Source of the DNA: Synechococcales cyanobacterium C42_A2020_086 | Lineage (GTDB): Bacteria; Cyanobacteriota; Cyanobacteriia; Elainellales; Elainellaceae | DNA: 64,000 nt | Direction of reading: 5' to 3' | Assembly: GCA_015272325.1 (NCBI GenBank) | Contig: JACYLU010000036.1 | Coordinates: forward strand, 248,001-312,000 | Shown here: in pieces, positions 1 to 64,000 of the stretch | How the letters are laid out: every line of letters begins with the position of its first letter | How positions within the stretch are numbered: the first letter of the stretch is position 1 | Notes under the pieces: model-generated | What the model saw: only the letters and a program-made list of their open reading frames with translations | Database searches by the model: none | Told to the model about the DNA's origin: nothing | Program-made: the position numbers and the translations under genes

Positions 1-2106
1 GCTCTCATCGAGCCACTCTCGCAGCAGTGGCCAGTTGCGAATCAGGGCTTCATGGGTGACATCGACAATTTCGTGCGACCACCAGGAGGAACTGACCGGC
101 TGCTCGGACGAAGAGTCGCAGGCGATCCCTGAATCTGCTTCAGAGTGCTCCTGACTGGTTAGGCTCGGTTCAGGGTTAGGGTTAGAGCGGACAGCCGCAC
201 CGCGTGTGACAATTTCTTGGCTAGTGACCACCAGTTTGGCAGCCACCAGCTTCTCCAGCACTCGTTCTACTAGCTCAATTGGAAATCTAGGACTCACCAG
301 TTCCGATTTCATGACGCGACGACGGGTATCTTCAGTCCCTTCCCCGAGCTGGGTTAGCGCCAGAAAGATCCGCTTAGCAACCAACTGCTCTTCCGCCGTC
401 AGGCTATAGAAGACTTCGGTGGCCCGCTTCTGCAGGGTCCCACGTACGCCTCCTAACTCCTGATAGGCATCTAGAGCCAGTCGAGCAACTCCCCCTTCAG
501 ACCCCATGCGGCGACGACGCCACAGTTCCAGCAACGTGTATTGCAACAACGGCAGCTCGCCCGGTGCCCCAATCACGTCCGACATCATGGTGTACACCAA
601 GTTTGGCTCACACACCAATCCCACTTTCTGAGCGGGGCGGACAATGGTCGCTTTGATTTGCTCATATTTCAGCGGCGGCACCATGACCTGATGGCGCTCG
701 ATTTGCTGAATCAGGTCTGGATAGAGCGAACACTTGTTGAGGAAGTCGGCCCGCAGCACCAACACAATACTTAAGCAGTCTTCTGCCAAGGTCAAAGCCT
801 CCAACAAGCACTGGAGAAACTCTTGGCGCTCTCGTTCGGATTGCGACCCTTCAGCCAAGGTGAAGACTTCCTCGAATTGATCGATGACTAACAGCAGCCG
901 GGGGTGGGTCTGATGCGGTGACCGTGTTGTGCTGCTGGACTCCACCGACAGGCTAGCCCGCACAAGCTGAGCCAGTCCTGCTCCCTTGTCCTGCAGAAAA
1001 ACTTCAGCACGACGTAGCTGTTCTGCCCGCTCTAACTCGCTGAGTTCAGAGTCAATGAATGCAGCTGCCAAGCTTTTCAGCGGGTGTTCGGTCGGAGTTA
1101 GCAGTTTGATGCGCCAATTCTCACTGCCAGGCAGTTTTTTGCCCTGCCGGAGTTGGGCGATGAGTCCCGCCCGAATCAGAGAAGACTTGCCGCTGCCGGA
1201 GGCTCCTACCACTGCCACAAAGGGCTGGCTGTGCAGCAGATCAATTAATCGATGCGTTAGATCTTCTCGTCCAAAGAAGTAATCGCTGTGAGCTTCATCA
1301 AAGAACTCGAGTCCACGATACGGACAAACATCTTTAGAGTGCACCACCGACGGTCTGGACCGAGTATTGGAGTCAGTCGCTCCTGCGCTGCGGCGCGTTA
1401 GGATGATCTCACTGCCGGAGCTTTCAAACAGCGGCTGTTGAATTTCGCCCTTGAGAGAGTGATTCACCCAATCGGTGAGGGAGTGATTGGTGACTACACC
1501 CGAGTCGAGGCGATTGGGGTCTAGCCCGGTCAGCAGAGCTTGTGTAAACACACTGTAGGAACCGTCTAGTGACTCGTAGGCGGTTTCATAGTCTCGTGAG
1601 GCAGCCATAAATAGCCGATCAGTGCCGGGATAGGCTCCTGGGTCAGCTTCTAGAAAATTGAGCAGTTCACCGCTATGACAACAATCCAGCAGGATAATGC
1701 GTTGCCGTACTGGGCTTTCTTGCAGCAGCCGCCGCAACCAAAAGAGTGACAAGCCATAGAACCCTTGGTCAGGGTTTGAGTCGCCTAGGGCTAAGTACCC
1801 TTCATGAATGCCCGCTTCTCGCTGCAACCCGTGCCCTGAGAAATAAAACAGCGCCGTGTGGGGAACAGCACTACCTTTGGGCTTAAACAGGTTAATCAAC
1901 CCGGTTTCTAGCTCTCGCAAGGTGACGAGCGTTTTCTGACCGATGCGGGGGTTGCCCTCTTGAATCACTTCTGGAAGGCGATGCACACGGAATTCGCCGT
2001 AGCGTTGCAATTGCTGAGCGACCGCCTCTGCGTCTCTCGCTGGAGCTTGCAAGCTGGGTAAATACTGATAGGTATTGATTCCCACCACTAAAGCGTCCCG
2101 TGACAT
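1..2106 (-). CDS. Caspase-like (peptidase C14) / nSTAND ATPase protein, C-terminus cut by window edge
   Basis: The minus-strand frame is open from an ATG at 2106 to base 1, giving 702 codons with no stop, so the C-terminus lies outside the window. Residues 1-240 are a caspase-fold protease. The catalytic His lies in YFSGHG (His92) and the Cys in LLDCCHSG (Cys143). From about residue 285 an nSTAND ATPase domain follows, with Walker A GASGSGKSS (Lys307) and Walker B LLLVIDQFEE (Asp409). The visible end carries the HEALIRNWPLL motif, which in this family normally precedes WD40 or other repeats. By family knowledge such orthocaspase/STAND proteins are regulated proteases in signalling, stress response or programmed death; the trigger and substrate here are unknown. 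The upstream neighbour is divergent, across more than 900 bp of A+T-rich DNA. Domain assignment is confident. The C-terminal repeat type is inferred. Confidence 0.9.
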   Translation of the reverse strand, partial: MSRDALVVGINTYQYLPSLQAPARDAEAVAQQLQRYGEFRVHRLPEVIQEGNPRIGQKTLVTLRELETGLINLFKPKGSAVPHTALFYFSGHGLQREAGIHEGYLALGDSNPDQGFYGLSLFWLRRLLQESPVRQRIILLDCCHSGELLNFLEADPGAYPGTDRLFMAASRDYETAYESLDGSYSVFTQALLTGLDPNRLDSGVVTNHSLTDWVNHSLKGEIQQPLFESSGSEIILTRRSAGATDSNTRSRPSVVHSKDVCPYRGLEFFDEAHSDYFFGREDLTHRLIDLLHSQPFVAVVGASGSGKSSLIRAGLIAQLRQGKKLPGSENWRIKLLTPTEHPLKSLAAAFIDSELSELERAEQLRRAEVFLQDKGAGLAQLVRASLSVESSSTTRSPHQTHPRLLLVIDQFEEVFTLAEGSQSERERQEFLQCLLEALTLAEDCLSIVLVLRADFLNKCSLYPDLIQQIERHQVMVPPLKYEQIKATIVRPAQKVGLVCEPNLVYTMMSDVIGAPGELPLLQYTLLELWRRRRMGSEGGVARLALDAYQELGGVRGTLQKRATEVFYSLTAEEQLVAKRIFLALTQLGEGTEDTRRRVMKSELVSPRFPIELVERVLEKLVAAKLVVTSQEIVTRGAAVRSNPNPEPSLTSQEHSEADSGIACDSSSEQPVSSSWWSHEIVDVTHEALIRNWPLLREWLDES

Positions 2107-3038
2107 CGATACACCCTCTGTAAAACCTTGTAAAACCGTCTCACAAGTTCTTAATGTCTTGCACAACTGAGGAAGGTTGATGCCTCCATCAGGAAGCAAA
2201 CTGTTGCCAGACTAAGCAGCTTATCCATTGCAGAGGAGCTGACTACTCATACCAAGGTGAAGCAGCTTCGCTCTTAATCATGTATTAGCAATTGCGGGCT
2301 TCGAGGTTGAAGCATCCCTATTTTCTCGATCGGTAGTTTGACGTAGAAAATTAGCAGCCAATGCAATGCAATTGAATTTTAAAATCACGTTGGACTGAAG
2401 TGATTCAAATCACAAATTATTGGTGAGATGTTTTATTGATCCTGAATTGTCGTTGGTTTTATGCGTTAGAAAATGAAGCAAAAATGCAGCTTGAAAGTCA
2501 AACATAAGTGATTTGTGTCACTGATTTAACGTGTTTTTGATCGAGGTGATTTTCCCTTTTAATCACGAAGATATCCAAACTGTTAAACCATGTAAAAGGG
2601 GGTCTGAACCCCTGTCAAAAGAAGAAAATATTGGGGTTTTTATTGATATTTTCTGGGATTAAACTAAACTTTAAATAGTATGTTCGTTAAATTGCGGAGT
2701 AGCCTTTGAATTTGTCGTCAGCTTCTCTTGCAGGTCACAATACAGGGAGTGGAGAGAGGCTGTAGGTAACGCATTAAATCTCCGTGAAAGCCCTGTTGCT
2801 GCAATGGGTCTAGTCCGTCGGTACTCAAGAGGCGTCAGAAGTTTCTACCATAAAGTAACTTTCGTTACAATAATGACCATTTTTTGTCTCCTGGTTGTCC
2901 CGGAATGTTCTGAAACTCTGGCTATCTCCGCTTCACGTCGTGCTTTCCTGAGACTCCCTCTGTCCGGTCCATTGCAACCCTCTGTCCGGTCCATTGCAAC
3001 TGCCTCTGGGCCCATCATCTACCGTTGGTATTGAAGCC
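2107..3038. other. A+T-rich intergenic region between divergent genes
   Basis: This stretch separates the minus-strand caspase gene from the plus-strand TPR gene and should hold both promoters. The part from about 2330 to 2720 is clearly richer in A and T than the surrounding genes. I found no convincing gene, RNA or transposon remnant. A 76-codon frame at 2804-3034 has no family resemblance. A 22-bp tandem duplication at its right end is listed separately. Confidence 0.6.
2956..2999. repeat. 22-bp direct tandem duplication upstream of the TPR gene
   Basis: Two perfect, adjacent copies of a 22-bp unit that starts CCCTCTGTCCGG and ends CATTGCAA lie at 2956-2977 and 2978-2999. They end 39 bp before the chosen ATG of the TPR gene, so they probably fall in its leader or promoter. 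Identity of the two copies suggests a recent duplication. Confidence 0.95.
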
Positions 3039-3407
3039 ATGTATTTTCAATTGATTGAAACCCCGGTCTCAGCGCTAACCGAACCCGCCGCCGCCCTTCA
3101 CTATCGAGGGGAGGCACTGGCCAACGCCGGTCACTATGAGATGGCATTAGAGCAGTTTCAACAGGTATTGGAGCAGCAGCCGACTTGCCAAACTGCTTGG
3201 GTATTTCAGGCAGTGTTGCTACTGCATCTCGAACGCTATGAGGAGGCACTGATGAGCTGTGATCAAGCGCTTGCCCTCTGCAACAGCAATTCTGAAGCGT
3301 GGCTATTTCGAGGAGTCGCCCTGCAACGCCTGAAGCGCTACCAGCAAGCATACGAAAGCTATAATCTTGCCCTCAGAAATGCTGATGCGTTAGCCCAATC
3401 GGTTTAG
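3039..3407 (+). CDS. Small tetratricopeptide-repeat protein
   Basis: This is a 122-residue protein made almost wholly of TPR helices. Three repeats start near residues 18 (ALHYRGEALANAGHYEMAL), 52 (AWVFQAVLLLHLERYEEAL) and 86 (AWLFRGVALQRLKRYQQAY), each about 34 residues apart. TPRs mediate protein-protein contacts; the partner cannot be read from sequence. There is no signal peptide or membrane segment, so it is probably cytosolic. I chose the ATG at 3039. An in-frame TTG at 2994 would extend it by 15 residues but lies inside the 22-bp tandem repeat. hflX starts about 130 bp downstream and may be separately transcribed. Confidence 0.75.
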   Translation: MYFQLIETPVSALTEPAAALHYRGEALANAGHYEMALEQFQQVLEQQPTCQTAWVFQAVLLLHLERYEEALMSCDQALALCNSNSEAWLFRGVALQRLKRYQQAYESYNLALRNADALAQSV

Positions 3408-3539
3408 GTCGGTTCAGCGGTCTCAGCCAACGGCTTCCTATCCTCGCGGGTTGTTGAAATTCCTTGTTGAGATTCTCTAGATTGCTGAACCCGCTAGAAT
3501 AAGTGGAGTCGGATTCTTGAGACCCCTGCTGGGTCGAAT

Positions 3540-5234
3540 GTGTCTATCGAAACGATCTACGGTCACCTTCAAGGGCTAAAGCCTAGCCAGCTCAAACAAC
3601 TCCAGCGGCTCTATCACCAGCGGTTGCCTAGCGACCGGCTAACTACGCTTGAGTTTGCCCAGCGTCTTGCCGCCATCAGCACCGAGATTGAGCAGCCAGT
3701 GTGTGCCTATGTAAATCGGCGGGGGCAGGTGATCCGGGTGGGGGTGGGCAGTGTTCGCCAAACTCAAATTCCGCCCCTAGAATTGCCGCGTTACGGCGCA
3801 GAACGCTTGAGCGGTATTCGCTGCATTGCTACTCAGCTCAAACCTGAGCCTCCCAGTGAAGCCACCCTGACAGCGATGGCCCTGCAACGGCTCGATGCGT
3901 TGGTCGTACTGACGCTATCGGGGAGCGGCTTTGAACGGCGAGGTGGAGGTGCCACCGGCTATGTGCGCGATGCCTATCTGGCGCATCTAGTGCCCCATCC
4001 GGAAGCTCGATGGACGATCTCGCCGCCCCTGAGCCTGGATCTGTTGACGCAGCAGGATTTTCTGGATCTCACCGAAGGGCTAGAAGCTGAGTTTCGCCGC
4101 GAATATGTCGGGCAGCAAGTAGATGCCGAGCATGATCGCGTGCTGCTGGTGGGCGTCATGACCGATAACGTCAAAGGGCGGCAGTTTCAGGATGGCTTGG
4201 CGGAACTAGCGCGGCTCGTGGAAACGGCGGGCGGCGAGGTGCTCCAAGTCTTGCAGCAGCGGCGCTCGAGTTCCCATCCTCAGACGGTAGTGGGAGCCGG
4301 GAAAGTCGAAGAGATTGCTCTGACGGCGCAGACGCTAGGCGCAAATTTAGTGGTGTTTGATCGCGATTTATCTCCGGCGCAGGTACGCAACCTGGAGCTG
4401 CAAATTGGCGTGCGGGTGGTGGATCGCACCGAGGTAATTCTCGATATTTTTGCCCAACGTGCTCAGTCGCAGGCTGGAAAATTGCAGGTGGAGCTAGCAC
4501 AGCTGGAATACATGCTGCCTCGCCTTAGCGGTCGCGGTCGCGCCATGTCGCGGTTAGGGGGCGGCATTGGCACCCGAGGTCCCGGAGAAACGAAGTTGGA
4601 AACTGAGCGACGGGCGATTCAGCGGCGAATTTCGCGGCTACAGCAGGAGGTGAACCAGCTTCAGGCGCACCGCTCGCGGCTCCGGCAACAGCGACAGCAT
4701 CAGGAAGTACCCTCGGTGGCAATTGTGGGCTACACCAACGCCGGCAAATCAACGCTGCTGAACGCCCTGACCAACGCCGAAGTCTACACTGCCGATCAGC
4801 TCTTTGCCACTCTCGATCCGACGACACGCCGCCTAGTCGTAACGGATCCCGATCGGATGGAACCGCTGCCGATCGTCCTGACCGACACGGTGGGGTTTAT
4901 TCACGAGCTGCCGCCATCGCTGATGGACGCCTTCCGCGCCACCCTCGAGGAAGTCACCGAAGCCGACGCGTTGCTGCATGTGGTGGATCTGTCTCATCCG
5001 GCATGGCAAAGCCAGATCCGCTCAGTAATGACGATTCTTGGCCAGATGCCGATCACGCCTGGTCCTGCCCTGCTGGCTTTTAACAAAATCGACCAGGTTG
5101 ACAGCGAAACCCTAGCCTTTGCCCAGGAGGAATACCCACAGGCAGTGTTCATTTCCGCAGGCGACCGTTTGGGTTTAGAAACGCTGCGGCAGCGGCTCGC
5201 ACTGCTGGTTCGCTATGCCGTAGCATCGAGTTGA
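3540..5234 (+). CDS. hflX: HflX-family ribosome-associated GTPase
   Basis: HflX is a GTPase that binds the 50S subunit and splits or rescues stalled ribosomes. At 564 residues it is longer than the roughly 430-residue E. coli protein; the extra N-terminal part (about residues 1-190) is, as I recall, typical of cyanobacterial HflX. The HflX N-domain contains VGAGKVEEI, followed by the glycine-rich RGPGETKLE and a helical coiled segment. The G domain has G1 GYTNAGKS (Lys403), G3 DTVGFI and G4 NKID. The start is a GTG at 3540; no in-frame ATG precedes the conserved N-terminus. The next gene begins 60 bp downstream on the same strand, so co-transcription is possible. Confidence 0.93.
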   Translation: MSIETIYGHLQGLKPSQLKQLQRLYHQRLPSDRLTTLEFAQRLAAISTEIEQPVCAYVNRRGQVIRVGVGSVRQTQIPPLELPRYGAERLSGIRCIATQLKPEPPSEATLTAMALQRLDALVVLTLSGSGFERRGGGATGYVRDAYLAHLVPHPEARWTISPPLSLDLLTQQDFLDLTEGLEAEFRREYVGQQVDAEHDRVLLVGVMTDNVKGRQFQDGLAELARLVETAGGEVLQVLQQRRSSSHPQTVVGAGKVEEIALTAQTLGANLVVFDRDLSPAQVRNLELQIGVRVVDRTEVILDIFAQRAQSQAGKLQVELAQLEYMLPRLSGRGRAMSRLGGGIGTRGPGETKLETERRAIQRRISRLQQEVNQLQAHRSRLRQQRQHQEVPSVAIVGYTNAGKSTLLNALTNAEVYTADQLFATLDPTTRRLVVTDPDRMEPLPIVLTDTVGFIHELPPSLMDAFRATLEEVTEADALLHVVDLSHPAWQSQIRSVMTILGQMPITPGPALLAFNKIDQVDSETLAFAQEEYPQAVFISAGDRLGLETLRQRLALLVRYAVASS

Positions 5235-5294
5235 CCGCCTTGCCCGACCTAGCCCGATCGGGCAGCGCCACATTCCCTACCAGGGAGGTCGGAG

Positions 5295-7829
5295 ATGGAG
5301 AACATGGAGAACAGAGCGCGCGTGCAGTGGTTGCAGGAGCAGACGCCCCTAGGAATGCTTCCGCCCATAGTGCTCACGGCACTAGCAGAGCAGCTTCAGG
5401 TGGAGCAGGTGCAGGAAAACCGGCGGTTAGTTCTAGAAGATACGCCAGCGACTGCCCTGTATATCCTAAGAACCGGACGGCTGGAGGCGTATCATACCAG
5501 TCCCGATTCGCTGGCTGAAGCGACGAGTCTGCTGCCGGGATCGGTGCTGCATTTGAAGGAATTACTGTTGGACGAGCCTACCGAGCAGACGGTCATTACC
5601 CTTACAGACTGCGAGCTGTGGAGTATTTCCCGAGAGGCGTTTCTGGCGCTGGTGAAGCAGTACCCCGAGATTAGCCGTACCTTTTCGCGGCAGCTAGCGG
5701 CGGAATTGAGCCAAGTGACCTCTCAGCTCGCTTTCGAGCAAGAGCGGCAGGCAGCCCTGCGCCCCTACCTCGTGCCCAAGGTGAAACAAGGAATCGTCGG
5801 CTCGAGTCGCTATGCGGTGCGGCTGCGGCAGGCAATCAAGAAAGCCTCGACCGACCGCCAGCCGGTGCTGATCTTTGGGGAGCCGGGGCTGGGCAAAGAC
5901 AATATCGCGGCGCTGATTCATTTTGGCTCCGATGACCGCAAACAGCCGCTGATCAAAATCAACTGCGACACGATTCAGCCCAACGGAGCAGAACTGTTTG
6001 GGCGAGTGGGCGGCAAACCAGGATTGCTGGAATGGTTGGGGACCGGGTCGCTGATGCTGAACAACGTGCAGGATTTGCCTAAACCACTGCAAACCCAGCT
6101 GATGCGGCTGCTGGAAACCGGAGAATACGTGCCGGTCAGCCGTGAGGGGGAACCGCCCCCCACTCCCCGCCGCAGCCAAGCTCGCATCCTAATGACCTCC
6201 GAACGCACCATTCCTGAAATCGAGGGCTGCAAGCAACTCGGGACGCATTTGATCAAAGTACCGCCGCTACGGGTGACGAAAGCCGACATCGAGGCGCAGG
6301 TGAAGTATTACATTAGCCTGTACTGCCGCTCACGAGGACTGCCGCAGCCCAAGGTGGCCCCCGAAGCCATTCGCCGACTGCAGGGCTACGACTTTCCCGG
6401 CAATTTGGCCGAATTAGAAAGCCTAGTGGCGCGGGCGATTGTACAGTCGAACGGAGCACCGGTGCTGACAGAAGAGGTGTTCTGGTCAGCGAGCACCAAA
6501 GCGCGGCGATTCCGAGTGAATTTGCTCAACGCCTACCCCCAACTGCGACAGTTTCTGCGTAGCCCTTGGTGGCCCGACCGCATCAACTATGGCATCACCC
6601 TCTGGCTGTTTGCGGTTGTGGTGGCGATCGGGATTTGGGGTCCCCAGTCTCGTGACGCCAATGTATCGTTGAATTTATTCTGGGCTTGGTGGTGGCCGGT
6701 GATCCTGATCGTGTTTCCGTTCTTGGGACGAGTCTGGTGCGCCGTTTGCCCGTTCATGATCTACGGCGAGCTAGCCCAGCGACTGTCGCTGAAGTGGTTT
6801 CCTCGGGATTTGTTGCCCTGGCCGCGGCAGCAGGCAGAACGTTGGGGTGGCTGGTTTGTGTTTGGGCTGTTTGCGTTGATTCTGCTGTGGGAAGAGCTGT
6901 GGGATCTGGAAAACACCGCCTATTTATCGAGCTGTTTGCTGCTGCTGATCACCGCCGGAGCCGTAATCTTTTCGCTGCTGTTTGAACGGCGCTTCTGGTG
7001 CCGCTACCTCTGCCCAATCGGCGGCATGAACGGCATGTTTGGCAAGCTAGCAATGATTGAACTGCGGGCGCAGCAGGGCATCTGTGCAGCTACCTGTACG
7101 ACCTATCAATGCTACAAAGGCGGACCTCAGAAAGGCGAAGGCATGGAAACCGGCGGCTGCCCGCTATACTCCCATCCCGCTCAGCTCCAGGACAACCGCG
7201 ACTGCGTGCTCTGCATGACCTGCCTCAAAGCTTGCCCGCACCGCTCGGTGGAGGTGAATCTGCGCCCGCCTGGCATTGAACTCTGGACCACCCACACCCC
7301 CAGTGCCCATGAAGTGGCGCTGCTGTTCCTGCTGTTGGGAGCCGTGCCGCTGCACCGCCTGCCCGAGAGCTTAGCGCGGCTGGGCTGGGTTCTCGATCTG
7401 AATCATTTCGGTGTCTATGCTGCCGCTTCGAGCGTGGCGCTGCTGCTGCCGGGTGTGCTGGCTCTGGCTGCTCATCAAGGGCTGCGGTTGCTCAACCCGA
7501 AGGCTCGCCGCTTTGTGGAGTTGGCCTACGGCTACTTGCCACTGGTGCTGGGAGCAAACTTAGCCCACTATCTGCGGCTGGGGTTAACTGAGGCAGGACG
7601 AATTATTCCAGTCACGCTGGCTACCTTTGGCTATGGTCAGATTTCCGCTCCCGTAGTGGTGGCTCATCCGGCAGTAATTGCCTTTCTACAGGGCGCTACG
7701 CTGATCGTCTCAGTGCTGTTGAGCGGGGTCTTGACTCAGAAAATTGCTCGTCAGCCGATTTTGAGCGTGCTGCCTCAACATCTGATGCTGCTTGGGTTTG
7801 GGATCATGCTGTGGCAAATTATTGTCTAA
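5295..7829 (+). CDS. cNMP-binding / degenerate sigma-54-activator-type AAA+ / membrane polyferredoxin fusion
   Basis: This 844-residue protein has three parts. Residues 1-130 resemble a cyclic-nucleotide-binding (Crp/Fnr-type) sensor. Residues 155-390 resemble the AAA+ domain of bacterial enhancer-binding proteins: Walker A GEPGLGK (195-201) and ELFG (233-236). Residues 420-844 hold several membrane helices and NapH/NosR-like iron-sulfur motifs: CAVCP (482-486), CRYLCP (569-574) and CVLCMTCLKACP (637-648). The GAFTGA loop that contacts sigma-54 is absent, and the Walker B position reads LMLNNVQ (253-259) instead of a DE pair, so ATP hydrolysis and sigma-54 activation look lost. I infer a membrane redox protein with cytosolic ligand-sensing domains. 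The start ATG follows GGAGG at 5284-5288. No DNA-binding HTH was seen. Confidence 0.85.
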   Translation: MENMENRARVQWLQEQTPLGMLPPIVLTALAEQLQVEQVQENRRLVLEDTPATALYILRTGRLEAYHTSPDSLAEATSLLPGSVLHLKELLLDEPTEQTVITLTDCELWSISREAFLALVKQYPEISRTFSRQLAAELSQVTSQLAFEQERQAALRPYLVPKVKQGIVGSSRYAVRLRQAIKKASTDRQPVLIFGEPGLGKDNIAALIHFGSDDRKQPLIKINCDTIQPNGAELFGRVGGKPGLLEWLGTGSLMLNNVQDLPKPLQTQLMRLLETGEYVPVSREGEPPPTPRRSQARILMTSERTIPEIEGCKQLGTHLIKVPPLRVTKADIEAQVKYYISLYCRSRGLPQPKVAPEAIRRLQGYDFPGNLAELESLVARAIVQSNGAPVLTEEVFWSASTKARRFRVNLLNAYPQLRQFLRSPWWPDRINYGITLWLFAVVVAIGIWGPQSRDANVSLNLFWAWWWPVILIVFPFLGRVWCAVCPFMIYGELAQRLSLKWFPRDLLPWPRQQAERWGGWFVFGLFALILLWEELWDLENTAYLSSCLLLLITAGAVIFSLLFERRFWCRYLCPIGGMNGMFGKLAMIELRAQQGICAATCTTYQCYKGGPQKGEGMETGGCPLYSHPAQLQDNRDCVLCMTCLKACPHRSVEVNLRPPGIELWTTHTPSAHEVALLFLLLGAVPLHRLPESLARLGWVLDLNHFGVYAAASSVALLLPGVLALAAHQGLRLLNPKARRFVELAYGYLPLVLGANLAHYLRLGLTEAGRIIPVTLATFGYGQISAPVVVAHPAVIAFLQGATLIVSVLLSGVLTQKIARQPILSVLPQHLMLLGFGIMLWQIIV

Positions 7830-7876
7830 ATCTGATGTTGTTCGGGTTCGGGATCATGTAGCGGATTATTGTCTAA
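7780..7876. repeat. Decayed tandem duplication of the 3' end of the preceding gene
   Basis: Bases 7780-7829 are the last codons and stop of the polyferredoxin gene. Bases 7830-7876 are an imperfect copy, 47 against 50 bases. Read in register, the copy still encodes LMLFGFGIM-stop-RIIV-stop beside the genuine LMLLGFGIMLWQIIV-stop. Several differences fall at third codon positions, so the duplication is not brand new. Confidence 0.9.
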
Positions 7877-7966
7877 TGTTTATCTAATGTCGTGAACACC
7901 ATCCGGTTGAGCCGATTTAGAAGAGAGTTTAGAAAGATCATTGAAGTGAAGTAATGATCTCTTGGC

Positions 7967-8176
7967 TCAATCCACTACCTTAATCAACCCCATCTGTAGC
8001 CGATCAAACACTAACCGAATCTGTGCTAATTCCGCCCTCGTGAGGGGAATATCAGAGCGTGTGAGCGCATGAAACCACAGCCGCTCAGCAGCCGTAATTT
8101 TGCCGGACGTCAAGATCTGTTGCACGACTTGGTCGGGCGTCCGGTGCAAGGAAGCAACATCAACGGTAGAGTGCAT
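7967..8176 (-). CDS. Small conserved cyanobacterial protein of unknown function
   Basis: This is a 69-residue protein beginning MHSTVDVASLHRTPDQ and ending FDRLQMGLIKVVD. The pattern of a helix, a short polar loop and a terminal F(D)xLxxGLI(K/R)VVD resembles a family of small cyanobacterial proteins I have seen annotated only as hypothetical. I chose the ATG at 8176 because GGAG lies 6-7 bases upstream; an ATG at 8221 would add 15 residues that look unlike the family. It is convergent with the polyferredoxin gene. There is no membrane segment. Function unknown. Confidence 0.7.
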   Translation of the reverse strand: MHSTVDVASLHRTPDQVVQQILTSGKITAAERLWFHALTRSDIPLTRAELAQIRLVFDRLQMGLIKVVD

Positions 8177-8606
8177 TTCAGTCTCCAGGAAACACAATAT
8201 GTCAGTTAAGAATTTTTTCAAAGTTTTTTCAATTGAAGATTTCAGTTAAGACGCAATGTGAGACGAATGGGTTCAGCCCCGAGAATCAGCGCCTTCAGAG
8301 TCTCTTGTAGACACAGTCTTGAACATCCCGATTCCAGACCTTTAGGAACACTTTAGGAATAACTACGAAGAAATTCCGTAGTTTATTCTCAGTTAGAGTA
8401 TGTTTGTTTACAAAAAACGGTCTTGGAACTACTGAAACGACCAGTGACCCGCTTGTCCTAGGCCAATGTTGCAGGATATTGAGATCAGAATAGAGGTTCA
8501 TAAGAGATTCATCGTGGAGAGTCAGTCATCCCAACGATTTAGCATTAGCCTATGCCAACTATCCTCGCTAGCTATCCTCCAAATTATCCTTTCACTATTT
8601 TAGAGT
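8177..8606. other. Intergenic region upstream of rnc
   Basis: About 430 bp between the divergent small gene and rnc. It should contain both promoters. A 68-codon minus-strand frame at 8295-8501 shows no recognisable family and weak coding character, and I do not call it. No RNA gene was recognised. Confidence 0.5.
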
Positions 8607-9308
8607 GTGACTAAAACAAGCATTCTGAGATCCATGGTTGAGCTTCCGGTCTTTCGCAATCCAGTTTTGCTGCAGCAGGCATTGACCCATCGCTCCTATG
8701 TGAACGAGCATCCTGAAATTCAAGATCATAACGAACGCCTCGAATTTCTGGGCGATGCAGTACTCAATTTTCTCAGCGGCGAGTTTTTGTTCAAGCGCTA
8801 CCCCGACAAACCCGAGGGAGAATTATCAGCTCTGCGATCGGCATTGGTGGATGAAAAGCAGCTCGGGCAATTTGCTCAGCAGCTCGGCATCGGGGAGCGG
8901 CTGCGCCTCGGTAAAGGTGCAGAACGAGAAGGCGGCCGCCAAAACGCTAATCTGCTTAGCAGTGCCTTTGAAGCGGTGATCGGCGCGTACTTCCTCGATG
9001 CAGAGTCTGATATTGTACCGGTGCGTGCCTATGTAGAGCCACTCTTTGCCGCTGTTGTTGAGCAATTAGCCCATTCAGCCGCGAGCGTGAACTATAAAAG
9101 TCGGTTTCAGGAATGGGCGCTCGCAACGCTGGGTGCAAATCCTAAATATGTCATTGTCAATCAAGCTGGACCGGATCATAATCGGGAATTTACCGCCGCA
9201 GTTTGGGTGCTCGACCAACGCTATGGCGAAGGCAAAGGGCGCAGAAAACAAGATGCCGAAAAAGAAGCAGCCCGAGATGCTCTGCGAACGTTGAACTTAA
9301 TTGAGTAG
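8607..9308 (+). CDS. rnc: Ribonuclease III, with Ser at a usual metal-binding Asp position
   Basis: RNase III cleaves double-stranded RNA in rRNA and mRNA maturation. The 233 residues comprise an endonuclease domain (about 10-150) and a C-terminal double-stranded-RNA-binding domain (about 160-232, ending KGRRKQDAEKEAARDAL). The signature NERLEFLGDAVL gives acidic residues Glu43, Glu46 and Asp50. In the second metal-binding motif, where E. coli has DTVEALIG, this protein reads SAFEAVIG: Ser119 takes the place of the Asp, while Glu122 is kept. The start is probably GTG at 8607, with ATG at 8634 as the alternative. It is convergent with the cysteine desulfurase gene. The family call is firm; the consequence of the Ser is not known to me. 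Confidence 0.93.
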   Translation: MTKTSILRSMVELPVFRNPVLLQQALTHRSYVNEHPEIQDHNERLEFLGDAVLNFLSGEFLFKRYPDKPEGELSALRSALVDEKQLGQFAQQLGIGERLRLGKGAEREGGRQNANLLSSAFEAVIGAYFLDAESDIVPVRAYVEPLFAAVVEQLAHSAASVNYKSRFQEWALATLGANPKYVIVNQAGPDHNREFTAAVWVLDQRYGEGKGRRKQDAEKEAARDALRTLNLIE

Positions 9309-9327
9309 GTCAGATGAGATAAATCGC

Positions 9328-9355
9328 GTTAACCAATGCCAAACCACCGGTTAAC
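9328..9355. terminator. Possible bidirectional terminator hairpin between convergent rnc and nifS-like genes
   Basis: GTTAACC (9328-9334) and GGTTAAC (9349-9355) can pair as a 7-bp stem around a 14-base loop. The site lies in the 71-bp gap between two convergent genes, the right place for a shared terminator. No run of T follows on either strand, so this is weak. Confidence 0.3.
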
Positions 9356-9379
9356 CCATTCGAGGGAATAGTGGATGAA

Positions 9380-10534
9380 TTAAACCGCTCGCAGCGAACG
9401 AATAGTGGTGAGGGTTGCAGCGGCGACACGATTGATCTCGTCTAGGGTATTGAAGCGACCAATACCGAAGCGTAGCGACGCAAACGCCATATCCGGCGAC
9501 CGTCCTAGCGCCAGAAGCACATGCGAAGGTGCAATTTTAGCAGTGGTGCAGGCAGAGCCAGAAGAGACCGCGACGATAGGCTGCAAACCCAGGAGCAGGG
9601 CCTGACCATCGACTCCAGCAACGCTAATGTTCAGGTTGCCTGCCAGACGCTGAGTGTAATCTCCGTTAATCTCGATGCCTTCTAACACTTGTAACTGTTG
9701 CCACAGGCAATCGCGCAGGTGACGAATGCGTTGCGTTTCTGCCTCTTGTTCAGCCAAAGCTAGCTTTACCGCCTCCGCGAATCCAACAATTTGCGGGGTA
9801 TAGAGCGTTCCCGAGCGTCTGCCGCGCTCATGGCCGCCACCATGCAGTTGGGCAGCTATCTGCACTCGGGGCTGCCGCCGCCGTACATAGAGTGCTCCAA
9901 TACCTTTGGGTCCATAAATCTTGTGGGCCGTTAGTGACATCAGATCAATCTGCATGGCTTCCACATCCAGAGGAATTTTGCCAATGGCTTGCGCTGCATC
10001 GGTATGAAACAGCACTTGGCGCTGATGGCACAATGCTCCAATTTCAGCAAGGGGTTGCAGAACGCCAATCTCGTTGTTGGCAGCCATCACCGACACCAGA
10101 ATCGTATCGGGACGAATTGCTTTGTCGAGCTGGTTTAGGTCGAGCAGACCATTCGGCTGTACCGGCAGGACCGTGACGGCAAAGCCCAAGGATTCCAAAT
10201 AGCGGCAAGGATCGAGCACGGCACTATGTTCGGTTTGCACGGTAATCAGGTGGCGACCTTGCGCAAAATAAGCTTCCGCAACGCCTTTAATAGCCAGATT
10301 GTTCGCTTCTGTGGCACCACTGGTAAACACAATTTCGTCAGGGGTCGCGTGGATCGCAGCCGCTAGGGTTTCTCGGGCTTGCTGTACCGCTGCTTCCGCT
10401 TCCCAACCATAGGCGTGGGTGACGCTCGCCGGATTGCCAAACTGCTCAGTAAAGTAAGGCAGCATGGCAGCCAATACTCGCGGATCAACCGGAGTCGTAG
10501 CGTGGCAGTCCAGATAAATCGGACGGTGAGGCAT
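9380..10534 (-). CDS. Cysteine desulfurase (IscS/NifS family)
   Basis: A PLP enzyme that takes sulfur from cysteine to supply Fe-S cluster assembly and tRNA thiolation. The 384-residue length is normal for the IscS/NifS group. Visible features are the start MPHRPIYLDCHATTPVDP, the motif TSGATEANNLAI, the PLP-binding lysine in TAHKIYG (Lys205) and the persulfide cysteine in SSGSACTTAK (Cys329), which sits in the long flexible loop typical of this group. No iscU, iscA or nif genes are adjacent, so I read this as a housekeeping desulfurase and leave the exact symbol open. It is divergent from the FecR gene and convergent with rnc. Confidence 0.93.
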   Translation of the reverse strand: MPHRPIYLDCHATTPVDPRVLAAMLPYFTEQFGNPASVTHAYGWEAEAAVQQARETLAAAIHATPDEIVFTSGATEANNLAIKGVAEAYFAQGRHLITVQTEHSAVLDPCRYLESLGFAVTVLPVQPNGLLDLNQLDKAIRPDTILVSVMAANNEIGVLQPLAEIGALCHQRQVLFHTDAAQAIGKIPLDVEAMQIDLMSLTAHKIYGPKGIGALYVRRRQPRVQIAAQLHGGGHERGRRSGTLYTPQIVGFAEAVKLALAEQEAETQRIRHLRDCLWQQLQVLEGIEINGDYTQRLAGNLNISVAGVDGQALLLGLQPIVAVSSGSACTTAKIAPSHVLLALGRSPDMAFASLRFGIGRFNTLDEINRVAAATLTTIRSLRAV

Positions 10535-10774
10535 ACCAGCAAGCAGGAAAAAAATGAGAACGCACCATTCACCATCCTATTAAATTTCTTCGGTCATCAG
10601 ACATCCTCCCTTGATTAACCCAATGATTACAGTAGAGTGGTTAGGATGCATGAAATTTGAGCGGGTCGCCTAAACTGACAGTGCTACCCCTTGGCCGTGT
10701 CATTCGAGGTGACTACTCTTACGGTGATCCTTGAGCGGGAGTTTTCTACTGTGCATTGGTTTTGGATAACGCAG

Positions 10775-11728
10775 ATGTCAGCTAGGCGGTTCTCAGGGCG
10801 ACTAAGGCTACCCCTGGTTGACCGGTGTGGGTTCTTATTGGGTCCATTGCGTCTTAATCAGGGCAGATTTTGGCAACGGCCCCAGCCCGGACTGCCTTGG
10901 CTAGGGTTAATGGTTCTGAGTTTGCTTGTGGTGCTCACCGTCGCGAGCTATGCACAACCTGGATCAATTCGAGTGCGCATCGAGCGCTGGATTGGGGTGC
11001 AGCAGATGCATGGGGAGGTGAGCTTCCTGCAGCAAGGTAGAGCATCGCGACCGGCTCGGCTCAACGATCGGTTACGGCGTGTTGGCGATGGGCTGGCAAC
11101 GGGCGAAGCGTCTGCTGCGACCCTAGAAGTAGATACCCAGATCGGCACCATCGATGTTATGGCAGACACAGCGATCCGAATTCAATCGCTGGAAATTGGT
11201 CCGAATGACGGACGAATTACCCGGCTAGCGGTCGATCGCGGGCAAGCGCGGCTGCGGCTGCGGCCATTCAATAATCCCGAATCGCAGCTCGATCTGGAAA
11301 CCCCTGCTGGCGTCAGCAGTGTGCGCGGCACCGAATTTGGTCTCGTCGTGTTTCCCGATGGTAGGATGGGGGTGGCAACGCTGGAGGGTAGGGTGGTTAC
11401 ATCAGCTCAGGGGCAGGAGGTTGACGTTCAGGGAGGGTTTCAAAATATCACTGTGCCTGGGGAGCCGCCTTCTCAGCCGATCCCCTTTAGTAACGAACCC
11501 CGTCTAGAGTATCAAGTGGAGCGCGTGATTCGCCGAGGCATTCGCCGCATTCTGCTTACTGGACAGGTGGACCCAACCAGTTCGGTGTTAATTAAAGGGC
11601 AGCCTCAAGAAACTGATCGGGATGGGCGATTCACGCTGCTGTTGCCCGCTCCATCTAGGTTACGGCTAGCCGTCACTGTTGTGACCGCCTTGGGGCAGAC
11701 ACAAACCTATGAGCTGGACCTTATCTAG
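10775..11728 (+). CDS. FecR-domain membrane-anchored protein
   Basis: From the ATG at 10775 this is a 317-residue protein with one hydrophobic segment at residues 41-60, so most of it should lie in the periplasm. A FecR-type beta domain follows: a threshold-like RLNDRLRRVGDGLATGE stretch, then TPAGVSSVRGTEFGL near residue 180 and ATLEGRV. The C-terminal quarter resembles an Ig- or carboxypeptidase-like beta domain (DRDGRFTLLLP). An in-frame TTG at 10691 could add 28 residues; I see no clear ribosome site for either. Its end overlaps the start of the CHASE2 kinase gene by 20 bp, so the two are translationally coupled. FecR proteins classically pass a surface signal inwards; that role here is inference. 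Confidence 0.82.
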   Translation: MSARRFSGRLRLPLVDRCGFLLGPLRLNQGRFWQRPQPGLPWLGLMVLSLLVVLTVASYAQPGSIRVRIERWIGVQQMHGEVSFLQQGRASRPARLNDRLRRVGDGLATGEASAATLEVDTQIGTIDVMADTAIRIQSLEIGPNDGRITRLAVDRGQARLRLRPFNNPESQLDLETPAGVSSVRGTEFGLVVFPDGRMGVATLEGRVVTSAQGQEVDVQGGFQNITVPGEPPSQPIPFSNEPRLEYQVERVIRRGIRRILLTGQVDPTSSVLIKGQPQETDRDGRFTLLLPAPSRLRLAVTVVTALGQTQTYELDLI

Positions 11729-13568
11729 CGTTTTTCGAGATTCCATTTTTCGGGCACTGCGACCCGGACGCCGCTGGCTGGGTTGGAATCAGCCTTTGCT
11801 GCCGGGATTATTTTCGGCCGGCGTGATGGCGGTGCTGTTTGGGCTAAGGCTACTGCAACCGCTTGAGCAGATGGGCTACCACGCTCTGTTTCACCTGCGT
11901 GGCGTCCAAGCCTGGGATGATCGGCTCGTTTTAGTCGCCATTGACGATGACAGCCTGAGGCGAATTGGTCGCTTTCCCTGGCCCCGCCAACAGTATGCCC
12001 GGCTGCTAGAGGTGATGACTGAAAGTGACGCCAGCGTGGTGGTTTTTGATCTGCTCTTGACGGAGCCGAGCGCTGACGATCAACGCTTGGCGGAGGCAAT
12101 CTTGCAGCAGCAGGGGGTAATTCTCTCCCAAGCTTGGGATGCCAACGGTGCACCGCTGCTTCCTGTGCCGCTGTTGCGCCAAGCGGCGTTAGGGGTGGGG
12201 CATGTAGCGGCTTATCGAGACAGCGACGGTATCGTGCGTCAGGTAGCGGCTGGGATACAAGGGGTACCTGCTCTGGCGGTAGCAGCTACTCAAGCCTACA
12301 GCCTGTTTCACCAAGCTATTGCCCTTCCTTCTCTTGATCAGCCGCTCTGGTTAAACTGGGTGGGACCCGGGCAGCATATTCAGCGCTATTCCTTTGCTGA
12401 TGTGGTTCAGGGTCGCATTGACCCAGAGGCGTTTTCCCACAAAATTGTCCTGGTTGGGGTGACGGCAGTGGGCATTGACGCGCTGGCAACACCGTTTGAT
12501 CGCAATCCGCCGGCTAGCAGTGTGCTGCTCCATGCCACCCTGATTCAAAATCTGCTGCATCGGTCTTGGCTCCGGCCGTTGTCTACGGGCTGGGTAGTGC
12601 TGCTGTTTCTCATGGCTGGGCCGCTGCTGAGCGGGATCCTCAGCCGCCGATCCTGGGGCTGGCAAGTGGGGATAACGATAAGTGTAGGTGTGGGCTGGGT
12701 CCTCGTCGGCGCAGCGTTGCTGAGCTTGCAGGTTTTACCGCCGACGCTCACTCCCGTGCTGCTCATTTTGACTACGGGTGGGCTAACCAGTCTTCGCGAT
12801 CGCATTCAGGAGGCGGCAGTACTGCGTCGTCGAGTGCGGCAGCTTCAGGATGACGAAACGTTGAAAGAGGAATTTTTTAGAACCGCTTCCCACGAATTGC
12901 GTGCCCCGGTTGCCAACATGCAGCATGCGATTGCACTTCTGCGAATGAGCGACGATGCTGCCGACTGGGAGGAGTATTTGCAGATTTTGGACGAAGAATG
13001 CCAGCAGGAATTTGCACTAATCAATGATCTGCTCGATTTTCAGCGCCTGAGTCATGGGCAGCAGCCAGCGCCACCGGAAACCTATGTTCTCGCTGACTGG
13101 CTGGCGGAAGTGGTGCTGCCGTTTAAAGCGCGAGCCGAGGCAAACCAGCAGACGCTTACCGTCCACACGGACGATGGAGCTGCCGAGTTGACGCTGAATT
13201 GGCAAAGCCTGCGGCGAATTGTGAATGAACTGCTCAATAATGCCTGCAAGTATACCCCCACCCAAGAACAGATTCGACTCGCAGCCCACGTGGTGAACTC
13301 CTATCTAGAGTGCCAAGTCAGCAATTCTGGTGTTGTGCTGCCTCCTGAGGAGTTGGTGAACATCTTTCAGCCTTTCTACCGCAATGTAGACGTCGATTTT
13401 CATCAGCAGGGCGGTACAGGTTTGGGCTTGGCCATCCTGAAGCGATTGGTTGAGCAGCTAGGAGGCAGTATACAGGCGAGTCAGCAGCTTCAAGGGTTAA
13501 CCTTCACCGTTCGCGTGCCTTTGGCAGTGGCGCTACCGCCGCCTGGAGCTGAATTGCAACCCGAGTGA
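11709..13568 (+). CDS. CHASE2-domain sensor histidine kinase
   Basis: This 619-residue kinase starts with a short cytosolic part and a membrane helix (about 29-45). A periplasmic CHASE2 sensor domain follows, beginning DDRLVLVAIDDDSLRRIGRFP. Three closely packed helices come next (about 290-360). The kinase core has the phospho-acceptor in ASHELRAP (His395), the N box NELLNNACKY and the G2 box GGTGLGLAI. CHASE2 is a predicted extracellular ligand sensor; the ligand is not known. The start ATG lies inside the end of the FecR gene. No response regulator is adjacent, so the partner must be elsewhere. accA lies downstream, about 300 bp away. Confidence 0.93.
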   Translation: MSWTLSSVFRDSIFRALRPGRRWLGWNQPLLPGLFSAGVMAVLFGLRLLQPLEQMGYHALFHLRGVQAWDDRLVLVAIDDDSLRRIGRFPWPRQQYARLLEVMTESDASVVVFDLLLTEPSADDQRLAEAILQQQGVILSQAWDANGAPLLPVPLLRQAALGVGHVAAYRDSDGIVRQVAAGIQGVPALAVAATQAYSLFHQAIALPSLDQPLWLNWVGPGQHIQRYSFADVVQGRIDPEAFSHKIVLVGVTAVGIDALATPFDRNPPASSVLLHATLIQNLLHRSWLRPLSTGWVVLLFLMAGPLLSGILSRRSWGWQVGITISVGVGWVLVGAALLSLQVLPPTLTPVLLILTTGGLTSLRDRIQEAAVLRRRVRQLQDDETLKEEFFRTASHELRAPVANMQHAIALLRMSDDAADWEEYLQILDEECQQEFALINDLLDFQRLSHGQQPAPPETYVLADWLAEVVLPFKARAEANQQTLTVHTDDGAAELTLNWQSLRRIVNELLNNACKYTPTQEQIRLAAHVVNSYLECQVSNSGVVLPPEELVNIFQPFYRNVDVDFHQQGGTGLGLAILKRLVEQLGGSIQASQQLQGLTFTVRVPLAVALPPPGAELQPE

Positions 13569-13582
13569 GGGGTCATAAGAAA

Positions 13583-13618
13583 ACCAGAGCTAAAAACCAG
13601 AGCTAGGAGACCAGAGCT
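13583..13618. repeat. Three short direct repeats after the CHASE2 kinase gene
   Basis: ACCAGAGCT occurs at 13583-13591, 13596-13604 and 13610-13618, with periods of 13 and 14 bp. The array starts 14 bp after the stop codon of the kinase gene. Confidence 0.85.
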
Positions 13619-13672
13619 GAGGGGTTTGCCGAGGGCAGCGGCTGCGTTCAGTTCACTCTCCCGTAGGATGGG

Positions 13673-13702
13673 TTGACAATCCGGTAAAATACTCTCTATT
13701 GC
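13673..13702 (+). promoter_or_regulatory. Possible sigma-70-type promoter for accA
   Basis: TTGACA at 13673-13678 is a perfect -35 box. TATTGC at 13697-13702, 18 bp away, is a partial -10 box. The pair lies about 170 bp before the accA start. Only the -35 half is strong. Confidence 0.3.
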
Positions 13703-13868
13703 AACCCTGCCTCGGTAACCGCAACTGAGCTTGGTCTGCCGATGTCTACTGGCTGTCTGACCATAGTTCAGCCACCGTTCAGCGAAGTTCAGTCACCGTT
13801 TTTTAGGCTACCCTGTTCTGTCTGGCGGCACATTCCAGCGATTGCCACTGCGCTCTGTAATTACAGTT

Positions 13869-14852
13869 ATGACCTTATCTGACCGCAAACCGATCCTGCT
13901 AGATTTTGAGAAACCTCTGGTGGAGCTTGATTCCCGCATCGCTCAAATCCGCGAGTTAGCCGAGGAGAACGATGTGGACGTCTCGGACCAGATTCAGCAG
14001 CTAGAAGCGCGGGCAACTCAGTTGCGGCAGGAGATTTTTAGCAGCTTGACTCCTTCCCAGCGGTTGCAGGTGGCTCGTCATCCCCGTCGCCCAAGCACCC
14101 TAGACTACATTCAGGCGATCAGCGATGAGTGGATCGAGCTGCATGGCGATCGCAGCACGGGAATTGATGATCTGGCATTGGTGGGCGGTATTGCCCGGCT
14201 AGATGGGCGTCCGGTGGTGATGCTGGGCCACCAGAAAGGGCGCGACACCAAAGACAATGTGCGCCGTAATTTCGGCATGGCGTCGCCGGGTGGCTACCGC
14301 AAAGCGATGCGGCTGATGAACCATGCCAATCGATTTTCGATGCCAATCATCACGTTTATTGATACTCCCGGTGCCTATGCTGGTGTGGAAGCGGAACGGC
14401 TAGGGCAAGGCGAGGCAATTGCCTATAACTTGCGAGAAATGTTTCGCTTAGAGGTGCCAATTCTCTGCACGGTGATCGGTGAAGGCGGCTCTGGAGGCGC
14501 GCTGGGGATTGGTGTGGGCGATCGCCTGATGATGTTCGAGCATTCGGTCTATACGGTAGCCAGCCCCGAAGCCTGCGCCGCGATTCTGTGGAAAGATGCC
14601 AGCAAAGCCCCTCAGGCTGCAGAAGCCCTCAAGATTACCGCCGCCGATTTGAAGGCGCTAGGCATTCTCGATCAAATCTTGCCAGAGCCAATCGGCGGTG
14701 CCCATGCTGACCCGTTGAAGGCAGCCGAGACCTTGAAGCAGGCGCTCTTAGAGAATTTGGCTGAACTGACGCGCCTGAGCCGCTCACAGCTCAAGGAGCT
14801 ACGCTATCAAAAATTCCGCAGCATTGGCATGTTTACACAACTTTCTGCCTAA
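13869..14852 (+). CDS. accA: Acetyl-CoA carboxylase carboxyltransferase subunit alpha
   Basis: AccA pairs with AccD to transfer CO2 from carboxybiotin to acetyl-CoA, the first step of fatty acid synthesis. From the ATG at 13869 the protein has 327 residues, the usual length. Recognisable stretches are the N-terminal helical pair ending [11 protein letters not shown], then [53 protein letters not shown], the glycine-rich [13 protein letters not shown] and [10 protein letters not shown]. An in-frame TTG at 13842 would add nine residues but the ATG matches the family better. The gene appears monocistronic. Confidence 0.95.
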
Positions 14853-15336
14853 TACAGCCCTGATACAGCACCGATAGTTGCACCGACACCGCAACCGTTA
14901 CTAGTACCGCTAGTTTTTCGGTAACAACTGCCCATTCCGCTCTATAATCACGAATGATCAATCAGCGGATAAGCTCGCTACACAATTTCAATTCATTGAG
15001 GGCAGTGCTATAATCGCTCTAGTAACAATTATTTACATTGTCTCTCATTCTGTGGTTTCACCCCCCCTTCTGTACTGTGGGTAATGAGGTTGTTGGTTAC
15101 AAATTCTTGGTTGCGAGTTATTGGCTGCAAATGATAGGTAGCGGACCGGTTCGACTCAGCACTTTTTCAGCAGGGTCTTATCCTAATTCCGCACCTTAAA
15201 TACTGAGCTTCGTTAGCAAGTTTTTCCCAATTTGGTTTCTGAGGTAACTCGGCTTACCCGGCTTGGCTGCTTTAGCCTGAACCCAGGCTAATGATTTTTT
15301 CCGCGTAAATCCCGCTAGAGGCAATACTGAATTTTC
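14853..15336. other. Intergenic region between accA and the SDR-folE unit
   Basis: About 480 bp without a credible gene. A long minus-strand frame at 15196-15663 overlaps the SDR gene and is a shadow. Two TATAAT boxes (14943-14948 and 15009-15014) make it a likely promoter region. A run of eight C residues lies near 15061. Confidence 0.55.
14986..15014 (+). promoter_or_regulatory. Possible promoter for the SDR-folE unit
   Basis: A perfect TATAAT at 15009-15014 is preceded, 17 bp upstream, by TTTCAA at 14986-14991, which matches four of six -35 positions. It lies about 320 bp before the SDR start. A second TATAAT at 14943-14948 lacks an obvious -35 box. Confidence 0.35.
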
Positions 15337-16062
15337 ATGACCTCCTCCTTGATGCATCAACGGGCACTGATTACGGGTGCCAGCAGCGGAATTGGCAAAG
15401 CGACTGCCCTGGCTTTTGCGAAAGCCGGAGTTAATTTGGCTTTGGTGAGCCGTTCCCGAGATGCGCTGCAGGCGCTTGCTGTTGAGATACGATCCTTCGG
15501 GGTAGAGGTGGATGTTTATCCGATTGATTTGGCGATTGTGGAGCAGGTTCATGCTCAAATCACCGCCATTGCCGACCGTGCTCCCATTGATATTCTGGTC
15601 AACAATGCTGGTATGGCATACACAGGTGATTTGCTTACCACATCTCTGGCCGATTGGCAGCATGTCATCACGCTGAACCTCACTAGCGTATTTCAGTGTA
15701 TCCAGGCGGTGTTACCTGGGATGCGGGCGCGTCAACACGGCACCATTATCAACATTGCCTCTATTGCTGCTCAGACTGCTTTTCCAGGCTGGGGAGCCTA
15801 CAGCGTCAGTAAGGCGGGGCTAGTTGCTCTTTCGAAGACCCTGGCTGTTGAAGAACGGGCCCACGGCATTCGAGTGGTGACACTGTATCCTGGCGCGGTG
15901 AATACGCCTTTGTGGGATACCGAAACGGTACAGGCAGACTTCGATCGCTCCCGGATGCTTGCTCCCGAAACCGTTGCTCAAACGATTGTCTACGCGGCTT
16001 CACTGCCACCGGGAGCGGTTATCGAAGAACTGACGGTGATGCCCAGTGCTGGCGCACTCTGA
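15337..16062 (+). CDS. Short-chain dehydrogenase/reductase
   Basis: An NAD(P)H-dependent oxidoreductase of the classical SDR type, 241 residues. The cofactor motif is TGASSGIG (13-20), the structural motif NNAG (89-92) and the catalytic set Ser142, Tyr155 and Lys159 in YSVSK. A basic residue after the first strand (SRSRD) suggests NADPH. The substrate cannot be told from sequence. folE starts 63 bp downstream on the same strand, so a role in pterin reduction is possible but is only a guess from position. An alternative start is the ATG at 15352. Confidence 0.88.
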   Translation: MTSSLMHQRALITGASSGIGKATALAFAKAGVNLALVSRSRDALQALAVEIRSFGVEVDVYPIDLAIVEQVHAQITAIADRAPIDILVNNAGMAYTGDLLTTSLADWQHVITLNLTSVFQCIQAVLPGMRARQHGTIINIASIAAQTAFPGWGAYSVSKAGLVALSKTLAVEERAHGIRVVTLYPGAVNTPLWDTETVQADFDRSRMLAPETVAQTIVYAASLPPGAVIEELTVMPSAGAL

Positions 16063-16125
16063 GGTCGCTCCGTCGCCCCTTTTACCTGATTTGCATTTCT
16101 TCTGGAGTCTCATCCTCGATTTACT

Positions 16126-16860
16126 ATGACTATTGCTTCTTCTACTGGTTTCAACGGCATCACCCCTGTTGCTCAGGACGCCCAGGCCGCTGCTCTAGAG
16201 CCTGCTGATGGCGTCAGCCGCTTGCCGGTTCGCCCGGATCGCACCACGAGCTATGCTCGCGAGTCCAAACCTCATCCTGAGTCAGACGTTTCGAATGAAG
16301 AGATGATGGAGGCAGTTCGCACTATCCTCCTAGGGGTGGGGGAAGATCCGGAGCGGGAAGGACTGCTGAAAACGCCCAAACGGGTGGCCGAGGCTATGCG
16401 CTTTCTGACAAGCGGCTACCAGCAATCGCTTGAAGAATTAGTCAACGGTGCAATCTTCGACGAAGGCCACAACGAGATGGTGCTGGTGCGCGACATCAAT
16501 GCCTTTAGCCTCTGCGAGCACCATATGCTGCCCTTCATGGGAAGAATGCATGTTGCTTACATCCCCAACCAGAAAGTCGTTGGTCTCAGCAAGCTGGCCC
16601 GGATTGTCGAGATGTACTCGCGGCGCTTGCAGGTGCAGGAGCGGCTGACTCGCCAAGTGGCCGAAGCGGTGCAAACTATTCTCGAACCCCAGGGTGTTGC
16701 GGTAGTTATGGAAGCGACCCACATGTGCATGGTGATGCGCGGGGTACAGAAGCCAGGTTCCTGGACGGTAACCAGCGCCATGATCGGCGTTTTCCAGGAT
16801 GACTCAAAAACGCGGGAAGAGTTTCTCAGCTTGATCCGGCATCAGCCTGCATTCTTTTAA
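16126..16860 (+). CDS. folE: GTP cyclohydrolase I
   Basis: FolE converts GTP to dihydroneopterin triphosphate, the entry step to folate and, in cyanobacteria, to pterin glycosides. It has 244 residues; the first 55 are a poorly conserved extension and the enzyme core begins near [11 protein letters not shown]. Zinc ligands are visible as Cys130 and His133 in [11 protein letters not shown] and Cys201 in [26 protein letters not shown] and the C-terminal TREEFLSLI are also typical. It follows the SDR gene and probably shares its transcript. Confidence 0.95.
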
Positions 16861-16996
16861 GAAGATTGATCTCTCTCGGACAGTTGGGTAAGACCGTCGA
16901 GCCGGTGCAAATGGACTGTAGCGAGCTACTTGCTAGCTAGCTGCACTTAACAGTTAGTTAATAGGTTGGGTATGCCGGATATGCCGGGATACAAAA

Positions 16997-17019
16997 GGGG
17001 GCAGCTTCGCGACTGCCCC
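16997..17019 (+). terminator. GC-rich hairpin downstream of folE, possible terminator
   Basis: GGGGCAG (16998-17004) and CTGCCCC (17013-17019) form a 7-bp GC-rich stem with an 8-base loop, about 140 bp after folE. No T-run follows, so if it terminates transcription it does so without the usual tail. Confidence 0.35.
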
Positions 17020-17104
17020 ACTATTAGGAGTTCAACTATCGCACAACTTAACCTAGCAGCTCAACACCAAACAATCTGAGCGCCGTAGAAAGCACTCTCT
17101 CACT

Positions 17105-17189
17105 GGGAAACACACGAGTTCGGCGAAACAACTCAAGCAGGGAAACACATTGGTTCGACCAAACGCCTCAACTCAAGCGGGGAAACACA
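17105..17189. repeat. Three-copy degenerate direct repeat, GGGAAACACA
   Basis: GGGAAACACA occurs exactly at 17105-17114, 17140-17149 and 17180-17189, with periods of 35 and 40 bp. Two copies are preceded by AACTCAAGC and the spacers share GTTCG and AAAC. Three copies with unequal spacers do not make a CRISPR array. Confidence 0.7.
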
Positions 17190-17320
17190 CGGATCCGATC
17201 GTGGTGATCGGTCAGAGGCAGGAAAGGCAGGGGTTTAGGCTTCAGAGAGCGTCATGCTTACATGAAGCTGACCCCTGCTTGGCTCTGGGAATCTGTCAGG
17301 CAATCAGGTCAGGCAGTCGA

Positions 17321-17452
17321 TCAGGTCACTCGTTTCACGGTGCCATCAGCGTAAAGTTCGAGGGGAATCAGCTCGACTTTGCCCTGAACCTTGATCTTGG
17401 AGTAAACAATTTTGACCAAGGGAGACTGATTCTGGTTATACCGCTGTGCCAT
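17321..17452 (-). CDS. Very small basic protein (43 residues), unknown function
   Basis: Below the usual length cut-off, but it looks real. It starts MAQRYNQNQSPLVKIVYSKI, continues with a mixed hydrophobic and basic strand-like pattern (KVQGKVELIPLELY) and ends DGTVKRVT. AGGA lies just upstream of the ATG at 17452. The sequence is rich in Lys, Val and Gln without low complexity, and the alternating pattern suggests a small beta protein. It resembles small proteins I associate with cyanobacteria but I cannot name a family. It is divergent from the large phosphorylase-kinase-like gene. The overlapping plus-strand frame is less protein-like. Confidence 0.55.
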   Translation of the reverse strand: MAQRYNQNQSPLVKIVYSKIKVQGKVELIPLELYADGTVKRVT

Positions 17453-17776
17453 ATTCCTGCGCTTGGAGCTATCAGTGCCACGTTTCTACCTTAGCGTCAG
17501 AGCCGTAAAAATACGGTCAAGTTGCGACGACCCCAGTAAAGACTTTGCGAAATTATCGACTGGAGCGCGGGGAATCACCCAGTCCATGGCGGAGCATCGT
17601 TTAGAGTCTAGTCAAACTGACATCAGATCCGGTCGATTCATTGAGCCATAATCGAGAACAAGCCATGTCACGTTGGATAGACCTGTCGTTGGGAGAGGCA
17701 CCGTCCCAGGGTTTGCTCCACGCTGCAGCGGCTGATTGAGATTCCTTTCTCCTGATTCCCTATTCTAAGCATCACC
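17453..17776. other. Intergenic region between divergent genes
   Basis: About 320 bp that should hold promoters for the 43-codon gene and for the phosphorylase-kinase-like gene. I see no further gene; the frame at 17463-17651 has no family features. Confidence 0.5.
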
Positions 17777-20700
17777 ATGAGTGCTCCAGTCGCTTCTTTC
17801 ATTGCATCTGTGGCTTCTGCACCCGCCCAGCTTGAGGCCTATTACCAGGAAATCAAGGCTGTGATCCTTAGCCGCCAGAATGCAATCACCGGATTGCTGC
17901 CGGCAAGCACGGCGATTACTGCCCACGGTAACTACACCGACGCCTGGGTGCGCGACAATGTCTACAGCATTTTGGCAGTGTGGGGGCTGGCGCTGGCGTA
18001 TCGCAAGCTCGATGAAAACCAGGGACGCGCTTACGAGCTAGAGCACAGCGTTGTTAAGCTAATGCGCGGTCTGCTGTTTGCCATGATGCGGCAGGCGCAC
18101 AAAGTCGAGCAGTTTAAGCACACACAGTCGCCGCTGGATGCGCTGCACGCCAAGTATGACACCCATACCGGCGATAGTGTGGTCGGTGATGACGGCTGGG
18201 GACACTTGCAATTGGATGCGACATCGCTGTATCTGCTGATGCTGGCGCAAATGACGGCGTCGGGGCTGCAAATTATTTTCACCATCGATGAGGTGAATTT
18301 TATTCAAAACCTGGTCTACTACATCGGTCGTGCCTACCGCACTCCGGACTATGGCATTTGGGAGCGCGGCAACAAGATCAATCACGGCAATCCGGAGCTG
18401 AACGCCAGTTCCGTGGGTATGGCTAAGGCGGCTCTGGAGGCGATCAACGGTCTTGATTTGTTCGGCGTGCGCGGTAGCCAGACTTCGGTGGTCCATGTGC
18501 TGCCTGATGAGATTGCTCGTACCCGGATTACGCTAGAGTCGCTGCTGCCGCGAGAGTCTGCTTCCAAGGAAGTGGATGCGGCGGTGCTGAGCGTGATTGG
18601 CTACCCGGCCTTTGCAGTTGAGGATCCGGCTCTGGTAGAGCGCACCCGCACGGCAATTGTCAGCAAATTGCAGGGGCGGTATGGCTGCAAGCGGTTTCTG
18701 CGAGACGGGCACCAAACCGTCCTGGAAGACAGCACCCGCCTGCACTACGAACCCTGGGAGCTGAAGCAGTTTGAGCATATCGAATGCGAGTGGCCGCTAT
18801 TCTTCACCTATTTGCTGCTGGATGCTCTCTTCCGTGGCGACCGCGAGCAGGTTGAGGAGTATCATCAAAAGCTACAGCCGTTGCTCGTTGAACAATGTGG
18901 CTGGAAGCTGCTGCCCGAGCTGTATCGAGTGCCAGCGGAGTTGATCGAGGCAGAGCGGGCCCAGCCCCAGAGTCAACCTCGCGTTCCCAACGAAAACGTG
19001 CCGCTGGTATGGGCCCAAAGTCTGTATTTGCTGGGGCAACTCCTGCGGGACGGGTTGCTGTCTTTGGGTGACATTGACCCCTTAGGACGCTATCGCCGCG
19101 CGAATCCCCATCGTCAGCCGCTGGTCCAAATTGCCCTGCTAGCCGAGGACGAAACCCTGCAGGCTGAGCTAGCCACCTACGGCATCGACACCCAAACCCC
19201 CACTCAGGTTGCTCCAATTCAAGTCCGCCGGGCTGAGGAACTGGCAGCCATCTATCACCAGATCGGGCGCAACGATAAGCTAGAGCTGACCGGCCGCCCG
19301 ATCCGCCGCCTCCGCAGCCTCACCACCTCGCGGATTTTTCGAGTGCGCGGCGAAACCGTTGTATTTCTGCCGTCGTTTCTCGATCCGCAGCAGTTTTACC
19401 TCACCCTCGATTACCACTTCCTGGTCGCGCAAATTAAGGGCGAGCTGTCGTACATTCAGCGCCACTGGGATCAGCTCGGTCGCCCGACGATGACGCTGCT
19501 GCTGACCCACGCCATGTTTGAAGGGGAACGGGGTGACAGCATTGAACGGTCGCCGCTGCTGAAGCTGCTGAAGGAGCTGCGCGATGGCAACTGTAATGGG
19601 GTGATGGTGAAGCTGGGGCATTTAAACCAACTCATGCTGACGGCCGGATCTGAGCGTATCGATTTTGTCCATGACTTGCAGCTCTTTCCAGCTTCGGTGC
19701 AGGATTCGGCTCCGGTGCCCTACTACCTCACCTTCTACCCCGACCGCAACCGCCCCCTCAGCAACACCCAGGAGTTTTTGCTGTCCTATGAGACTCAGAT
19801 TCCACGCCTGCTGGACCAGTTGCGCCACTCCAGCAACCTCTACGAGCAAATCGATCTGCTGGAAACTCTCAGCCAGTTGGGCGGCTTGGATCTCGATACT
19901 GGACTGGGCGAAGCTGGTGATCTAGTAACCGTGGCGGATCTGCTCGATGAGGTGTATGGCAAAGCTAGCGACTTGCGGCTCTGGGCGGTGATTCGACGGG
20001 CCGCCGGTCTGCTGAACAAAATCGATATTGGTTTATCGGATGCGGTCACAGATATTCTGGTGCGCGGCAAGCAGATCGCCGTGGGCAAAGCCTATAGCGA
20101 AGCATCGCTGATCACCGCCCCGATGCCACCCGACGAAATCATGGAAAAAATCCAGACCTTCTGCGGCAGTGACGTGCGCGAGCGACCGCTGACCCAGGAG
20201 ATCTTGATCTACCTCGGTGTCCTCATCAAAACTGATCCGCAATTGTTCAACGGGTTATTGACCCTGCGCGTCGGCTATCTGATTCTGCTAATCACCAGCG
20301 AGCTGGCCCGCGAGCAGCAGGTCACCCCCGACGAGGCTTACGAACACCTGATGCAGCTCAGCCCCTTTGACGTTAAAATGCGTCTCAGCCGCGTCTTGGC
20401 AGGCTACGAGGACCTCAACCAAACTCTGTTTCAGCAGGAGTCGTTGCATCTGCGGCAGCAGCAGGCGATTCAGTGGGTAGTGTCTCCAGATGCGGAGGGC
20501 GGCGACCGAACCACCGACTGGTGGAAACAGCGGCAGCGCGACGGTGCCCTCAACCGGGTGCCGAAAGGCTTTTATCCTAAAGTTTGGCAGGTGCTGCAAC
20601 ACTGTAAAGGGCTGGTGATCGGCGACAAGCTGGATCGGCGCAACCGCCTCGATAGCGAACTGCTGCTAGCCGAAATGACCCCCGGCGAAAAGAACTTTGC

Positions 20701-21073
20701 ACTGCAAGTTGAGCATCTGCTGAACAAAATCCAGGCTCCCGAATATCGCCAGGTCAACATCGAGGCGCTGATGGAGCTGTCCACGATCGTCGAGCAAAAT
20801 CCGGAGCTGCAAATCGAAGAATACATCGTTCTGGATGTGCTGATCGGTCACGCTGTTCGCTTGGCCTGGCTCGATCGCTATCCGCAGCAGGCAAGCATCT
20901 ACGATCAGCAGAAAGGTATGGCCTGGCGCTCTTTTTACGAAACCTCGCCCTACGTCTGCGCCAGCTACATCGCTAAAGCCCTGCGCTTCCTAACCGAGCT
21001 AGGACAAGAACAACTCAAAGAGGAAGAGAGTCAAGCGGAAGAGAGTCGTTTTGATGCCAGCAGCAGTTCCTAG
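17777..21073 (+). CDS. Phosphorylase kinase alpha/beta-subunit-like protein (GH15-type fold)
   Basis: This 1,098-residue protein resembles the regulatory alpha/beta subunits of eukaryotic glycogen phosphorylase kinase from end to end. The N-terminal (alpha/alpha)6 GH15-like domain contains DAWVRDNVYSILAVWGL (from residue 55), ELEHSVVKLMRGLL, VGDDGWGHLQLDATSLYLL, ASSVGMAKAALEA and IECEWPLFFTYLLLD. The middle part has LSGRPIRRL-like and DQQQFYLAL-like stretches (here LTGRPIRRL and DPQQFYLTL). The C-terminal domain keeps the ALNRVPKGFYPKVWQVLQ motif (about residue 923 on) and APEYRQVNIEAL. In animals these subunits hold and inhibit a kinase; in bacteria such proteins are often annotated as glycoside hydrolase family 15. 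No signal peptide, so cytosolic. Catalytic activity is not established. It is followed by a 2TM protein gene after about 135 bp. Confidence 0.88.
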   Translation: MSAPVASFIASVASAPAQLEAYYQEIKAVILSRQNAITGLLPASTAITAHGNYTDAWVRDNVYSILAVWGLALAYRKLDENQGRAYELEHSVVKLMRGLLFAMMRQAHKVEQFKHTQSPLDALHAKYDTHTGDSVVGDDGWGHLQLDATSLYLLMLAQMTASGLQIIFTIDEVNFIQNLVYYIGRAYRTPDYGIWERGNKINHGNPELNASSVGMAKAALEAINGLDLFGVRGSQTSVVHVLPDEIARTRITLESLLPRESASKEVDAAVLSVIGYPAFAVEDPALVERTRTAIVSKLQGRYGCKRFLRDGHQTVLEDSTRLHYEPWELKQFEHIECEWPLFFTYLLLDALFRGDREQVEEYHQKLQPLLVEQCGWKLLPELYRVPAELIEAERAQPQSQPRVPNENVPLVWAQSLYLLGQLLRDGLLSLGDIDPLGRYRRANPHRQPLVQIALLAEDETLQAELATYGIDTQTPTQVAPIQVRRAEELAAIYHQIGRNDKLELTGRPIRRLRSLTTSRIFRVRGETVVFLPSFLDPQQFYLTLDYHFLVAQIKGELSYIQRHWDQLGRPTMTLLLTHAMFEGERGDSIERSPLLKLLKELRDGNCNGVMVKLGHLNQLMLTAGSERIDFVHDLQLFPASVQDSAPVPYYLTFYPDRNRPLSNTQEFLLSYETQIPRLLDQLRHSSNLYEQIDLLETLSQLGGLDLDTGLGEAGDLVTVADLLDEVYGKASDLRLWAVIRRAAGLLNKIDIGLSDAVTDILVRGKQIAVGKAYSEASLITAPMPPDEIMEKIQTFCGSDVRERPLTQEILIYLGVLIKTDPQLFNGLLTLRVGYLILLITSELAREQQVTPDEAYEHLMQLSPFDVKMRLSRVLAGYEDLNQTLFQQESLHLRQQQAIQWVVSPDAEGGDRTTDWWKQRQRDGALNRVPKGFYPKVWQVLQHCKGLVIGDKLDRRNRLDSELLLAEMTPGEKNFALQVEHLLNKIQAPEYRQVNIEALMELSTIVEQNPELQIEEYIVLDVLIGHAVRLAWLDRYPQQASIYDQQKGMAWRSFYETSPYVCASYIAKALRFLTELGQEQLKEEESQAEESRFDASSSS

Positions 21074-21208
21074 ACGATGAGACGGGAATTTCCTCCGTTT
21101 GAATCAGATTTCTCGACGATGTTCCTCCTACAATAAGGGTAGCTAGGTTCAGCGCGGTCTTCGACTGCGTCATGAATGCCGTTTTCAAGCTGAGTTTGAG
21201 CTAAAGCT

Positions 21209-21484
21209 ATGCCTCCCCGTTGGTCGCGTATTCCTACCCGTAATGATCCGGATTACCGCAAGCTGGATGACCGCATGAACTTTGCTGTGCATGTGGCTAT
21301 CTTCGCGGCGGTGAATTCTGGGGTTTGGTTTGTGCAGAAAGTTCAGTCTGCGGACTGGTACTGGACACCTTGGTTCACCGGGCTGTGGTTAGCGGTGCTA
21401 GTCGCCCACGCGATCTACATTTTTGCTGTAGCCGACTATTCCGAGTCTACGTCTGACTCTGCGGCGGCTCCCAAGGACAGCTAG
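21209..21484 (+). CDS. 2TM-domain small membrane protein
   Basis: A 91-residue protein with a polar N-terminus (NDPDYRKLDDRMNFAVHV) and two membrane helices, about residues 25-45 and 54-74, followed by a short acidic Ser/Ala tail. The aromatic motif WYWTPWFTGLW between the helices fits the 2TM domain family, which occurs alone and fused to kinases. Function unknown. The DUF3181 gene starts 37 bp downstream, so they probably share a transcript. Confidence 0.78.
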   Translation: MPPRWSRIPTRNDPDYRKLDDRMNFAVHVAIFAAVNSGVWFVQKVQSADWYWTPWFTGLWLAVLVAHAIYIFAVADYSESTSDSAAAPKDS

Positions 21485-21521
21485 CGACCGGAATCAGGGA
21501 CATTAAAGGACATTTGAACCT

Positions 21522-21830
21522 ATGGCTTACTCTAATCCCACTGAAGCAATCGAGCAGCTCGCTGCCTCAATCGGCGACAACGTCTACATTGATGTAGCCA
21601 AATGGCATCTCTATCTGCGCGATGCTCACCTGCATACAACGCTAGCAGAGCGATTCTACCCAATGCTGTCGCAGGGATCGATCACCGAAAATGCCGTGGT
21701 CGAGGTGCTCAAGAGCATCCCCGTGAAGCTGGGTGGCGGCAAGGCTGAATTGCCCCTCTCCGACTTGTTGCCGATGCAATCGCAGGTTCACTTGCTGGAC
21801 GTGCTAGAGGAATTCCAGCAAAACCTGTAG
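21522..21830 (+). CDS. DUF3181 family protein
   Basis: A 102-residue soluble protein typical of cyanobacteria. Features are the N-terminal AIEQLAASIGDNVYIDVAKW, LYLRDAHLHTTLAERFYP and the C-terminal LSDLLPMQSQVHLLDVLEEF. Length is normal for the family. No function is known to me. It probably forms one transcript with the 2TM gene just upstream. Confidence 0.85.
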   Translation: MAYSNPTEAIEQLAASIGDNVYIDVAKWHLYLRDAHLHTTLAERFYPMLSQGSITENAVVEVLKSIPVKLGGGKAELPLSDLLPMQSQVHLLDVLEEFQQNL

Positions 21831-22034
21831 GCTGGGGCTGTCGGCCTCTACGCTTCAGCTTTTGCAAAAGCTGGCCCAATGGTGGGTAGCACTTTGATTC
21901 TGGCAATGATTCTGGCGGTACAATGGCTGGCGCTAGACTGACTGTTCTCTATACCTTAGAGGGGAAGAGCAAGAGCGTTCAACTGTGCTTTACTCGAAAC
22001 GGTGTAATAGCGCAATGGAATTCTCTCCCTTTTC

Positions 22035-22937
22035 ATGATCACGCTAGAGAACCCTGAACTGAAACTCACGATTCGCCCCGATTCGGGTGGACGGATCGAT
22101 CAGATCTTCGACCGAGAAACGAATCGCGAATGGCTTTGGCATCCCTCTGGCTATGATGCCTCTCAGTCGCGATCCCTGCCGCTGGGTGCTAGCTTTGATG
22201 ATCACTGGAGCGGTGGTTGGGACGAGATTTTTCCCAACGATGCAGCCGGTGAGTTCCGCGGTCGTTCGCTGGTGGATCACGGCGAACTCTGGTCGCAAGC
22301 ATGGACGGTGGTAGAGGCAGACTCCCGTCAAGTGCAGCTCCGCTATTGCGCCCAAACCGTGCCGGTGCAGATTGCAAAAACCATCTACCTCGATCCCACA
22401 CGGCCGCGGATAACAATCGATTATCGGTTTGAGAACCAGTCGCACGACACCATTCCATTTTTGTTTAAGCAGCACGCGGCGATCGCCATTGATGCCGGAG
22501 ATGAAATTCTGCTGCCCGACTGCCTGATCGAGCCGGCTGTGCTAGAGTTTAGCACTTGGATTGGTCAACCCGAAAAGACCTCTTTTCCAAAAGCCTTCGC
22601 TGCCGACGGCAACAAGATTGACCTCCGCTATACACCCCCGCCCTCGTCTCAACTGCGAGAGTTCTACTACAGCTCCAATCTGACTGCCGGATTTTGCGGT
22701 GTGCGGCATGGTCGCTCCAAATCGGCGCTAATCATGCGGTTTGATACCGCTGCCTTTCCCTATGTTTGGGTGTTTCAGAGCTATGGTGGCTGGAACGGCT
22801 ATTACGTGCTGGTGCTGGAGCCAGCTACAACCATGCCCTACGATCTGGAGACCGCCTGCCAACACAACACCTGTGCTCAGATCAAGCCACGGGAAGTGCA
22901 GCAGCGTCAGCTCATCGTCGAGTTACAGCGTTCCTAG
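22035..22937 (+). CDS. Aldose-1-epimerase/mutarotase-like protein
   Basis: A 300-residue beta-rich protein of the galactose-mutarotase fold. The N-terminal PELKLTIRPDSGGRIDQI resembles the strand and loop that start aldose 1-epimerases, and WDEIFPND and PFLFKQHAAIAI carry plausible active-site acids and a histidine. The family includes true mutarotases and many sugar-binding relatives, so the substrate is uncertain. No signal peptide. Its proximity to the phosphorylase-kinase-like gene is suggestive of carbohydrate metabolism but about 200 bp separate it from DUF3181. Confidence 0.72.
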   Translation: MITLENPELKLTIRPDSGGRIDQIFDRETNREWLWHPSGYDASQSRSLPLGASFDDHWSGGWDEIFPNDAAGEFRGRSLVDHGELWSQAWTVVEADSRQVQLRYCAQTVPVQIAKTIYLDPTRPRITIDYRFENQSHDTIPFLFKQHAAIAIDAGDEILLPDCLIEPAVLEFSTWIGQPEKTSFPKAFAADGNKIDLRYTPPPSSQLREFYYSSNLTAGFCGVRHGRSKSALIMRFDTAAFPYVWVFQSYGGWNGYYVLVLEPATTMPYDLETACQHNTCAQIKPREVQQRQLIVELQRS

Positions 22938-23487
22938 CGTTTGCGTGGAAGCTGTTGCAGAGAATCAGTAATAACAGGGATGCTAGCAACGTTGCTTTCG
23001 CACGAATCAATCTGCGTCAACCATCGTAAACTTGCAGAGAAGCTAGCCAGAACGACTGAGGAAAATACAAGAGAAAAGGTCAGCTCAAGCATAGGTAATT
23101 TCTTGAATATCAAGACAAGAGAATACAGAGAACACAGCAATCTTGCCGCAGCACCCATCGTCAGCGCTGGAAGCCCAGTCATTGCCAACACTGGTCAAGT
23201 TGTTAGCGTATGCAGTAGTCACAGCACCTATGGTTGGTAGAGCTGGCTTGCAGGCAGGCTTCAATGCGTGGACTTGCCCAGACAAAAGGGACTAAACGAA
23301 AGACTAGACGAACAGAACCAAGCTAATCCTGATCCGGTTACCTTCTTTAGCGTGACAGAAGGCGATGAAATTTCAGTGAAATGAGCAACTTCGGAGGATG
23401 TGTTAAGTTCGAGAAGATCACCTCACCTAACTCAGGAAACCGGTAATACATTAGGACAAATAGATAGTAGGGCAAATAGACAGAGCC
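22938..23487. other. Intergenic region upstream of the two-component pair
   Basis: About 550 bp. Overlapping frames exist on both strands (22934-23191 and 22941-23240), but neither resembles a known protein. The last 100 bp, with ACAAATAGATAG and GCAAATAGACAG as near-repeats at about 23457-23482, probably holds the promoter of the response regulator gene. Confidence 0.5.
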
Positions 23488-24189
23488 ATGAGAGTTTTGC
23501 TAGTGGAAGATGAGCCAGATTTGGGAACGGCGATTAAATGGGCCCTCAAGCAAGAAAAATATGTCGTGGATTGGGCGCAGGACGGTCATGAAGCGTGGGA
23601 GTATTTGCAACAGCAGTGGACGCACTACACAGTCGGTATTTTTGACTGGATGCTTCCCGACATTATGGGTGTTGAGCTGTGTCGGCGTTTGCGGCAGCGG
23701 CAAAATTTACTGCCAGTACTCATCTTGACCGCAAAGGACCGGCTGCAGGACAAAGTGATGGGCTTAGATGCTGGAGCCGATGACTACCTCGTGAAGCCGT
23801 TTGAGATGGAGGAGTTACTAGCACGTTTACGAGCGTTGCAGCGCCGCTCGCCGGTGCTGCCCCGACAGCAGTTGCAGGTTGGACCAATTTGTCTCAACTA
23901 CACCGATCGTACCGTCTATTGCCAGCAAGCGGATGGTCGGCTAGAGCCAGTTTCGCTGACCAATAAAGAATTTCAGCTATTGGAATACTTCATGAGCCAT
24001 CCCCAGCAAATCGTGACGAAAGATCAGCTGCTGAGCCAAATTTGGGAGATGGAGGTGGAAGTTGGCAGTAATGTTGTGGCAGCTCAGATACGGTTGCTGC
24101 GTCGCAAATTGGCGGAGAAGGGCTGTTCTGACTTTATTGAAACGCTTCCTAGCATGGGTTACCGAGTGCATTCCATCTATGCAAAATAG
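23488..24189 (+). CDS. rppA: OmpR-family response regulator, RppA/NrsR-like
   Basis: A 233-residue regulator with a receiver domain (residues 1-120; phospho-acceptor Asp53 in FDWMLPD, Lys in DDYLVKPFEMEELLARLRAL) and a winged-helix DNA-binding domain (about 130-230; LTNKEFQLLEYFM and ETLPSMGYRVHS). The start MRVLLVEDEPDLGTAIKWAL matches the cyanobacterial RppA/NrsR group. In Synechocystis that pair has been linked to redox control of photosynthesis genes and to nickel response; which applies here is open, since no metal-efflux gene is adjacent. Its stop overlaps the kinase start by 11 bp. Confidence 0.88.
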   Translation: MRVLLVEDEPDLGTAIKWALKQEKYVVDWAQDGHEAWEYLQQQWTHYTVGIFDWMLPDIMGVELCRRLRQRQNLLPVLILTAKDRLQDKVMGLDAGADDYLVKPFEMEELLARLRALQRRSPVLPRQQLQVGPICLNYTDRTVYCQQADGRLEPVSLTNKEFQLLEYFMSHPQQIVTKDQLLSQIWEMEVEVGSNVVAAQIRLLRRKLAEKGCSDFIETLPSMGYRVHSIYAK

Positions 24190-25552
24190 ACCGTTTCACT
24201 TGTCTCGACGGCGCTTGGCAGCCTGGTATACCGGCATCATGGCGCTGATTCTCATGCTCTGCGGTTTGGTGATCCATCGACTGGTGGTGCATGCACGCTG
24301 GCTAAACCTGGTGCAAGAAGTCCAGAGGCTCGCGAGTCGCATTGAGGTTCAGATTCAGCCCGCTTTAGAGCAAGCCGGCATATTTGAACCCACGATTCAT
24401 GAATTGCTGCCTGAACTGTGTCTCACGCAGACACGGTGCTCTCTACCGTCAGCAGCGATGGAGCCAGAATCCTCCGCAGAAGTGCTAGTGACTGCATTGG
24501 AAGAAAAAGGAGACTACTGTATTCGATTTCAGGACCCTTCTGGGCAGACGGTGGCATTCCTGCGTCTTCCACCCAATAACCCTGACTGTCTAGAACCTAC
24601 ATTCTGGAAGACTCTGCGAAACAGTGCTGGCGATTACTATCATCAATTGGCCTTTCCGCTGCATACGCGCAGCAACGACTCCTGGGGCACGATGCGTATC
24701 GCCCATTCACTGAATCGGCTCGATCTCTATCTGCTGCAAGCAGAACTGATCGTTGGCGGATTAATGCTCCTAGGAGTGGTGCTGATTGGATTTGCCAGCT
24801 GGTGGTTAGCTGGGCTGGCCATGCGCCCGATGCAGGTGTCCTATCGCCAAATGCAGCAGTTCACGGCAGATGCGGCTCACGAGCTGCGTACACCTCTGGC
24901 GGCTTCACAGGCAATTGTGCAAACGGCATTGCGGTCCACCGATTTAACCTTGGAAGATGCCCAAGAAGCATTGCGAATCCTCAATCGTCAAAATCGTCGC
25001 TTGATAGGTTTGGTGCAAGATTTGTTGATACTTTCACAAGCAGAGCAACAAACTCGTTCTAACGCTTGGACACCTTGCTGTCTGAACGCGATGATGATTG
25101 ACTTATTCGACGAATTTGAAGCATTAGCGATAGCAGCCAACATTCAACTGATCACCAAACTGGAAAACCAAAAGGATGTTTATGTTTTAGGTCATGCGGA
25201 GCAGCTCTATCGAGCGGTAGCCAATCTATTGAGTAATGCCATTCAGTACACACCCGCTCCCGGTTGGGTAACGCTGCAATTGACCACCGACCATAACCAT
25301 GCGGTTATTCATGTTGAGGATACGGGCATCGGAATTGCCCCGGAAGTCCAGCACCAGATCTTTGATCGCTTCTATCGAGTTGATCCTGGTCGCTCTCGCC
25401 ACAGTGGTGGATCGGGGCTGGGGCTAGCCATCACCCAAGCTATTGTGCACACCCATCGTGGCAGTTTGCAGGTCAGAAGCGAACTGGGTAAAGGCAGTAT
25501 ATTTACGATCACACTGCCTCTATGTCCCCCCAGCAAACGAGTCGCCTCTTAG
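24179..25552 (+). CDS. rppB: Sensor histidine kinase, RppB/NrsS-like
   Basis: From the ATG at 24179 the protein has 457 residues. It starts MQNRPFHLSRRRLAAWY, as RppB-type kinases do. A membrane helix follows (about 14-34), then a periplasmic sensor region with two cysteines (LCLTQTRC), a second helix (about 180-205) and the kinase core: FTADAAHELRTPLAAS (His234), NLLSNAIQY, VEDTGIGIAPE and GGSGLGLAI. An upstream in-frame start at 24062 would lie deep in rppA and add non-conserved residues. The 11-bp overlap with rppA suggests translational coupling. The SH3-protein gene is convergent. Confidence 0.88.
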   Translation: MQNRPFHLSRRRLAAWYTGIMALILMLCGLVIHRLVVHARWLNLVQEVQRLASRIEVQIQPALEQAGIFEPTIHELLPELCLTQTRCSLPSAAMEPESSAEVLVTALEEKGDYCIRFQDPSGQTVAFLRLPPNNPDCLEPTFWKTLRNSAGDYYHQLAFPLHTRSNDSWGTMRIAHSLNRLDLYLLQAELIVGGLMLLGVVLIGFASWWLAGLAMRPMQVSYRQMQQFTADAAHELRTPLAASQAIVQTALRSTDLTLEDAQEALRILNRQNRRLIGLVQDLLILSQAEQQTRSNAWTPCCLNAMMIDLFDEFEALAIAANIQLITKLENQKDVYVLGHAEQLYRAVANLLSNAIQYTPAPGWVTLQLTTDHNHAVIHVEDTGIGIAPEVQHQIFDRFYRVDPGRSRHSGGSGLGLAITQAIVHTHRGSLQVRSELGKGSIFTITLPLCPPSKRVAS

Positions 25553-25623
25553 AGACACACAATGTTGGAATGAAGATTACCCAGCCCAATGAACGGTGTG
25601 GGGTTTTCCCTCAGAGTCTCAGG

Positions 25624-25643
25624 CTCAAACTACCTCAAACTAC
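25624..25643. repeat. 10-bp direct duplication next to a stop codon
   Basis: CTCAAACTAC occurs twice in tandem (25624-25633 and 25634-25643), one base beyond the stop codon of the minus-strand SH3 gene. Confidence 0.9.
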
Positions 25644-25644
25644 T

Positions 25645-26298
25645 CTATTGACTGACGTAACGAGATGTGAAATCCAGATAGCGAGAGTTTACCCAACCGC
25701 CATCGGCAAGCTCGACCCAATCTCCAGTGCGCCGCCCAGAAAGCCGAACATGATCGCGATTGCGCAGGGTCCCCGTCACACGATAGGTGCTGTCGGGACC
25801 AGTGTAAATGTTCAACCCGCGATCAGCATTTTTGACCATAGCCTCCCGCCATTCGGTGTAGGTGTCTCTCACAGCAGTGGTTTGGTCACGTTTGCCTGCC
25901 CACCAGAGCAGCAGCGGCAATCCTAGAATCGGTAGCAGTAGCCACCACCAAGGAAAAGCCGTGTCTGTTGCTGTTGCTGTGGCTGCTGAAGTCGCATCGT
26001 CTCCAATGACCGCTCCCGCTTGGGGATTGTATTCGCAGGTGAGCTTGAACAACTGTCCATCGCGGGTCAAGCTGAGCACAACCTTAGCTCCATTTGTACC
26101 GGATTGATCAGATGGACCTACAGAAACCACCTCATTGAGGGTAAACCCTCTCGATTCAGCAGTCCGCACACACGACTCCTGGGCGGTTTGGGCAATATCG
26201 GCAGGAACACTCTGGGCATGAGCCGAAGCAACTGGTAAGGCGATTGTCATCAGCATGGAGGTAGCAGCCAATGACAGAACAGACGGTTTAACGTTCAT
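25645..26298 (-). CDS. Exported/membrane SH3-domain protein
   Basis: From the ATG at 26298, preceded by GGAGA, this is a 217-residue protein. It has a signal peptide (SMLMTIALPVASAHA, cleavage probably after AHA), a short domain with two cysteines (ESCVRTAESRGF and FKLTCEYNP), a membrane segment with FPWWWLLLPILGLPLLLWW, and a C-terminal bacterial SH3 domain (GLNIYTGPDSTYRVTGTLR, then GDWVELADGGWVNSRYL). SH3b domains commonly bind cell-wall or surface ligands. Function unknown. It is convergent with rppB. Confidence 0.75.
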   Translation of the reverse strand: MNVKPSVLSLAATSMLMTIALPVASAHAQSVPADIAQTAQESCVRTAESRGFTLNEVVSVGPSDQSGTNGAKVVLSLTRDGQLFKLTCEYNPQAGAVIGDDATSAATATATDTAFPWWWLLLPILGLPLLLWWAGKRDQTTAVRDTYTEWREAMVKNADRGLNIYTGPDSTYRVTGTLRNRDHVRLSGRRTGDWVELADGGWVNSRYLDFTSRYVSQ

Positions 26299-27237
26299 CA
26301 GGGTCTCCACAGATTGAGTGATGGGAATTAGCCGAACTGGCAGTGGATGCGCTCACTAAAATCAGCGCAGTGAACCGAACGAACCGAGCGGATCAGTGCT
26401 TGCAGTGCTTTGTTAGCAGAGTCAAGCGTCTGATCCAACATTCTCAGATGCCTACTTGATTCAAGAAGCGGCAATTGCTGCCATCTATTGATTGCCTGCC
26501 CTTTGCAAAGGTGATCCTGGCATAGGAGGCATAGGTTGAGCGATAACAAGATCGATAAAAAGCTATCGAATCGGCAGTTCTAGGCAGACGTCAATTACCG
26601 AATTACCGACCGAATCAACTGAATCGACAGAAGGGCGCAAAACAACATGGCAGAGATAGAATAATAAAACTCTGCATTCACCTCTGCATTCACTTGGAAA
26701 ATTCAATTAGCAAAGAGGAGTCAAAACTATTGTTTGGTTCTTAGACAAACCAACTGTTAAAACCAGATGGAGATTTTATCGTTACGGATGAGTCAACTCA
26801 GATAAACCAACCAGTTAAAAAGCTTCTAGAGAAAAGGGGATGACTTGATCCCGAAAAGAGAATAGCTAATTGTAAGTGATTTGTAAATACTTTTAATCAA
26901 GATTTAATGTCTGTGATATAGATCTGGCTAGGCTAGTTAGGTATTGATAGCAACAAGTGAACCAATTTTGCCTATTCCCAATACCCAAGCGAACGTTGGC
27001 TCAATCGCTTTGGCTCACTCCCGATCTGTCCTAGCCCTCAGCAACCGTAGCAGGTTCTTGATCTGGAACCAGCAGGTTTCGATGGAGAGAACTCTGGTGA
27101 ATCAGGTAGCAAAAAGTTGACCGTTGCCCCTGTGCGCAATAAGAAGACGATGGAATTGGCTATTGCCCAGCCTTTACGGATTTCCCAGCCGAGACGTTCG
27201 ATGTGGCTCTGTTCTGCGGCAGCTTTCGATTAAATGA
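26299..27237. other. Long A+T-rich intergenic region
   Basis: About 940 bp with no gene I can support. The 73-codon minus-strand frame at 26328-26549 is unlike any family I know. Base composition is clearly more A+T-rich from about 26640 to 26960 than in the genes around. It must hold the SH3 gene promoter. Decayed coding sequence cannot be excluded. Confidence 0.5.
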
Positions 27238-27522
27238 TTAAAACCCTTGAGTCAGGGAATGGTGCAGCGCCATCCAATCTTGGAAGTCGAGGCGACCTGC
27301 CTCATACAGTTCGCGCATGACGTCCGCCATTAAAAACCGGGTCATCTGATAGTCCACCTCCCGCTTTGCTGCCTGCAACGCCGCAAACTCGGAAGGGAAG
27401 TGAGCAGGTATCGCAATTTTCTGACGGCAAGGAGAATAGCAGATGCTGCGAAACGAAGACTGTCCTGGCTCAATTTCAATGAACCAGCCCCGGTAGAAAT
27501 CAACAAGGGATGCATCGTTCAT
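27238..27522 (-). CDS. Small hypothetical protein
   Basis: A 94-residue soluble protein. It starts with an aromatic strand region (DFYRGWFIEIEPG) with two cysteines close together (ICYSPCRQKI) and ends with helices (AAKREVDYQMTRFLMADVMRE). The sequence looks like a real folded protein and similar small proteins occur in cyanobacteria, but I cannot name a family. The genes on both sides are more than 300 bp away. Confidence 0.5.
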   Translation of the reverse strand: MNDASLVDFYRGWFIEIEPGQSSFRSICYSPCRQKIAIPAHFPSEFAALQAAKREVDYQMTRFLMADVMRELYEAGRLDFQDWMALHHSLTQGF

Positions 27523-27886
27523 ACGCCAAATATCGGTCCTTTCAAAATGGCTCAGTGCTCGCGCTGGGCCTCTTGCTGAGTCGGCAAGTGAATCGTCGAA
27601 GCAGCTGAGGTTGGCTTTCTTTCCACGCTACTGAATCACAAAATCGGGTGCACAGGGCGATTTGGCGGAAGTCTGCTCAGAGATAGGCAGATGACAAGCC
27701 ATCATGCATGACTTGAACGAGATGCGCCCCGCGATTTGGCGTAATGGATTTGGCTGAGGCAAGTTGGCTGAGGCAAGAGGGTTTTAGCCCCAGGCAATCT
27801 ATGCGTCCAGCTATCCGCCCAGGAATGGCAGCGTGACATTTTCATCCCGCTTGCACTCCATGAGCAGAGGTCAAAGGTAGCAGAGG
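27523..27886. other. Intergenic region with two short tandem duplications
   Basis: About 360 bp between two minus-strand genes. It holds duplications at 27750-27777 and 27864-27893, listed separately. No gene is called; the 62-codon frame at 27702-27890 runs through both repeats. Confidence 0.5.
27750..27777. repeat. 14-bp direct tandem duplication
   Basis: TTGGCTGAGGCAAG occurs twice in tandem, at 27750-27763 and 27764-27777, in intergenic DNA. Confidence 0.95.
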
Positions 27887-27893
27887 TCAAAGG
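27864..27893. repeat. 16-bp-period duplication spanning a stop codon
   Basis: GCAGAGGTCAAAGG occurs at 27864-27877 and 27880-27893. The second copy contains the stop codon (27887-27889, minus strand) of the 1,246-residue gene, so the stop region of the gene has been duplicated just beyond its end. Confidence 0.92.
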
Positions 27894-30800
27894 GTCATGG
27901 GCGAGATCGGCTCAATGTCGGGGTCATAGCCGCCAACCTGATTCGTGCGCAGCACCCAAACCGACGCGCCATACTTTAAAAACACCTGCACCATGGTATC
28001 GCTGGCTTTGCGGGGCAGGATGGTTCGCCAACTTCCCAGTCCCGTCCACAGGTTGCGCAGCGGATCATCCTCCAGAGTTGTTCCCAGATTGAACTCGTTG
28101 CTTTCCCAATCTTGTCGTGGAGACCGCAGCGGCTGAAGTCGTTGAATTAGCTTCTCTTGGACCCGCAGGAGTCGCTGATATTGCTGCCCATGCTGAGGGT
28201 CTTCCGCCAGCCAGGATTGCAGCAGCGGTTGGTTGTTCTCCATAGCCCGAGATAGCGAGCGAATCCCAGCAAAGAGGGCTTGATTGGAATCTTGGGAGCA
28301 ATTGTTTGCCGGACCGACATAGGTAGCGCCAGTGCCGTCCCCAATGCGGTAGCGGGCGGTCATGGCTTCGAACTGCTTTAGGATGTAGTTCAAGCCGCAG
28401 CGCTGCACGTTATTGATATCAAAATAGCCAGTCAGCGGTTCGAACTTAATCAAAATATCGCACACGGGGCGGCTCCCCAGCCAGCCAAACTGTCGGTCGC
28501 CCATGTAGCGGCACCAGTGCAGCGTACCTGCCGTCAAGCCATCGCTGTTGTGGGTATAAACCTGATAGTACTGAATATCAAATCGACGCTCGTTGCTCAG
28601 CGGATCCTGCACGACGGTGGCTAGCCCATAAGAAAAATGCCCGAAATAGAGAGGCGTAGCTGCTGCTGGTTCTCGTTTGTTGCCGCCGATGCCGCCATAC
28701 ACATGCAGTACCAGTGCCCGATCGCCGACTTGCCAATCGTTAATAGCGGCCTGAATGGCATCGGTCCGCTGCTCATCCTTCTGACCGCCAACGCACAGCA
28801 CCGAAGCAATTTTGCCCTTTTGAGCGGCTGAATCTGCCCAGGATTCCTGGCGAATGTAGCGGTAGGAGGCTCTGCTGCCAAACACGACCCGTTCCGGCTG
28901 GAGGCGAAACAGCGCCCGAGGGGCCAGCGACTGCACGACAAAGCAGCCATCGGTATCCTTAGCGCCATAGATGTACCAGCCGGTTTCGTTGAGTGGGCTG
29001 TGCTCCAGATCGTTTGCGGTGGACGGCAAAACACCGTTTTGATTGGCAATGACCGGCGGCAGCCGCACGACTTCGGTCCAGCCATCAAACTGGCGCGAGC
29101 CGGCATTGAAATGCTGAACCTGGAAGCGATCGGTGCCTGCAATCGGCGCGATAAACTGTACGAGGGCATAGTAGCGGCCGGTGATTTGCACGGGTTGCCG
29201 GTCGATGTAGAGCGCCGTCTGGGAACGAGACGAGGTACCATTGCCTGATGCGGCATTGCCCAAGATCGCTACGTTCACTGGTCCGTCTAGCATCACGAGG
29301 AGATCATCCTCTGGATGGGACCCCGCCAAAGACTCCAGCGGATCAACCTGCTGCCAGTGGTTGAGCCGGTCGGGATGGATTGTGCCGCCATACTGCGTGG
29401 AATAGGTTGCGTCTACGCTGAAATGCACGTCGTGAGTCACCGCTCGCACCATGTCTTGCACTTGGGGTTGCTCAACCCAGCGCAGCATCACCCGCTGCCC
29501 AACGAGCGCTTCATAGCCTGCCTCGGCGTGATGCACCTCCAACCAGACGCCCTGCACCGAATCGCGTTCTTCTGGTAGCGGTAGAATCAGCCGACCCATC
29601 CAGGACCCAATCGGGCGGTACCACCGCAAGTCTACAGTTTGCGTCAGTGGATAGTAGGTAGGGCGATTGAAGTCGGCTTGTGTGTAGCGTTCGTAATTGC
29701 TGTTTTGGCGAGAACGGGGCGGACTGGCAACCAGGAAACGACCTTGCACGATTGAGAGGATCAGGTTAATTGTGTGCTGCAGGTGGCTTTCACCATTCGG
29801 CAGAAACGCATTGGGGTCCATGATGCCGCCCGGAACTTGGTGCCCCACCGGCCCGAGATCGACTTCACTGATTTTGCCTTTACGCAGAGCGCGATTCCAA
29901 TAGGACAGACGGAACCACTTGCGGCGTCCGGGAAATAGGAACGGTCCGAGAGCGGCCACGCCATCTTTGCTGCCAACGAGGTGGTAGAGGTGCTCCAGAA
30001 TCAAAAAATTATTGTTGGCGCTCATGACGCCACCGAGCGAGATGACATCGATTGGGCTACCCAAGACCTGCTTCAAGTAGGGGGCTGCCGCCGCCGACAT
30101 CTGGGCACCGCCGCTGTAGCCAATCAGGGTGATGGGCACACCGCTCTGAGGTCGATAGCCTCGATTGAGCAAGCCGTTATAGAGCACCTGAGCGATGCCT
30201 TGGTTATAGATTGGCCCGTAGCGCTTGTCGGCTGAAACCGCCACAATCCAGGCGTTGCGCATATTCACCATCAGCCCCAGCACCGCCATTGGGTTTTGCC
30301 AGCGCATCCGGTCGGCCATGCGCCACAGCCAAGACAAGGCCCGGTCTTGATCGAGCGGCTTGTTGATCACCGAATACATCATCAGCCCCTGCACAAACTC
30401 GATGTCGGCAGGGAGAACCTGCTGCAACGCCTCGACAAAATCTACAACATCCGGCGTGTAGGCTTCTCCCGACTGCCCGACTCCATCCACATAGACAACA
30501 TAGCGGTTGGGCAACTCCTCGCTGGAACGGGCTAAGGGAGGTGCCGCAGGCGGGGCGTAGCGAGTATCGATGTCTTCGCCGTACCAGCCGGCCCACCAAC
30601 CCAGAGTTTCTAGGGGAGCCAGCAATCCGGCAAAAATCACCCCAACGACGCCGATCCAAATCAAGTCAACTATCCAGCGCACGGGTCGCGGCAAATTCCC
30701 ATGCCAGCCCAGCAGGTTGACCCGGATCGGTTCCAAGAGCAGCGCCACGACGATGAACAGCAGAATCATGCCCAGCAAAATCAACCCTAGCTGGAGGATC

Positions 30801-31627
30801 TGCGGCAATTTTTGCAGGTGGTGGGTGAAGCGCAGATCTGTCTCATCGACAGCATTCATGGCGCTTGGCAAGGTCAGCACTGCTGTTGCCTCAGCGGGCG
30901 CAGGGGAAGCGGTAGTTGATCCACCAGCAGCCGATACCTGAACGCTGGGAGCAGACAAAGCCGGTTCAGCAGCCTTAGTGGCTAGCCGCGTCTCCAACCC
31001 TGACTGCACCTTGGCGGTGAGCTGCGAGCGATTCTCGGCTATTTCCACACCGGCAACCCGTTCCGAGAGGCGGCGTCCGAGTTTGGCGATTGGTTGCCCG
31101 ACGGTACCTTCCAGAATTTGCAGTGCAAACCAACCCACGGCGACATGGGTAAACGCTCCCGCCGCGCTGGTTCCGGTAATGGCACTCAGTCCTGCGACCA
31201 TTGCCAGCAAATGCCAAACCGCAAGCCCATTGAGGATCGGCACGCCAGCATAGGGCAACGCCCCCAGAAAGCTAAATAGCAGCGGTGCATAGGCCAGCCC
31301 CAGATCCTTCACTAGAGCGCTCCAAGACACCTGCACAAATCCGGGAAACCAGCCAATCAACCAGGTGCTAAAAACTAGAAATAAAAACCCAAAGGTAAAC
31401 AGAATCGCATTCAGGACCAAGCTGAAGACGAAGCGGACTGGCTTTACCTGGTTAATAAACAGAATAATGCTCTGTCCAATCGCTTGCGACAGCCCAGCTA
31501 CCAACACCACGAGCAGAGCAATGGTTTGCCCTTCCGGCATGGATACAATGCGTTGAAATGCCTCCTGGCTGAGGGAAAATGCTCCGCCAAGTAAACTGCC
31601 AAGCTGGTCGAGTGCCTGCGCGGTCAT
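27887..31627 (-). CDS. Very large membrane protein with alpha/beta-hydrolase-like domain
   Basis: A 1,246-residue protein preceded by GAGGAG six bases before the ATG. The first 170 residues contain four or five membrane helices (for example QTIALLVVLVAGLSQ and FVFSLVLNAILFTFGFLF). An Ala/Pro/Ser linker follows (about 225-265), then two more helices (about 285-310 and 325-350). A soluble hydrolase-like domain then starts PNRYVVYVDGVGQSGE and contains the nucleophile motif IGYSGGAQ (Ser505), with candidate acid and His residues in VGHQVPGGIMDPNAF and GESHLQHT. The long C-terminal part (about 680-1246) is not recognised. The DUF3611 gene lies 36 bp upstream on the same strand, so the two are likely one operon. 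Enzyme activity is inferred from one motif only. Confidence 0.72.
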   Translation of the reverse strand: MTAQALDQLGSLLGGAFSLSQEAFQRIVSMPEGQTIALLVVLVAGLSQAIGQSIILFINQVKPVRFVFSLVLNAILFTFGFLFLVFSTWLIGWFPGFVQVSWSALVKDLGLAYAPLLFSFLGALPYAGVPILNGLAVWHLLAMVAGLSAITGTSAAGAFTHVAVGWFALQILEGTVGQPIAKLGRRLSERVAGVEIAENRSQLTAKVQSGLETRLATKAAEPALSAPSVQVSAAGGSTTASPAPAEATAVLTLPSAMNAVDETDLRFTHHLQKLPQILQLGLILLGMILLFIVVALLLEPIRVNLLGWHGNLPRPVRWIVDLIWIGVVGVIFAGLLAPLETLGWWAGWYGEDIDTRYAPPAAPPLARSSEELPNRYVVYVDGVGQSGEAYTPDVVDFVEALQQVLPADIEFVQGLMMYSVINKPLDQDRALSWLWRMADRMRWQNPMAVLGLMVNMRNAWIVAVSADKRYGPIYNQGIAQVLYNGLLNRGYRPQSGVPITLIGYSGGAQMSAAAAPYLKQVLGSPIDVISLGGVMSANNNFLILEHLYHLVGSKDGVAALGPFLFPGRRKWFRLSYWNRALRKGKISEVDLGPVGHQVPGGIMDPNAFLPNGESHLQHTINLILSIVQGRFLVASPPRSRQNSNYERYTQADFNRPTYYPLTQTVDLRWYRPIGSWMGRLILPLPEERDSVQGVWLEVHHAEAGYEALVGQRVMLRWVEQPQVQDMVRAVTHDVHFSVDATYSTQYGGTIHPDRLNHWQQVDPLESLAGSHPEDDLLVMLDGPVNVAILGNAASGNGTSSRSQTALYIDRQPVQITGRYYALVQFIAPIAGTDRFQVQHFNAGSRQFDGWTEVVRLPPVIANQNGVLPSTANDLEHSPLNETGWYIYGAKDTDGCFVVQSLAPRALFRLQPERVVFGSRASYRYIRQESWADSAAQKGKIASVLCVGGQKDEQRTDAIQAAINDWQVGDRALVLHVYGGIGGNKREPAAATPLYFGHFSYGLATVVQDPLSNERRFDIQYYQVYTHNSDGLTAGTLHWCRYMGDRQFGWLGSRPVCDILIKFEPLTGYFDINNVQRCGLNYILKQFEAMTARYRIGDGTGATYVGPANNCSQDSNQALFAGIRSLSRAMENNQPLLQSWLAEDPQHGQQYQRLLRVQEKLIQRLQPLRSPRQDWESNEFNLGTTLEDDPLRNLWTGLGSWRTILPRKASDTMVQVFLKYGASVWVLRTNQVGGYDPDIEPISPMTL

Positions 31628-31663
31628 GGAAATCTCCTCGTTTGTGTAACCCTTCTCAGCAAC

Positions 31664-32272
31664 CTACGGTTCGGCTGGACTGCGATGTTGCCCCATCTGA
31701 TACAGCAGCAACAGCCCCACCACCGTTCCCACCAAACCGGCTGCAATGGTACTGATCATGGCTTGAATCGCAATCATGTTCGAGGGCGTGATCAGGGTTC
31801 CAGGAACACCCAATGTGGTGCCAATCTGGTTTGGCGCGACAACCGTTGCACCCTGCGGCAAGGTCAGCATTTTGTAGGTTAAGCCGCCGACTCGCGAGAG
31901 GGCAATCAGCACTGCGATGATCATCATGCCAATGTTGGCAACCACGCCCAGTTTCAAATCTTGGCTCACTTGCGCTTTTGTCGGGCGGGATCCGCGGCTC
32001 TCTAGGCGGTTGGCAAGGCGAGTGTAGCGAAAACACCAGTAAATGCTGAATAGCAGCACCACTAGACAAAGAATCGCCAACCAATGCCCAAAGGACAGAA
32101 ACCCGGTTTGCTGGCGTTGCGGGCTGGCAAAAACAGCCGACACGATCACCAGAATCGGAATAAACCCCAGCAGGGCTTGCAGCCAAAAGCCGGCCCACCC
32201 TAGCCAGCGCAGCGAACGGGCAATCTGCTGTGGGGTAGGACTAGCCACTTCTGGTTTAAGAAAATCAAACAT
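31664..32272 (-). CDS. DUF3611 family membrane protein
   Basis: From the ATG at 32272 the protein has 202 residues with four predicted membrane helices. The N-terminal ARSLRWLGWAGFWLQALLG is the family hallmark; YWCFRYTRLANRL and KLGVVANIGMMI are also typical. The family is common in cyanobacteria and plastids and has no established function. A start at 32323 would add 17 residues not expected in the family. It is followed after 36 bp by the 1,246-residue hydrolase-like gene. Confidence 0.85.
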   Translation of the reverse strand: MFDFLKPEVASPTPQQIARSLRWLGWAGFWLQALLGFIPILVIVSAVFASPQRQQTGFLSFGHWLAILCLVVLLFSIYWCFRYTRLANRLESRGSRPTKAQVSQDLKLGVVANIGMMIIAVLIALSRVGGLTYKMLTLPQGATVVAPNQIGTTLGVPGTLITPSNMIAIQAMISTIAAGLVGTVVGLLLLYQMGQHRSPAEP

Positions 32273-32880
32273 AGGAGTAGAGATACGTAAAAGGTTCAGT
32301 ATGGAATTAAATTCTAAGGCCACTTGGTTTTATCTTTTTGTCAAACCTAGCCTATCTGGTGCTTTCTCAAGCAAAATTTAATGAAATCATCAGCCGACGC
32401 TACGCTTGACTGTGGGAAAATGGCAACGATTCAATCTACACCGGATCTTCAATCTAATTTGCACCCTGGATTCATTCAAGTTTGCCGAGGTAGGTTTCTA
32501 AATGCTATTCCCTTTGTTTCATGGGTTTTAGTTACTCTTCAACGGCAGCGCTAAACTCTGTTTCATGGTTTTCAATTTCAATGACAATCGCATTGCTGAT
32601 AGTGATTCACTAAGGAATACGTCAATGCTCAAGCAGATTGATGGTTTAACGGGAATTGTGATTTCTGCTACCACTGTGGTTCCTTGGCATTCCTCAATCC
32701 AACGCCTAGTAGACCCGTTTGGCTTCAATTACCGAGCAGGTTAATAGTACAAACAGGTTCAAAGCGTAGGATACTTAAAAAGATTGTTGGATGGGCCCTT
32801 TGAATGGTTTTTAGATAGCTTTTCAATCGAAAAATATTATTGAATAGCCTTTCAATTGCTGAATTGATGCCGTAAATTAG

Positions 32881-32921
32881 AACTGTGATTGAACTGTGAT
32901 TGAACTGTGATTGAACTGTGA
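32881..32921. repeat. 11-bp tandem array, 3.7 copies
   Basis: AACTGTGATTG is repeated at 32881, 32892 and 32903, with a partial copy to 32921. The period equals about one helical turn. It lies 85-125 bp before the hdeD-like start codon. Confidence 0.95.
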
Positions 32922-32959
32922 CTCGCTAAATACCCTATGAGAAGCCCTTAAAAACGATT

Positions 32960-32991
32960 AACTAGAACATAACTAGAACATAACTAGAACA
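32960..32991. repeat. Second 11-bp tandem array, 2.9 copies, abutting a ribosome site
   Basis: AACTAGAACAT is repeated at 32960 and 32971, with a third copy of ten bases at 32982-32991. The Shine-Dalgarno AGGAG (32994-32998) of the HdeD gene follows two bases later. Confidence 0.95.
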
Positions 32992-33005
32992 CTAGGAGAT
33001 GGGTT

Positions 33006-33551
33006 ATGAGAATCACAGATGCGAAAGCGTCGGCTAGAAGAAGTCCCTCGAAAGCGGAAATGATCATTGGTGTGTTGCTGGTGATTCTCGGGCTAGTGGC
33101 GGTGGCGCGTCCTACCTATGCCACACTTGCCTCCACCGTTGTTTTTGGGTGGATTTTTGTTTTGGCGGGCATCAATCACCTCGTCTATGCCATCCGCTCG
33201 CGGAGTTCAGGTCCCGTGATCTGGAAGCTACTGCTGAGTTTCTTGTGTTTGGGAACCGGCGTTCTGGTGCTATCGAATGTGCTGAAGGGAGCACTCGCCC
33301 TGACCCTGATTCTGGGCATTTGCCTATTTTTGCTAGGGGTGGTGCAGGTGTTTCTAGCGTTCTGGATTCGTCCGGCCACCCGCTGGACCTGGGTCCTGCT
33401 CAGCGGCCTGTTGGGGATTATCCTCGGCGTTTTTATTTGGTCTGCCTGGCCCGTTCGCGCCGATTGGATTATCGGATTTTGGGCAGGAGTTCACTTTATC
33501 GGTCAGGGAATTTGGATGATGGGGCTAGCAACCCCCAGAACTGGAGCATAA
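33006..33551 (+). CDS. HdeD family (DUF308) membrane protein
   Basis: A 181-residue protein with six predicted membrane helices arranged as repeated pairs, for example MIIGVLLVILGLVAVARP, TVVFGWIFVLAGINHL, WKLLLSFLCLGTGVLVL and WTWVLLSGLLGIILGVF. The repeated ILG(L/V)-P pattern is characteristic of HdeD, an acid-resistance membrane protein in enterobacteria. The role in cyanobacteria is not established. AGGAG lies seven bases before the ATG. The 5' flank is an unusual pair of 11-bp tandem arrays. It is convergent with the next gene. Confidence 0.85.
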   Translation: MRITDAKASARRSPSKAEMIIGVLLVILGLVAVARPTYATLASTVVFGWIFVLAGINHLVYAIRSRSSGPVIWKLLLSFLCLGTGVLVLSNVLKGALALTLILGICLFLLGVVQVFLAFWIRPATRWTWVLLSGLLGIILGVFIWSAWPVRADWIIGFWAGVHFIGQGIWMMGLATPRTGA

Positions 33552-33577
33552 GCGAATCTCAGGGCTGCCGTTGCCTG

Positions 33578-33952
33578 CTATCTGCGGCGTTGGCTAGAGA
33601 GTTTGGCAACAGTGCCTCGCCCGAGTACCAGCAGCAGCAAGGCAGCAATCGCAACCCAGATCCAGGAGGTCAATGTTGCAGAGGTAATAGCCACATGCAG
33701 CAGCAGCGCCGCGATGCCTCCAAAAATCACCCAGCCGGTGATCAGGACCCACCACGGCACTTGCCCACTCGCCAGACCTCGGTAGCTGCGTCCCCGGAGC
33801 TGGATTTCGCCCATCGGGTCATAGCCTCTGGGAATGCGATCAGCCGGGAGGGGCCGCGGCTCAGCTGGAATTTCAACTGAGAGGTTCTCGGGTTTTTCCG
33901 GGGGAAAGAACGACTCGAACTGGTCGTTATCCGGTTGGTTATTCTCATTCAT
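33578..33952 (-). CDS. Small two-helix membrane protein, unknown function
   Basis: From the ATG at 33952 the protein has 124 residues. A polar acidic N-terminal half (NENNQPDNDQFESFFPPEKPE) is followed by two membrane helices (WWVLITGWVIFGGIAALLL and SWIWVAIAALLLLVLG). The central IPRGYDPMGEIQLRGRSYRG stretch looks conserved in style, but I do not recognise a family. It is convergent with the HdeD gene, with 26 bp between the ends. An alternative ATG at 33976 adds eight residues. Confidence 0.6.
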   Translation of the reverse strand: MNENNQPDNDQFESFFPPEKPENLSVEIPAEPRPLPADRIPRGYDPMGEIQLRGRSYRGLASGQVPWWVLITGWVIFGGIAALLLHVAITSATLTSWIWVAIAALLLLVLGRGTVAKLSSQRRR

Positions 33953-34040
33953 GGCTATCTCCGTAGTACAAGGCATTTACACGGTTTTCGAGTAGATTGA
34001 TGTGGTGGATTAATATAACTCTGGTGGTTCGATAGCAATA

Positions 34041-34060
34041 GTTAGCCAAAGTTAGCCAAA
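34041..34060. repeat. 10-bp duplication covering a stop codon
   Basis: GTTAGCCAAA is tandemly repeated at 34041-34050 and 34051-34060. The second copy contains the stop codon (34052-34054) of the minus-strand redoxin gene; the first copy holds an identical stop trinucleotide. Confidence 0.93.
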
Positions 34061-34630
34061 ATAGTCAGGTTCGTTCCCCGGCTTCCATTTAATATTGCAG
34101 CCAATGCTCGGCTGTTGATCGGGGTTCACAGCTTGACCCGCCAGCAGAGCATCAATGGCAGCTCGGAGATCACGACCGGTCACGGGTTGATCGTTGCCGG
34201 GGCGGCTATCGTCGAGTTGCCCGCGATACACTAGCCGTCGATCGGCATCAAACAAAAAGAAGTCGGGTGTACAGGCAGCCCTATAGGCTTTGGCAGTGGC
34301 TTGGGTTTCGTCATAGCAGAGGGGAAAGGCAAACCCCAACTCGTTGGCCATTGCTTTGAGTTGATCAGGAGCGTCCTCTGGGTAATTGGCAGCATCGTTA
34401 GCGCTAATCGCAACGATAGCAATGCGATCTGCATAGTCTTTACCCAGGCGAGCCAGTTCATCTTGCACATGCTTCACGAACGGGCAGTGGCGGCAGATAA
34501 ACATCACGAGCAGAGCCGGTTTATCGGCAAAGGTAGACAGAGAAATGGATTGACCCGTCACTACATCGGGGAGCTGAAAGTCGGGGGCAGAGGTGCCCAA
34601 GGGCAGCATTGTCGAGGCTACTCGTGCCAT
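34052..34630 (-). CDS. Thioredoxin-fold peroxiredoxin-like protein
   Basis: A 192-residue AhpC/TSA-type redoxin. The N-terminal LGTSAPDFQLPDVVTG leads into the active-site stretch LVMFICRHCPFVKHVQDEL, with a CxxC pair (Cys46 and Cys49). ISANDAANYPEDAPD and CTPDFFLFDADRRLVYRGQLDD are typical of this group, which is widely annotated as thioredoxin family protein. It is probably a cytosolic thiol reductase or peroxidase; the natural substrate is not known. There is no signal peptide. The gene stands alone. Confidence 0.87.
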   Translation of the reverse strand: MARVASTMLPLGTSAPDFQLPDVVTGQSISLSTFADKPALLVMFICRHCPFVKHVQDELARLGKDYADRIAIVAISANDAANYPEDAPDQLKAMANELGFAFPLCYDETQATAKAYRAACTPDFFLFDADRRLVYRGQLDDSRPGNDQPVTGRDLRAAIDALLAGQAVNPDQQPSIGCNIKWKPGNEPDYFG

Positions 34631-35134
34631 ATCAGGTACTCCTAAAAAATCAGCAGAAAGTCAACAAAATAGAGCCGTGAGAGCAGTCATCAGAGTTTGT
34701 TTTTCTAGAGCCTGCTTTTCTATTGTGACAAGCATAGGGCAAGCAACGAAACCCAACGACGGACCCGAGGAATATCGACCTTCGCGATTTGGTAAAGCTG
34801 CAAACTGTTCTGGAGCAGGAAATGCGGCTTAATCAAACGTGACGGACACCGTTAGACGAGGAGCACCTGAACGTTGTATGGTTCAATACTAAGGATCGGG
34901 TCCCATCACAGTGCAGAGAAGAGCTGAACTAGAGCATCAACAGAGCATCAACAGCCCTTTATTGTGTCATGTGTGGGGCTTGCGACTTTGTCTAGTGGCT
35001 CCGACGGTTTACCAAGGGTTACTGTTGTTTAGGCTGATGTTTGACTAACTAAATTTACTCCCGCCCTATTGGTGTGTCCTGCCCCAAGAGGCCTTCAGAA
35101 TTAAAATCTGCTTCACAACCTGCTGACCACTGCT
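34631..35134. other. Intergenic region upstream of livM
   Basis: About 500 bp between divergent genes. It holds an 11-bp direct duplication at 34931-34952. I see no gene; the 79-codon frame at 34593-34832 starts inside the redoxin gene and has no family features. Confidence 0.5.
34931..34952. repeat. 11-bp direct tandem duplication
   Basis: AGAGCATCAAC occurs twice in tandem, at 34931-34941 and 34942-34952, about 180 bp before livM. Confidence 0.93.
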
Positions 35135-36448
35135 ATGCAAGGATTTATCGTCTCGTTGGTTATTTTTACATCCATCTTTGCCATTTTTGGCTTGGGGCTG
35201 AACCTGCAATGGGGGTTCACCGGGCTAATCAACTTTGGACATGTAGCCTTTATGGCAGTGGGTGCCTATGCCACCGTGCTGCTCAGTCTCAACGGTGTGC
35301 CTCTGATTTTGGCAGCACTTGTCGGGGGTGGGCTGGCTGCGCTGCTAGGGCTGCTGATTGGCTTATCCACCTTGCGCTTGCGAGCTGACTATTTGGCGAT
35401 TGTCACAATCGGCGTATCGGAAATGGTGCGATTGGTGGCGCTGAACGAAGAATGGTTAACCCGCGGCTCCTTCGGCATTCAGCGCTTTCCGCTACCGTTG
35501 GCTAACTTTAGCCCAACCCTGCTGACTCGCCTAGTGATGATTCTGCTCGTGGCCGGGGTGGTGGCGTTGGGCTACTGGCGGCTCTGGAAATGGCTACGGC
35601 AGCAGGTCAAACAGGCTCCTCAATCGGTGTTGACGCGGGCATCGCTGGCCGCATTAGGCTACTTGACATCCCTGAGTCTGTTGCTCTATGGAGGTGGCGT
35701 AGCAGCTCGGCAGCTAAAAGCCGCCAATGTCCTGCCGCCGTGGTTGCTGGGGGTTGGCTTGCTGGGAGGCTTGGCAGCCATTATCGGGCTGTATGTTTGG
35801 CTCGCCCAGCGGATGTCTAGCAAAATGAGTGGCTGGTCCACCGGCTTACTGCTGGTGTTTACCGGAGTGCTGGCATTACTAGGATTTTGGATTCTGGGCT
35901 ATGCCCTCAGCGCCATCTATAACTACGACAGTAACCCGTCCAAAACTGGGCTGATGGTGATCTCGGTGCTGCTTGTGGCGTTAACCTACTGGGGACTAGA
36001 GCGACTAGTTAACTCGCCTTGGGGCCGTATCCTGAAGGCGATTCGGGAAGATGAGGAAGTCGCCAAAGCCCTTGGCAAGAACGTCTTCTGGTATAAGCTA
36101 CAATCGCTGATGCTGGGTGGGCTGATTGCGGGCATTGCCGGAGCGCTCTACGCTTGGCAGCTTACTACGGTCTATCCCGATAACTTCCAACCCCTCGTTA
36201 CCTTCAATGGTTGGACAATTGTAGTCTTAGGTGGGGCAGGCAGCAACGCTGGCACACTGCTGGGATCCGCCATTTTCTGGGCTTACCAAACCGTCACTCG
36301 CTTTATCTTGGGGGATATTGTTCCCCTAGATGACGCCCGCCTCGGAGCGTTTCGTATTATGGTGATCGGGCTGCTGCTCATGGTCCTCATGATCTGGCGG
36401 CCGCAGGGCATTCTAGGCAGAAAGGAGGAACTCACCCTTGGTCGATAA
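35135..36448 (+). CDS. livM: Branched-chain/neutral amino acid ABC transporter permease, LivM type
   Basis: An inner-membrane permease of the LivHM family, 437 residues. The start contains LGLNLQWGFTGLINFGHVAFMAVGAYA and the end contains GRILKAIREDEEVAKALGKNVFWYKLQSL (the EAA-like loop that contacts the ATPase) and FNGWTIVVLGGAGSNAGTLLGS. Residues about 140-260 form an insertion with roughly three extra hydrophobic segments, making it longer than the usual 300-370 residues. By analogy it takes up neutral amino acids (Nat-type systems of cyanobacteria) or urea; substrate is not determinable. It overlaps livG by 11 bp. No LivH, LivF or binding protein is present in the window. Confidence 0.88.
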   Translation: MQGFIVSLVIFTSIFAIFGLGLNLQWGFTGLINFGHVAFMAVGAYATVLLSLNGVPLILAALVGGGLAALLGLLIGLSTLRLRADYLAIVTIGVSEMVRLVALNEEWLTRGSFGIQRFPLPLANFSPTLLTRLVMILLVAGVVALGYWRLWKWLRQQVKQAPQSVLTRASLAALGYLTSLSLLLYGGGVAARQLKAANVLPPWLLGVGLLGGLAAIIGLYVWLAQRMSSKMSGWSTGLLLVFTGVLALLGFWILGYALSAIYNYDSNPSKTGLMVISVLLVALTYWGLERLVNSPWGRILKAIREDEEVAKALGKNVFWYKLQSLMLGGLIAGIAGALYAWQLTTVYPDNFQPLVTFNGWTIVVLGGAGSNAGTLLGSAIFWAYQTVTRFILGDIVPLDDARLGAFRIMVIGLLLMVLMIWRPQGILGRKEELTLGR

Positions 36449-37298
36449 CGCACCCCTGGATGGCAAAGGAGAAAAGGTCGCCGCCAGAATCCAGAGCATG
36501 GACGAAACTCTGCCCTCGGTGGCTTCTACGCCAGCCCCGGCTCCCTCGCTGCTGGTTGCTCAAGGGCTATGCAAAAGTTTCGGCGGCATCCGGGCAGTAG
36601 AGAATGCCTCAATCGAGGTGCGTCCTGGCAGTATTACTGGCTTGATTGGTCCCAATGGTGCCGGCAAAACAACTCTGTTTAACTTGCTCTCCAACTTCAT
36701 TCGTGCTGATACAGGCACCGTCGTCTTTGATGGCGAGCCGATTCAGCATCTACCGCCCCACCAGATTGCCCAGCAGGGGCTAGTTCGCACGTTTCAGGTG
36801 GCGCGGGTGCTGTCTCGCCTATCGGTGATGGAAAATATGCTGCTGGCAGCTCAGCGGCAAACCGGCGAAAATTTTTGGAATGTCTGGCTCAAGCCCCGCC
36901 AGTCGGCTCGAGAAGAGCGACAGCAGCGCGAATATGCCAGCGAGATCCTGGAGTCGGTGGGACTGACGCCCATGGCCCAAGCCTACGCAGGGGCACTGTC
37001 GGGTGGGCAACGCAAGCTGTTGGAAATTGCCCGGGCTATGATGGTGCGTCCCAAGCTGATCTTGCTCGATGAGCCAGCCGCCGGCGTCAACCCGACGCTG
37101 ATCAACCAAATTTGTGAGCACATTCAGTATTGGAACCGCGAAGGCATGACCTTTCTGATCATCGAGCACAACATGGATGTGATCATGTCCCTCTGCGATC
37201 GAGTCTGGGTTCTAGCGGAAGGGCGGAATTTGGCAACCGGCACCCCTGCCGAGGTACAGCGCGATCCGCAAGTTCTAGAAGCGTATCTAGGGCAGTAG
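36438..37298 (+). CDS. livG: Branched-chain/neutral amino acid ABC transporter ATP-binding protein, LivG type
   Basis: The ATPase partner of the LivM-type permease, 286 residues from a TTG at 36438. The TTG is favoured by the strong ribosome site AAAGGAGG at 36421-36428, nine bases away and inside livM; an ATG at 36498 is the alternative and removes 20 poorly conserved residues. Walker A is GPNGAGKT (71-78), the signature LSGGQRKLLEIARAM starts at 187, and Walker B is LILLDEPAAGVNP (Asp211, Glu212). The HNMDVIM motif and C-terminal VLEAYLG are typical of LivG. Overlap with livM suggests translational coupling. Confidence 0.93.
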   Translation: MVDNAPLDGKGEKVAARIQSMDETLPSVASTPAPAPSLLVAQGLCKSFGGIRAVENASIEVRPGSITGLIGPNGAGKTTLFNLLSNFIRADTGTVVFDGEPIQHLPPHQIAQQGLVRTFQVARVLSRLSVMENMLLAAQRQTGENFWNVWLKPRQSAREERQQREYASEILESVGLTPMAQAYAGALSGGQRKLLEIARAMMVRPKLILLDEPAAGVNPTLINQICEHIQYWNREGMTFLIIEHNMDVIMSLCDRVWVLAEGRNLATGTPAEVQRDPQVLEAYLGQ

Positions 37299-37451
37299 AG
37301 GCACAAAGACTCTGCAGAAAGCCGCCATCCAGGGTTGGTCTCCACTACTCTAAACGCGAGCCTCATGCCCAATCGGCGAAACCTTACCGCTGTTGCCGAT
37401 TAAGATCTTGATGGGAATGCTGAGGAATGGATGTGTTCTTTTGCCTGTCTA

Positions 37452-37490
37452 TGAGCTGCATCTGTGAGCTGCATCTGTGAGCTGCACCTG
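37452..37490. repeat. 13-bp tandem array, three copies
   Basis: TGAGCTGCATCTG is repeated at 37452, 37465 and 37478; the third copy has one change (CACCTG). It lies in intergenic DNA about 155 bp after livG. Confidence 0.95.
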
Positions 37491-37502
37491 TGATTAACCT
37501 AT

Positions 37503-37524
37503 TCCATGGCTAATCCATGGCTAA
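37503..37524. repeat. 11-bp direct tandem duplication
   Basis: TCCATGGCTAA occurs twice in tandem, at 37503-37513 and 37514-37524, 12 bp after the 13-bp array. Confidence 0.93.
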
Positions 37525-38034
37525 AATAGCTCTATCAGGACTCAAGGTGCTCTACCTAGACCCTAAACCAACCTTAAACCAACCGAGCATCCTTGGGTTG
37601 GGTCTAGTGGGGATGGAAGCACAGCAGCCTCATGGTTTGATCCATAGCTTACGCAGTCTACTAAGACTCCTCGCTGCGTTTGCCCCATACAAAGGGCGCT
37701 GCTTCCGAATTGGTTCTAACCGACTCTGTAGTTTAGAGTGAATTCAAATTTAACAAATGCTTTTGGGCATGCAGTACTCGACGGTTTACCCGCTCAAAGC
37801 AGTGCAGCAACGCTGCCAAACGTAGGGACCTTCGGCTGCAATGCCTCAGCCGACGCTTGGGAATGCGGTGACGGCGGCTTCATAATCGACATACTGAGGT
37901 TGCAGGTGGTTTTGGCAAAATCTTTGAGGTTGGATTGGATAGATGCTGCTGCATTAAAGCGGCAGCGAAGTGGCTCATCGGTTTGGACTGAGGGCGATCT
38001 GCACTTAGGTGAGCCATTTTAAGGGAGCTCAGGC

Positions 38035-39576
38035 ATGATCACAGACGCTAACAACATTGGTCGTATTCTGCAAAACCGCTATCGTCTCCTGCGACTCCTC
38101 GGGCAGGGGGCTATGGGTCAGGTGTATGCGGCTGAAGATGTAGCGTTGGGAGGAATTCCGGTCGCGGTGAAATTTCTGTCGCAGGCTTTGCTGAATCGCC
38201 GCATGCGCGATCGCTTCGAGCGGGAAGCCAAAACCTGTGCTCAGTTGGGTCAACGCAGCATTCATATTGTGCGTGTCACCGACTATGGCGTTGATGAAAA
38301 CGAGATTCCCTTCTATGTCATGGAATATTTGAAGGGAGAGAGCCTCAGCGAAGTGATCACGCGCCAGTTCATGACGCTACCCCGTTTTCTGAGTTTGACT
38401 CGGCAGATTTGCCTAGGGCTACAGTGCGCCCATCAGGGGATTCAGATCGACGGACAGCACTATCCCATTGTTCATCGAGACATCAAACCCAGCAATATTT
38501 TAGTCAGCCAGGATGAAACCCTAGGCGAGTTGGTTAAAATTCTCGACTTTGGCATTGCCAAAATGCTAGAGCCGGAAGGACACCAAACCCAGTGCTTTAT
38601 GGGCACGCTCGCCTATTCCTCGCCTGAGCAAATGGAGGGACGCGAACTCGATGCCCGGTCGGATATTTATAGTCTGGGCGTGATGATGTACCAGATGCTG
38701 ACCGGGAAAATGCCGTTGAACGCAGATACCCATTCCTTCGGAGGGTGGTATAAAGCGCATCATTTTCAGGTGCCCCAATCCTTTGAGGCGGTCAATGCCA
38801 ACCTCAAGGTCCCTAAGGTGCTAGAGAACCTAGTGATGGCTTGTTTGGCGAAGTCTGCGAATGAACGCCCGCAGACCGCTACCGAGGTCCTGAAAGCCCT
38901 GGAGCCTCTAGAACAACGCTTCGGAACTGGACGGCAAGTGGCTCGCCGCATTGAAGCCACACTGTCGCGGTTACCCGTCAACTCCGACCCCAAATCGCAG
39001 ACGGTGATATCGGCATCCATTGATGAAGTGATTCGGGCAGCAACCTGGCCCAGCACAATGCCACTAGCCGATATTGTGTTTCCCAAGGCAATGCAGACTA
39101 GCAGTAGCACCTTCGCGACTCTATGGATAATGCTGCCCAAGGCAGAAATTCGCAAGCGCATGGTCTGCACCCGCTATAACCAGTTTCTGTTTCTGGAAGC
39201 GCCTCACCCTATGGTGCTCTGGCTAACCGTGCTCTATAACCGGGGTCACGATCCGCGCTGGCTACCCTGCTACCTCGATTTAAAGACCCCTCAGGGGCGG
39301 CAAATGGCCAACCTGCTAGGCAAGAATGGGCAGTATCGGCTGTTATTCTTTGCCCAAGAGGAGCCACAGCGCTGTGCCAATATCCAGTCCGCTACAATTG
39401 CTGAAGCTCAGTGCCGGCTGCTGCACGAATGGGCTGTAGCTGGGCAACTCTCTAAGGCTGCTCCCAACCCCACAGTGAGCAAGGAGCATTTGCGAGGAGC
39501 ATTAGAGAATATCAAACCGCAAATTCTGACCAAGCTAGAAAGCCTCTACAGCCCAGAGGACGAATTGCCTCACTAG
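38035..39576 (+). CDS. Serine/threonine protein kinase with cyanobacterial C-terminal domain
   Basis: A 513-residue Hanks-type kinase. Residues 15-290 hold the kinase domain: glycine loop LGQGAMGQVY, VAVKFL (Lys46), HRDIKPSN (catalytic Asp149), DFGIAKM (Asp171) and the activation-segment end GTLAYSSPEQM. The C-terminal part (about 330-513) is soluble, without membrane helices or PASTA repeats. It carries ICTRYN-like and WLPCYLDLKTPQGRQMA stretches that I associate with a domain found in several cyanobacterial kinases. Substrate and signal are unknown. The gene is convergent with the universal stress protein gene, with about 70 bp between them. Confidence 0.93.
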   Translation: MITDANNIGRILQNRYRLLRLLGQGAMGQVYAAEDVALGGIPVAVKFLSQALLNRRMRDRFEREAKTCAQLGQRSIHIVRVTDYGVDENEIPFYVMEYLKGESLSEVITRQFMTLPRFLSLTRQICLGLQCAHQGIQIDGQHYPIVHRDIKPSNILVSQDETLGELVKILDFGIAKMLEPEGHQTQCFMGTLAYSSPEQMEGRELDARSDIYSLGVMMYQMLTGKMPLNADTHSFGGWYKAHHFQVPQSFEAVNANLKVPKVLENLVMACLAKSANERPQTATEVLKALEPLEQRFGTGRQVARRIEATLSRLPVNSDPKSQTVISASIDEVIRAATWPSTMPLADIVFPKAMQTSSSTFATLWIMLPKAEIRKRMVCTRYNQFLFLEAPHPMVLWLTVLYNRGHDPRWLPCYLDLKTPQGRQMANLLGKNGQYRLLFFAQEEPQRCANIQSATIAEAQCRLLHEWAVAGQLSKAAPNPTVSKEHLRGALENIKPQILTKLESLYSPEDELPH

Positions 39577-39649
39577 TGACCAAACTCGTTGCCCGACTCG
39601 TCATGGGTCGTCATGGGATTGAACCGTTCAGCAACCCGCTACTTGATTG

Positions 39650-40525
39650 CTATTTACTGGTAGGGAAATACAGCACCGGGTGCCAGCTACGACGCAGCAG
39701 ATCTCCAGCAAAGCTAGGAGTCGAAAGTTCAGCTAACCGTCCTAGGGTCTTGGAGGCAATAGCAATGGCGCTGATATCATGTTCCTGAGCGGCAAGCAGC
39801 GTTTCAGTAATAGCGTCGCCATAGACGATATCGGTATTTACCTTTAGTCCTAGAGGTTTCAGCTCAGCGGCAGCAGCGGCAAGCTTGGTTTTGGCCTCCT
39901 TGGTATGTTCTTCACGGAAAATCTCCCCTCGTCGTCCATCGTCTTCAATGACCCATAGCAGTAAGCATTCCTGCAACGAGTCTGGATCGCGGTTTTGAGC
40001 TTGCTGTTTCACCATCTGCAGCAGCGCTTCAGAAGCCGGGCTGCCATTGTAAGGGATTAGAAAGTAGCGGAACAGATGGCGACAACGGAGTTCTAGCTCC
40101 TCCTCGGTATAGGTGGAAAGCAGTTGCGGGCGCAGAATCAGAACCGGAATTTGCCCAGACCGGCAGAGTTCCATTGCTGTATTGCCAAACAGCTTTTCAG
40201 TGAGTAGACTGCGGGTTGGGGTACCTAATAGAACGAGATCAGGGTGTGTCGCTTTGATGGTGCTATGGATACGTTCAGAAGGACGCCCCATCTGGATATC
40301 GATTTTTACCTCAACGCCGTCGGTCTGAGTTAACCGTTTGGACAGTCGCTCCCGCACACGCTGCGCCTGCTCTTCGTCGATTCGAGGAATTTCGCGTTCT
40401 CCTAAGGGCAACACATGCAAGAAATGAACCCGCTTGATGCCGCTAACCGCCAAACTAGGCACAAAATCAGCAAGGCGCTGTAGCCCATCGGTTAGATCCG
40501 TACAGATTAGGAGATGTTGAAACAT
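39650..40525 (-). CDS. Tandem universal stress protein
   Basis: A 291-residue protein of two UspA-like domains. The first (1-145) starts MFQHLLICTDLTDGLQRLAD and contains HPDLVLLGTPTRSLLTEKLFG and a C-terminal PVLILRP. The second (about 160-291) starts FRYFLIPYNGSPASEALLQM and ends SWHPVLYFPTSK. The nucleotide loop G-2x-G-9x-G(S/T) is incomplete in both, so ATP binding is uncertain. Usp proteins aid stress survival. I chose the ATG at 40525 because it puts the first beta strand directly at the start; an ATG at 40549 adds eight residues. The neighbouring kinase gene is convergent. Confidence 0.85.
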   Translation of the reverse strand: MFQHLLICTDLTDGLQRLADFVPSLAVSGIKRVHFLHVLPLGEREIPRIDEEQAQRVRERLSKRLTQTDGVEVKIDIQMGRPSERIHSTIKATHPDLVLLGTPTRSLLTEKLFGNTAMELCRSGQIPVLILRPQLLSTYTEEELELRCRHLFRYFLIPYNGSPASEALLQMVKQQAQNRDPDSLQECLLLWVIEDDGRRGEIFREEHTKEAKTKLAAAAAELKPLGLKVNTDIVYGDAITETLLAAQEHDISAIAIASKTLGRLAELSTPSFAGDLLRRSWHPVLYFPTSK

Positions 40526-41081
40526 GAGAACTCGTCCAGACGAAGGCATTAGGTTTATTGCTTACCCTAGCATCCTACCCCTAACGGTCTGACTTCGCCA
40601 GCAGGAATCAAGTTTAGTAAGAGTTTAGATAAGACTGCCTTCGAGATCAGCATTTGCAGCGGCCCTACAGACCCCACAAACAAGAAGGACGCACTGTCAG
40701 AAGCAGCAAGGGTTAGCCAACGCTGTAGTAGATAAGAGTAGAGAAAACCCGTTTTCAGGATTCCAGTAAAAGCCAGATCGTGACCCATTCCGAGGTTAAA
40801 GGGTATTCCGGCAAGGTGCATGACTCCTGTGGGCTGTAGGGGTGGGAACAGGACATGCAGTTTAAAACCAGACCAGTAAAGCTCAGGAAGACTACTGTAG
40901 CGGGAGTCTAATCGAGGCAGGTCTGCCAGGCAAAATCCAAAAAGACGATAAGAGAATGACGAATAGAACTTACAGAACACAATGGCAAGAGCGGAGAGTT
41001 GACGCCCCAACATCCCCAGCTTCTTTCTCGGGCGAGAACAAAGCAAGAGAGGGAGGTCGCCCACTGCCGCGGCAGGAAACC
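40526..41081. other. Intergenic region between universal stress protein gene and nblA
   Basis: About 555 bp, both flanking genes on the minus strand. A 165-codon minus-strand frame (40567-41064) fills most of it, but its product has no recognisable domain or convincing membrane topology and no ribosome site was seen, so I do not call it. A perfect 12-bp palindrome CTGCCGCGGCAG lies at 41064-41075, just after the nblA stop. Confidence 0.5.
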
Positions 41082-41279
41082 TTACTCAAACTGAGGGCGA
41101 GGCTCGATTCCCCATTCGTGCTTTAGAAAGTGCTTGTACATCGTTTCCCGGAGCATCATCTGCTCATAGAGTTTGACTAGAAAATGCTGAGCTTGCTCAC
41201 GGCTCATTTTTTCAACCTGGGTTTCAAAGGAACGCAAGTTGAACTGTTGCTCAAGAGAGAGTTCGATTGGACGATCCAT
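41082..41279 (-). CDS. nblA: Phycobilisome degradation protein NblA
   Basis: NblA is a small adaptor that brings phycobiliproteins to the Clp protease when cells are starved of nitrogen or sulfur. This 65-residue protein has the whole family pattern: IELSLEQQFNLRSFETQV, then MSREQAQHFLVKLYEQMM and LRETMYKHFLKHEWG. It should form the helical hairpin known from NblA structures. Its presence shows that the organism has phycobilisomes. A 19-bp inverted repeat lies about 120 bp upstream; I found no perfect GTA-N8-TAC NtcA site nearby. The gene stands alone. Confidence 0.95.
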   Translation of the reverse strand: MDRPIELSLEQQFNLRSFETQVEKMSREQAQHFLVKLYEQMMLRETMYKHFLKHEWGIEPRPQFE

Positions 41280-41396
41280 AAGTGACTCCTAGTTGTACTT
41301 GTAGAAGACCATTGCGATTACTCAAACCTAGAGCAGATCTTTGGAGAAAATCTGGAGAGTCTGTAGCCGCTCGCAACGGGAGAAGGAGAACTGAGC

Positions 41397-41415
41397 TTGA
41401 GTATGCCTTACTCAA
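41397..41415. promoter_or_regulatory. Perfect inverted repeat upstream of nblA, possible operator
   Basis: TTGAGTA (41397-41403) and TACTCAA (41409-41415) are perfect inverted arms around a 5-base spacer. The centre is about 127 bp before the nblA start codon. The size fits a dimeric regulator; the protein is not known. Confidence 0.4.
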
Positions 41416-41764
41416 TACATTCACTTCGTATTACAAAAGATAACAATCGTTTGACAAATTGACCACCCCCCTGATGGGTACACATTTGGGATGAGGTAGT
41501 TCTAGCAAGTTGGTCGCTAGAAATTTGTTCAATCCGAACTGATCTCAGACCTTGCCTTGTGCCTTAGAGAAATTACCGCAACCGTAACGATGGCTAGACC
41601 ATAGACTGCACCAGCGTTTAAGGATAGGTTCGCCCTAGGGAATTTGCCCGCATAGACTTCAGCCGAGTCAGATATTTGTGCCCATTTGCACCATTGAATG
41701 TCCGTTTCTCTGCATCTTGGCGAGGGCAAAAGGTAGTAGAAATAACAGAATTTATCTCGATATT

Positions 41765-41808
41765 AAAAAACCCCACTACGCCTATCGACAGATCGCAGCA
41801 GGGTTTTA
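41765..41808 (-). terminator. Rho-independent-type terminator of the minus-strand gene at 41897
   Basis: Read on the minus strand, AAAACCC pairs with GGGGTTTT across a loop of about 25 bases, followed by a T run (TTTTTT). It lies about 90 bp beyond the stop codon of the gene at 41897-42226. The loop is long, but the stem and T-tract are in the right order. Confidence 0.6.
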
Positions 41809-41896
41809 TCGGGATCGATTAGAAGTATTAATCAGTTCAGTGAGAAATTAATATGCAAGGTCATCGCTCTCCGCCTTGCCGTTACCGCCTTGATGT

Positions 41897-42226
41897 TTAT
41901 GAGGCAACCCACACCGGAACCGATGAAGGGCTAGATAAAGAATCGGTATTTGCGGTCAGGCGCTGTTGTTTAAGGGTTTTCAACTGTTGGAGCAGGGCTT
42001 CAGTTTCAGCTTGCAGATGGAGCAATTCGACTTGATGATTCGCTTGATAAGGTAGCTTGGTCATAGTTGCTACTGTTTTTATCTGCTCAGAGGAGGTAGA
42101 AGAAGCGGCTTCATCCCCTGGTTGCGACACGTCTTGCGATACATCGCCATTCGCAGTTTTCAGTTCTATTTGCTCAGACACACCGGTTTTGGTTACAACG
42201 TTCTTGGTCACAAGATGCGTAGTCAT
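41897..42226 (-). CDS. Small helical cyanobacterial protein, unknown function
   Basis: A 109-residue reading frame. The last half (from residue 55, MTKLPYQANHQVELLHL, then QAETEALLQQLKTLKQQRL) is a strongly amphipathic helix of a kind seen in small conserved cyanobacterial proteins. The first 54 residues are Thr/Ser/Val-rich and may be spurious, so an alternative start is the ATG at 42064. Function unknown. It lies about 115 bp downstream of hisS on the same strand and has its own terminator. Confidence 0.6.
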   Translation of the reverse strand: MTTHLVTKNVVTKTGVSEQIELKTANGDVSQDVSQPGDEAASSTSSEQIKTVATMTKLPYQANHQVELLHLQAETEALLQQLKTLKQQRLTANTDSLSSPSSVPVWVAS

Positions 42227-42341
42227 TTGTACCTATTCACACCACACAGGTATCTTATCGTAAACCGCAACTTTGATTCTATTGAATCTGTGATGGCAGT
42301 TGATTAGAAATGTGGCGGTTTATAAAGTGGCAGAAGTATCC

Positions 42342-43637
42342 CTAGGAGACCGGCTGTTCTGCAGCTTGCTCAGCAGTAATGCGCTGTCTCAGCTTGTGGG
42401 CTGTGGCCACCAAGTCTGCCTGAGCCACAGATTCTTGAGTGCCTGTTTTTAGCCACTTAAGCTGCACGGTTTCGGTTTCTGCCTCTGCATCTCCCAGAAT
42501 CAAACACAGGACAGCTCCACTGCGATCAGCCCGTTTGAACTGCTTACCGAAGGCACTGCCACTGAGATCCAGTTCCACGGAAAAATCGAGCTGTCGTAGG
42601 GTTTGGGCTAACCGCAGCGCTTGCGCTTCGGCCTGCTTGCCCCGCGACACGAGATAAATATCTAGAGCGGACCCCGTTAAAGGCTGCTGCTGCAACAGCA
42701 AGATGAGTCGTTCGATGCCGCTAGCCCAACCCACTGCTGGGGTTTCTGGTCCCCCTAGCTCAGAGACTAGCCCATCGTAGCGACCGCCAGCACAGACCGT
42801 TGCCTGTGCACCCAGATCGTCGGATTGAATCTCAAATACAGTATGGGTGTAGTAGTCTAAGCCGCGCACCAGACGCGGATTAATGCGGTAGGACACGCCG
42901 AGATCCGTCAAGAGCTGCTGCACTTGCTCGAATCGCTGCTGAGAGGCTGGGCTGAGAAAATTCAGCATACTGGGCGCAGACTGCAAAATATCTTGGGTGC
43001 GCTGGTCTTTGCTGTCGAGAATGCGCAGCGGATTGCGCGTCAAGCGATCCTGCGAATCCAAATCAAGGTCTTCCTTAAAGGGTGTCAGGTAGTCTACCAG
43101 GGCCTGCCGGTAGTGCTGGCGGTCATCGCGATCGCCAATCGAGTTGAATTCTAGTCGCAGGGTCTTCAGCCCCAAGGTCTGTAGCAGATCGGTGGCAATG
43201 GCGATCACTTCCGCATCAGCCCGAGGATCGGCACTGCCCAAAACCTCGACTCCAATCTGATGGAACTGGCGTTGGCGTCCGGCTTGAGGGCGTTCGTAGC
43301 GAAACATAGGACCAAGATACCAGAGCCGCTGGGCGCTGCCTTGAGCATGCAGATGATGTTCAATAAAAGCTCGCACCACGCCCGCCGTACCTTCGGGACG
43401 CAAGGTCAGCGAACGTTCTCCCCGATCTTTGAAGGTGTACATTTCCTTACTGACAACATCCGTAGCTTCGCCAATGCCCCGCTCAAAGAGATCGGTTTGT
43501 TCAAAGATCGGGGTACGAATTTCGCGATAGGCAGCTCGATTCAAAATCCGGCGAGCGACTGCCTCAACGTGCTGCCAGTAGATGATCTCGTCAGGCAGAA
43601 TATCGCGGGTTCCTCGTAGCGCTTGGATGGCAGTCAT
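42342..43637 (-). CDS. hisS: Histidyl-tRNA synthetase
   Basis: HisRS charges tRNA-His. The class II core starts at [17 protein letters not shown], and I place the start at that ATG (43637), giving 431 residues; an upstream frame to 43763 adds a Cys/Trp-rich stretch not found in HisRS. Motif 2 is [21 protein letters not shown], the HisA signature is [14 protein letters not shown], and motif 3 is [10 protein letters not shown]. The C-terminal anticodon-binding domain follows (about 330-420). The small genes on either side are on the same strand and may be co-transcribed. Confidence 0.95.
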
Positions 43638-43674
43638 GGGAAAAGGCAGAAACAGAGTCAGGACAAAAGCAGCT

Positions 43675-44016
43675 CTAGCGCTCCAATGGCGGTGTTGCAG
43701 ACAGAGTGGCACCAGACACCAGCGAGGGAGCGATGGACTGCCACGCACCATAGCGATTGCCATAATACGCCAAAATTTGCTCCACGCGCTGTTGAGCTAC
43801 CGCATCATCTTGGGGGCAGTGCAGCCACAATCCACCCACTTGACTCTGACGATAGTCAAACGTTGGGTCCACTTGTGGCAGAAGACCCGCAGACACTCCC
43901 TCTACCTGCCGCAGGTGGGCGACCACTTCGCGATAGACCGCCAGAGGCATCGCTGGGCAGCAGTATCTTTGTCGGGTTGAACGGTCTTCAGCAGATTGAG
44001 ACATGGGTTCGTTCAT
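43675..44016 (-). CDS. Conserved small cyanobacterial protein next to hisS
   Basis: A 113-residue soluble protein. The core reads [31 protein letters not shown] and [16 protein letters not shown], a compact alpha/beta pattern that I recognise from unnamed cyanobacterial proteins. Two cysteines sit together near the N-terminus (RYCCPA). An alternative start four residues later is possible. It ends 37 bp before the hisS start, so they may form one transcript. A 14-bp duplication lies directly upstream of its start. Function unknown. Confidence 0.68.
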
Positions 44017-44019
44017 AAA

Positions 44020-44047
44020 AATGGGCTTAGCAAAATGGGCTTAGCAA
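44020..44047. repeat. 14-bp direct duplication just before a start codon
   Basis: AATGGGCTTAGCAA occurs in tandem at 44020-44033 and 44034-44047. The first copy ends three bases from the start codon (minus strand, 44016) of the adjacent gene, so it covers the ribosome-binding region. Confidence 0.93.
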
Positions 44048-44210
44048 AGATCAATCCCTATGACCGCCGGTGAGCGCAACGGAGAGAGGGCACTCGCAAC
44101 CGGAAGCCATTGCCCAAGGATGGACGTCTTGCGCTGACTGCTGGTAAAAGACTTGCCCTACCGTATCACCGAATGATTCTCGTTAGCATCCGCACCGACA
44201 AACCATACTC

Positions 44211-44510
44211 TCAAACCGTGGCATCCTCTCCTGGCGGTACCAAGGACTCTTTAGAGACGGGCAGCGTACAGCAGTTAACTTCATCAATGCAGACTTTACC
44301 CCATTGCAATGCCCAGCGAACCAGGGCTACTCGGTTTCCCGTTGCCGTTTTCGTCAAAATGTTGCTGATGTGGTTGTCTACGGTGCGTTTACTAATATCC
44401 AACTTTTCGGCAATCTCCTGGTTGGTCAAGCCCGCAGCCACGAGTTCCACGATTTGCAGTTCTCTCTCGGAGAGAGCACCAGAGGTCTGAGACTCACCAC
44501 CAGTCGTCAT
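44211..44510 (-). CDS. pedR: LuxR-type regulator PedR
   Basis: PedR senses the photosynthetic electron transport state through thioredoxin and controls light-responsive genes. From the ATG at 44510 the protein has 99 residues: a LuxR helix-turn-helix (LSERELQIVELVAAGL, then TNQEIAEKLDISKRTVDNHI) and the ending VALVRWALQWGKVCIDEVNCC. Cysteines are at positions 80 and 81, with another in KVC. As I recall, Cys80 is the redox-active residue in the Synechocystis protein. The short length without a receiver domain fits PedR rather than ordinary LuxR response regulators. The amidase gene is divergent. Confidence 0.88.
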   Translation of the reverse strand: MTTGGESQTSGALSERELQIVELVAAGLTNQEIAEKLDISKRTVDNHISNILTKTATGNRVALVRWALQWGKVCIDEVNCCTLPVSKESLVPPGEDATV

Positions 44511-44699
44511 AACACTTTTCCCAGAGCAACTATCAGAACAACTAGCCAATATGTATATCTACTTACTTCCCATTCTAGTCAGTTTAGGGAATTGAAACCA
44601 CTGCATGACCGATGCTCACAAAACGCAAAACCAGACCATTCCCAGGAGGACAGTCGTGCCATATAGTGAGTGGTTGCAGATCACTAGAAAAACCACCGC

Positions 44700-46517
44700 A
44701 TGAAGCAGGGGAACTGGTTGGGGTTAGGCGGCATTGTGATGGGGACACTGGGCATGACGAATGTTGCCTGGGCAGAGCAGCCGCTTTCGGTTGTATATCC
44801 GCCCGACGGTCACGAAACCACCGCTGCCCAGATTTTTTTGATTGGCACAGCCCCAGTCCCAGGAGAGGTAACCGTCAATGGTGAGCCGATTCAGCGCAGC
44901 GCGGCTGGGCATTTTGCTCCTAGCGTGCCGCTCCAGTTAGGCGAAAATGTATTCACACTGCGTTATCAGGATCAGGAGCTGATGCTGCGAATCACCCGAG
45001 TGACCGCTACGCCTCCGGTTCCGGTCGGCACCGCCTTTGCAGAAGGCAGCCTGACTCCAGCAGTCGATATTGCTCGCTTACCCCAGGAGCCGATCTGCTT
45101 CAGCGCCATTGCGCCGCCGCAGGCAACGGTCAGCGTCACCCTGGCAAACCAAACGATTCCGCTACTGCCCCAAGGCGACGCGGTAGAGCTGCCCCCCAAC
45201 TCCGCCGTGCTGACGTTGCAGAATCAGCCGATTGTGGTGACAGCAGCACAATCCTATCAGGGTTGTGTATCGGGTGAGCGGTGGTCACAGCAATTCAACC
45301 CTGCAACTGACAACGCCATGCACGATCTGGGCTATCCCGAGTTTCGCCTGTCTCTGCATGGGCAGACGGTCAGCCAAACGGGACCAGGTCGCATTGTGCT
45401 GATGGCTCCTGTACCGTTGCCGGTTGTGGAAGTGACGGCGGAATCAGGCACCGCCCGCAGTGGTCCCAGTACCGACTACTCGCGTCTGACGCCCTTGCCT
45501 CAGGGCACCCGTGCTGCCATCACTGGCCGCGAAGGGGAATGGCTGCGACTCGACTACGGTGGCTGGATTCGAGCCAGCGATACCCAACCGCTGCCCAATG
45601 CTGCGCCGCCGCAAACCTTGATTCGCAGTATTCGCGCCCACACCACAAACGACTGGACCGAAATTCGTTTCCCGCTGCAAGTGCCAGTGCCAGTGAGCGT
45701 GCAGCAGGGCAACCGCAGCTTTACTCTGACGCTGCACAACACCACCGCTCAGACCGACACGATTTTGCTGAACGACGATCCCGTCATTGAGCGCTTGGAT
45801 TGGCAACAGAGCGCACCAGGGCAGGTGCAATACACCTTTCACCTCAAGTCCCCTCAGCAGTGGGGCTACACCCTTCGCTATGAAGGCACAACGCTGGTGC
45901 TGTCGCTGAGGCATCCGCCCGAGCTTTCGCGGCATTCTCGCCAGCCGCTAGCCGGCATCCGCATCCTGATTGATCCAGGACATGGCGGCCCTGAAGATCT
46001 GGGTGCTCGCGGCCCCACCGGCTACCCCGAGAAAGAAGTGGCGCTGATTGTCTCTCGGCTCTTGCGCGATCGTCTGGAAGCCCGAGGTGCCACGGTTTAT
46101 ATGACTCGCGACGATGATATTGACCTGTGGCCCCAAGACCGAGCAGCGATGATCAACGAGATTCAGCCAACGCTGGCCTTGAGCGTTCACTACAATGCCC
46201 TGCCCGACGATGGCGATGCGGTGAACACGGCGGGAATTGGCACCTTTTGGTACAACGCTCAGTCCCATAGCCTAGCGGTGTTTCTGCACAATTATTTGGT
46301 AGAGACTCTAAACCGTCCCTCCTACGGCGTCTTCTGGAATAACCTTGCTCTCACCCGCCCAACTGTAGCTCCGGCGGTGCTGCTGGAACTCGGTTTCATG
46401 ATTAACCCGGAAGAATTTGAATGGATTGTCGATCCTCGGTCGCAGGAACAGCTAGCCGACGCTCTGGCAGACGGTGTTGTGCAATGGGTGCAGCGTGCCG
46501 CCCAGCGTTCTCCCTGA
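44700..46517 (+). CDS. N-acetylmuramoyl-L-alanine amidase with SH3 and AMIN-like domains
   Basis: A periplasmic cell-wall amidase that cuts the lactyl-Ala bond of peptidoglycan, needed for daughter-cell separation or septal pores in filaments. It has 605 residues: a signal peptide (residues 1-25, ending NVAWA), N-terminal beta domains, an SH3-like domain near 245-310 (ARSGPSTDYSRLTPLPQGTR, then GEWLRLDYGGWIR), an AMIN-like beta region and a C-terminal Amidase_3 domain. The catalytic zinc site is visible as DPGHGG (His428), YPEKEVAL (Glu444 region), SVHYNA (His497) and LLELGFM (Glu563). A conserved small gene and mltA follow on the same strand. Confidence 0.92.
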   Translation: MKQGNWLGLGGIVMGTLGMTNVAWAEQPLSVVYPPDGHETTAAQIFLIGTAPVPGEVTVNGEPIQRSAAGHFAPSVPLQLGENVFTLRYQDQELMLRITRVTATPPVPVGTAFAEGSLTPAVDIARLPQEPICFSAIAPPQATVSVTLANQTIPLLPQGDAVELPPNSAVLTLQNQPIVVTAAQSYQGCVSGERWSQQFNPATDNAMHDLGYPEFRLSLHGQTVSQTGPGRIVLMAPVPLPVVEVTAESGTARSGPSTDYSRLTPLPQGTRAAITGREGEWLRLDYGGWIRASDTQPLPNAAPPQTLIRSIRAHTTNDWTEIRFPLQVPVPVSVQQGNRSFTLTLHNTTAQTDTILLNDDPVIERLDWQQSAPGQVQYTFHLKSPQQWGYTLRYEGTTLVLSLRHPPELSRHSRQPLAGIRILIDPGHGGPEDLGARGPTGYPEKEVALIVSRLLRDRLEARGATVYMTRDDDIDLWPQDRAAMINEIQPTLALSVHYNALPDDGDAVNTAGIGTFWYNAQSHSLAVFLHNYLVETLNRPSYGVFWNNLALTRPTVAPAVLLELGFMINPEEFEWIVDPRSQEQLADALADGVVQWVQRAAQRSP

Positions 46518-46704
46518 ACCCGCAGAATCAGTAGTGTTGAGCTAGACGCTGTTGACTTTGCTGCCGAGATGGGGAATATTGACGTCGTTGGCGCTGGTCC
46601 AACTGGCTCAGGCGCATTTTCTCAAGTGAACCACACCGGCTATTGATTTCTGCTTCTTACGGTTATTTAGGCGTTTACTACGGCGTGAAGGATTGGCACC
46701 CACT

Positions 46705-46959
46705 ATGCCCAGAACTCCCAGCGAATTTGCAGTTCACATCATGATGGAGGGGGGGCACCGCGAAGAAGTTCGCTTCCCCACGATTCAGGATTTTCAGAAG
46801 TGGTACAGCGGTGAGCTGATGCCGAAGGCGACATCGAATGATTTTATTAGCGTGCCGATCAAGAACATCCAGGGTGAATATATGGTGGTCCGCCCATCGC
46901 GGGTGGTGGCGCTGCGGGTAGAGCCGGTCTTCTACGGCAGCGTTGATCGCGATATTTAG
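46705..46959 (+). CDS. Conserved small cyanobacterial protein between two cell-wall hydrolase genes
   Basis: From the ATG at 46705 this is an 84-residue soluble protein. The sequence PSEFAVHIMMEGGH, VRFPTIQDFQKWYSGEL and PIKNIQGEYMVVRPSRVVAL resembles a strongly conserved, unnamed cyanobacterial family. A TTG at 46693 would add four residues. mltA begins 13 bp after its stop and the amidase ends about 190 bp before it, all on the same strand. No function is known to me; a link to cell-wall turnover is only positional. Confidence 0.72.
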   Translation: MPRTPSEFAVHIMMEGGHREEVRFPTIQDFQKWYSGELMPKATSNDFISVPIKNIQGEYMVVRPSRVVALRVEPVFYGSVDRDI

Positions 46960-46972
46960 CAGGCTGAGCACT

Positions 46973-48193
46973 ATGCCATGGGTTTCGATGCCTTGGAGCC
47001 GTCACCGTAGGCTATGGAAATGGCTGCCGCGAGTTGCGGGTTTGGGGTTGGCTTGGGTTTTGAGTCTAGCTCTGACGGTGCTTGCCGGTCAGGGTGTAGC
47101 TCTGCCGCCCAACGCTCTTCCTCTAGTGCTAGTGGATCAAGCTAGCCTGCCGCAGCCCCTAGGCAGCGACGACCGTCTCTGGAGCCGGAGCAGCGATCGC
47201 CAGGCCCTGCTCACCGCCGTTGACCATTCGCTGGCCTATCTACGCACTCCCGAAGCGATGGCTGCCTATCAGCACTATCCGGTGCCGGGCTTCAGTCGAG
47301 AGCGGGTGCAGCGCAGCCTAGAGCGATTTCGGCAGATTGTGCGAACCGCCCGCTCGGCTGTTGCCTTTGAGAGCGCTATCGAGCAGGAGTTTGCGTTCTA
47401 CCAGTCGGTAGGGCAGGATGGCAACGGCACCGTTCACTTTACTGGCTATTTTGAGCCGATCTACCAAGCGAGCCGCGTCCCCACTGCCGAATTTCGCTAT
47501 CCGCTCTATCGCCTGCCGCCGGACCTCAGCCAATGGCCGCAGCCCCATCCAACGCGAGAGCAGCTCGAAGGCAGCAACGGACAAGGAACTTCCGGACGGC
47601 TGCGGGGTTTAGAGCTAGTCTGGTTGCGGGATCGGCTAGAAGCCTATCTGGTGCAGGTGCAGGGATCGGCGCGACTCCAGCTCTCCGATGGCTCGACGAT
47701 GGCAATCGGCTATGCCGGTCGCACGGAGTATCCCTATGTCAGCATCGGGCGAGAACTCGTCAATGACGGCAAAATCCCCGAAGAAGGGCTGACGTTACCG
47801 GCTGTGATCCGCTATTTACGACAGCATCCTGACGAACTCCGTACCTACCTGCTGCGCAACAATCGGTTTATTTTCTTCAAAGAAACGACGGGAACGCCAG
47901 CGACTGGCAGTCTGCGGGTTCCGGTCACGGCAGAGCGCTCGATTGCCACCGACAAGTCCCTGATGCCGCCCGGAGCATTGGCGCTGATCCAAACCGACCT
48001 GCCCGAACGGGATACCAGCGGCGGGTTTACCCTGCGTCCGGTGAGCCGCTACATGCTCGATCAAGATACCGGAGGCGCAATTCGAGGAGCAGGGCGCGTG
48101 GATATCTTTATGGGCACAGGTGTGACTGCTGGCGAACGCGCTGGGCTAATCAACCATCCGGGACGGCTCTATTATTTACTCCTCAAAGAATGA
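46973..48193 (+). CDS. mltA: Membrane-bound lytic murein transglycosylase A
   Basis: MltA cleaves the glycan strand of peptidoglycan with formation of an anhydro sugar. From the ATG at 46973 the protein has 406 residues: a hydrophobic N-terminal segment (GLAWVLSLALTVLAGQGVA) as signal or anchor, the MltA domain (FTGYFEPIYQASR, LEAYLVQVQGSARLQL, YAGRTEYPYVSIGRELV) and the C-terminal 3D domain with the catalytic Asp in RVDIFMGTG (Asp377). No lipobox cysteine was seen. An upstream TTG at 46943 overlaps the previous gene. It is probably co-transcribed with the small gene 13 bp upstream. Confidence 0.92.
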   Translation: MPWVSMPWSRHRRLWKWLPRVAGLGLAWVLSLALTVLAGQGVALPPNALPLVLVDQASLPQPLGSDDRLWSRSSDRQALLTAVDHSLAYLRTPEAMAAYQHYPVPGFSRERVQRSLERFRQIVRTARSAVAFESAIEQEFAFYQSVGQDGNGTVHFTGYFEPIYQASRVPTAEFRYPLYRLPPDLSQWPQPHPTREQLEGSNGQGTSGRLRGLELVWLRDRLEAYLVQVQGSARLQLSDGSTMAIGYAGRTEYPYVSIGRELVNDGKIPEEGLTLPAVIRYLRQHPDELRTYLLRNNRFIFFKETTGTPATGSLRVPVTAERSIATDKSLMPPGALALIQTDLPERDTSGGFTLRPVSRYMLDQDTGGAIRGAGRVDIFMGTGVTAGERAGLINHPGRLYYLLLKE

Positions 48194-48612
48194 GCACTCA
48201 CGAAATGGGCGCAGGCATATGCCAAGAGTCACAGCTAGGAGCCGCAGTCAAAGGGTAGTCACAGCTCTCTGCGCGAATCGTCAGCTGCTGCAACTAGTCA
48301 AAAAGCGATGGAACCGAGGATGTTATGCTAAACAGACGAGTTGTTCTCGCACAGACCCCTGACCTGCTTTGCGTCTTCGTGAAGATGTACAGAACTGCAC
48401 AAGTCCGCATCTTGTGATTAAGCTAGGTGCTAGAACGGCTGATGTTAAACAGCGGCTCCAAGCTGGCGAACCTCTAGAATTTTAGAATTTCTATTCCTGC
48501 TGTCTGATGAATTTGCCGCATCTCATGTGCACCCTGACCATCCCTGTTTTTCTTGCTATCAAGGATAGAGGCACCGGCTTAGACGTCTGCGTTCCTGACG
48601 CTTGCTAACCGT
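48194..48612. other. Intergenic region between mltA and the antiporter gene
   Basis: About 420 bp without a gene. AGTCACAGCT occurs twice (near 48227 and 48262). It probably carries the mltA terminator and the antiporter promoter, but neither is clear. Confidence 0.5.
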
Positions 48613-50529
48613 ATGGATGCAGCTCTTGAGATTACCTTGCAATTCATCATTACCGTTATTGCGGGCATCAGTGCCCAAGGTTTAGCTGCCTACCTGCAGG
48701 TTCCCAGCATTGTATTCTTGCTGCTGTTCGGGGTCATGCTGGGTCCCGATGTTTTGGCGGTTCTGCACCCAACGTTGCTGGGCACGGGATTAGAGGTGAT
48801 TGTTTCCCTCTCGGTAGCGCTGATCCTGTTTGAAGGCGGATTTAATCTCAATTTGCGGGAGCTAGACAGTGTTTCTGGTAGCCTGCGCAATCTCGTTAGT
48901 TTTGGGGTTCTGATCACCTTGATTGGTGGCAGCATCGCAGCCCACTGGCTAGCTGAATTCCCCTGGACGATTGCCTTCCTCTACGCAGCGCTAGTGGTGG
49001 TGACTGGACCAACGGTGATTAGCCCACTGCTGAAACAGGTGAAAGTCGATCGTCAGGTTTCTGCTCTTCTAGAAGGTGAAGGCGTACTGATCGACCCTGT
49101 CGGAGCAATTTTGGCCGTCGTGGTGTTGAATATCATTCTCAACGGCGATGCCGATCCGCTGGCGGTGGTCAGCGGGCTGCTGCTGCGGCTAGGCATTGGG
49201 GGACTGATTGGTGCAGTCGGGGGTTGGCTGCTGGGGGAGATCTGCAAACGCGCTACGCTGCTCTCGGATGACCTGAAAAATCTGGTGGTCTTAGCGGGGG
49301 TCTGGGGGCTATACGGCCTGGCGCAGTTTATCCGCAGTGAGTCAGGCCTGATGGCTATGGTGGTGGCCGGCATCGTTATGGGGGCATCCTCTCTACCCGA
49401 AGAGCGGTTGCTGCGGCGGTTCAAGGGGCAGCTCACGGTGCTGGCTGTGTCAGTGCTGTTTGTACTGCTGGCGGCGGATCTGTCCATTGCCAGCGTGTTT
49501 GCCCTAGGATGGGGAGCGCTGGGAACGGTCTTGGTGCTGATGTTTGTAGTGCGACCACTGAATGTTGGCCTGTGTACCTGGGACAGTGATCTAAACTGGC
49601 GACAAAAGCTGTTCCTGTGCTGGGTAGCACCCCGAGGCATTGTCTCGGCATCGGTAGCGTCGCTGTTTGCCATTTTGCTGACCGAGCGCGGCATCAATGG
49701 TGGCGATGCCATCAAAGCTCTGGTCTTTCTCACGATTATTCTGACTGTGGTGCTGCAAGGGCTGACAGCACAATGGGTGGCACAATTGCTGCGGATCACC
49801 TCAACCGAGGCGACAGGTGCTGTGATTGTGGGGTGCAATCCGTTAAGCTGTCTGGTGGGCAAGCTCTTTCAAGAACGTGGTGAATCGGTAGTGCTGATCG
49901 ACACTGATCCGCAAGCTTGTGAACTCGCTCAGCGGGAAAATCTCACGGCAATTGCTAGCAGCGCTCTGGATACGAAGGTACTTGAGCAGGCTGGGCTAGC
50001 GAAGGCAGGCACCTTTTTAGCGATGACCCACAACAGCGAGGTGAATCTAGTGCTGGCTCAGCGAGCGGCAGAGGAATTTCATCCTCCTCGCGTGTTTGCC
50101 GTGTTTACCAGCGACCCCCAACCGAATGTGGCTACCAGTTCAGTGAAAATTCAGCAGGCGTTCTCACCGCAAATGCCGCTGAAAACCTGGAATCGTTATT
50201 TGAACGATGGGGCAGTGAAGCTGGGAGAAACCACCCTGCGCGAGCCGGGGTTACAGTTCCAGCAGGCTCATCTCAAGGCGCTGATTCGGGCAGAAGAGTT
50301 GGTGCCTCTGATGCTTGAGCGTGACGATCGACTAACTGTGATGCCGGCTCAAGACGAGTGGCAGGCAGGCGATCGCATTATTTACCTGCTGCACGACCCC
50401 CGCCCGAAACTGCTCCGGCAGCTTGCCGGCAGCAAGGGTTCTCCCCTGGTGCTAGAAAAACTGCCGCGGGTCGAGGAAATTCCCATTGAGGCTTTATCGG
50501 CAACTCTATCCATGGAAGCGGTGGAGTAG
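48613..50529 (+). CDS. CPA1-type Na+/H+ antiporter with C-terminal RCK (TrkA) domain
   Basis: A 638-residue cation/proton exchanger. Residues 1-400 form about 12 membrane helices, with VALILFEGGFNLNLREL, VVTGPTVISPLLKQV and EGEGVLIDPVGAI, the last two being ion-path motifs of the NhaP/CPA1 group. The C-terminal half is cytosolic: an RCK/TrkA-N nucleotide fold beginning AVIVGCNPLSCLVGKLFQE, with an acid at the end of the second strand (VLIDTD), then a TrkA-C-like domain (ending AGDRIIYLLHDPRP). Such domains gate transport in response to NAD(H) or ions. It should help control pH and sodium. The SDR gene follows about 100 bp downstream. Confidence 0.9.
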   Translation: MDAALEITLQFIITVIAGISAQGLAAYLQVPSIVFLLLFGVMLGPDVLAVLHPTLLGTGLEVIVSLSVALILFEGGFNLNLRELDSVSGSLRNLVSFGVLITLIGGSIAAHWLAEFPWTIAFLYAALVVVTGPTVISPLLKQVKVDRQVSALLEGEGVLIDPVGAILAVVVLNIILNGDADPLAVVSGLLLRLGIGGLIGAVGGWLLGEICKRATLLSDDLKNLVVLAGVWGLYGLAQFIRSESGLMAMVVAGIVMGASSLPEERLLRRFKGQLTVLAVSVLFVLLAADLSIASVFALGWGALGTVLVLMFVVRPLNVGLCTWDSDLNWRQKLFLCWVAPRGIVSASVASLFAILLTERGINGGDAIKALVFLTIILTVVLQGLTAQWVAQLLRITSTEATGAVIVGCNPLSCLVGKLFQERGESVVLIDTDPQACELAQRENLTAIASSALDTKVLEQAGLAKAGTFLAMTHNSEVNLVLAQRAAEEFHPPRVFAVFTSDPQPNVATSSVKIQQAFSPQMPLKTWNRYLNDGAVKLGETTLREPGLQFQQAHLKALIRAEELVPLMLERDDRLTVMPAQDEWQAGDRIIYLLHDPRPKLLRQLAGSKGSPLVLEKLPRVEEIPIEALSATLSMEAVE

Positions 50530-50632
50530 GCGAGTGCCCTCTCTGGTGAGCGATCACCAAAGCTATGGTGTAAGCACCAAGGTAGGTGGAATTCGAGCCA
50601 TGCCCCAAGCCATATTCCTAGAGGAGAGACGC

Positions 50633-51397
50633 ATGACGGTTTTTGAGGGCATTGAATCCATCCAGGCGCTAGTCGTAGGGGCGAGTCGCGGCATTGGTTT
50701 CGGTATGGTGCAGCAGCTTTTGTCCGATCCGCGAGTCGGGCAACTGTATGCTACCTACCGCACCCGTACGGCAGCCCTCACGGACCTTGCTGCTCAGCAT
50801 CCCGACCGCCTGACTCTGATGCCGATGGATATTACCCAAGAAGCGCAAATTGCTGACGGCATCGCTCAGATTCGCCAGCAAAGCCAGGGTCTACATTTGG
50901 TGCTCTATTGCGTCGGATTTCTGCACGAGGGGACGATTCAACCCGAAAAGAGCTTGCAGCAGGTTCAAGCCGACCACCTACTGCGCTACTTTCAGGTCAA
51001 CAGCATCGGTGCGGTGCTGCTGGCAAAACATCTGCCGCCTCTGCTCAAGCATAGCGAGCGCAGCGTTTTAGCCAGTATTTCCGCGAAAATCGGCAGCATT
51101 GGCGACAATCAACTTGGCGGCTGGTATGGCTATCGTGCTTCTAAAGCAGCACTCAATATGCTGATGCGCACCGTTGCCATTGAGTACAGCCGCAAATGTC
51201 CGAAAACGCTGGTGGTGATGCTGCATCCCGGCACAACGGATACTCGCCTCTCGCAACCCTTCCAGCGAAATGTACCACCCGAAAAATTATTTCCCGTTGC
51301 CCGCACAGCTTCCCAGTTGCTCCATGTCATTGAGACCTTGCAACCCGAAGACAGCGGACAGTTTTTGTCTTGGGATGGCAGCCGATTACCGTGGTGA
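50633..51397 (+). CDS. Short-chain dehydrogenase, C-factor-like
   Basis: A 254-residue SDR. The cofactor motif is VGASRGIGFGM (15-25) and the active-site pair is Tyr167 and Lys171 in YGYRASKAALNML. The SISAKIGSIGDN stretch and the PGTTDTRLSQPF end are typical of C-factor-like SDRs. Start choice is clear: GAGGAG lies six bases before the ATG at 50633, whereas the frame is open back to 50486 without conservation. The substrate is unknown. It is on the same strand as the antiporter gene and may share its transcript. Confidence 0.88.
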   Translation: MTVFEGIESIQALVVGASRGIGFGMVQQLLSDPRVGQLYATYRTRTAALTDLAAQHPDRLTLMPMDITQEAQIADGIAQIRQQSQGLHLVLYCVGFLHEGTIQPEKSLQQVQADHLLRYFQVNSIGAVLLAKHLPPLLKHSERSVLASISAKIGSIGDNQLGGWYGYRASKAALNMLMRTVAIEYSRKCPKTLVVMLHPGTTDTRLSQPFQRNVPPEKLFPVARTASQLLHVIETLQPEDSGQFLSWDGSRLPW

Positions 51398-51580
51398 GGG
51401 GGCAAGAGAGGCGTTTATCAGCCAAGGAGCCGTAAGTTTGAATACGGGCATTGACGATAGCGGATGGAGATCACTTCTGAAGACCTCATGAGGATAGGCG
51501 GATCAAGCCAATTTTCACCTCAAAATTCAAAATAGTCTCTGTCATTCCTCTTCAAGCACGGCTTAATTGAGTCCAGGACC

Positions 51581-52879
51581 ATGAACTTGAACTTTAGTCC
51601 GTTGCATCGCTGGTTGCAGCGTCGGCATCTGCGAGCGTTGGAGGCAGCCTATGAAGCAGCGCAGGCAATCCAAGCGCTGGAAATGAAATATGCCAATGGC
51701 GGCAAGATTACCTACACGCCCGAGCAAACCAAAACAGTGTTTGACTATATCAAAAGTCTGCGCGACCGGCAGCTTCTGAAAGTCCGCACTAATCTTGCGC
51801 AATTTCAGCTGAGCGGTTTGCTGGTCCACCGCCCGGAGGCAGTCTCCGATTGCACCAGCGAAGCGGCGATGCAGCTCGAAGCGGCAGTGCTGGAAAAGCT
51901 GAATTTCATCGAGTCCATTATTGGCAAGTACCGTGAGGATGAGAGTGCTTCCCTGCCAGTGAATAGTGATGAACCGCAGCCCGCTGCTCCGGTGACCCCA
52001 GATACCGCTACGCCGGTCGATCGCCGCGATCCTAAAAATGCCGCTGCTCGCACGATTGATCCTGCAACGATTGCGGCCTATTCTCCGTCCCCTCGCCGCA
52101 GTCGCTTTTCCCAACGCGATCTGCCGCTAGGGTTTGGCAACGAGCTGAACCCCAACTACGAACAGCGCGTCGTTCAGGAACTGCGGCTGCGACGCCAGCA
52201 AAATCGGACGGCGGCCCGCTGGCTGCTAATCTTGCTGCTAGTGCCTTTGATGGTGCAAATTCTGGTCAAGAATCTGGTGCTGGAACCGCTTCTGGGAACC
52301 TACAGCGACCGCCATCCTACGCGGATTGAGCTGAGTCAGGCCATTCAGGAGCAGTTTCTAGTAGAGTTTGCTGCTGTCAAAGAAAAGCTGGAGATCCAGG
52401 AATTGATCGGCGTCATTCCAGAACTCACTCCTGCTCAGCGCCGCCAGCGCCTCGAAGAAGCAGCAGTGGACCTGTGGCGCGATGCACGTAACCAATCGCT
52501 GAATGGCCTCAAAAATCTGATGGCAGACGGCATTGCTCTCCTCACCTTTGCAGGATTGGTGTACTTCAACCGCAGCAAGCTAACCGCCATTCGGACCGTT
52601 TCTAATCAGGCGTTTCTGACCCTCAGCGATCCGGCAAAAGTGTTTTTGTTTATCTTGGTTACCGATATGTTTGTGGGGTTTCATTCGGCCGAAGGCTGGG
52701 AAGTGCTGCTGCAAGGGGTTACTAGCCACTTTGGTCTCCCCGAAAACCCGGCAGCCGTCAACACGTTCATCGCGACGGTCCCAGTCATTATCGATTCCTG
52801 TATTAAATTTTGGATCTTTAGCTATTTAACGCGCTATTCACCCTCGGCATCTGCCATCTACGAGCGGATGAACACCTAA
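51581..52879 (+). CDS. pxcA: Proton extrusion protein PxcA (CemA homologue)
   Basis: A 432-residue inner-membrane protein related to plastid CemA. It is needed for light-induced proton extrusion and pH and CO2 homeostasis. A long soluble N-terminal half with [18 protein letters not shown] and [15 protein letters not shown] is followed by four membrane helices ([70 protein letters not shown]). The C-terminal [16 protein letters not shown] is a family hallmark. The stop overlaps that of the convergent yidD gene. Confidence 0.93.
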
Positions 52880-53220
52880 TTTTGTTGTAAAGAGTCCGAC
52901 GCTGAGGGCGAGGTCAGTTCAGACTGCAAGGCACATTCGTCACTTGCGTGGGCACCCGTATGGGCATCTCGCAGAGCCTGCGATAACGGATCGCGAGCCT
53001 GCAGAGGAGCAGGAGGTACGGGATCGTAGCCCCCTGGATGCAGCGGATGACAGCGCACAATGCGGCACAGCGCTAGCCACCCCCCACGCCCAACGCCAAA
53101 CCGCTCAATAGCCTCCAGGGCGTACTGCGAGCAGGTCGGCGTGTAGCGGCAGGTTGGTGGGAATAGCGGCGAGATAAACAGCCGGTAAGCGCGAATCAAC
53201 GCCAACACAATCAGCTTCAT
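52876..53220 (-). CDS. yidD: Membrane protein insertion efficiency factor YidD
   Basis: A small protein that supports YidC-dependent insertion. The core is complete: [33 protein letters not shown] and [13 protein letters not shown], with the conserved cysteines. After residue 75 an extra 40-residue polar tail follows. The usual partners rpmH, rnpA and yidC are not here, so the gene is outside its classic cluster. The last codon shares bases with the pxcA stop (CTAA read from both strands). Confidence 0.93.
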
Positions 53221-53261
53221 GATCTCACCTTAGCACCTTGCTTCCCACGTCGGGGAGACCG

Positions 53262-54098
53262 CTAGCCTTTAACCCCACTTCCCGCCTCCGTTGGCACAAT
53301 GTAGCGCTGCATCACCAAAAAGAACAGCAAAATGGGGGCGATCGAAATGACTGATCCTGCCGCGATCAAGCGCCAGTCCAGGGAGAAGGCACCCGCTAGT
53401 TTGGCTACACCTAGCGGCAGCGTGTAGTATTCCGGGCGATCGAGAATAATCAGCGGCCAGAGAAAGTCGCTCCAGGAGCCGATGAACACAAAAATGGCTA
53501 GTGTCACCAGCGCCGGACGAATCGACGGCAGCATCACATGCCACCAGATGCCTAGTTCGGCACAGCCATCCATGCGGGCAGCTTCTTCGAGTTCTTTGGG
53601 GACGCCCTGAAACGCCTGCCGCAGCAGAAAAATACCAAACGCCGAAGCGATCGCCGGAAAAATCAGCCCTAGATAGGTGTTGCGCAAGCCCAACTGCACC
53701 ACCAGGATGTATAGCGGAATCATCACGATTTGAAACGGAATCAGAATCGTCGCCACAATCAGCGTGAACAGGGTACTGCGGCCGCGAAACTGCATCCGGG
53801 CTAGTGGGTAAGCCGCCAGCGAGCAAAACAGCAGATTCAGTGCCACCGTCAACACGGCCACCAGAGTGCTGTTGAACAGGTATTGCCCGAAGGGATTCGT
53901 TTGCCACACCGTCACGAAGTTTTGCAGCGTTGGCTGCAGCGGAATCAAACGCGGCGGAAATTGAAAAATATTTTCGCTAGGGGATTTGAAGGCCGTGCTG
54001 ATCAGCCAGATCAGCGGCAGCAGCATCGCTAGCGCAATGATCCCCAGGGTGAAGTAGGTCCAAACAAGCTGTGAGAGTGGTCGCTTGGTAGGCGTCAT
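53262..54098 (-). CDS. Carbohydrate ABC transporter permease, MalG type
   Basis: A 278-residue inner-membrane permease of the MalG family. Six helices are visible: the first contains YFTLGIIALAMLLPLIWL; later ones include TVALNLLFCSLAAYPLARM and TLIVATILIPFQIVMIPLY. The EAA loop reads EEAARMDGCAELGIWWHVMLP. I start at the ATG at 54098 (MTPTKRPLSQLVW); an ATG at 54134 adds 12 residues. By analogy to GgtD-type permeases it moves sugars or compatible solutes. No MalF partner, binding protein or ATPase is near, so the rest of the transporter must be elsewhere. Confidence 0.88.
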   Translation of the reverse strand: MTPTKRPLSQLVWTYFTLGIIALAMLLPLIWLISTAFKSPSENIFQFPPRLIPLQPTLQNFVTVWQTNPFGQYLFNSTLVAVLTVALNLLFCSLAAYPLARMQFRGRSTLFTLIVATILIPFQIVMIPLYILVVQLGLRNTYLGLIFPAIASAFGIFLLRQAFQGVPKELEEAARMDGCAELGIWWHVMLPSIRPALVTLAIFVFIGSWSDFLWPLIILDRPEYYTLPLGVAKLAGAFSLDWRLIAAGSVISIAPILLFFLVMQRYIVPTEAGSGVKG

Positions 54099-54470
54099 GG
54101 TGAGTGGAGAGTCCAGGCAACCCCCATAGTACATCGATCATCGCAACTGGCAGCAGCTCCATCGCTAGTGACAGCCAGTATTTGAGAATTATTAGCAGCT
54201 ACAGCTATTGCATCCTTCACGATTTTTTAATTGCCTTGCGTCGCTGTTCCTGATAAGGATTAATACTAGAATCGCTGCTTAGTTCAACAGAGGAAGCCTA
54301 TAGCGACCTATTCAGCGTAGTATTCACAGCAAGCGACGCCATTTTTGTTGAGACCTATATGCTGAGACTCAACGGTGAGACTCATAGCATTTGCTATCGC
54401 CAATAAAAGCGCTAGTTGGCAGTAAGTAGCAACAAAACTGAGAAGGCCAATTGAAAGACTAGGAGTGGCA
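54099..54470. other. Intergenic region between divergent permease and EfeO-like genes
   Basis: About 370 bp, A+T-rich, expected to hold both promoters. Near 54355-54385 the words GAGACTCAACGG and GAGACTCATAGC form a loose direct repeat. No gene was seen. Confidence 0.5.
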
Positions 54471-55472
54471 ATGGGCAGTAAAACTAAGCTTTGGATCGGT
54501 GTGGGAACTTACCTCATAGTGAGTGCTCTACCGGGACTTGCAGCGGCACAGGCTGAATGGACATCAGTTGAGACAGCAAAGACCCCTAGGCAACCGATCG
54601 ATCTGGCGCAAGCGGTGACGGAGGCAGACCTATGTCGTCGCGGTCCGGGTGGCGAAGGCGGTGAGGGTGGCGAAGGTGGCGAAGGGTCGGTAATGGCTCC
54701 TGCCCCAACCACTCTAGCAGCGGGGGTAGATGCCGCCGCGTTGAACCAGGCGGTCGAGCAGTACGAAGCGTATGTGCAAGCCCAAGCTGAGGATCTGGTG
54801 CAGCGGGTGCAAGAGTTCACAGGCACAATCATCGCAGGTGACCTAGAAGCCGCTAAGACGCTGTATCCCACCTCTCGGATTCCTTGGGAGCGGATTGAGC
54901 CGGTCGCCGAGCGGTTTGCCGCATTTGACACCAGCATTGACGCCCGCGTCGATGATTTCCAAGGCGAAACCGACCCGGAGTTTACCGGCTTTCATCGCAT
55001 TGAGCTAGGGTTATTCCAAAACAACAGCACCGATGGGTTAAAACCCTTTGCCGAGAAGCTAATGAGCGATGTGGTGGGGCTACAGCGCTGCATCTCGGTG
55101 CTGCAAATTGAGCCGCGCGATATGGTGGTGGGTGCCGCCGAGCTAATCGAAGAAGTAGCGCAGAGTAAGATTACCGGTGAAGAGGACCGCTATAGCCGCA
55201 CCGACTTCTGGTCCTTTCATGCCAATGTGGAAGGTTCGATGCAGATTGTGGATCTGCTGCGCCCGATTGTGCAGTCCGTTAATCCACAGTTGCTCGCGGA
55301 CATCGATGCTGGCTTTGCCGACGTCAACCAGCAGCTCGATCGCTATCGCTTGCCCGAAGGCGGCTTCAAAACCTACGATCAGCTCACACCCACAGACAAG
55401 CAGCGGTTGCAGGCTAGCTTAGCCCGGCTGGCGGAGGATCTGGCCAATCTCCGGGGCGTACTCGGTGTTTAA
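54471..55472 (+). CDS. efeO: EfeO/imelysin-like periplasmic iron-uptake protein
   Basis: A 333-residue exported protein with a signal peptide (residues 1-28, ending GLAAAQA) and a C-terminal EfeO M75 helical domain. The metal motif HxxE is FHRIELGLF (His175 and Glu178). The cupredoxin domain of E. coli EfeO is absent, so it is closer to the EfeM type. Residues 61-73 are a Gly-Gly-Glu tract encoded by four 9-bp repeats. AGGAG lies five bases before the ATG; a GTG six bases upstream is possible. The EfeB-like gene follows 45 bp downstream. Ferrous iron delivery is the expected role, but no EfeU permease is in the window. Confidence 0.85.
   Translation: MGSKTKLWIGVGTYLIVSALPGLAAAQAEWTSVETAKTPRQPIDLAQAVTEADLCRRGPGGEGGEGGEGGEGSVMAPAPTTLAAGVDAAALNQAVEQYEAYVQAQAEDLVQRVQEFTGTIIAGDLEAAKTLYPTSRIPWERIEPVAERFAAFDTSIDARVDDFQGETDPEFTGFHRIELGLFQNNSTDGLKPFAEKLMSDVVGLQRCISVLQIEPRDMVVGAAELIEEVAQSKITGEEDRYSRTDFWSFHANVEGSMQIVDLLRPIVQSVNPQLLADIDAGFADVNQQLDRYRLPEGGFKTYDQLTPTDKQRLQASLARLAEDLANLRGVLGV
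54648..54683. repeat. 9-bp in-frame tandem repeat inside the EfeO-like gene
   Basis: Four adjacent 9-bp units of GGTGGCGAA type (54648, 54657, 54666, 54675; the second is variant) encode Gly-Gly-Glu repeats. The tract joins the signal region to the M75 domain and is a likely site of length variation. Confidence 0.93.
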
Positions 55473-55517
55473 GCAGGCATTTCAGCGGGTCATTTGGGAT
55501 CATTCAGGGACAAAACG

Positions 55518-56774
55518 ATGGGACAGGAGCAGAGGAAGCTGAATCGTCGGCAGTGGCTGATTGGGATGTCTGTTTTGGGCGGTGTTGGGTTGCTCGAGCT
55601 GCTAGGAGGACCTCACAGGCTGGGCAGACGAGCGGCGGTTGCTCAGGTTGCCTCACCGTCGCAGGCAATTCCTTTCTTTGGGGTGCATCAGCCCGGCATC
55701 ACAACGCCAACGCCGGCCGAAGCCTTGGTCGTATCGTTTGACGTCACAGCTCGCTCGCGTCAGGAACTGCGACAGCTCTTTCAGACTCTAACGGAGCGTA
55801 TTCAGTTCTTGATGGCGGGGGGTTCTCTGGAAGTCCGCGATCCCAAGTTTCCACCCAGCGGCTCGGGCATTCTCGGGTCGCCCTTCTCTCCGGATGGGCT
55901 AACGGTGACCGTGGGTGTAGGGGCATCCCTGTTTGACGATCGCTACGGGTTGACCGAGCTGCGTCCTAAGCGCCTGAAGCCTATGCCCCGCTTTCCCAAC
56001 GACCGCCTCGATCCGACACTGGTGCATGGCGACCTGCTGCTGCAATTCCATGCCAATCACGCCGAAACTAATATCCATGCTCTGCGCGACATTATTAAGT
56101 ATCTATCGGGGCTGGTGGTGCTGCGCTGGCAAATGGCTGGCTTCCAGCAGCCCGATCAGTTGCCTCATCCGCACCAGACTTCAACGCGCAATTTGCTAGG
56201 CTTCAAAGACGGCACGGCGAATCTGGATACTCAAGATCAGCGGCTGATGAACGAGCTAGTCTGGGTGCCCCCCCATACCGATGAACCCGCTTGGACTGCC
56301 GGCGGCACCTACGAAGTGGTGCGGGTGATCCGCATGTTTGTGGAATTTTGGGATCGGGTAGCTCTCGAAGAGCAAGAGCAAATCTTTGGGCGCACGAAAG
56401 ACACCGGCGTGCCGTTGGGCTATCGCCGCGAAGAAGATGAACCCAACTACGCCCGCGATCCCCATGGCATTCAAATTCCCCTCGATGCCCACATTCGTTT
56501 GGCGAATCCTCGCACCCGCGAGACTGCCCACAGCCGAATTTTGCGGCAAGGCTTCAACTACTCGCGTGGATTTGACAAAGCCGGTCAGCTCGATATGGGG
56601 CTGCTATTCGCCTGCTATCAGCGCGATCTAGAGCAGGGCTTTGAAGCAGTGCAGAACCGTCTTAACGGGGAACCCCTGGAAGAATACATCAAACCTATCG
56701 GCGGCGGCTACTTCTTTGTGCTGCCAGGGGTGCCCGCTGCCGGCGGTTATTTGGGTCAGGGGCTGCTAGGTTAG
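55518..56774 (+). CDS. efeB: Tat-exported Dyp-type haem peroxidase, EfeB-like
   Basis: A 418-residue peroxidase. The N-terminus has a Tat-type signal: NRRQWLIGMSVLGGVGLL with twin Arg10 and Arg11. The Dyp signature GFKDGTAN carries the catalytic Asp231; the proximal haem ligand is His325 in DAHIRLANPR, followed by the distal Arg in ILRQGFNYSRGFD. EfeB proteins oxidise dyes or porphyrins in the periplasm and have been linked to iron supply. I start at the ATG at 55518; an ATG at 55494 adds eight residues without an obvious role. It is 45 bp after the EfeO-like gene and probably in one transcript. Confidence 0.92.
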   Translation: MGQEQRKLNRRQWLIGMSVLGGVGLLELLGGPHRLGRRAAVAQVASPSQAIPFFGVHQPGITTPTPAEALVVSFDVTARSRQELRQLFQTLTERIQFLMAGGSLEVRDPKFPPSGSGILGSPFSPDGLTVTVGVGASLFDDRYGLTELRPKRLKPMPRFPNDRLDPTLVHGDLLLQFHANHAETNIHALRDIIKYLSGLVVLRWQMAGFQQPDQLPHPHQTSTRNLLGFKDGTANLDTQDQRLMNELVWVPPHTDEPAWTAGGTYEVVRVIRMFVEFWDRVALEEQEQIFGRTKDTGVPLGYRREEDEPNYARDPHGIQIPLDAHIRLANPRTRETAHSRILRQGFNYSRGFDKAGQLDMGLLFACYQRDLEQGFEAVQNRLNGEPLEEYIKPIGGGYFFVLPGVPAAGGYLGQGLLG

Positions 56775-56839
56775 TCTTTTTACTTTGCTTTTTGGGATTC
56801 AATGGCGTTCTCGCTAGCCGCGGTAACAGCAGCAGTGCT

Positions 56840-57190
56840 TTAGCGGTTCCCTGGAGACAAGAGTAGCGTGAACAGCTGCATACTGATTAAAAATATCGGA
56901 AACGCAATGCCTGCCAGACCCAGCCAGCTCATTGAGCTAACGAGAAGACGTTGGGGCAGCTTTAGGGTGGCGGTAGATCCCTGCGAGCGAAACCCATCGG
57001 CAACTTGAGTGCTGCCCGCTAGCAAACAAGCGCCACCAATGCCGGCCAGCACACTCATAATGAACCAAGTTCCCCACCCGTTTCGAGGGAGCGCCAGTCC
57101 CAGGAGAGGCAGCAGCCCAAAACAAATCAGCTCTAGTCCTAACCAAATCCCGAGACAAACAAAAAAATCTTTGCGGGTGCGTTCATCCAT
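56840..57190 (-). CDS. Small membrane protein, unknown function
   Basis: A 116-residue protein with three predicted membrane helices (about 9-33, 42-60 and 87-110), for example FVCLGIWLGLELICFGLLPLL and WLGLAGIAFPIFLISMQLF. The N-terminus MDERTRKDF is polar. I recognise no family. It is convergent with the efeB-like gene (65 bp between the ends) and has its own promoter region downstream of 57190. Confidence 0.6.
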   Translation of the reverse strand: MDERTRKDFFVCLGIWLGLELICFGLLPLLGLALPRNGWGTWFIMSVLAGIGGACLLAGSTQVADGFRSQGSTATLKLPQRLLVSSMSWLGLAGIAFPIFLISMQLFTLLLSPGNR

Positions 57191-57524
57191 GGCTCTATCT
57201 CTCAGGACGCTCTAATAAAACTCTAATGAAGTCAGTCAGCTTAACTCGTTTGATTTGCTAGCCCGGCCGTACGGTGGACTGACGGCAGCGAGGTTTGTTG
57301 CCGTTGAACTTAATTCAACTTCACTTTTCAGAAGAGGGACGTAAATTTTGGTTGCTTAGCTCCATGGGGCAGAATGAATTCTGTTAGCCTGCGTAAATAA
57401 GGGATTAGTACAAGCTGCGATAAGGAACTCTGATGGGTGCAACCGGCTCCACCCTGGGACGCCCGGGCATCCCGCTCATCCACTCCTCTCTGTCGATGAA
57501 TTGAGTGCTGCTGAAGATTAAGCT
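57191..57524. other. Intergenic region between divergent small genes
   Basis: About 330 bp. It should hold the promoters of both flanking genes. No repeat, RNA or small gene was recognised. Confidence 0.5.
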
Positions 57525-57839
57525 ATGAACCACTACTGCTACAGCTGGATCGAGGATTGGTGCCGCGAAAACGGATGGACCGATTTATTTATGCCGATCC
57601 GCAACGAGTATTGGGCGTTCCCGCCGCACGGAGTCATGCCGTTGCCCATCCCAACTCAAGCGCTACGACAGATCAAGGCTCAGCGAGGGCTGTCGGTCCA
57701 TGAAAAATGGTGGTGTGCTTCCGCCGTAATGACAGCGATCGTTGGAGCAGGGTTGACCTACATTGCCCATTCGCCCATGCCGGTTGTCGCCGCCTTTGCT
57801 TTCTGCGCCATTACGGTGGCTCGTCTAGAGGTGGAATAG
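57525..57839 (+). CDS. Small cyanobacterial protein with two hydrophobic segments
   Basis: A 104-residue protein. The N-terminal half is soluble and aromatic-rich (YSWIEDWCRENGWTDLF, then EYWAFPPHGVMPLPIP). The C-terminal half holds two short hydrophobic segments (VMTAIVGAGLTYIA and VVAAFAFCAITVA). Similar unnamed proteins occur in cyanobacteria, as I recall. Function unknown. It is convergent with the GTPase gene. Confidence 0.65.
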   Translation: MNHYCYSWIEDWCRENGWTDLFMPIRNEYWAFPPHGVMPLPIPTQALRQIKAQRGLSVHEKWWCASAVMTAIVGAGLTYIAHSPMPVVAAFAFCAITVARLEVE

Positions 57840-57875
57840 CTGGCCGTCAACCTTAACCTTCAACATTTCAGCTAA

Positions 57876-59291
57876 TTACAACTGCTCTAGCTCTCGCTGC
57901 AGGCGGGCGATCAGCGTATCGGCATCGAGCTGGTCAAGAATATCCTGAATTACGGTGTTTATGCCCTGCGGTCCCCAAGTGCAGCCTTGCTCCAGGTAGA
58001 CTTGTGCCGCTTTGCCAACCCGATAGGACCCATAGCCAGCCAAGCTTGCCTGAGCCACTGCCGTACTGCTATAGGCCATAAGACCACTAGCGCTATCAAA
58101 AGCAGCACCGATGGCGGCTGCACTCTTACCAACGCCCAGTAGCAGGTTGCTTCCTAGTTCCCCCAGCAACAGGCTGCCCGAACTCCAGAGAATTGCTCGC
58201 AGCAGCTTTCCGGCTTCGTGGTTTGTCATGGGTAAGCCATAGAGCCTAGCCAAGTTGCGGATCAGCACTAGATCGGCAGCCGCACCTCCCAGCAGATCGA
58301 GCACTGCCACCGGATTCGCCGCCACCGCAATGGCCTTCCATTTAGCAAACTGCCAGATCAAATCTTCAGCTTCGCTGCGGTGCAGCTTAATCGTCTTGTG
58401 GGCTAGAGTCGCTTCAGCATCCCGAGCTTGGCGGAGGGCATTCAGCGCCAGCAGTGATTTGCCTTCACGGTTGAGAATCTCCAGCAGCATTTGCTTCAGC
58501 TCCTCGATTTGCGGTGGCGGCGATTCCCACTCGGAAGTCACTCGGCCGTCGGGCCACTCGACCCGCACTTCAATCGGGGCTGGCTCTGCGGCAACCAACA
58601 CAATCTCATCTGGCGTCAGGAAGGGACGGTCACTGCTCCAGCGTCCGTCTTGCTCCAGTAGGTTTCTCAGTTTACAGTAAATGGTCTGGCGGTCCTGATC
58701 CGGGTAGAGGTCAATTTTGTTGAACACCAGCAGCAACGGTTTATGGGCGGCCTGAAGCTGCACCAAAGCCCGGTATTCCGTGCGGGTGATGTCGCCGGCA
58801 ATCACAAACAGAATCAGATCAGCCTGCTCGGCTACTTCACGCGCCATCGTTGCCCGCAGCTCACCGCCAACTTCGTCGAGTCCAGGGGTGTCGATCAGCT
58901 CAATCTGCACCTGCCCGCCCGCTGCTGGCCAATACACCGAACGGGGGTACTGCGTAACGCCGTGCAGTGGTCCAGTTTGCAGAATCTTTTGCCCGAGCAG
59001 CGCATTGATCACGGTGGATTTGCCGCGACTCACCAAGCCAAAGACGGCAATCCGAATCAAGCCGTGGTTCAATTTTTCCAGAGTAGTGGAGAGCCGATCC
59101 AAATCGGTTTTTAGAGCAGCCTGGAGTTCAGTCGTGGCTGCGCTGCGCTTGCGATTGCGGAGCCTTATTTGCTGCGAATAGCGGCTAATAGCCTGTTTGA
59201 GGCTAGTGCGGGCGCGGTTGAAGTGGGCATCTTGCAGCGTCGTCTGCGTCAATGCTGGACCAGAGACGACCTCAGCGGAAAAGTCGGACAT
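57876..59291 (-). CDS. Dynamin/Era-like GTPase with C-terminal DUF697-type membrane domain
   Basis: A 471-residue protein. An N-terminal helical region (about 20-75) precedes a GTPase domain with G1 FGLVSRGKST (Lys91, Ser92), G3 DTPGLDE (Asp134) and G4 NKID (191-194). After a helical segment the C-terminal part (about 310-440) is hydrophobic, with IAVAANPVAVLDLLGGAAAD, LWSSGSLLLGELGSNLLLGV and AGYGSYRVGKAAQVYLEQG, the pattern of DUF697-like domains. Such GTPases are probably membrane-associated; their task in cyanobacteria is not established. Beyond its start lies a 9-bp triplet array (59326-59348). Confidence 0.87.
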   Translation of the reverse strand: MSDFSAEVVSGPALTQTTLQDAHFNRARTSLKQAISRYSQQIRLRNRKRSAATTELQAALKTDLDRLSTTLEKLNHGLIRIAVFGLVSRGKSTVINALLGQKILQTGPLHGVTQYPRSVYWPAAGGQVQIELIDTPGLDEVGGELRATMAREVAEQADLILFVIAGDITRTEYRALVQLQAAHKPLLLVFNKIDLYPDQDRQTIYCKLRNLLEQDGRWSSDRPFLTPDEIVLVAAEPAPIEVRVEWPDGRVTSEWESPPPQIEELKQMLLEILNREGKSLLALNALRQARDAEATLAHKTIKLHRSEAEDLIWQFAKWKAIAVAANPVAVLDLLGGAAADLVLIRNLARLYGLPMTNHEAGKLLRAILWSSGSLLLGELGSNLLLGVGKSAAAIGAAFDSASGLMAYSSTAVAQASLAGYGSYRVGKAAQVYLEQGCTWGPQGINTVIQDILDQLDADTLIARLQRELEQL

Positions 59292-59325
59292 GGATGGAAC
59301 TCAACGGCTAGCGAAGAACGGGGTC

Positions 59326-59348
59326 AATGGAGTAAATGGAGTAAATGG
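59326..59348. repeat. 9-bp tandem array, 2.6 copies
   Basis: AATGGAGTA at 59326-59334 and 59335-59343, then AATGG at 59344-59348. It starts 34 bp upstream of the minus-strand GTPase start codon. Confidence 0.93.
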
Positions 59349-59457
59349 GATCAAACAGACGTAGCTCCTCTATTTTCGCTCACGCCACGATGCTGCCGCT
59401 GAGGGGCTGAGTCGGATAAGAGTGGTAGTTTACACACTTGCCAATTGCTGGCGGACC

Positions 59458-59973
59458 CTAGCTGGATTTTCTGGCTCGTCGCTGGCTAAACCACTCTTGC
59501 AACTGCTGCCGACAGGGGGTTTCCAGAATACCGCCGATAACCTGCAGGTGGTGATTAGAGCAGGCGCTATCCGGCAAATTAGCGACAGTGCGAATCGCGC
59601 CCGCTTTGTAGTCATCCGTGCCGTATACGAGCCGTCCCAGACGAGCTTGGATCAGGGCACCGCTGCACATCGGACAGGGTTCCAGGGTGACATAGAGCGT
59701 ACAGGGTTCCAGATGCCAAGTTTGCAGCACCCGTCCGGCTTGCCGCAGGGCAACTATTTCGGCATGGGCAGTGGGGTCATGGTCGCGCTCTCGCCGGTTT
59801 TCTCCTTCGGCAATTAGCTCCCCGGACGCATTCACGATCACCGCGCCCACCGGCACTTCTCCTGCTGCTCCAGCGGCAGCCGCCAGGGCAATTGCTCGCG
59901 TCATCCAGCGATAGTGCTCTAGATACTCGGGATGATCAAGCAGCGGGGACGGGATTGGCGGCATTGATAACAT
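59458..59973 (-). CDS. tadA: tRNA-specific adenosine-34 deaminase
   Basis: TadA converts A34 of tRNA-Arg(ACG) to inosine, which is essential for decoding. The 171-residue protein has the zinc-deaminase motif HAE (His70, catalytic Glu72) and PCPMC (Cys100, Cys103), plus VPVGAVIV and YGTDDYKAGA. Length is normal with a short N-terminal extension; an ATG four residues later is an alternative. It is the last gene of a tight minus-strand cluster, five bases after grxC. Confidence 0.93.
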   Translation of the reverse strand: MLSMPPIPSPLLDHPEYLEHYRWMTRAIALAAAAGAAGEVPVGAVIVNASGELIAEGENRRERDHDPTAHAEIVALRQAGRVLQTWHLEPCTLYVTLEPCPMCSGALIQARLGRLVYGTDDYKAGAIRTVANLPDSACSNHHLQVIGGILETPCRQQLQEWFSQRRARKSS

Positions 59974-59978
59974 TGGGG

Positions 59979-60296
59979 TCAGGCTGGGGAGGCCTCGGTC
60001 ATCAGCAGTGGGTCGAGCTTGCCTTGCCGATCGAGCGCGTAGAGATCATCGCAGCCGCCAATATGCTGATTGTTAATAAAAATCTGCGGTACAGTCCGGC
60101 GACCGTTGGCCCGTTCAGCCATCTTCACCCGTGCCGCTCCGTTGCCATCAATCTTGTATTCAGTGTATTTCACGCCTTTCCACTGCAGCAGCATTTTGGC
60201 ACGAATGCAGTAGGGGCAGGTTTGCCAGGTGTAGATTTCCACCTGCGCTTTCATTTTTTCTGGCTGCCGCTTCAGCAGCGAATTCAAAAAGTTCAT
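59979..60296 (-). CDS. grxC: Glutaredoxin 3
   Basis: A small dithiol glutaredoxin, 105 residues. The active site is TCPYC (Cys27 and Cys30), followed by the glutathione-binding RTVPQIFIN and GGCDDLYAL. The first 14 residues precede the typical start at MKAQVEIYTW, so an ATG at 60254 is an alternative. It lies nine bases after the aldehyde dehydrogenase stop and five bases before tadA, suggesting an operon. Confidence 0.93.
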   Translation of the reverse strand: MNFLNSLLKRQPEKMKAQVEIYTWQTCPYCIRAKMLLQWKGVKYTEYKIDGNGAARVKMAERANGRRTVPQIFINNQHIGGCDDLYALDRQGKLDPLLMTEASPA

Positions 60297-60305
60297 GGTG
60301 TGTTT

Positions 60306-61712
60306 CTATCCTACAATGCGCTTAAACAGGTCCAGTTTCCCAGCATAGGGAGCGTAGCGCCACTTCAGATCAAACCAAAACGGCTTGACCAAGACGCTCT
60401 TGTAATGGGAGAAAGTATCGAATCCAGCCTTACCGTGGTAGCTGCCGATGCCGCTATCGCCCACACCGCCAAAGGGCAGAGACGAAGGAGCAATTTGCAT
60501 AATCGTATCGTTGATGCAGACGCCACCCGAGGAGGTTTCCTGCAACACCCGCTCCTGAATCGCACGATTGCGAGAAAACAGATAGAGCGCTAGCGGTTTA
60601 GGACGAGCGTTGACAAAGGCAATGGCGTCGTCGAGGGTGTCGTACTCCAGCACCGGCAACACCGGACCAAAAATTTCCTCCTGCATGACCGGGGCGTCGG
60701 GAGATACGTCGGTGAGAATGGTAGGCGCGATGTAGCGCTCGTCAGGGTTGGTTTCACCGCCAATCACAATGGTGCCATCCTGAATCAGATGAGCAACGCG
60801 AGTGTAGTGCTTCGAGTTGACCAAGCGAGCATAGTCGGGGCTTTGGGCCGGATCGTCGCCGTAGAATTCCTGCACGGCAGTTTTCAGGGCTTGCAGCAAA
60901 TCGGACTTGATGCGGCGGTCCACCAGCAAATAGTCGGGAGCAATGCAGGTCTGCCCGGCGTTGAGGAACTTGCCCCAGGCAATCCGCTTGGCAGTGTATT
61001 CGATCTGAACGTCAGCATCGACAATACAGGGACTTTTGCCGCCTAGCTCCAGTGTTACGGGCGTTAGATGCTTGGCTGCAGCCGCCATGACGATTTTGCC
61101 GATTGCCGTGCCGCCGGTGAAGAAGATATGGTCGAACTTTTCCTCGAGGACCGCTTGGCTCACCTCAACACCACCTTCCACGGTCGCAATATACTCAGGG
61201 GCAAAGGTTTGTTGCACTAGGTTCGCCACAACCCGTGAGGTGTGAGGAGCCACTTCCGAAGGTTTGAGTAAGGCACAGTTGCCCGCCGCAATCGCAGCCA
61301 CCAACGGCGCAATCATCAGTTGAAACGGGTAGTTCCATGGGCCAATGATCAGCACGACGCCCAATGGTTCGGGATAAATTCGAGCTTTTGCCGGTCGCTG
61401 CTCTAGGGGAACTGCTGCCCTCTGCGGCCGCATCCAACGACGCAGATGCTTAATTGCGTAGTCAATTTCTTTAGTAACGCCAATCTCAGTGAGAAAGGCC
61501 TCCAGTTCCGGCTTGTTAAAGTCGGCCTTGAGAGCTTGCAGCACGGCAGTTTGATAATCGATCACTGCCTGACGCAGGGCTTTGAGCTGAGTTAAGCGAA
61601 ACTCCAGCGATTTCGTTTGCCCCGAGTTGAAAAAGGCTCGCTGGCGGCAAACGATCGCCCCAATCGTATCCTGGAGTGCTTCGGAGGAAGGATGAGCCGT
61701 AACCTGGACCAT
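60306..61712 (-). CDS. Aldehyde dehydrogenase (ALDH3-like)
   Basis: An NAD(P)-dependent aldehyde oxidiser, 468 residues from the ATG at 61712. The length and fold motifs (LIIGPWNYPFQLMIAPLVAA, the cofactor loop FTGGTAIGKIV, LELGGKSP with the general-base Glu, and the catalytic Cys256 in AGQTCIAPDYLL) fit the ALDH3-like group. Cyanobacterial members act on fatty or apocarotenoid aldehydes; which applies is unknown. An upstream in-frame start at 61778 would add 22 non-conserved residues. It is the first gene of a cluster with grxC and tadA. Confidence 0.92.
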   Translation of the reverse strand: MVQVTAHPSSEALQDTIGAIVCRQRAFFNSGQTKSLEFRLTQLKALRQAVIDYQTAVLQALKADFNKPELEAFLTEIGVTKEIDYAIKHLRRWMRPQRAAVPLEQRPAKARIYPEPLGVVLIIGPWNYPFQLMIAPLVAAIAAGNCALLKPSEVAPHTSRVVANLVQQTFAPEYIATVEGGVEVSQAVLEEKFDHIFFTGGTAIGKIVMAAAAKHLTPVTLELGGKSPCIVDADVQIEYTAKRIAWGKFLNAGQTCIAPDYLLVDRRIKSDLLQALKTAVQEFYGDDPAQSPDYARLVNSKHYTRVAHLIQDGTIVIGGETNPDERYIAPTILTDVSPDAPVMQEEIFGPVLPVLEYDTLDDAIAFVNARPKPLALYLFSRNRAIQERVLQETSSGGVCINDTIMQIAPSSLPFGGVGDSGIGSYHGKAGFDTFSHYKSVLVKPFWFDLKWRYAPYAGKLDLFKRIVG

Positions 61713-61924
61713 GCCGATGATCGAACTCCTTGTATTGTTGCTATTTCTTAATATAGATAAGTCCACTCGGTTGATCACACCGCCGCTGCTTAGATTAGCG
61801 GTTTGCCTAAGTTAGCCGAAGGGCAGGTCATGCTAGCATCGAGACCGACGACACGGCTCGCCCTACGGTTAGGATACACACAGGCGAGGTTCACTTCATG
61901 CCGGAAAACAGACCCAAGTTTTGA

Positions 61925-61995
61925 AGCGGGCAGGGGGAATCGAACCCCCATCAACAGTTTGGAAGACTGTAGTTTTACCACTAAACTATGCCCGC
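61925..61995 (-). tRNA. trnG-UCC: tRNA-Gly (anticodon UCC)
   Basis: On the minus strand a full 71-nt cloverleaf is visible. The acceptor stem GCGGGCA (5', 61989-61995) pairs with TGCCCGC (61926-61932), with discriminator U. The D arm follows, then an anticodon stem around CTTCCAA (anticodon at 61961-61963) and a T arm with GGTTCGATTCC. The U discriminator fits bacterial tRNA-Gly. The CCA end is not encoded. Confidence 0.96.
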
Positions 61996-62560
61996 ATAGC
62001 CGCTCTACGCAACCTGCGTTTCTAAGCCTTATCTAGGGTAGCACAGGTTGTGTGGTTTTTGGAGTTTGGAGCAAATGGGCAAAGCTAGGCAGCAGAGTCT
62101 AAAGGTATTCAGCGATCAGCCGAGGCGGCAGGGGATGACAAATCGGAGAGAGAAGCTATGACTTGGCACTAGGTAAGCTCGTTAGTCTAGTTATTCCCCG
62201 ACTTTTTACCCCTTTGGCGACTAAAGATTTTCTTAATGTTATTCTGGAGAGCGGTGGATTTTTGTCTTAACGACGAAAACCAGAGCGGTTGCTTCTGCTC
62301 AATCGCGGCTCGAATCCATATAATGACTCAGGCTGATCTGATCGAGCTAATTTCGAGCAAATTAGCGTCAGGTTGAGCAGCCAATGCTTGCTCCGTTGGG
62401 GCTTACCAGCTCTGACGGTGGTTTGGGGTGTATTTGTCTAGTGCTGAGATCTACTGCTGAGAGAGGTGCATTCTGTCCCGTTTGTAAAGACGAGGTCAAG
62501 AGTCATTTTGGAGTTGGTTATCACTCCCATTGTAGTTTAGCTGTTCCACTGTGTTCGCCC
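61996..62560. other. Intergenic region between tRNA-Gly and the DUF3370 gene
   Basis: About 565 bp. It should hold the tRNA promoter and that of the downstream gene. A frame of 17 codons from 62323 is too short to call. No RNA gene was recognised. Confidence 0.5.
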
Positions 62561-64000
62561 ATGCGCATTTTTCTGTCGCTGTTGCCCCTGGCTCAACTGG
62601 TGACTCCATTGCCCGCCAACGCCGTACCGGCGATTTCTTCAACTCCTGCCGCTTCTGCAACGGTGATTTCTACGCCGCCACCCGATCCACAACCCGAAAC
62701 GGTGATCACCTCGCCGCCACCGAGCCGCCCCAATCTTGGCAATCCGCGACCAGCACCCTCACCTGTCCGCCTCGCTCCTCCATCCACTAGTCCGCTTCCC
62801 ATTGCTCCTCCAGTTCCTCGGCCACTGGATGTAGTGCAGCCGCAGCAGGTTCGTCCCCTGCCAGGACAGCTGGATGAAGTGCCCGTGTTCAACAGCAACA
62901 GCCCAGAGCTGATCCAAACCGAGGGCATCCTGCTGTCTACGTTTCCACCAGGGCCGATGCAGACTCCATCAGCGCATTTGAACTACCCGCTGCAGGGGCG
63001 CTTCGATATTTTTGCCCACCATGTGGCCCGGGGGTTGACGCCTGATGATGTGCGAACGCTTTATCTTGGCATTGTTGTGTACAATCCGTCAGATCGGCCA
63101 GTAACGCTGGATCTGATGCAGGCGGTGAGCTATCTCAGTCAGGATGCACCGTTCAACGATTTGCCGTCCTATGTGGCGAACCCCCAAGGAACCGTATTCG
63201 CGGGTCCAGGCAGCCGTGTCACCAATGAGGTGTTGCGGGGCGAACGCCAGCCCCACTGGCCAAGTCAGATTGTGATTCCGCCCAAAAATTCCCAGTTGCT
63301 GGTGAACGTGCCGATTCCGCTGCGCCGCCTTACGGTCGCCACCAATGGTACATTGCCGCCAGGGGCGATTATTCCTGGATTTCCGACTGTGGCAACTCAA
63401 ACACCTGCGGCGGGTGCCCAAACGGCTGCCGTGTTGCCCCGTTTGACTCTGACGGCCACAGGCGATGCCGCCCAAGCTGCAACCGCTCCGGTGCCGCCGA
63501 CCGTGCCTGCCCGTCCACCCGTCCCCGATAATCGTCCTCTGCCCTCGAATGGGCGCACGATTCTGATGCATCTGGCTAGCGATGGTCCGGTTTATCTGGC
63601 GAGTCTGGCAATGTTTGCTCCTCGGACAGCCAGTGGCGATGAGCGCGTGCCCACATTGATGGAATGGATTGATCTCTTGAGAAATGGTACTCTGGCCGGA
63701 CCGCGGGATCGTCGTCCTACTACACCTAATACCCGCTTTGTTGGTCGGTTTTTCTATGGACGGGTCGCGGGGGTGGCTCAAGGCTCGCAGTGGATTGCGC
63801 AAGCCACAGACGGTGAAAATGCTGCCTATCTCAGCATCCCCAACCCCGGCGAAGCCATCTCCTATGTGCTCAGCACGGTGGACCACAATACCTTTGGCAC
63901 CGGGCAGATCCAGAGTGCTCCGATGCTGGTTCGCTATCCCGATACTGCCTATCGCGCCCACGGCAACTATGGCGTTCTCTACAGCATTACCTTGCCGCTG
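62561..64000 (+). CDS. DUF3370 family exported protein, C-terminus cut by window edge
   Basis: The frame is open from the ATG at 62561 to base 64000, 480 codons without a stop, so the end lies outside the window. A signal peptide (MRIFLSLLPLAQLVTPLPANA) is followed by a long Pro/Ser/Thr-rich linker (about residues 22-95). The DUF3370 core starts VRPLPGQLDEVPVFNSNSPE and includes ILLSTFPPGP, GRFDIFAHHVARGL and PGSRVTNEVLRG. The family is found in cyanobacteria and its function is not known; an outer cell-envelope location is inferred from the signal and linker. Long antisense frames over it are shadows. Confidence 0.85.
   Translation, partial: MRIFLSLLPLAQLVTPLPANAVPAISSTPAASATVISTPPPDPQPETVITSPPPSRPNLGNPRPAPSPVRLAPPSTSPLPIAPPVPRPLDVVQPQQVRPLPGQLDEVPVFNSNSPELIQTEGILLSTFPPGPMQTPSAHLNYPLQGRFDIFAHHVARGLTPDDVRTLYLGIVVYNPSDRPVTLDLMQAVSYLSQDAPFNDLPSYVANPQGTVFAGPGSRVTNEVLRGERQPHWPSQIVIPPKNSQLLVNVPIPLRRLTVATNGTLPPGAIIPGFPTVATQTPAAGAQTAAVLPRLTLTATGDAAQAATAPVPPTVPARPPVPDNRPLPSNGRTILMHLASDGPVYLASLAMFAPRTASGDERVPTLMEWIDLLRNGTLAGPRDRRPTTPNTRFVGRFFYGRVAGVAQGSQWIAQATDGENAAYLSIPNPGEAISYVLSTVDHNTFGTGQIQSAPMLVRYPDTAYRAHGNYGVLYSITLPL

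Follow-up and report, generated by a model that had tools for sequence, protein, structure and literature searches.

A gene in the 64,000-nucleotide stretch of cyanobacterial DNA analysed here (the window) encodes a protein that is homologous and collinear over its full length to PHKA and PHKB, the alpha and beta subunits of phosphorylase kinase (PhK). Residue conservation among cyanobacterial sequences indicates that this single bacterial chain unites the sugar site of human alpha with the ADP-site residues of human beta; in the human subunits the two sites are partitioned. The homology itself is not new, as the Pfam family KPBB_C already matches these proteins; the two-site composite in one chain is new as far as the searched literature shows. 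A search of the literature available without subscription returned no study of, or biochemical data on, any cyanobacterial member. The 'glycogen phosphorylase kinase' named in the abstract of a marine Synechococcus proteomics study was set aside, since the main text identifies it as glgP.

The gene is an intact frame of 1098 amino acids with an ATG start and no interruption (table 1), and is the only gene with a GH15 domain in the 5.9-Mb host genome, in which the window spans positions 248001–312000 of contig C37. Pfam detects Glyco_hydro_15 at residues 18–833 (E = 1.3e-100) and KPBB_C at residues 845–1079 (E = 1.3e-107), both with scores far above the cut-off; a single chain in which KPBB_C follows a GH15-like domain is the arrangement that characterizes the PhK alpha/beta family. 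In phmmer searches of the PDB, the only strong sequence matches are human PhK alpha (PHKA1, E = 1.9e-257) and beta (PHKB, E = 2.3e-217), with collinear segments reaching the C-terminal domain. The initial annotation had proposed full-length homology from the motifs DAWVRDNVYSILAVWGL, VVKLMRGLL, HLQLDATSLYLL and NRVPKGFYPKVWQVLQ. Each of these is present in the translated frame, and the proposal was borne out by the Pfam domains, the PDB searches and the AlphaFold match to both human chains. A similarity limited to the N-terminal GH15 fold, which had been named as the result that would speak against it, is ruled out by the KPBB_C match, the phmmer alignments and the fold search, all of which continue through the C-terminal domain. 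Contamination with eukaryotic DNA is likewise ruled out by the orthologues in many cyanobacterial genomes, the bacterial neighbours and the unbroken frame. Near the gene, positions 22035–22937 (+) of the window give a weak DUF4432 match just below the cut-off, perhaps an aldose-epimerase-like protein; this neighbourhood is not conserved.

Table 1. Features of the PHKA/PHKB-like gene, with positions in the window.
Feature	Position	Strand	Basis
PHKA/PHKB-like protein, 1098 aa	17777..21073	+	Open reading frame, translation, Pfam GH15 and KPBB_C, PDB PHKA1/PHKB, AlphaFold2 model and fold search
GH15-like domain, D1 of PhK, residues 18–430	17828..19066	+	Identity of 62% with human alpha and 49% with human beta; fold match to 5z3a
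Tyr53, equivalent of GH15 Tyr48	17933..17935	+	Invariant in 114/114 cyanobacterial and 11/11 generic GH15 sequences; human alpha has Gln and human beta has Asp
W57-V-R59-D60, GH15 substrate-binding WxRD	17945..17956	+	No variation in W, R or D among cyanobacteria or among 11/11 generic GH15; beta has lost W and R
Helix, residues 79–105, counterpart of alpha 68–94 and beta 105–131 in the pseudo-twofold alpha1/beta1 dimer of PhK	18011..18091	+	Sequence mapping; interface from PMC10978961
R185-A-Y187-R188, matching the beta ADP-diphosphate binders R211/Y213/R214	18329..18340	+	185, 187 and 188 invariant in 114/114; A/Y/K in alpha; R185 and R188 each in 1/11 generic GH15
Glu196, GH15 general acid, human alpha Glu185	18362..18364	+	Sequence mapping
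Arg248, counterpart of Arg274 in the ADP pocket of beta; alpha has His	18518..18520	+	Sequence mapping
Glu381, GH15 general base, human alpha Glu371, Lys408 in beta	18917..18919	+	Sequence mapping
D2-like domain, residues 431–630	19067..19666	+	Identity of 34.5% with alpha and 40.5% with beta
E600–N605, where alpha has Lys588/Tyr593	19574..19591	+	Docking residues not kept; 605 variable in cyanobacteria
KPBB_C (PhK C-terminal domain), residues 845–1079	20309..21013	+	Pfam; residues 912–1080 match the PHKA C-terminus 8xyb_A, Z = 16.5

The bacterial chain is nearer to alpha and to beta than these are to each other, as judged from pairwise identities. It shares 53% with human alpha over 610 aligned D1–D2 residues (62% in D1) and approximately 49% over 907 aligned residues of the whole chain; the values for human beta are 47% over D1–D2, 49% in D1 and 42% over 981 residues. 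The two human chains share only 42% (D1–D2) or 39% (overall) with one another. The D2 domain resembles beta slightly more than alpha.

An AlphaFold2 model of the protein was built from a 51-sequence alignment (mean pLDDT 79, pTM 0.76) and ranked against known folds with Foldseek and VIA-align. In this comparison with PhK, which the initial annotation had suggested, PHKA and PHKB chains rank first among PDB entries and align with most of the protein, with Z of about 40, and the model has the five-domain architecture of PhK alpha and beta (8jfk_A, Z = 41.3; 8jfl_B, Z = 39.2). They are followed by the solved GH15 glycosidase 5z3a, which aligns with residues 11–428 (Z = 23.7). Confidence is low at residues 194–200 and 260–275, around the catalytic acid and near the ADP site. 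In human PhK, a helix-mediated pseudo-twofold dimer interface between alpha1 and beta1 has been described (PMC10978961). The bacterial counterpart of this helix lies at residues 79–105; over residues 84–106, identity is 78% to alpha (D1 average 62%) and 61% to beta (D1 average 49%), a conservation above the domain average that fits a possible homodimer.

Using KPBB_C as a probe in 194 sampled genomes of the phylum, we found matches above the cut-off in 48, all belonging to Cyanobacteriia. They include picocyanobacteria, whose protein is 45–48% identical to that of the window. Among 14 control genomes, KPBB_C was found only in Synechococcus elongatus. Full-length orthologues with 63–83% identity occur across many cyanobacterial genomes, and within the host's own family the gene is present in nearly every genome. 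A search for viral or phage copies found none, and plasmid records gave distant D1 matches only. Comparison of gene order revealed no conserved operon beyond local synteny in Nostocaceae, so the gene behaves as a stand-alone unit, and the neighbourhood lends no support to a role in glycogen metabolism. Glycogen phosphorylase is present in all carriers tested. In a phylogenetic tree in which eukaryotes were represented by two sequences, both human and taken from the PDB, PHKA and PHKB lie together on one side of a branch; their branches are very long, and the AU test (p = 0.22) does not favour a single point of attachment to the cyanobacterial sequences. A cyanobacterial source of the eukaryotic subunit, raised in the initial annotation, is thus one possible direction of transfer.

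The sites described in human PhK were mapped onto 114 distinct cyanobacterial sequences. The GH15 catalytic acids, whose inspection the initial annotation had suggested, are E196 and E381; both are intact and invariant in all 114, including sequences only 45–48% identical to the protein encoded here. At the sequence level, the acid/base pair and the Tyr48 equivalent of a GH15 hydrolase (E196, E381 and Y53) are all present. Intact catalytic residues combined with demonstrated hydrolase activity had been counted in advance against the reading of the initial annotation; of this pair, it is the intact residues that we find. In glucoamylase, Tyr48 of GH15 positions the catalytic water. Its counterpart Y53, the tyrosine four residues before W57, is missing from both human chains. 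The Asn of the GNFPQ motif (N407), lost in human alpha, is probably kept in the cyanobacterial chains, as judged from a hand alignment.

Human alpha retains the catalytic pair Glu185/Glu371 but was inactive when given maltose, isomaltose or glycogen; human beta is without some of the catalytic residues (PMC10978961). By analogy with alpha, which has the pair yet is inactive, intact acid/base residues need not imply activity. The loss of Y53 from both human chains fits the reported absence of glucoamylase activity in human PhK and may be the cause of the inactivity of alpha; its presence would predict a more competent sugar site in the bacterial protein.

In human beta, ADP is bound through Arg211, Tyr213, Arg214 and Arg274 (PMC10978961), and our comparison covers these phosphate-binding residues as given there, adenine contacts not being among them. 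Their equivalents R185, Y187, R188 and R248 are invariant in 114/114 cyanobacterial sequences. Human alpha, which has kept the acid/base pair, carries Ala, Tyr, Lys and His at these positions and has thus lost three of the four, whereas human beta has kept the ADP residues and lost the catalytic base (Lys). There are 115 D1 columns invariant in cyanobacteria, of which 77 agree with both human chains, 26 with alpha only, seven with beta only and five with neither. The ADP residues account for three of the seven beta-only columns (hypergeometric P of about 6e-4, which serves as a guide only, as the pattern had been seen beforehand and the related sequences amount to one state), and the residues universal in GH15, W57, R59, D147 and E381, all belong to the alpha-only set. 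As a control, we used 11 generic GH15 proteins, taken from cyanobacteria or encoded on plasmids from several phyla; a twelfth, L187, was left out because of a wrong reading frame. The possibility that RxYR is a general GH15 motif was rejected for R185 and R188: each occurs in only one of the 11 proteins, so the arginine cluster is not shared by GH15 at large. Position 248 is often R or K in generic GH15 and constitutes weaker, less specific evidence.

We tentatively favour, at a little short of an even chance, a reading in which the protein is a kinase-free, ADP-responsive oligomer that binds and probably hydrolyses alpha-glucan and that resembles PhK alpha/beta before their duplication. As a stand-alone member of the family, it would work without a dedicated PhK-type kinase. 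The N-terminal GH15 barrel, with its complete glucoamylase site, would bind and probably hydrolyse alpha-linked glucose ends, such as those of glycogen or malto-oligosaccharide. The adjacent R185/Y187/R188/R248 site, equivalent to the ADP-diphosphate site between D1, D2 and D4 of human beta, would read the energy charge and move D2–D5 relative to D1, and the D1 helix together with the C-terminal domains would hold a homo-oligomer together. A duplication in eukaryotes would then have split the two sites, alpha keeping the acid/base residues of the sugar site and gaining kinase docking, and beta keeping the ADP site. That the protein is the living equivalent of the ancestor itself, an ADP-gated hydrolase or sensor of alpha-glucan that had no kinase and whose sites were divided on recruitment to a calmodulin-dependent kinase, is conceivable, and we would put it at not much better than one chance in three.

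The nearest known relatives differ from the bacterial chain in several respects. Human alpha (PHKA1, 8jfk/8z5r) is collinear with the bacterial chain from the GH15-like D1 through KPBB_C and retains the acid/base pair, but has lost R185, R188 and R248 (A/K/H), Y53 and N407, and has gained the docking residues K588/Y593, insertions and a farnesylated CaaX motif; the docking residues and CaaX are absent from cyanobacteria. Human beta (8jfl), also collinear over the full length, keeps the ADP-diphosphate residues and carries a CaaX motif, but its catalytic base (now K408), WxR and Y53 have been lost. The glucoamylases, trehalases and isomaltose hydrolases of GH15 (e.g. 5z3a) share the barrel fold and the set Y53/R59/D60/E196/E381, but are devoid of D2–D5/KPBB_C and of the RxYR...R cluster.

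The sugar site might also belong to a plain GH15 glucosidase with additional C-terminal domains, in which the arginine cluster is structural and there is no control by ADP. The full catalytic set including Y53 and the fold match to 5z3a and glucoamylases are what such an enzyme would be expected to show. This explanation appears unlikely to us, because R185 and R188 are not only invariant in cyanobacteria but also kept in human beta, which has no catalytic base, and are not conserved in generic GH15; the strong conservation of KPBB_C among the orthologues also argues against it. Alternatively, the protein may be a catalytically dead sensor or scaffold that binds glycogen, as human alpha appears to be. 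Alpha has no detectable activity with an identical acid/base pair, and acarbose is reported, in work cited by PMC10978961, to bind and activate PhK. That every catalytic residue is invariant across the 114 sequences, and that Y53 and probably the GNFPQ Asn (from the hand alignment), both lost in alpha, are retained, makes a dead enzyme decidedly improbable.

A further alternative is that the protein is a regulatory or scaffold subunit of a cyanobacterial Ser/Thr kinase, in which case PhK-like control of glycogen phosphorylase would already be bacterial. Full-length homology to the PhK regulatory subunits agrees with this, as do the approximately 30 Pkinase matches and several glycogen phosphorylases of the host genome. 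The Ser/Thr kinase gene noted by the initial annotation about 17 kb away, and regarded there as unlinked, is real (window 38080–38895; PF00069, E = 6e-44); it is one of the many in the genome, and we likewise found no link. PHKA and PHKB proper belong to a hexadecamer that also contains the gamma kinase and calmodulin; comparison of gene neighbourhoods revealed neither a conserved kinase neighbour nor any PhK-type partner gene linked to the PHKA/PHKB-like gene. In human PhK, Lys588 and Tyr593 of alpha dock the N-lobe of the kinase (PMC10978961). This pair is absent across the 114 cyanobacterial sequences, which have E600 and a variable residue 605, and a C-terminal CaaX farnesylation motif is found in 0/114. 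A broad kinase partnership is unlikely because the gene is retained in picocyanobacteria, each of which has only two partial Pkinase matches, compared with 30 here, and we consider the kinase-subunit explanation very improbable. The earlier suggestion of an ancient sugar-sensing or scaffold protein remains plausible and can be made more specific: the chain retains the whole GH15 catalytic set and the ADP-phosphate residues of beta, but lacks the kinase-docking residues of alpha.

The purpose of the glucoamylase-like domains in animal phosphorylase kinase is an open question, the site of alpha looking intact and showing no activity (2024 structure paper, PMC10978961). A single-chain bacterial relative offers a simple system for probing their original role and a concrete hypothesis of how alpha and beta were subfunctionalized. 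Such a protein may show what the PhK subunits did before a kinase was attached, and may reveal an uncharacterized energy-linked step in cyanobacterial glycogen use.

Several minor observations concern related genes. The host genome contains several genes of the glycogen phosphorylase family (PF00343; C26, C35, C6, C8 and C37). Escherichia coli has a distant match, approximately 25% identical and confined to part of D1, which we take to be PkgA of the ETT2 locus on the basis of PMC3977695, where PkgA is named. In the 3.8-Mb genome G051 (family f6), the gene is present as a broken copy that contains several stop codons (L030, C1:2013633–2014415), pointing to a recent loss, and genome G197 has two diverged full-length copies (L147 and L032). 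A 439-amino-acid GH15-like protein devoid of KPBB_C (L031, genome G054) has its best PDB matches in PhK alpha/beta and not in glucoamylases, and is possibly a shorter relative. Two trehalase-type GH15 genes (L176 in G085 and L178 in G004) abut a second long open frame, and two relatives on plasmids adjoin genes for trehalose-phosphate synthase or phosphatase.
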